A DNA stretch of 21,488 nucleotides from positions 1 through 21,488 of IMG/VR virus record IMGVR_UViG_3300032006_000109. One strand, written 5' to 3'. Source of the stretch: a virus. Every line of letters begins with the position of its first letter. Within the stretch, counting starts at the first letter, position 1. The position numbers were made by a program, and so were the translations under genes. Under the pieces are notes generated by a model, which made no database searches, had not been told where the DNA came from, and saw only the letters and a program-made list of their open reading frames with translations. Below are positions 1 to 21,488 of the stretch, in pieces.

Positions 1-701
1 CAAGCCTTCAGACATTTACATCTGTAGATAACTTAGCAAAATCATATGTAAATGCAGTTAAAAAAATTGGTGGAAACCCCGACCATCTTGTCCAATTACC
101 ACAAGAAGGAGAATCAAGGGACAATTTCTACAATAAGATCGGTAGACCAGAAACACCAGAAGGTTACGATTTCGGTGATGATCCAGAAGGGAATTTGAAT
201 TTCTTTAAGGATGCTGTTCACCAAATCGGTCTTACACAAGATCAAGCGGCAAATATGCTTCAGCTATATGCATCAGTTGAAGAAGATAATAGTAGAGCTA
301 AAGAACAATCTGATGCAGATTTTGCTGTTAATAGTCAAATCGAACTCAAAAGAGAGTGGGGTGGAAACTATGACAGTAAAATTGATATGGCACAAAGAGC
401 ATTTGCACAATTTGCATCGCCAGAGTTTAGTAAATTAATGGATGAAACAGGATTAGGGAATCATCCAGAATTACTAAAAGCATTCTCTAAAATCGGAGAA
501 ATGTTAGGAGATGATCAGTTAATAGTGGGATCTGGCATGGGAGGACAAGGTATTAGTACAGCACAGGCAAAGGAGGAGATTGAGAGTCTTTATAGAGATA
601 AAGAATTCTCCAAGTCTTATCTGGACAAAACTGACCCCAACCATAAGGCAGCTTCTGAACGTATGGATAAGTTGTTTAGATCAGCATATCCAAGAGTATA
701 A
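1..701 (+). CDS. Capsid scaffolding protein, 5'-truncated by the window edge
   Basis: The reading frame is open to the left edge (first full codon at base 3), so only the C-terminal roughly 232 residues are present. A TTG at 195 could be taken as a start, but the in-frame sequence before it is clearly coding. It contains the motif GRPETPEGYDF (bases 141-173), which I associate with head scaffolding or capsid-assembly proteins of short-tailed phages. The rest is highly charged, mostly helical and lacks cysteine, as expected of a scaffold that fills the procapsid and leaves before DNA packaging. A run near the end is rich in Lys, Asp and Glu (KDPN/ERMDKLFR type), similar to the helical capsid-binding tails of scaffolds, though this is inference. 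It lies directly upstream of the capsid gene, the T7 gene 9 position, which supports the call. A portal gene would be expected upstream, outside the window. Confidence 0.8.
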   Translation, partial: SLQTFTSVDNLAKSYVNAVKKIGGNPDHLVQLPQEGESRDNFYNKIGRPETPEGYDFGDDPEGNLNFFKDAVHQIGLTQDQAANMLQLYASVEEDNSRAKEQSDADFAVNSQIELKREWGGNYDSKIDMAQRAFAQFASPEFSKLMDETGLGNHPELLKAFSKIGEMLGDDQLIVGSGMGGQGISTAQAKEEIESLYRDKEFSKSYLDKTDPNHKAASERMDKLFRSAYPRV

Positions 702-748
702 GCCAAAACAGATATTTATTGAAAGATAATCGTTTGACCTTTCCATAA

Positions 749-773
749 ATTGTCTGCGACCCAACAGGACAAT
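749..773 (+). promoter_or_regulatory. Hairpin in the capsid-gene leader
   Basis: In the 112-base gap between the scaffold and capsid genes, ATTGT (749-753) pairs with ACAAT (769-773) and CTG (754-756) with CAG (765-767). G768 is bulged and the loop is the 8-base CGACCCAA. The surrounding leader is unusually G+C-containing for this genome and is followed by a T-rich stretch (790-805) and then the AAGGA ribosome binding site. This could be an mRNA-stabilising or processing structure for the highly expressed capsid message, or part of a late promoter region. It is not a canonical terminator, because the T run starts 17 bases after the stem. The pairing is seen directly; the role is inference. 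Confidence 0.4.
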
Positions 774-813
774 CGCTAGGCTAATGAACTTTTTTTAATT
801 TTTAAGGAACATT

Positions 814-1830
814 ATGCCAACATTTAGTGATATTGAAACCAGTTACGTCCAGCGTTATGCTTCAGACGTACAGCATATGTTACAGCAAAAGACCACTAGA
901 TTGAGGAATTTTGTTAGCCAGAAACTAGATTGTTCTGGTATTGCAGAATTTATTGATCGAATTGGTGGAGTAACTGCTGAAAACAAAAATGCTCGTTTCG
1001 CAGACTCTCCTGTGCAAGCAATTGCTCATCAAAGGAGAAGAGTAACAGCACGACCTTACCATGCTGGATTTTTTGTAGAAGGATTTGATCAACGTCGTAT
1101 GAATTACGATGTTTTTCAGCCTTATGCAGAAGCTACAAGTATGGCAATGGCTCGTAAAATGGATGAAATCATCGTTGATGCTGCTTTTGGTTCAGCATAT
1201 CAATCAGAAAGTGGAGCAATGGATGGAGCTACAGAAGTAGTATGGTCAACTTCGAGTACTGAGAAAACTTTATCTGGTAAAACTATCGGAGATCAGTTTA
1301 TCGGTGTTCAGTTTGCCTATGGCTCTTCACCAGATGCTAGGACAAAAGGTATGTCAAATGCAGGTGGTGATTATACTTTATCTGTTGATAAACTTCTTCG
1401 TGCAAGACGAATACTTGCTCAGAACGAAGCAGATCAATACGATGAAGGTGGTAATCCATTATATGTCGTTGTATGCTCTCAATCACAGATAGAAGCTCTG
1501 CTTCATTCTCAAGCGATACAGAGTATAGACTATAACAATATTCGTGCATTAGTAGAAGGTGAAACAAACTTTTTTGCAGGTTTTCAGTTTATTAAATATG
1601 AAAATATGCCTACTTATACAGCAGGAATGCAGAATAGTGATACTGGTGAAAAAGTATTAGCTTTCCATCCACAAGGATTGTCTTTGTGTGTATGGATGGA
1701 TCCAGTAACTAAAATTGAACCCCGAGCAGACAAAAGTTTTACACCATATGCATATTTTGAAATGGATATGGGAGCAACTAGAGTCTGGGAGGAAATGGTT
1801 GTTCAAATTGATTGCCTCAAAATGTCCTAA
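814..1830 (+). CDS. Major capsid protein (Phage_capsid_2-like)
   Basis: This 338-residue protein is probably the shell subunit. Residues about 72-125 carry the pattern HQRRRV, then Y..G.FVEGFDQRR, then a helix with MARKMDEIIVDAAFG. This matches what I remember of the Phage_capsid_2 (PF19821) family: an Arg-rich strand, a (V/F)(D/E)..D..R segment, then an R..D..I..A helix. T7 gp10A is close in length (345 residues), but I see no gp10 sequence resemblance, so only the position is T7-like. Position right after the scaffold gene and a strong ribosome binding site (TAAGGAAC, 7 bases before ATG) support a heavily expressed capsid gene. Codon use here is less A/T-biased than in the tail genes downstream. 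There is no obvious slippery heptamer at the 3' end, so there is no sign of a T7-style 10A/10B frameshift. Confidence 0.85.
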   Translation: MPTFSDIETSYVQRYASDVQHMLQQKTTRLRNFVSQKLDCSGIAEFIDRIGGVTAENKNARFADSPVQAIAHQRRRVTARPYHAGFFVEGFDQRRMNYDVFQPYAEATSMAMARKMDEIIVDAAFGSAYQSESGAMDGATEVVWSTSSTEKTLSGKTIGDQFIGVQFAYGSSPDARTKGMSNAGGDYTLSVDKLLRARRILAQNEADQYDEGGNPLYVVVCSQSQIEALLHSQAIQSIDYNNIRALVEGETNFFAGFQFIKYENMPTYTAGMQNSDTGEKVLAFHPQGLSLCVWMDPVTKIEPRADKSFTPYAYFEMDMGATRVWEEMVVQIDCLKMS

Positions 1831-1888
1831 TTATTAGGTTGAGTCCTTTAAGATGAACGCTTAACTTTAATTAATATAAGGAGTTAAT

Positions 1889-2362
1889 ATGGCAAATGTA
1901 TATGGAACCCAACAGACGAAAGCAAATTCTGTACCTATGAAAATGGGCGATGCTCATTCAATGGGTGGTAGAATGCGTGTTTTGTCTGATTCCTATCTTA
2001 TTCCTGCGGCTGGTTCAGTAGCCATTGGAGATGTACTCACTATTGGAGTACTTCCAAAAGGAGCAAGAATATGGGAAGCTCATTTGGGTGTTACTGCCTC
2101 TACAGGTACGGCAAAATTAGCATTAGGTACAATAGTTACAACATCAGCTGGAGTAACTACTACTACTGCGGCGGCACTATTAGCGGCAGTTGTTCATTCT
2201 TCCAACTTCAATCGTAGTATTGAAAGTGGACAAAATGCAACAACAGCGAGTGTAGTGCCACTATCGTATCCTGATGGAGCAACGATTATAGTTACAAACT
2301 CGGTAGCCAAATGGACATCGGGTGAAACTATAACTTGTACGATTAAATATACAATCGATTAA
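1889..2362 (+). CDS. Putative capsid accessory/decoration protein
   Basis: This 157-residue protein is very rich in Ala, Thr, Ser, Gly and Val with few charged residues, a composition typical of small beta-sandwich capsid-surface or head-fibre proteins. It has a short polar N-terminus (MANVYGTQQTKANSVPMKMG), then alternating strands with a low-complexity TTTTAAALLAA segment in the middle, and ends in a strand-like TITCTIKYTID. It has an excellent ribosome binding site (AAGGAG, 1879-1884). It lies between the capsid gene and the tail-tube genes and before a terminator-like hairpin, so it would be co-expressed at high level with the capsid protein. I do not recognise a named family; the function is inferred from position and composition. 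A head-completion role is possible but less likely, because those proteins are usually helical. Confidence 0.6.
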   Translation: MANVYGTQQTKANSVPMKMGDAHSMGGRMRVLSDSYLIPAAGSVAIGDVLTIGVLPKGARIWEAHLGVTASTGTAKLALGTIVTTSAGVTTTTAAALLAAVVHSSNFNRSIESGQNATTASVVPLSYPDGATIIVTNSVAKWTSGETITCTIKYTID

Positions 2363-2369
2363 CCATAAT

Positions 2370-2398
2370 AAGGGGGTGTAGGTAACTATGCCCCTTTT
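2370..2398 (+). terminator. Hairpin with GUAA tetraloop and U-run after the capsid genes
   Basis: AAGGGG (2370-2375) pairs with CCCCTT (2391-2396). After a bulged G2376, UG/UG wobble pairs and UAG/CUA (2379-2381 with 2386-2388) close a GUAA tetraloop (2382-2385). The stem runs into TTTT (2395-2398). The shape fits an intrinsic terminator, or a stability hairpin that attenuates transcription between the highly expressed capsid genes and the tail genes. T7 has its T-phi terminator at the equivalent place after gene 10. The U-run is short, so termination would be partial, as needed for the tail genes to be read through. The ribosome binding site of the next gene (GAGGA, 2403-2407) begins just after it. 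Confidence 0.55.
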
Positions 2399-2411
2399 CT
2401 AAAGAGGAAAT

Positions 2412-3044
2412 ATGAATCGAGTAAGTATTGCAAACCTGGCGTTATCAAATCTTGGTGAAGCACCAATACAAAACTTAACAGATGATAATGCAAGAGCAAG
2501 AATTGCAAATTCCAGAATTGATGATGTTATTCGTGGAGTATTACGGATGCATGATTGGAATTCAGCAATGAAAAGAGTTGCATTAGTTAAAATAGGAGAA
2601 CCTTTATTTGGATTTAATACCACTTTCCAATTACCAGCAGATTTCATAAAAATAATAGAAGTATGGCCTATATCAAGATATAGAATTCAAGGAGATACAG
2701 TTTTATCAAATGAAGATACATTGAGTATATTATATGTTGCAGAACCTATTGATGTAAATACATTAGATGTTTTACTTGGAGAAGCAATAGCATTAAAATT
2801 AGCAGTCGAAATATCTGAGACATTAACAGGGAAAGATGGATTAAAAGAAAGAATGATGCAGAAATGGGTAATACAATTACAAGAAGCTCGATCTGCAAAT
2901 TCTAAAGATAAGACTCCAGAGCATAGAGAAGATTCAACTTTTTGGAATGCAAAACGTAGACATGCTACTCCTGTTCATAGGACATTTAATCATCCAACAG
3001 CAGGGAGTGCAGTACTAAATAACTTTACGCCTCCAGAATCATAA
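2412..3044 (+). CDS. Tail tubular protein A (T7 gp11-like, tail adaptor/gatekeeper)
   Basis: This 210-residue protein is close to T7 gp11 (196 residues). It opens with the family signature IANLALSNLGEAPIQNLTDD, followed by a helix ending MHDWNSAMKR, then FQLPADFIKIIEVWP and a strand pair ending LSILYVAEP. A C-terminal helical part (LGEAIALKLAVEI onward) follows, and the end is a charged tail with HREDSTFWNAKR. In T7, twelve copies form the ring that joins the portal to the nozzle. Here it sits directly before the nozzle gene with a one-base stop/start overlap, suggesting coupled translation. The start is set by GAGGA 4 bases upstream. Family assignment is by motif and gene order and is strong. 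Confidence 0.88.
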   Translation: MNRVSIANLALSNLGEAPIQNLTDDNARARIANSRIDDVIRGVLRMHDWNSAMKRVALVKIGEPLFGFNTTFQLPADFIKIIEVWPISRYRIQGDTVLSNEDTLSILYVAEPIDVNTLDVLLGEAIALKLAVEISETLTGKDGLKERMMQKWVIQLQEARSANSKDKTPEHREDSTFWNAKRRHATPVHRTFNHPTAGSAVLNNFTPPES

Positions 3045-6000
3045 TGCCCACATTTGAATTTCAGCAACCAAGATTTACTGAAGGTGTATTAGCAAAAAGT
3101 CTTCATGGTCGATCTACTGAAGAGTTTTATGCTTATGGTGTCCATGATGCCGAAAATATGATTCCTTTGCTTGAAGGACCGATGGTGAAGCGTCCTGGTA
3201 CAATATTTGTTTCAGAAGGTCAAACAACTAAGTCAAGATTAATACCTTTTTACAAAGGTGGTACTGAAGCATATGTAATTGAAATAGGATATAATGAATC
3301 AGCCACAGATGATACGTTTGATTGTACATTTGCAAATAACTCTTCAACTGTATCTGCTTCTTCAGCAAATATTGATAAACTCTCTATAGGACAACATTTC
3401 TGGCAAAATACTGAAGCTGGGGGATGGCAGATAGCAACAAGATCAGCATATCCATCTTCAGATACAAGTGCAACTGTAGTATCAATTGATACATCAGCAA
3501 ATACTTTTGTTATGTCTGAGACTGCAACAGGCACAGGTGCAAGATCATGCACATTTAGTAATAAACCTTATATCAGGATTTTTTCTCAAGATAAATTATT
3601 AGATAAAGCAGGAGCATCAGGAACACCTTATGTAATTAAATCTCATAGGTGGTTTACAAGTCTAGCTAATGGTATAGATGAAATAAGTAATTTAAGTTGG
3701 ACTCAAAGTGGTGACGTTTTATTTTTTACTTGTCCAACAAGAAAACCATTTTTATTAACTCGTACTATTGATGAAACAGAAAGTCTTGTAAGAGCAGAAG
3801 ATAATTCAGTATGGACAATGAGTGATTATGTACAAGAAGATGGTCCTTATGAAAATCCTAATGCTGATCCTGATAAGGCTTTTGTTGCATTAAAGAGTGT
3901 TAACTCAAGTTTAGAAGTTAATGATGAAATAGCATTTGTACAATTTGACCCTGATAACAATGTTGTTATATTAGCAAATCATGGCTTACAAGTTGGACAA
4001 AAAATAAATTTATATGTAGATGCATTAACAGATAATACACAAATTATTATTAAAAATGGCATTGCAAATCCTGGAACAGACGCTTGTCTCGGAGGATATA
4101 AAGTTGATGGCTCAGTAAATAGTCCTACTCAAAATAATTATTTTTATGTAGTTTATGCAACATCTGTATCTTTCCAAGTTTCAAATATTCCAAATGGTCC
4201 TGCATGGGACATAGCGTATCAAGATAAAGATAATAGTGGTACAGCAGGAGATCAATTTACTGGAGAAATAAAATTATATAGAAGAATTTATGAACGAGGA
4301 TCTACAATTTCAATAGATTCTAAGTATAGATATAGTACAAACCCTGATAATTGGGCAAGTTCAAGTTCAACTGTAGGCAATAATGGTTATGGAGGGAAAG
4401 TATTTACTACTGATGATATAGGAAGACATATTCGTGTTAACCCAATTGCTGATACCACTACAAGAAGAGGTGGTATAAGATGGGCATGGGGTAGAATTGT
4501 TGGTAGAACATCCGAGTCAAGAATAACTGTTAAACTGGAAACAGATTGTTCAGTATATTCCGATGATGGACATGATACTAATGGTGCAGAAGCAGGATCA
4601 AGTGAATGGAGACTAGGTTCATTTAGTGGGGGATGGGATTATTCTGATTTAACAAATCCATTTACAGGTAATGGGTATCCAAAAATATCTCAAATTTATC
4701 AACAAAGATTATGTTTTGCAACTACAGCAGTAGAACCTTCAACTGTATGGTTGTCACGATCTGGTAACTTTTATAATTTTGCTCCTACAGAATTAGGAGT
4801 TCAAGATTCACCTTTAGTTTTAACAGCAGGAGTCACAACAGAAGTTATTAGTTCTTCAAATGGATTATATTTTACTATTGATTCAGATACCCTTGATGAA
4901 ATTTTATGGTTATTAGATTCTAAAAGACTTGCTTTAGGAACATCAGCAGGAGTTTATTTCTTATATGGATCTGAAACAAATCTTACAGTTACACCTAGTA
5001 GATTTACAATTAATAGAGAAACATCTTATTCTGCTACTGATGTCGAGCCTGTAGTTGTATCAAATGTAATTATATATCCTCAACGTGGAGGGAGAGAAAT
5101 TCAAGAATTGGAGTTCTCAGGTTCAGAAGATCAATGGTTGCAAACTAGAATATCTATGAAAGCATATGATATTATTTCGACTAGTAGCATAATAAAATTA
5201 GCATGGCAGGAAAGACCAAATCCAATAATATGGATGGTCATGGATAATGGGAAAGTCTTGTCATTAAGTTATGATAGACAAGTAAAGTTTAAAGCATGGT
5301 CAGTTCATTCTTTTGGAGGAACAGATACAAAAGTAACAGATATTGCAATTATTCCAAGAACAAAATATGATCAAGTTTGGCTACAAATATCTAGAACAAT
5401 AAATGGTGCGACAAAATCATATATTGAACGATTAAATAGGTTCCCATCAGAAAATGTTATTGATCGAAATGAATTAGTTTTTTTAGATTCTGCAAAAATA
5501 CATAAGAATACAGATTTAATTACAGGTAGTCCAGTTGTTAAAGGAGCAAGTCAGAGTACTTCTCAAAATACTCTTATTGTAAAAGGAGCTTCAACAGCAC
5601 CTTCTGCTGGAACAAGGTTTGTAATTGCAGGAGATGCAACAATATATGCTGTAAATTCTGCAACTACACCTGCGGATCCTGGAGATGGGGTAGCAACAAC
5701 GTCAACATGGACATTAGATAGAAATTTAGTTGCATCACCAGCAAATGAAGCAGTAATAGAATTACGATTAGAAGAATTAACAATTTCTCATCTAGAAGGG
5801 CAGTCTGTTGGATTATGTACTAATGGAATGGAACATGCCAATAAAACAGTATCAAGTGCAAAGATCACATTAGATCATGCATTATCAACAACAGTAGTGT
5901 CAGGATTATTTTATAATGCATCTATGACAACTCTTAGTCCACCAACATTAGAAAATCAATATAACTGGAATAAAAGATTATTAACATTAACAGCATTAAT

Positions 6001-6229
6001 ACAAGATAGTCTAGGTATTAGAATTGAATATAATGATTTAACAGAAGAACTATTATTTAGATCAACTCAGCAATCTACAGGACAACCTATTGATTTATTT
6101 AATGGATTTAGAAAACAAACATTATCAGGAATAGGTTGGGATACACATATAGTAAAAATTAATAGTATTAGTCCGTTGCCGATGCAGATAAATGGATTAT
6201 CAATAGAATTAGAAACAGGAGGACCATAA
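3044..6229 (+). CDS. Tail tubular protein B (T7 gp12-like tail nozzle), enlarged
   Basis: The hallmark N-terminus is present: residues 1-60 read F..PRFTEGVLAKSLHGR, then Y.YGVHDAENMIPLLEGP, then KRPGTIFVSEG and RLIPF. Later family-like stretches are SWTQSGDVLFFTCPTRKPFLL, DDIGRHIRV, a YPKISQIYQQRLCFA segment, IYPQRGGREIQELEF, ERLNRFP and SHLEGQSVGLCTNG. In T7, six copies form the nozzle below gp11. T7 gp12 has about 794 residues; this protein has 1061. The excess appears to lie in three beta-rich insertions at roughly residues 85-172, 290-420 and 828-905, which interrupt otherwise continuous nozzle motifs. The start codon shares one base with the previous stop (TAATG), and the next gene starts the same way. 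The nozzle call is secure; the insertions are my reading. Confidence 0.88.
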   Translation: MPTFEFQQPRFTEGVLAKSLHGRSTEEFYAYGVHDAENMIPLLEGPMVKRPGTIFVSEGQTTKSRLIPFYKGGTEAYVIEIGYNESATDDTFDCTFANNSSTVSASSANIDKLSIGQHFWQNTEAGGWQIATRSAYPSSDTSATVVSIDTSANTFVMSETATGTGARSCTFSNKPYIRIFSQDKLLDKAGASGTPYVIKSHRWFTSLANGIDEISNLSWTQSGDVLFFTCPTRKPFLLTRTIDETESLVRAEDNSVWTMSDYVQEDGPYENPNADPDKAFVALKSVNSSLEVNDEIAFVQFDPDNNVVILANHGLQVGQKINLYVDALTDNTQIIIKNGIANPGTDACLGGYKVDGSVNSPTQNNYFYVVYATSVSFQVSNIPNGPAWDIAYQDKDNSGTAGDQFTGEIKLYRRIYERGSTISIDSKYRYSTNPDNWASSSSTVGNNGYGGKVFTTDDIGRHIRVNPIADTTTRRGGIRWAWGRIVGRTSESRITVKLETDCSVYSDDGHDTNGAEAGSSEWRLGSFSGGWDYSDLTNPFTGNGYPKISQIYQQRLCFATTAVEPSTVWLSRSGNFYNFAPTELGVQDSPLVLTAGVTTEVISSSNGLYFTIDSDTLDEILWLLDSKRLALGTSAGVYFLYGSETNLTVTPSRFTINRETSYSATDVEPVVVSNVIIYPQRGGREIQELEFSGSEDQWLQTRISMKAYDIISTSSIIKLAWQERPNPIIWMVMDNGKVLSLSYDRQVKFKAWSVHSFGGTDTKVTDIAIIPRTKYDQVWLQISRTINGATKSYIERLNRFPSENVIDRNELVFLDSAKIHKNTDLITGSPVVKGASQSTSQNTLIVKGASTAPSAGTRFVIAGDATIYAVNSATTPADPGDGVATTSTWTLDRNLVASPANEAVIELRLEELTISHLEGQSVGLCTNGMEHANKTVSSAKITLDHALSTTVVSGLFYNASMTTLSPPTLENQYNWNKRLLTLTALIQDSLGIRIEYNDLTEELLFRSTQQSTGQPIDLFNGFRKQTLSGIGWDTHIVKINSISPLPMQINGLSIELETGGP

Positions 6230-6843
6230 TGTATGTAGAAACTGGATTGGTAATATTATCGTTATTAAATGGTTATAATCAGGCTCAAAATGCAAAAGCT
6301 GGAGGATATGCACGAGCAGATGAGGCTGAGAGGTTAATAAGTGAAACAGATTTAACAAGACATTTTAATAGGAAAGAAAGAAATAAAACTACATTTCAAA
6401 ATAAATTACAAATATTAGAAGCAGGTTTAGATGTCGCAGGTAAAAAGGGTTTAGAAGGGCATAGAATAGCAGAAAATATTCGATCAGAAACGGCATCAAG
6501 TGGAGTAGCATTAGGTAGTGGAACAGCAAGAGAAGTTCTTGCAAATCAACATTTACAAAATGCTAATGAACAGTTATCTATAATGGGAAAAACTCAAGCA
6601 AGATTAAAAACTATTCAACAAAATGCTATTGCTGTAAATAAAATGGAAGATTTTAAAGCAGATATGCAAATAGCAAAATATAAACGTGCCGCAAGTAGAG
6701 CCAGAAGTGGTGCCGAGACTATGTTTCAAGCAAATATGCTAAACACGTTTTCGAATGCGGCAGGAGTATATGCTCAATCTGGTGGGAAATTTGATACAGC
6801 AAATAGTAATATTGATTCTTTTATCTTAAGTCTTCTTTCGTAA
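6229..6843 (+). CDS. Internal virion protein (T7 gp14-like ejection protein)
   Basis: This 204-residue protein is near the length of T7 gp14 (196). After a short hydrophobic start (VETGLVILSLLNGY) it is almost entirely helical and Ala/Gln/Lys-rich, with long coiled-coil-prone stretches. The central segment IRSETASSGVALGSGTAREV resembles the 'ASSGV..GSGTA' turn I associate with gp14-like internal core proteins. In T7, gp14 is ejected first and forms the outer-membrane part of the DNA-ejection channel. The gene is the first after the nozzle, overlaps it by one base, and precedes two further large internal proteins, matching the T7 order 12-(13)-14-15-16. No gp13 counterpart is present. Confidence 0.75.
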   Translation: MYVETGLVILSLLNGYNQAQNAKAGGYARADEAERLISETDLTRHFNRKERNKTTFQNKLQILEAGLDVAGKKGLEGHRIAENIRSETASSGVALGSGTAREVLANQHLQNANEQLSIMGKTQARLKTIQQNAIAVNKMEDFKADMQIAKYKRAASRARSGAETMFQANMLNTFSNAAGVYAQSGGKFDTANSNIDSFILSLLS

Positions 6844-6862
6844 TAATATTAAAAGGTAAATA

Positions 6863-9373
6863 ATGGCAGAATTAAATTTACGATCATTTCAAGGTACAGA
6901 CAGCCCCATTCTTAGTAATAAAGCTGTTCAAAAGGAATATGATACGCCTGATGATGTTTCTGAAGAATTTGACGCGAAAAACGAATTATTTAATGCTACA
7001 GGGAAATTAATTGGAACAGCGGCTAAAATAGCAGGACATATTGAAAAAGATAGACAAAATTCTGTTGTAGAATATATAAAAGAACAAATGAATAAACAGA
7101 CATTAAATAATGATACTTTGTTAAATACTGAATTACAAAATATTCCTCCTTCTGAAATATCTATAGAAAAAAGCCTAACTGAGTTTAATAAAGAGGGCAT
7201 AAAAATGCCTAATGGTGAAATGATTAGTTTGAGAAAAGTATCAGAATACGAAGGATTTGAATCTTTAAGTAAGGCTAATCAAACTATGTTAAAAGCCTAC
7301 GAAAGTCAGGCAAGAGAAAGTAACCAAAGGAGCATATTTGATGCTACAAAAGATATATCATATAAATATACACACCAACAATTATTAAAATATACTGGGG
7401 ATATCACAAATCAAGTCGGACAAATTTTAGGTGATCCAAAAAATACTGAAATAACAGAAATACCTCCTGCATATATATTAGAAAATATGTCATTACCTCT
7501 GGATCCAAATATTAGGAATGGTACTGATTATTTAAATCATATGACGGATTTAGTAAGAAAAGGGAATCCGCATGTACCAGGAGCAGGAATTGGGGGATCA
7601 AAGCCAGAAGATATTAAAAAAAATTTAGGCTTAACAAGAGATGCAAAAAAACAATTACGAACATTACTCGATAAGCATAGCGATAAAGTATTCCAGACAG
7701 TAGAAACTACTCCTATGACAATGGTTGAAGCAGAACATATAATAAATGGTATAATGGAAGATGTGTTATATGATATGGCAAGCCAAGAATTCCAAACCAA
7801 TCCAGAATTAGCAATTAATAAAGTAAACAATAATGAATATACTATTACTAGAGAATTTGATGGAGAAGGAGGATTAAATACTGTTAAATATGTTTTAAGT
7901 CCTGGTAAAACAAGAGAATTAAGAACAAAATATTATAATTCCCTAAGTACAAAACCTAAATTTGATCCTATTAAAATTAAAGATGATATGGATCGTATTA
8001 AAAATATGATTACTAATGATCATCCATTTGATCCAAAAAGTTATAGAACTTATCTCTTAAATAAATATCCTAATCATCCAAAAAAAGTTGTGGAGTTGGA
8101 AGTTTATGCAGAAAATCTAATGGAGAGTAAAAAGAAAGGGGAAATTGATACTGATTATGCTGATATTAAATCAGAACTTAGGCATAAAATATCACAAAAT
8201 GTAAATTTAGTTGAAGATGTTTTAGAAAAAGTAACAGATAAAAATGGAGTTGAAAAACTAAATAGTATTGGGGAACCTATCTATAGAGTAAAAGATAAGA
8301 ATAAAATGCATGGGTTAATAGAAGATAAAAAAATAAATGAATTTGTTATGCAATATGAAGATACTCCATATCAAGGTCGTGGATTAGTACAAGAGACAAA
8401 AATAATCCCTGCTAATGAAAGATCAGGTTTAAATAAATTAACAGATAATGATATTTTGGGGATTGTTGGTCCTCATATCGAATCAACAACAAAAGGTAGG
8501 AGAAAAATTTGGGAAAACTTAGTCCAATCTAATTTTACGACAGTAAAGGATACTAGGAAATGGTTATTAGAATTTACTAATGAATCAAATCCAAATGAAC
8601 TTGATCGAGATGCATTTACAAACGAATGGTATGGTAATAAAGCTATGAGAGATGCATATAATAATGATCCAACACAGGCAATGGCGTTCTTTCAAGCACA
8701 AGTAAATTATGCAAAAAGTTCATTAGAAAAGGAAAGTAAAGTACCATTAAGATTGGTACCAGGAGATGCTAATAATGAAGCATTTATTTCTGCATTGCGA
8801 AAAAACCAAGATCTTGTACATAATCAATACCAAAATTATCTTCTTGGTAAAGAAGGTAACGAAGAATATGATTTTGGCTTAGATATAGATCATGTCGCTA
8901 CATTAGAAAAAAAAATGAAAGAACATGGGTATGAATTATCAGAAGCTCAAAGAAATTTTGCAGAATTAGCTAGGAGTAATAATAAAGAATTGATGGCTAG
9001 AGCAAGAGGTTATAAAACATGGAATATTAACCAGTTAAGCACAGAGGTTGGTATAATGAATAATACTAAAATGACATCAAAAACACCAGGCTTTTGGATA
9101 AATGCAAACTTGAATACTGTTATAAATAAACAAATTACTGAAAGATTAGCTTCTCTTCAAAAAGATAAAATAGGAGAAACCATATTTAATGAAATATCAT
9201 CAGGAGATAATCATTGGGTTGCACAATTTCCACATTTAAAAAATAACAGACATGCCTTAGTTCATGCTATTTCACAAAAGCTACAGTTCAAAGAAAAAGA
9301 AGGAGAAACTTTACTAGGGTTAGTTGTTGCATATGAAACTGAAATGGGTTTTGAAACGAAGGAGAAGAAATAA
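6863..9373 (+). CDS. Internal virion protein (T7 gp15-like ejection protein)
   Basis: This 836-residue protein (T7 gp15 has 747) is strongly hydrophilic and helical, with no signal peptide or membrane segment. Motif evidence is thin: the call rests mainly on position between the gp14-like gene and the gp16-like genes, on length, and on helical composition. The N-terminal third has DRQNSVVEYIKEQMNKQ-type helices, the middle is rich in Lys, Asp and Asn, and the C-terminus ends LLGLVVAYETEMGF plus a short charged tail. That end loosely resembles the first helices of a lytic transglycosylase domain (ending in E..T/S..GF), but the remainder of such a domain is absent. In T7, gp15 builds the periplasmic tunnel with gp16. 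The ribosome binding site is AAAAGG, and the next gene starts 3 bases after the stop. Confidence 0.6.
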   Translation: MAELNLRSFQGTDSPILSNKAVQKEYDTPDDVSEEFDAKNELFNATGKLIGTAAKIAGHIEKDRQNSVVEYIKEQMNKQTLNNDTLLNTELQNIPPSEISIEKSLTEFNKEGIKMPNGEMISLRKVSEYEGFESLSKANQTMLKAYESQARESNQRSIFDATKDISYKYTHQQLLKYTGDITNQVGQILGDPKNTEITEIPPAYILENMSLPLDPNIRNGTDYLNHMTDLVRKGNPHVPGAGIGGSKPEDIKKNLGLTRDAKKQLRTLLDKHSDKVFQTVETTPMTMVEAEHIINGIMEDVLYDMASQEFQTNPELAINKVNNNEYTITREFDGEGGLNTVKYVLSPGKTRELRTKYYNSLSTKPKFDPIKIKDDMDRIKNMITNDHPFDPKSYRTYLLNKYPNHPKKVVELEVYAENLMESKKKGEIDTDYADIKSELRHKISQNVNLVEDVLEKVTDKNGVEKLNSIGEPIYRVKDKNKMHGLIEDKKINEFVMQYEDTPYQGRGLVQETKIIPANERSGLNKLTDNDILGIVGPHIESTTKGRRKIWENLVQSNFTTVKDTRKWLLEFTNESNPNELDRDAFTNEWYGNKAMRDAYNNDPTQAMAFFQAQVNYAKSSLEKESKVPLRLVPGDANNEAFISALRKNQDLVHNQYQNYLLGKEGNEEYDFGLDIDHVATLEKKMKEHGYELSEAQRNFAELARSNNKELMARARGYKTWNINQLSTEVGIMNNTKMTSKTPGFWINANLNTVINKQITERLASLQKDKIGETIFNEISSGDNHWVAQFPHLKNNRHALVHAISQKLQFKEKEGETLLGLVVAYETEMGFETKEKK

Positions 9374-9376
9374 ATT

Positions 9377-10975
9377 ATGGATGTAGATTATTCTGATATT
9401 GTTGCCGCTGAAGAGAATATTAAAACTTTAAGCCAGCGTCATAATAAGTTATTAGCACTAAGTACTGATAATAATGGAGTATTAGACGAAACTGCATATA
9501 ATATGGGGTTTGAGGCACTGGTTGGAAAATATGCAGAAGGAAGAGAGCATGTTCGAGGATATTTTTATTTGCCTGATTTTGAAAAATCAACGAAGCAAAA
9601 TAATGACCGAATGAGTATGATTTTTAATGATCCAATTGAGCCTTATAGGAAAAAAGATCCTTATACCCCAAAAGAATTAGGTGATTTAGAGCTAAGATTT
9701 AATTTGGCCTTTGAGGGGACATATGCAAGTGCATATAAAAGAAGAAGATTTAGAGGAATACCAGGAGAAGATATTTATGAAGATATAAGAAAAACAGCAT
9801 TTCATGTATTTCAAAGATATTTAATAACGCCTAATGCAAATGGTTTCAATAAAAATGAAACAGAAGCTCTAGAAGATACTATGAAAACTTTATTTGGAGA
9901 TAAAGTATTCCTTCGAAATGGTGGTTCTGAATATCCTAATGGACTAGGATTATGGGTAGATAGAAATCTAATGAATGAATTTGGATTAGATGCAAATGTA
10001 ATTAATGATAATATGCCAGTATCATTTTACAAAGTTATTAAAGATTTAAGACTAAGAGCAGGTCCTAAAGGATCAAATATAACATTACAAATAGGTAGAA
10101 ACCCTGATCCTTCTAATTCGTTAGGTGTAGTTGTAAACGAAATATTAGAGAATGCAGGGAATACATGGTTTGCATGGGTAAATAATGTAGAAAAAGGAGG
10201 GTTTGATTTATTATTGGTACAACAATATGGTAACGAAATAAAACCTGTAGAAAGAGTTTTTATAAATGATGGACAATCTATAAAACCGTATTATAGTGAT
10301 GAAAAGTCATTCTTGGAAGGGATAGCAGAACCTTTAGCATATGATACTCTTGATTCAAATTTAGATTCATGGGATACCTTGTATTGGTTTGGGAAAAAGA
10401 ACTATGGCAAAAACCTTAACCCTATAGGTGCCGTATTTAATTATCTGCCCGAAGGGATATCACCATTTAAACCTGATATAAGTAGACATAGAGTACAATA
10501 TATTAATGAACAATTTGAAAAAGGAAATTTTGAAAATCCTAGAACATGGAGTTTTTTTGATACAGGATTTGGTAAAGACTGGAGTGAACCTGGAAGATTA
10601 GAATATAAACTTATATGGAAACCAATATGGGATGACATTCTTCAATTAGAAAAAGGAAGAAATCGAGAAGCACGTCAAGATGAAATAGAGAATATTTTTC
10701 GTCAACGTGCAAGAGAACTTTTCCGAAGTAGATCGGATTCTCGTTTTAGGGATTATTTTTCAGCACATGATATAATTAAATTAATTAATGGTGCAAGTCA
10801 CTTTACTAATAAAGTACCTATTAGGGATAAAGAACGTAATGTAATAGGTTATAAAGATGAAGTTATACGATATGATGAAGCAACAATGGAAGAATTAAGA
10901 GGAAGTGTTGATCCTAATATGAACTTTTTAAATGAGGACTACAAAGATAAACCATCAACAGGATTTTGGAGATAA
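9377..10975 (+). CDS. Unrecognised protein in the ejection-protein cluster
   Basis: This 532-residue protein belongs to no family I recognise. It is charged and soluble-looking, without a signal peptide or obvious membrane segment. It starts with a helical part (EENIKTLSQRHNKLLAL). A mixed middle follows, with many aromatic residues (NAGNTWFAWVNNVEKGGFDLLL) suggestive of beta structure. The C-terminal third is helical and Arg-rich (RQRARELFRSRSDSRFRDYF) and the protein ends PSTGFWR. It lies 3 bases after the gp15-like gene and 3 bases before the first gp16-like gene, with a good ribosome binding site (AAGGAG). It is therefore probably an additional internal virion protein, or a segment of the gp16-type protein encoded separately: 532 + 341 + 808 residues would slightly exceed T7 gp16 (1318). 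I see no catalytic motif. Confidence 0.6.
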   Translation: MDVDYSDIVAAEENIKTLSQRHNKLLALSTDNNGVLDETAYNMGFEALVGKYAEGREHVRGYFYLPDFEKSTKQNNDRMSMIFNDPIEPYRKKDPYTPKELGDLELRFNLAFEGTYASAYKRRRFRGIPGEDIYEDIRKTAFHVFQRYLITPNANGFNKNETEALEDTMKTLFGDKVFLRNGGSEYPNGLGLWVDRNLMNEFGLDANVINDNMPVSFYKVIKDLRLRAGPKGSNITLQIGRNPDPSNSLGVVVNEILENAGNTWFAWVNNVEKGGFDLLLVQQYGNEIKPVERVFINDGQSIKPYYSDEKSFLEGIAEPLAYDTLDSNLDSWDTLYWFGKKNYGKNLNPIGAVFNYLPEGISPFKPDISRHRVQYINEQFEKGNFENPRTWSFFDTGFGKDWSEPGRLEYKLIWKPIWDDILQLEKGRNREARQDEIENIFRQRARELFRSRSDSRFRDYFSAHDIIKLINGASHFTNKVPIRDKERNVIGYKDEVIRYDEATMEELRGSVDPNMNFLNEDYKDKPSTGFWR

Positions 10976-10978
10976 TTA

Positions 10979-12004
10979 ATGCCTTATTATTTTGAAGAAG
11001 ATTATGCATTATTTGGTGAACAGCGTATAGATCAAGCATTAAGACGTTGGAAACCAGGGGCATGGACACAATTTGTATCTGCGACTGAAGAAACATTTAT
11101 GCAATATAATACGTTGGGGTATGTAGGTTCAAAATTAGCTGAATGGTCTGCTCCTGATGAAACTCCAATTGAAAAAGAAAATTGGAATGTAAATCATCCT
11201 GCATTTAGAGAAGATATTAATTATACTGATGGAATGACAGAAGGAGAAGCATTAGTAAGAGCAACCCAAAGTGACAAGAATCAGGTATTAAGTATGCAAA
11301 GACAAAATGTTGATTTTTGGAGTTTACCAAATCTAACAGGAGCATTATTAGGAGGATTACCCGATCCAGTTAATTTAATTGGAGCAGGAGGAGTTTTAGG
11401 TAGAGCAGGTCGAGTAAAAAAATTAGCTGAAAAAATGCCTGTCATTAGACATACTGCACCAGTATTACAAGGGGCTAGTGATACAGCATTAGCAGAATCA
11501 GTATTCCAATTTACAAGATTAGCTGTCGAATCATCTCAAGGAGGGGATTTAGATCAATTTGCTGTATTAAACGAAATAGGGTTAGCATCTGCATTTGGAG
11601 GATTATTTAGTACATTCCCTATGGCATGGCAGGTAGCTAAAAAAGCTCCAGAGGTTATGCATTATACATGGTTAGCAGAAGCAAGTAATCAAATAGGTAG
11701 ACAAGGAGACTCTGTAACAGTTTTTGGCAGACAGGGTATGAATGAAGATCCTATTGACCCTGCAACAGCACAAAAAAATAATAAAGAAAAATTACATGAG
11801 GAATTAAGTAGAGAAGACTTAGAAGATGTTACTGATGCAGATACATTATTTGAAGGAGAAAGAAGAGAAATAGATGATAGAGTATGGTCAGAAACACTTG
11901 CGGATGATGTTTTAGATGCGGCTAGTAGTCCTCGTCAAACTATTAGAAATGGGTATGAAAAATTAATTCAATGTGTAAGACAAGTAGGAAGGAAATTTAG
12001 TTAA
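10979..12004 (+). CDS. Internal virion protein, gp16-like upstream segment
   Basis: The clearest clue in this 341-residue protein is residues 116-145: LPNLTGALLGGLPDPVNLIG followed by a basic helix. This G..(L/I)..DP..L pattern is what I remember from the middle of large gp16-like internal core proteins. Two hydrophobic, Ala/Gly-rich stretches (about 118-140 and 198-215, the latter ASAFGGLFSTFPMAW) could be membrane-active, fitting a protein that helps form the inner-membrane part of the ejection channel. The C-terminal 90 residues are highly acidic (EELSREDLEDVTDADTLFEG) and then basic. The stop overlaps the next start by one base. The two products together (341 + 808 = 1149) approach T7 gp16 length, so I read them as one protein split in two, without its N-terminal transglycosylase. 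Confidence 0.65.
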   Translation: MPYYFEEDYALFGEQRIDQALRRWKPGAWTQFVSATEETFMQYNTLGYVGSKLAEWSAPDETPIEKENWNVNHPAFREDINYTDGMTEGEALVRATQSDKNQVLSMQRQNVDFWSLPNLTGALLGGLPDPVNLIGAGGVLGRAGRVKKLAEKMPVIRHTAPVLQGASDTALAESVFQFTRLAVESSQGGDLDQFAVLNEIGLASAFGGLFSTFPMAWQVAKKAPEVMHYTWLAEASNQIGRQGDSVTVFGRQGMNEDPIDPATAQKNNKEKLHEELSREDLEDVTDADTLFEGERREIDDRVWSETLADDVLDAASSPRQTIRNGYEKLIQCVRQVGRKFS

Positions 12005-14430
12005 TGGCTACATGTAGACAAGATGCATTAAATAATGGATTAGATGAATTAACTGTAGACAAGTTAATGGGGAAATTAGAAGTTTCTCAAAAAAGTTCTA
12101 AAGATTTGATCCAGGAATTGATGGAAGAGCAAACACAAAAGAACTTTATGGAACGATCTAATGCCGTTAACAAGAACAGGGGGAAAAGATTTATTGATAA
12201 TGCAAAAATAACAGGAGAAAAATATAAACGACCTTATAGACGTTATTGGAACTATTTTTTTGATGATAAAAATTCTGTTGGTGTTCGTATTGGATCAAGA
12301 ATACAAAGAAGATTAGCTGATATACAAGCAGAATTAAATATTCCATTGCATGATTTTTTTACACGAATTGAAGGAAGTTTAATAAGAGGAGATGCTAATA
12401 GAGGATTTAGAGATTCATTTATCAAAGAAATGATGTCTGAAGGTGATACAATGGTGTCAACAGATAAACTTGCTTTCCAATTTGCACAAGCAGTAAAAAG
12501 ACAACAGGCAATTCAAGTATCAGAATCACGAAAATATGGTTCAGGTTTATATTTTAAAAAAGGATGGGTAACATCACAATGGCATGATGCTATTAGAATA
12601 AGAGCAACATCAAAAGAAGTATGGATAGATGATATAATAGACTCTATTGATATTGCAAAAATGAAAGATAATATTGAGATGGCACATCCAGAATTTGATA
12701 TGAGACAAGGGAAGTTTGATACAAAAAAATATTTGGGTGAAGTGTATGATGCCATAACTGATCCAGAACTTAGTGGTAAAGGTGTTATTCTAGAAAATAT
12801 TAAAAGAATGAGAATTCTAGAATTCAAAGATTCAAAGCATTTATTAAAATATAATGATAAATATGGTCATGAAAATTTAGCACATGCAATTTTTCAAAAT
12901 ATGGATTCAATGGATCATTTCTTAGAAATAGGAATGGTAATGGGTTATGGTCATAAAGAAAAACACATATTAAAGACATTTAAAGAAGGAGGACCTAAAA
13001 ATTTTGTAAAGATATTTGATCCTATATCAGATTTGAGAGCATTATGGGCAGATCTTAAATATAAAAATAAATTAACTAATAGAGAACATAATAAATTATT
13101 GGCAGGACTAAGAGAATTAGTTGGGGATCATATGCTTGAGGGGAATCCTCGAATGTCTCAGTTAACAACAGGATTTATTGCACAACAAGCTATGGCTAAA
13201 CTAGGAAAAGCTGTATTTGGTGCAATGGCAGACTTAGGAAGTGCAGGTATTGTTCTACATCATCATGGAATTAGACCAGATAAAGGTTATTATGGTATGG
13301 TTCAAAATATGATTAAGATGCATACAAATAAATTAAATCCATTAGAACAAAAATTAGTTCATCAAGCATTGGGTACTGGTCAAGATGGCATGCTATCAAG
13401 TCATTATAGTAGATTTATAGGTAAATGGTCTGATAAAGCTGGGAAATTATCTAAAATGGCAAATCATTTCTTTTGGATGAATGGGTTAATAGGATGGACA
13501 AATACAGCAAGAACAGCATTTTCGATTATGTCTTCTAATCAAATGGCAAATTCTTTGAAAGGATCATGGGAGAATTTAGGTAAAAATCAAAGAAAATTAT
13601 ATTCAGATTATGGGTTAACAAAAGATGATTGGGGAGAATTACAAAAAATAGGTAGTTTTAATGCAAGATTATGGAATCCTGATGCTCATACGTTAGAAAA
13701 TTATATAACAAGAGATTGGATTATTGAACAAGGAGGAAAAGCCTCATTAGCAACAAAGTTAGATAATTTTTTCATCCAAGAATCTAGATCAGCAGTGCCA
13801 GAAGCAAAGATTGCAGATAGAATTCATATGTATGGCAATCATGATCCTGGAAGTTTTTTTGATGTTACACGAAAATTAGCTGGCATGTTTCGAACATATC
13901 AGTTACAACAGGTAAAGACATTATATCCAAGAGTTAAGGAATTAGGATTACCAGCTATTGTTCATGCATTACCAATATTAACTATAGGATATACATCAGT
14001 AGTGCTAAAGAATTTGGTAGCAGGTAAGACTCCACCAGCTTTTGATGATCCTCAATTGTTTATTGATGTCGCTGTTGGAAGTGGATTTGCACCTCTTGTT
14101 GGGGATTATCTTTCTGGAGAATATGGAAGATATAATCATACATGGGATGAGGCAGTAGGAGGTCCAGCTTATAGCCAATTCAAAGATTGGGGGAAATTAT
14201 GGGTAGGTTTAGTAAGTGGTGATAAAGGTGCATCAGATGTATTTAAATCAATAAGATATAATACACCATTTGCTAATTTGTTTTATACTGAAGCAGTCGT
14301 GAATTATGGGCTTCTTTATGGAACAATGGAATCTTTAAGTCCAGGTTATCTTGCACGTATCGAGGCACAGGCACAAGGTAGAGGATCACCTTTTATTTTT
14401 GAACCTAGTAATCTTTACGGAGGAATATAA
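12004..14430 (+). CDS. Internal virion protein, gp16-like C-terminal segment
   Basis: This 808-residue protein has gp16-like landmarks. Residues 397-423 read MAKLGKAVFGAMADLG then HHHGI, like the 'KLGGAV.SSLGDL' helix of internal core proteins. Residues 619-640 read FDVTRKLAGMFRTYQLQQVK, like the T7-type 'R.LLRLFTQFKSFPL' segment. Residues 649-674 form a hydrophobic helix (PAIVHALPILTIGYTSVVL) that could span a membrane. In T7, gp16 crosses the inner membrane and drives the first step of genome entry. The N-terminal 120 residues are charged and helical. The start shares a base with the previous stop and has AAGGAAAT upstream; its end shares a base with the fibre start after a strong GGAGGA. 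No lytic transglycosylase motif is visible, so peptidoglycan cleavage during entry must come from elsewhere if it occurs. Confidence 0.78.
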   Translation: MATCRQDALNNGLDELTVDKLMGKLEVSQKSSKDLIQELMEEQTQKNFMERSNAVNKNRGKRFIDNAKITGEKYKRPYRRYWNYFFDDKNSVGVRIGSRIQRRLADIQAELNIPLHDFFTRIEGSLIRGDANRGFRDSFIKEMMSEGDTMVSTDKLAFQFAQAVKRQQAIQVSESRKYGSGLYFKKGWVTSQWHDAIRIRATSKEVWIDDIIDSIDIAKMKDNIEMAHPEFDMRQGKFDTKKYLGEVYDAITDPELSGKGVILENIKRMRILEFKDSKHLLKYNDKYGHENLAHAIFQNMDSMDHFLEIGMVMGYGHKEKHILKTFKEGGPKNFVKIFDPISDLRALWADLKYKNKLTNREHNKLLAGLRELVGDHMLEGNPRMSQLTTGFIAQQAMAKLGKAVFGAMADLGSAGIVLHHHGIRPDKGYYGMVQNMIKMHTNKLNPLEQKLVHQALGTGQDGMLSSHYSRFIGKWSDKAGKLSKMANHFFWMNGLIGWTNTARTAFSIMSSNQMANSLKGSWENLGKNQRKLYSDYGLTKDDWGELQKIGSFNARLWNPDAHTLENYITRDWIIEQGGKASLATKLDNFFIQESRSAVPEAKIADRIHMYGNHDPGSFFDVTRKLAGMFRTYQLQQVKTLYPRVKELGLPAIVHALPILTIGYTSVVLKNLVAGKTPPAFDDPQLFIDVAVGSGFAPLVGDYLSGEYGRYNHTWDEAVGGPAYSQFKDWGKLWVGLVSGDKGASDVFKSIRYNTPFANLFYTEAVVNYGLLYGTMESLSPGYLARIEAQAQGRGSPFIFEPSNLYGGI

Positions 14431-16121
14431 TGCTAACTTCCACAGTTAACACATTTGAAGTGGCATCTGCATCGGCAGATTCATATACTTTTAATTATGC
14501 TATCCACAAAGCAACAGATCTAAAAGTATATATTGATGGTACAATAACTGCTTCAAATGATTCGACAAATCCTTTTACTACTACTGTTGCCGCTAATAAA
14601 CAATCTGCTAGTGTTGCTTTTACAAATACAGGGAATTCTGCTCCTCACAGATCTAAAGCATTAAAATTTGAAAGAGTTGTTGAATATAAACAAGAAACGG
14701 ATCTTGCAAACAACTCGCTTCTTGATGCTGAATCATTAGAAACATCACTTGATAATATAGTGATGCAGACACAACAAGCAGGAATTAAAGCTGAAACATC
14801 TTTAGGGTTTGATGTTGGTATCCCTGCTAGTGATTATCATACAACTGCTGTTCAAGCATCTACATTAAATGTTCAAAAATCTAATAGAGCTAATAAAGCA
14901 TTAGCTTTTGATGCGAATGGTGATTTAACTGTATCAACAGATCCTATTGATGCCCAAATTGCCACTGTTACTACTAAAGCTACAGAAGCGGCAGGGTCAG
15001 CAACGGCGGCGGCAAATTCGGCTTCAGATGCGGCAGATGACTTAGCAGAATTAAAAGGCATCTATAGAGGCGCACAGACAGCAACTCCGTCTAATCCTCA
15101 AGATGGACATTTATGGTTTGATACTAATACTGGTGTAAACGTAGTTAAAGTTTATAATGCTGATACTTCTGGATGGGAACAATTAACTCCAAGTGCAACA
15201 GAACAAACACAAATTAACACATTAACTCTAGGTAAAGATGGTACTGTAAGTCAAAGTGGAACAAATCTTAATATTGTTCAAGTTGATAAAGTTGCAGATG
15301 ATATTGCAAATGTTAACACAGTAGCAGGAATTCAAGCTAATGTTACTACAGTCGCAGGAATATCAAGTAATGTTACTTCGGTAGCAAATGATGCAACAGA
15401 TATAGGAAAAGTTGCAGGAAAAGAAACAGAAATAGGATTGTTAGGTGCTTTAGATACAGAAATCGGGCTATTAGGTACATCAGCAATGGCTCACGCTTCA
15501 ACAGGGCATCTTAAAAAATTATCAGATGTTAATGCTCATATTACTACATTAGGTCCAATATCAGCAGATATTACTGCAACAGCAGGAGCAACTACTGAAA
15601 TGGATACAATTGTTAATAAATATGATGGAGGAACGTCTGGAAGTGGAACTAATAAAAATCTTGCACTAATTAATAGTGTTCATGGTAAAATAACAGAAGT
15701 TGGACGATTAGGCACAGCTGATGCAGTCGCAGATTTAGCAATTTTAGGAACAACTGATGCTGTTGCTGATATGAATACATTATCAGCAGATCCAATTCCA
15801 GCTAATATGGCTACTGTTGCAGGTATTGCTTCAAATGTTACTACTGTGGCAGGTATTAGTGCTAATGTAACAACTGTTGCTGGAGTACATGCAAATGTTA
15901 CAACTGTAGCAAATAGTATTGCAGATGTTAATAGATATGCAAATGAATATAAAATTGCATCGTCTGCTCCTGGTTCACCAAGTGAAGGTGATATGTGGAG
16001 TGATACCACTAATAAAATTTTTAAAGTATATAATGGAACAGCATGGGCAACAGTAACAGACGGAGTGAGTGCTGAAGAAGCAAATGCTTCGGCTATATCT
16101 ATGGCAATCGCATTGGGCTAG
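14430..16121 (+). CDS. Tail fibre with T7 gp17-type N-terminal domain
   Basis: Residues 1-150 of this 563-residue protein fit the phage T7 tail-fibre N-terminal domain that docks the fibre to the nozzle. A beta sandwich includes YTFNYAIHKATDLKVYIDG, followed by ERVVEYKQETDLANNSLLDA and a helix LETSLDNIVMQTQQAG. A short Ala-rich helix (about 170-205) leads to the module DGHLWFDTNTGVNVVKVYNA (residues 212-255). A decapeptide array (294-320), a spacer with shorter repeats (TEIGLLGALD), a second decapeptide array (459-495) and a second EGDMWSDTTNKIFKVYNGTA module (511-548) follow. The protein ends in a short helix without a large receptor-binding head, so the distal tip may be supplied by the small proteins encoded downstream. 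It overlaps the preceding gene by one base. Confidence 0.85.
   Translation: MLTSTVNTFEVASASADSYTFNYAIHKATDLKVYIDGTITASNDSTNPFTTTVAANKQSASVAFTNTGNSAPHRSKALKFERVVEYKQETDLANNSLLDAESLETSLDNIVMQTQQAGIKAETSLGFDVGIPASDYHTTAVQASTLNVQKSNRANKALAFDANGDLTVSTDPIDAQIATVTTKATEAAGSATAAANSASDAADDLAELKGIYRGAQTATPSNPQDGHLWFDTNTGVNVVKVYNADTSGWEQLTPSATEQTQINTLTLGKDGTVSQSGTNLNIVQVDKVADDIANVNTVAGIQANVTTVAGISSNVTSVANDATDIGKVAGKETEIGLLGALDTEIGLLGTSAMAHASTGHLKKLSDVNAHITTLGPISADITATAGATTEMDTIVNKYDGGTSGSGTNKNLALINSVHGKITEVGRLGTADAVADLAILGTTDAVADMNTLSADPIPANMATVAGIASNVTTVAGISANVTTVAGVHANVTTVANSIADVNRYANEYKIASSAPGSPSEGDMWSDTTNKIFKVYNGTAWATVTDGVSAEEANASAISMAIALG
15306..15389 (+). repeat. Decapeptide repeat array 1 in the tail fibre
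   Basis: Three consecutive 30-base units encode the consensus A-N-V-T-T-V-A-G-I-x. Asn falls at residues 294, 304 and 314, an exact 10-residue spacing. The DNA copies have drifted at third positions, so the repeat is old or under protein-level selection. Such repeats are expected to form an elongated trimeric fibre shaft. Confidence 0.75.
15801..15914 (+). repeat. Decapeptide repeat array 2 in the tail fibre
   Basis: Four 30-base units encode the same ANVTTVAGI-type consensus as the first array, with Asn at residues 459, 469, 479 and 489. The first unit is degenerate (ANMATVAGIA). The array ends just before the second YNGTAW-type module. Confidence 0.8.
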
Positions 16122-16139
16122 TAACTATTAAGGGAAATT

Positions 16140-16475
16140 ATGGCAAATACATTTATTCGTAAAACCCATCGTGAGATAGGGAATACATTAACTCAGATTG
16201 ATTCATATGCAGTAGGAGGTTCTGCAAAAGCAACTGTTATAGGATTATCTGTTTCAAATACATCAGCTTCTTCTGTAGATGTAGATGTAACATTAAATGA
16301 TGGAAGTAATGATTTTTATTTGATTAAAAATTGTCCCCTACCATCAGGATCGACAGTTGTGGTCGTGGGAGGAGATCAAAAACTTGTTTTAGAGCCAAAT
16401 GATTTAATAAAAGCAAGAAGTAGCTCAAATACAAATAAAATTGATGTAGTAATGAGTATATTGGAGATAACATAA
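16140..16475 (+). CDS. Small beta-sandwich virion protein
   Basis: This 111-residue protein has a short basic start (MANTFIRKTHREIGNTLTQI) and then a regular succession of strands: KATVIGLSVSNTSASSVDVD, VTLNDGSNDFYLIKN, LPSGSTVVVV, KLVLEPNDLIKARSS and KIDVVMSILE. The pattern is that of a compact beta sandwich and resembles small structural proteins that sit beside fibre genes in marine phages, as far as I can recall; I cannot name a family. It lies between the main fibre and the adhesin array, with an AGGGAA ribosome binding site and a one-base overlap with the next start. A fibre-attachment or decoration role is inference. Confidence 0.6.
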   Translation: MANTFIRKTHREIGNTLTQIDSYAVGGSAKATVIGLSVSNTSASSVDVDVTLNDGSNDFYLIKNCPLPSGSTVVVVGGDQKLVLEPNDLIKARSSSNTNKIDVVMSILEIT

Positions 16476-17290
16476 TGGGATACTTAGGAACATCACCCCC
16501 AAATAGAACATTAACAAGTGCAGATATAGATGAAGGTGCAGTAACACTTAACGATATTAGTTTTACTGACCAGCCTACAAATCTTAATCTTATTGGTACA
16601 TATGATAAACACACCATGAGATTAGCAGATGGAGTTACAGTAACAGGTGATGTAACGATTTCAGATAACCTTATACTCTCTAAACTATCAGATGATGGGA
16701 ATGCCATAACCCTGACTAATGATACTTCAACTAGAACTATAACTGGAACAGGAAGTCTTGAGGCTAGTACACTTTCACAAACTCCAAATGCCTCACTAAC
16801 TGGAATGACTGGAGAATTAGGTGCTGGAGTTACAGGTGCTAATTCATTTGATCTTGTTAATAAACCTAGTTTTAGGGCTACACATTCTGGTGCATTATCA
16901 GTTAATAATGAAACGTGGACAGGTTTTGGGAATAAAGCAGAAATGAATGCAGGTAATTGTTATGATGGTTCAACATATAAATTCACACCAAATGAAGCAG
17001 GATGGTATTGGCTACATTGTCAAATAACATTCGATGACATAGGTGATGGGAAAAATTTATCAGCAGGAATTTTTAAAAATGCCACATCTGGTTCACCTGA
17101 AGCAACTAGAGATATGAGAGTTGGGTCAGCATCAGGGGCAAAAGGCATAAATGTATCAACGATAGAGTATGCAAATGGAACTACTGATTATTTTTATTTT
17201 GCAGGATACCATGCTCATGGTTCAGCAAGGAATGTAATAGGAAATAATTACTCAATTACAATGGGCTTTAAGTTAGCAATAGGAGTATAA
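16475..17290 (+). CDS. Tail fibre/adhesin with C1q-like C-terminal domain
   Basis: Residues 1-35 of this 271-residue protein (MGYLGTSPPNRTLTSADIDE, then GAVTLNDISF) resemble N-terminal anchors of marine phage fibre proteins. Residues 50-125 are Thr-rich beta repeats (GVTVTGDVTISDNLILSKL). Residues 130-271 match the C1q/TNF-like jelly-roll pattern: KPSFRATHSG, a W/F strand, NCYDGSTYKFTPNEAGWYWL, then a strand with IFKNATSG, and a final YSITMGFKLA strand. C1q-like domains trimerise and often bind receptors, so this is a good candidate receptor-binding tip. The start overlaps the previous stop by one base (TAATG), as does the next gene's start. Confidence 0.75.
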   Translation: MGYLGTSPPNRTLTSADIDEGAVTLNDISFTDQPTNLNLIGTYDKHTMRLADGVTVTGDVTISDNLILSKLSDDGNAITLTNDTSTRTITGTGSLEASTLSQTPNASLTGMTGELGAGVTGANSFDLVNKPSFRATHSGALSVNNETWTGFGNKAEMNAGNCYDGSTYKFTPNEAGWYWLHCQITFDDIGDGKNLSAGIFKNATSGSPEATRDMRVGSASGAKGINVSTIEYANGTTDYFYFAGYHAHGSARNVIGNNYSITMGFKLAIGV

Positions 17291-17388
17291 TGCCAGACCT
17301 AATAATAAAACCAACAGCAACAAGTGGTAATAAATTAATCCTAAAGGATCAAGCAAATAATGCAGTTCTAACGACTTCTGATTCTGGC
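17290..17388 (+). repeat. Anchor-tag repeat, copy 1
   Basis: This encodes the 33-residue N-terminal tag with core IKPTA..GNKLI.KDQA, matched by the copy starting at 18171 (25 of 33 residues identical). The DNA is clearly diverged, so the copies result from an old duplication or independent acquisition. Confidence 0.7.
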
Positions 17389-17871
17389 GTTTCTCATTTA
17401 TCTACTCCTGCAGGCCATATTTTGCAAGTTGTAAACTCGCATAACAGAGGGACTGGTTCAGGAAACTATGTCGCACATAGCGGTGCTTGGACATCGACTG
17501 AATTGTCTGCAACGATCACATTAAAACAGGCAAATGCTAAAGTGTTTATTTCTTATAGTCAGTCAGTAGAATTTTATGGTACTAACGAAAGTGGTATCTC
17601 TATTAAGTGTTTTGGCAATTTGGCGAGTGCTGGTGATGTAGCGATTGAAGAAACTGAAGTAGGTATAAATGTTAGATGGAGTTACAGTTCTATAAATTAT
17701 GTTGATCAAGCTGTATGTTCAGGCCACGTTGAAACATTATCCAATTCTGCTGGTCAGGCATGGGTCGTTACAGTAAAAGGATATGAACATTCAGATTCCA
17801 CATATACTCATCTAGATACCCTTGGTAATACTAGAGCCTCGAATCTTACTTTAATGGAGATAGCTGTATGA
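17290..17871 (+). CDS. Small fibre/adhesin protein with IKPTA-type N-terminal anchor
   Basis: This 193-residue protein is all-beta in character. Residues 1-33 form a tag (IKPTATSGNKLILKDQANNA, then VLTTSD) shared at 25 of 33 positions with the protein starting at 18171. The rest begins HILQVVNSHNRG and continues WTSTELSATITLKQANAKVF. This is a 'lsatIt....akv' beta domain familiar to me from phage fibre C-termini, and it ends NLTLMEIAV. The tag probably anchors the protein to the tail while the C-terminal domain varies. CpG dinucleotides are frequent here (13 counted in 582 bases) compared with some neighbours. The gene shares four bases with the next small gene (ATGA), so the two are probably translated as a pair. 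Confidence 0.65.
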   Translation: MPDLIIKPTATSGNKLILKDQANNAVLTTSDSGVSHLSTPAGHILQVVNSHNRGTGSGNYVAHSGAWTSTELSATITLKQANAKVFISYSQSVEFYGTNESGISIKCFGNLASAGDVAIEETEVGINVRWSYSSINYVDQAVCSGHVETLSNSAGQAWVVTVKGYEHSDSTYTHLDTLGNTRASNLTLMEIAV

Positions 17872-18167
17872 TGAAACCTAAAATAATTGATGCAATAAGA
17901 GAATTGGTTGGTGGTAGAGTTAGTGGTCCTGTTGATTCATATAAGCCAAACTTATGGGACGGTCAAAAATTACCTAGTAAATCTAAAATAGATTCTAAAC
18001 TAGCCGATCTCGTAACCGATTGGGGTAAAAAAGAATATATAATGAAAAGGGAAATAGCCTATCCTCCAATCGGAGATCAGCTAGATGACCTCTATCATAA
18101 AGGTGCTTTCTCTACTGAGATGGCAACTAAACTTAAAAAAGTAAAGGATGATTTTCCAAAAGGATAA
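17868..18167 (+). CDS. Small helical tail-assembly-chaperone-like protein, copy 1
   Basis: The N-terminal half of this 99-residue protein carries DAIRELVGG and DGQKLP (residues 8-16 and 31-36). These align without gaps with the protein starting at 21140. Its C-terminal half (KREIAYPPIGDQLDDLY, then a helix ending VKDDFPKG) has the 'R..AYP.IGDQLD.LY...KYPK' pattern of small phage proteins found next to fibre genes. It resembles the C-terminus of the protein starting at 18778. Such proteins are thought to help fold or assemble fibres; I infer that role from association only. Two adjacent ATGs are possible starts (17868 and 17871); GGAG (17855-17858) is better spaced for the first. Confidence 0.6.
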   Translation: MMKPKIIDAIRELVGGRVSGPVDSYKPNLWDGQKLPSKSKIDSKLADLVTDWGKKEYIMKREIAYPPIGDQLDDLYHKGAFSTEMATKLKKVKDDFPKG

Positions 18168-18170
18168 ACT

Positions 18171-18269
18171 ATGGCAGACTTTTCAATAAAACCTACAGCA
18201 GGTACAGGTAATAAACTTATAATAAAAGATCAGGCAGGAAATGCTGTTTTAACTACATCAGATGCAGGA
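18171..18269 (+). repeat. Anchor-tag repeat, copy 2
   Basis: This is the second copy of the 33-residue IKPTA..GNKLI.KDQA tag, fused to a C-terminal domain unlike that of copy 1. Confidence 0.7.
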
Positions 18270-18773
18270 GCAACTTTAGCAAGTAATATAACATTTGATG
18301 ATGCCCATAAAGATATTGATATAGATGTTGACTCATGGGATTTACTATTGGAACAGAATCACGATTTAAGTAGTGATACAATCATAGATTATAATTGGAC
18401 ACATAAATTAGGTAGTAATTGTACTGAAACAGGAGGAGTTGTTACAGTTTCAAAAGCAGGTTGGTATTTTGTAACTACATCTGCTGGTCAACATGCACAA
18501 CAAAGCCAACAAATTGATATAAAATTTCAAATATCTGATCCATCAGGTTCAGCAGGTAATACAAGTTATGTACAACAACCAGGGAGATTATTGGTGACTG
18601 ATCCAGATGCAGGTGAAGGCTATGGGTTAAGATCAATGTCATGGTTGGTTTATTTGAGAGCAACAGATAAGTGTTGTATGAAAGGTACTGGTCATTTATA
18701 TGGAAATACAAATAGTGTTGCTACAGAAATTAATGCAACAAATAGATTTCTTGGATTTAGAGTAGGAGCATAA
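18171..18773 (+). CDS. Small fibre/adhesin protein with IKPTA-type N-terminal anchor, second copy
   Basis: Residues 1-33 of this 200-residue protein repeat the IKPTAGTGNKLIIKDQAGNA tag of the protein at 17290. The C-terminal domain is different: after DIDIDVDSWDLLLEQNHDL, strands lead to VVTVSKAGWYFVTTSAGQ, a jelly-roll-like strand pair (compare NEAGWYWL in the C1q-like protein at 16475), and the end is NRFLGFRVGA. I infer a C1q-like or related beta-sandwich head. Cys is present at five positions, including the pair in DKCCMKG, which is unusual in this set. The base composition is extreme: I find only one CpG in the gene, in contrast to the tag-sharing gene upstream. The ribosome binding site is AAAAGGA. 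Confidence 0.62.
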   Translation: MADFSIKPTAGTGNKLIIKDQAGNAVLTTSDAGATLASNITFDDAHKDIDIDVDSWDLLLEQNHDLSSDTIIDYNWTHKLGSNCTETGGVVTVSKAGWYFVTTSAGQHAQQSQQIDIKFQISDPSGSAGNTSYVQQPGRLLVTDPDAGEGYGLRSMSWLVYLRATDKCCMKGTGHLYGNTNSVATEINATNRFLGFRVGA

Positions 18774-18777
18774 AATT

Positions 18778-19083
18778 ATGGAAGAAACAAAATTTTTTAT
18801 TTCAGCAGTACAATCGTTAGCAAAAGGTAAATATGATATGTGTTCTGAAGATGGCACAGTTAAATGGAAAGATGATGCAACTGATTTGCCAACAGATAAA
18901 CAACTTGAAACAGAACGAAAACGCCTGGAAGAAGAATATAAATCATTAGCATATTCCAGATCTAGAAAAGCTGAATATCCCAGCATAGAATCTCTTGTGG
19001 TAGCATTATATGATACAGATGATAAGTCTGCTATTGAAGCAAAAAGAGCAGAAATTAAAAAGAAATACCCTAAACCAGAGTAA
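18778..19083 (+). CDS. Small helical tail-assembly-chaperone-like protein, copy 2
   Basis: This 101-residue protein is charged and helical. The N-terminal half (FFISAVQSLAKGKYDMCSED, then VKWKDDATDLPTDKQLE) follows the same order as copies 1 and 3: a helix, a Gly turn, DG, a W or Y strand, then P(T/S) and a helix. The C-terminal half reads SRKAEYPSIESLVVALY and a helix ending IKKKYPKPE. It matches the AYPPIGDQLDDLY...VKDDFPKG half of copy 1 but not that of copy 3. It sits directly after the second anchor-tagged adhesin, as copy 1 sits after the first. A role as fibre-assembly chaperone is inference from association. AGGAG lies about 10 bases before the ATG. Confidence 0.58.
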   Translation: MEETKFFISAVQSLAKGKYDMCSEDGTVKWKDDATDLPTDKQLETERKRLEEEYKSLAYSRSRKAEYPSIESLVVALYDTDDKSAIEAKRAEIKKKYPKPE

Positions 19084-19086
19084 CAC

Positions 19087-19644
19087 ATGTACATAGGAAA
19101 TAATTTATCAACAGGAAGAAGTGAGACATATGTAAAAACTGCTTCTGGAAGTGAAACTTCAGTAACAACTTCTGATGATGGAAGATTAATAAACTATACA
19201 GTAGGATGGGTTAAGGTTTGGCTTAATGGTGTACTTCTTGTAAATGGTACTGATTATACAGCTACCTCTGGTTCTTCTATTACAGGGTTATCTGCTTTAA
19301 CTGCCAATGATATTTTAACTATTGAAGCTACTCATACATTTAGTTCTAGTGATGCAGTTCCAGCAACAGGAGGAACATTTACAGGACCAGTTACATTTGA
19401 AGGTGTTACAACTACTATCGAAAGTGTGACACTTACAGTAGATGATAAAAATATAGAGATGGGTTCTGTTGATTCCCCTACAGACACAACGGCAGATGGA
19501 GGTGGCATTACTCTAAAGGGTACTACAGATAAGACTCTACAATGGTCAAACACAACTAAATCATGGGAGATAACTCCTAAACTACAACAGAAAGGGCAAT
19601 TTATGAAGTATTCAACACACCAATCTTGGGTATTAGGAGGATAG
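19087..19644 (+). CDS. Small tail fibre protein with two beta modules
   Basis: In this 185-residue protein, the start MYIGNNLSTGRSE is an N-terminal type I associate with phage fibres. Residues about 35-80 contain GWVKVWLNGVLLVNGTDYTA and ITGLSALTANDILTIEA, the 'vNGv.L..gtDYta..g..It.l.al..gD.l.i.a' module found repeatedly in phage fibres and tail proteins. After a GGTFTGPVTFEG linker, residues 115-165 carry LTVDDKNIEMGSVDSP, then GGGITLKGTTDKTLQWSNTT. This is a module often preceding fibre tips in marine myoviruses. The end is short (STHQSWVLGG). The ribosome binding site is weak (only a GAG 8 bases upstream), so translation may depend on coupling to the previous gene, whose stop lies 3 bases before. 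Confidence 0.7.
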   Translation: MYIGNNLSTGRSETYVKTASGSETSVTTSDDGRLINYTVGWVKVWLNGVLLVNGTDYTATSGSSITGLSALTANDILTIEATHTFSSSDAVPATGGTFTGPVTFEGVTTTIESVTLTVDDKNIEMGSVDSPTDTTADGGGITLKGTTDKTLQWSNTTKSWEITPKLQQKGQFMKYSTHQSWVLGG

Positions 19645-19645
19645 T

Positions 19646-20086
19646 ATGGCAATCAGTCGGGGAGCAGGAACAGAAATAATTCGATCTGCATCATTTGAAC
19701 AAGTAGAAAGTACTGCACAGACATTAATTCAAGGTGTTCAACATCATATTTATACAGTTTTATCAATTATCTTCTTTAATACAGGAGGTACTGATAATGG
19801 TACGTTACAACTTATAGGCTATGATTCTTATGCAGGAACAACGGCACAAGAGTTTAACTTGGTTAATGTTGAATGTGCCGCAGGTTCAACCTTTGTATGG
19901 AATGATAAGTTTTCTTTTAATGGATATGAACCAACAGACTTCACTGGTGCAATGAATGCGGCAGATGACCAAGATGCAATCGCAGATCAAGGATCGAGTG
20001 TTGCCCAATATTTAAAGTTTTTTTCGACTTCAAATAGTACAGGGTGGGATATTCATATAACTTACATTGACCAGAACAACGCATAG
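19646..20086 (+). CDS. Small virion structural/adhesin protein (MAISRGAGTEIIRS type)
   Basis: This 146-residue protein begins MAISRGAGTEIIRSASFEQV, a start I recognise as recurring in small structural proteins of marine phages, followed by LIQGVQHHIYTVLSIIFF. The rest is a beta-rich domain (GTLQLIGYDSYAG, FVWNDKFSFNGYEP) ending WDIHITYIDQNNA. The probable role is a trimeric fibre or tail-decoration subunit; I cannot name a fold. GGAGG directly upstream (19637-19641) gives a strong ribosome binding site, and the previous stop is one base away. CpG is more frequent here (about ten) than in the two genes before it. Confidence 0.6.
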   Translation: MAISRGAGTEIIRSASFEQVESTAQTLIQGVQHHIYTVLSIIFFNTGGTDNGTLQLIGYDSYAGTTAQEFNLVNVECAAGSTFVWNDKFSFNGYEPTDFTGAMNAADDQDAIADQGSSVAQYLKFFSTSNSTGWDIHITYIDQNNA

Positions 20087-20095
20087 GAGACTAAT

Positions 20096-20530
20096 ATGAG
20101 TGGAGTTATTGGAGGAATAGGAAGTAAATCTGGAATCATAGGTAGTACTGAAGTCGAATATAAATCGGGATCATACACACCAGATTGTATCTTGGATTCA
20201 GCGGCAAATAATAAAGGTGTATATACAAAAATTGGTGATTTTGTTTTCGCAACAGTAGATATGGATTCAGCCAGTTCTAGTAACGGTAACACTCAAGGTA
20301 TTAATCAATTACCATTCGTACCTTATTCTGAATCAGGAGTGTCAGCAGGAGGAGGCGTAAATACTATATCTGGAAAGCATTGCGGAACAATGACGCTACA
20401 AATACCGCCTCAAGGTGATTATGCGTACTACCGTTCAGGTCATAATTCTGAACCACATAACTCAGGGCGAAGTGGAAGCGATATGAGTAATGTGGGATTT
20501 GAAGGTTTTATATGTTACATATCAAAATAA
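20096..20530 (+). CDS. Small fibre/adhesin protein with Gly-rich anchor
   Basis: Residues 1-16 of this 144-residue protein (MSGVIGGIGSKSGIIG) form a Gly-rich tag. It is followed by EYKSGSYTPD and a GVYTKIGDFVFATVDMD strand pair, matching the 'Y..GtytP...(G/Y)...Y.KIG..V.....' domain common in phage fibre tips. The middle is Gly/Ser-rich (SGVSAGGGVNTISG) and the C-terminus has many His, Ser and Gly residues (RSGHNSEPHNSGRSGSDMSN) before a final strand FEGFICYISK. A receptor-contact loop there is possible but unproven. This gene has the densest CpG content in the array (about 15 in 435 bases). The ribosome binding site is AGGAG. Confidence 0.6.
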   Translation: MSGVIGGIGSKSGIIGSTEVEYKSGSYTPDCILDSAANNKGVYTKIGDFVFATVDMDSASSSNGNTQGINQLPFVPYSESGVSAGGGVNTISGKHCGTMTLQIPPQGDYAYYRSGHNSEPHNSGRSGSDMSNVGFEGFICYISK

Positions 20531-20540
20531 GGAATAACTT

Positions 20541-21143
20541 ATGACAAGATCAAGAGATATAGCCAATTTAGGAACACAAGCAGGATCAGGTCTAGATGCC
20601 TCTGATATAACAACTGGAACTATGGGTGCTGTAACTTTAGGAAGTACAGTAGTCTTTCCTTCAGGAAAAATAGTAAATGTATTCCGATATACAGATACTT
20701 CTGGAAATGTGAATACCACAGCGAATAATAGTACACCAACTATAGCTCATACACCCATGAGTTTTTCTGCTACTAGTGGGAGACATTACCTAATATTTGG
20801 TTGTCAACAATTAATAACTTCAAATGAATCTGGTTCAAATTTTACAACAAGAAAATTGTCTCATGGTTTGTATTGGGGAACAACATCTAGATCGGCATCT
20901 GATACTACTGTTGATACTAAAATTTATTATGGTGAAATTGGACGAACACAAAGTTCAAATTCAACAGCAGGATATCCACAGTATATAAGACAGAGTTATC
21001 AAGGATATTTCACAGCAGGGTCAACAGCAACACATTATGTTTATACAACTATTAATAATGCATCTTCAGATAATTTAAAAAATTATGCTGATAATGACGC
21101 TGCTTCACCACATATAATAACTGTTTACGAGGTAATGCCATGA
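20541..21143 (+). CDS. Small tail fibre/adhesin protein (MTRSRDIANLG type)
   Basis: The N-terminus of this 200-residue protein is MTRSRDIANLGTQAGSGLDA, then SDITTGTMGAVTLGST and VVFPSGKIVNVF, a recurrent marine-phage fibre start. This region is an anchor plus a short shaft. The C-terminal 140 residues form a beta domain (TPMSFSATSGRHYLIFGCQQ, FTTRKLSHGLYWG, TAGSTATHYVYTTINNAS) ending PHIITVYEVMP. That end has the same style as the NLTLMEIAV end of the protein at 17290, suggesting related jelly-roll heads. The ribosome binding site is AAGGAA. Its stop overlaps the next start by four bases (ATGA), pairing it with the third chaperone-like gene. Confidence 0.68.
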   Translation: MTRSRDIANLGTQAGSGLDASDITTGTMGAVTLGSTVVFPSGKIVNVFRYTDTSGNVNTTANNSTPTIAHTPMSFSATSGRHYLIFGCQQLITSNESGSNFTTRKLSHGLYWGTTSRSASDTTVDTKIYYGEIGRTQSSNSTAGYPQYIRQSYQGYFTAGSTATHYVYTTINNASSDNLKNYADNDAASPHIITVYEVMP

Positions 21144-21475
21144 GTATAACTAGATTTGATGCAATTCATAGCCTAGTTGGAGGACAATTAGCAGGTGATC
21201 CTGATGGTAAAAAAATCAATTATATTGATGGACAGAAACCTCCTACTGAAAAAGCTATTACTGATGAAATTGCAAATTTAGAAGTTTCAACAAAATGGGA
21301 GGATATTAGAAGATATAGAAATAACGATCTAGCTTCTTCAGATTGGACGATTCTGGATGATTCCCCTTTAGCTAGTTCAAAGAAGCTGGAGTGGCAAGTT
21401 TATCGACAGAAACTTAGAGATATACCTAAAGATAATGACGATCCTGATAATATTGAATGGCCGACGAAACCATAA
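21140..21475 (+). CDS. Tail assembly chaperone-like protein, copy 3 (Phage_tail_APC-like C-terminus)
   Basis: The N-terminal half of this 111-residue protein has DAIHSLVGG and DGQKPP (residues 7-15 and 30-35), aligned without gaps to copy 1 at 17868. The C-terminal half differs from copies 1 and 2: RRYRNNDLASSDWTILDDSP, then a helix with WQVYRQKLRDIP, then IEWPTKP. This is the pattern of Phage_tail_APC (PF16778), a family annotated as tail assembly chaperones in fibre regions. It probably assists folding or attachment of the adhesin encoded just before it, with which it overlaps by four bases. GAGG (21129-21132) serves as ribosome binding site. Confidence 0.72.
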   Translation: MSITRFDAIHSLVGGQLAGDPDGKKINYIDGQKPPTEKAITDEIANLEVSTKWEDIRRYRNNDLASSDWTILDDSPLASSKKLEWQVYRQKLRDIPKDNDDPDNIEWPTKP

Positions 21476-21488
21476 ATGAAGAAGATAA
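21476..21488 (+). CDS. Possible start of a next gene, cut by the window edge
   Basis: An ATG immediately follows the TAA of the preceding gene and reads M-K-K-I before the window ends. No clear ribosome binding site is visible, but such tight spacing is the rule in this operon. Nothing can be said about the product. Confidence 0.3.

Follow-up and report, generated by a model that had tools for sequence, protein, structure and literature searches.

Gene content and layout of the array

The window, the whole stretch of 21,488 nucleotides of marine phage DNA that was analyzed, contains a headless fibre gene followed by seven small beta-type open reading frames (ORFs), with three ORFs for proteins of about 100 amino acids interleaved among them. 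The features are listed below; adhesin and chaperone roles are those proposed here.

14430..16121, + strand: fibre F, 563 aa, headless, C-terminal tag ..SISMAIALG; PHROG 21412 (tail fiber protein), E=1e-18
16140..16475, + strand: vsp, 111-aa beta-type virion structural protein directly after the tagged gene; proposed cap or hub
16475..17290, + strand: A1, putative slot-1 adhesin, 271 aa; conserved N-terminal ~120 aa, variable and probably C1q-like head; no chaperone behind
17290..17871, + strand: A2, putative slot-2 adhesin, 193 aa; predicted TNF-like head
17868..18167, + strand: c1, 99 aa, predicted helical, proposed chaperone of the A2 head; PHROG 9114, E=2e-14; 4-nt overlap
18171..18773, + strand: A3, putative slot-3 adhesin, 200 aa
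18778..19083, + strand: c2, 101 aa, proposed chaperone of the A3 head; PHROG 9114, E=2e-14; 4-nt gap
19087..19644, + strand: A4, slot 4, 185 aa, conserved, C-terminal tag ..HQSWVLGG; probably scaffold
19646..20086, + strand: A5, slot 5, 146 aa, vsp family (vsp HMM member); probably scaffold or hub
20096..20530, + strand: A6, putative slot-6 adhesin, 144 aa, anchor SGVIGGIGSKSGIIG; no chaperone behind
20541..21143, + strand: A7, putative slot-7 adhesin, 200 aa, anchor TRSRDIANLG
21140..21475, + strand: c3, 111 aa, by sequence a fibre-assembly chaperone, proposed to serve the A7 head; PF16778, E=4e-19; 4-nt overlap

The earlier note had claimed six beta-rich proteins; the ORF count in 16475-21143 is seven (A1 to A7). 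Its figure of at least five N-terminal anchor types agrees with the six that we counted, A2 and A3 sharing the type ..IKPTAxxGNKLIxKDQA... The three small ORFs that it described are present, each directly 3' of a beta-type ORF, and the four-base overlap that it saw twice lies between c1 and A2 (17868/17871) and between c3 and A7 (21140/21143); c2 starts 4 nt after A3. The fibre likewise has no evident receptor-binding head, its C-terminal end reading ..NASAISMAIALG. The vsp gene is an eighth member of the array, just outside the interval first described (16475-21475). The contig ends 13 bases past c3, and the array may therefore continue. T7, the yardstick of the earlier note, was rejected as a comparison: matches of the tail-tube-B and internal proteins lie in pelagiphages of the HTVC010P type and podoviruses of the VP5/phiVC8 type. 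Comparable arrays are present in the cultured phages HTVC010P, HTVC035P, HTVC019P, and HMO-2011.

The small proteins c1, c2, and c3

By sequence, c3 belongs with the Tfa-type chaperones. It has the conserved C-terminal domain of the family (PF16778; the PF02413 match reaches only E=0.83) and matches PHROG 4912 (E=1e-19), and PHROG 188, which Mu Tfa matches over the same C-terminal end, is common to both proteins. For c1 and c2 no Pfam chaperone-family match was found, and they are therefore treated here as Tfa-like in working, not as members of PF16778 or PF02413. Their family, PHROG 9114, is annotated as of unknown function; homology, position, and interchangeability tie them to c3. The small proteins had been called helical, and the AlphaFold2 model, which covers c1 only, predicts helices at residues 6-14, 38-64, 68-78, and 83-95 with a short hairpin (mean pLDDT 96). 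A Foldseek search with this model gave no PDB match with E<=0.001; its viral matches are unnamed phage proteins. Among small-family matches no natural adhesin-chaperone fusion was seen (longest match 189 aa). An origin of the small proteins by recent tandem duplication was rejected, as similarity within a locus (0.156) is not above background (0.173).

The small proteins could instead remain on the mature adhesins for good, as tip or cap subunits like T4-type gp38 or a virion-retained Mu Tfa, and not be released chaperones. They do pair with the head itself (see below), and Mu Tfa is reported to stay in the virion whereas Pam3 gp25 is not (PMC9608196). The family membership of c3 nevertheless points to assembly. 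Between the window and the related locus L020, moreover, c3 (95%, dN/dS 0.10) is more conserved than the A7 head that it follows (61%, dN/dS 0.41), unlike a receptor-facing tip. We regard a permanent-tip function as unlikely; the tip and chaperone roles are not exclusive of each other.

Anchors, heads, and co-inheritance

The suggestion that all small beta-type ORFs are adhesins fits A1, A2, A3, A6, and A7, while A4 and A5 are probably structural. The A1 head is probably C1q-like, judged from a weak C1q match (E=0.006), and the A1 anchor matches those of other loci at 74-92% where the heads differ. Among the adhesins the AlphaFold2 modelling covers A2, whose model is all-beta (mean pLDDT 76). 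Foldseek aligned it to the TNF-like lectins BC2L-C and PLTL (target TM 0.75), and A2 is therefore predicted to be a fibre-type protein with a C-terminal TNF-like jelly-roll. The A2 head family, PHROG 6942, is annotated as tail fiber protein in 52/66 members and has a solved relative (9efk orf22, E=8e-30), on which no paper was found among the open-access papers searched. The A3 head shares 74.5% identity over 161 aa with the slot-1 protein of contig L190, and a scan with this head returned the same contig and no other. The A6 anchor is conserved across loci with differing heads. The A7 head recurs under two other anchors, at 58-61% in L020 and at 43% in L215. Profile drift affected the iterated HMMs of the A1, A3, A4, and A6 heads (that of A6 lost A6 itself), and their results were left out.

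Across 18 related contigs the anchors are alike and the heads almost completely different. Anchor order agrees in 164 pairs and is violated in 1, and heads are shared across different slots. We read the anchors as a fixed-order series of slots and the head plus the N-terminal half of the chaperone as the exchanged unit. Since heads move between slots and slot loss is common, the array might serve chiefly as a stock of heads for recombination onto one or two working fibres, with not all adhesins assembled on the virion. Locus L021, where the fibre is fused to an A4-like end and everything from vsp to slot 3 is absent, could be taken the same way. A store of spare heads would, however, have no need of the conserved, fixed-order anchors present in every locus, and the reading frames of the array are all intact. 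We find such a role improbable.

Co-inheritance and gene overlaps were counted over 134 non-redundant small-protein relatives; the loci are related, and homology to c1 and vsp was used to retrieve some of them, which makes the p-values given here optimistic. Like the genes of Tfa proteins, those of the small proteins come immediately after a gene for a fibre or adhesin; the distance to this upstream gene is at most 60 nt in all 134. The two genes overlap by 4 nt in 43/134, whereas such an overlap with the downstream gene is found in 9/127 (Fisher p=3e-7, optimistic) and among other neighbouring pairs in 100/933 (p=1e-9, optimistic). Similarity between small proteins follows that of the upstream head (r=0.50; r=0.56 for the N-half), and correlates with that of the anchor or the downstream gene at r<=0.21. 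It is 0.66 in pairs with like heads and different anchors; N-half similarity is 0.18 in pairs with like anchors and different heads, and the background lies at 0.11-0.17. A nearest-neighbour version of the test gave no separation (21/134 for head, 21/134 for anchor).

Two loci provide out-of-sample cases. Counting the window, L020, and L215, the A7 head stands under three anchors in all, and the same chaperone N-half follows it every time (59% in L215), joined to either of two C-half types. The variable N-terminal part is thus matched to the cognate head, as in Tfa. A hybrid N/C chaperone is found in HMO-2011, and HMO-2011-type contigs carry three TNF-like heads and one small protein. The pairing is not without exception: in L190 the A3-type head (75%) is followed by no small protein. 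In principle, physical linkage alone could produce the same co-inheritance in a mosaic region, since neighbouring sequences travel together in any mosaic genome, and for the C-half of the small protein a correlation is seen with the downstream side too (0.50-0.60). We hold linkage without functional pairing to be very unlikely: the downstream gene, though just as near, shows a much weaker correlation, the N-half in L215 stays with its head despite the other C-half type, and the overlap suggestive of translational coupling lies mainly on the upstream side.

Tag-vsp pairs and the proposed device

A hydrophobic C-terminal tag (..AIALG in F, ..WVLGG in A4) precedes a vsp-family gene in both F-vsp and A4-A5, and because of this pairing A4 and A5 are probably scaffold and not adhesins. 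Tag and vsp family are linked in 84/114 cases against 24/1855, and the tag recurs in 8/8 cultured phages checked. Homologues of vsp occur in 41 phage records, many annotated as virion structural protein. The C-terminus of A4 is conserved across loci, and a small-protein gene follows slot-4 genes in 0/15 cases and slot-5 genes in 0/9. The colinear, fixed order and the tagged C-termini ahead of partner genes might also suggest that A1-A7 form one linear fibre, each docked on the previous as in the T4 long tail fibre, but a serial chain would not easily tolerate slots that drop out with the rest undisturbed, and most members end in a head and not a connector, making this arrangement highly improbable.

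We propose that the locus encodes a multi-adhesin host-recognition device made of ordered slots. A1, A2, A3, A6, and A7 would be short, trimeric adhesins, each with a conserved N-terminal anchor and an exchangeable C-terminal head. The small proteins c1, c2, and c3 would act as intermolecular chaperones in the manner of Tfa, each on the head of the adhesin encoded just before it; the variable N-terminal half would recognize and bind the cognate head, and the C-terminal half, of two interchangeable sequence types, would carry out a generic assembly step. New specificities may arise when phages exchange a head together with its chaperone N-half; one junction would fall in the conserved anchor and the other within the chaperone or behind it, and anchors and slot order would therefore stay fixed. 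F-vsp and A4-A5 would be structural pairs, in which the vsp-family protein probably caps the tagged protein or serves as hub for neighbouring adhesins. We consider this proposal as a whole likely. The earlier idea of an exchangeable multi-adhesin, multi-chaperone host-recognition locus is supported by the c3 sequence, the joint movement of heads and small proteins, and the predicted TNF-like lectin fold of A2, with the amendment that whole cassettes are not freely exchangeable units. A bolder version is possible but doubtful: vsp hubs clipping the tags would hold the slots like a plug-in board, any head with its own chaperone N-half would fit, and at least five different adhesins would sit on each virion at once.

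Pelagiphages and related phages rank among the most abundant marine viruses, and the proteins behind their fibre are mostly annotated as hypothetical. The present reading would give PHROG 9114 and its relatives a testable role as fibre-head chaperones, and it offers a sequence rule for matching head with chaperone as well as a map that divides the parts into anchor, head, chaperone N-half, and chaperone C-half. It also offers a conserved signature, tag plus vsp, that recurs in phages infecting many hosts. Should one virion carry several of the adhesins, host range would be read differently from such genomes.

Multi-adhesin host-recognition modules are a known kind; the ordered form is new, and nothing on slot order or on the tag was found among the open-access papers searched. 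The closest parallels are Pam3 gp24-gp25 and Mu fibre-Tfa, for which a two-domain chaperone logic has been published (PMC9608196): a fibre gene is directly followed by a chaperone whose variable N-domain acts on the fibre head and whose conserved helical C-domain serves assembly, and Pam3 also has a TNF-like head. Those phages have one fibre and one chaperone, whereas here at least three pairs stand in series with two alternative C-half types, and c1 is smaller and predicted to be mostly helical, without a beta-sandwich N-domain. The branched tailspike complex of Ackermannviridae (CBA120, S117; PMC11414711) is similarly encoded by a cluster of genes for several receptor-binding proteins, whose N-terminal docking parts are conserved and whose C-terminal receptor-binding domains can be exchanged, an organization also seen here. 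Its tailspikes are large, with XD/gp10-like domains and no reported intermolecular chaperones, in contrast to the short adhesins, 10-120-aa anchors, cognate chaperones, and tag-vsp pairs of this array, in whose ORFs (144-271 aa) no XD (gp10-like) Pfam domain was found. HTVC010P-related metaviromic islands (PMC3909814) and the pelagimyophage host-recognition cluster (PMC7029224) also have a hypervariable region beside the fibre that holds genes for C1q, lectin, XkdW, and fibre assembly, and a conserved N-terminus joined to a variable C1q head; what is drawn on here from these two reports concerns variability, and neither an order of slots, a pairing of heads with chaperones, nor a tag-vsp signature is described there. 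In the Alteromonas A5/V22 modules (PMC10579305), a fibre and its cognate chaperone are likewise common to distant marine phages, with one such pair, having a DUF4376-type chaperone, highlighted per phage.

Gene layout, slot order and head turnover

The window is a linear virus contig of 21.5 kb, in which a podovirus structural module (capsid, PF19821; tail tubes; internal proteins) is followed by the headless fibre F. Its tail-tube-B and internal proteins match pelagiphages HTVC203P, HTVC035P and Skadi and VP5/phiVC8-type phages at ~21-31%. Tightly packed ORFs continue 3' of F on the same strand up to the contig end, the last one stopping 13 bases before it:

14430-16121, fibre F
16140-16475, vsp, a 111-aa beta-type virion structural protein
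16475, 17290, 18171, 19087, 19646, 20096 and 20541, starts of A1 to A7 (slots 1 to 7)
17868-18167, small protein c1, behind A2
18778-19083, small protein c2, behind A3
21140-21475, small protein c3, behind A7

Six small beta-rich proteins had been claimed for 16475-21475 by the earlier note, and the count was corrected to seven beta-type ORFs (A1-A7). The three interleaved small proteins were recovered as described, and so were the two four-base overlaps: c1 and c3 each share four bases with the end of the ORF before them, stop codon included. c2 starts four bases past the end of the preceding ORF, without overlap.

Slots were assigned from the N-terminus (anchor) only, in 18 window-type loci. 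The order was F, vsp and slots 1 to 7, with occasional slots missing; 164 ordered slot pairs agreed with it and 1 violated it. Slot 7 precedes slot 4 in four contigs of another phage type. Within a slot the anchors are alike and the C-terminal heads unlike (slot 2: 0.87 vs. 0.05), and heads are common to different slots, the A3 head being found in slot 1 of contig L190 (74.5% identical over 161 aa). The exchange suspected earlier is seen across related contigs for heads rather than for whole cassettes: order fixed (164:1), anchors kept, heads exchanged. Order alone is also explicable by shared descent; what counts is that slot order and anchors are retained even though the heads are replaced.

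Giant adhesins (874-930 aa, 44-47% alike) occur in three loci (L022 5526-8150; L025 7877-10528; L191 from 4641), on slot 7 in two of them and on slot 1 in the third, each followed by a small protein from the c3-containing family.

HTVC010P-related phages are known to have metaviromic islands next to the fibre, with variable genes of the C1q, lectin, XkdW and fibre-assembly kinds (PMC3909814), and pelagimyophages carry hypervariable host-recognition clusters (PMC7029224). Movement of fibre-chaperone pairs between marine phages is known (PMC10579305), and Ackermannviridae are known for branched complexes of several RBPs whose N-terminal docking domains are conserved (PMC11414711). As far as the open-access papers compared show, three features are new: the fixed slot order, an exchange unit of head plus chaperone N-half that goes with either type of C-half, and the tag-vsp signature described below.

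Heads and their small proteins

A search with the A7 head alone yielded one new contig, L215. Here an A7-type head is joined to a slot-1 anchor, and the next gene, overlapping by 4 nt, encodes a small protein that combines an N-half 59% identical to the c3 N-half with a C-half of c1/c2 type. The prediction that head and chaperone N-half travel together held in this contig. In L020, an A7-type head on a slot-4-type anchor precedes a c3 95% identical to ours. One head therefore occurs with three anchors, a constant chaperone N-half and either C-half. The heads of the window and L020 are 61% identical, with dS 0.84 and dN/dS 0.41 vs. 0.40 and 0.10 for c3; A7 head and c3 have therefore not diverged in step.

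To assess pairing, a non-redundant set of 134 small proteins, each having a complete gene upstream, was drawn from phage records and related viral contigs; these loci share kinship and were partly retrieved through homology to c1 and vsp, so that p-values for pairing and layout are optimistic. In 134/134 cases the small-protein gene was no more than 60 nt away from its upstream gene, and 4-nt overlaps numbered 43/134 upstream vs. 9/127 downstream. Small-protein similarity correlated with the upstream head at r = 0.50 vs. 0.21 for the upstream anchor (downstream anchor 0.21, downstream head 0.16), and the N-half tracked the upstream head most strongly (r = 0.56). Where like heads sit on unlike anchors (21 pairs), the small proteins are alike (0.66). 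With like anchors and unlike heads (90 pairs), the N-half falls to 0.18 vs. a background of 0.11, and the C-half is partly conserved (0.44). This behaviour agrees with what has been published on Mu Tfa and Pam3 gp25, two-domain proteins in which a variable N-domain sits on the head and a conserved helical C-domain does the assembly (PMC9608196).

The pairing is not absolute. In L190 no small protein accompanies the A3-type head, in the window none stands behind A1 or A6, and HMO-2011-type contigs have one for three TNF-like heads. These tandem triplets (L117, L118, L124, L129, L131 and similar) carry three different anchors (STLHVENLKG, SILKVDTINEKTSGNG, SSILKVDTIQ), with 4-nt overlaps between members and the single small protein behind.

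Families of small proteins and adhesins

By family, c3 is a tail-fibre-assembly chaperone (PF16778, E = 4e-19; also PHROG 4912, 8716 and 188). As a control, phage Mu Tfa matched PHROG 188 at the same C-terminal end; when profiles of c3 relatives were aligned directly to Mu Tfa, the match was weak. Both c1 and c2 belong to PHROG 9114, a family without assigned function, and profiles seeded with either retrieved nearly identical sets of ~118 small proteins, a set also reached by the iterated c3 profile. The HMO-2011 small protein is a hybrid (N-part PHROG 9114, C-part fibre-assembly). That c1 and c2, as candidate chaperones, would share the job of c3 is best argued from the A7 head, which keeps the same chaperone N-half with either C-half. 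All three had been described as helical; AlphaFold2 predicts this for c1, the one modelled (mean pLDDT 96), and comparison of that model with solved structures found no match.

A second small family of 73-77 aa (..KIEVVxEYKHxQIREITDSG.., PHROG 6228), possibly another chaperone type, lies behind slot-6 adhesins in several loci (L023 5384-5617; L215 7178-7411; L021 4837-5058).

For A2 a TNF-like lectin fold is predicted. In its head family, 52/66 members are PHROG 6942 tail fiber protein, and the family matches the C-terminus of orf22 in 9efk (E = 8e-30), a solved protein of 658 aa in 18 chains. A1 has a weak C1q match. A4 and A5 differ from the other A-ORFs and are more likely scaffold than adhesins: across loci, a small-family gene follows slot 4 in 0/15 and slot 5 in 0/9 cases, A4 is conserved right through its C-terminus, and A5 is a vsp-family member.

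The C-terminal tag and the vsp family

Two genes of the window end in hydrophobic tags directly before a vsp-family gene:

14430-16475, F (..SISMAIALG, tag ..AIALG) and vsp
19087-20086, A4 (..HQSWVLGG, tag ..WVLGG) and A5

Other contigs have a protein ending in ..QMILGD directly before another vsp-family gene, and tags of this hydrophobic kind were also noted in L218-L225. A tag-ended gene lay upstream of 84/114 vsp-family genes vs. 2/156 small-family and 24/1855 other genes. In eight cultured phages of different hosts, found through vsp alone, the gene before the vsp homologue ended in ..IALG, ..IAL or ..VALG (8/8). Judging from these sequences, the tag may dock into the vsp-family protein or be capped by it.

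A relative, L010, is 68% identical in the adjacent internal protein; immediately 3' of its fibre, at the place taken in the window by the beginning of vsp and the array, lies a gene for a tryptophan halogenase (14904-16061; PF04820, E = 4e-34). In L021, closely related (77% in the internal protein), the fibre C-terminus (gene at 1631-3973) matches A4, and vsp through slot 3 are missing, as if lost by in-frame deletion.
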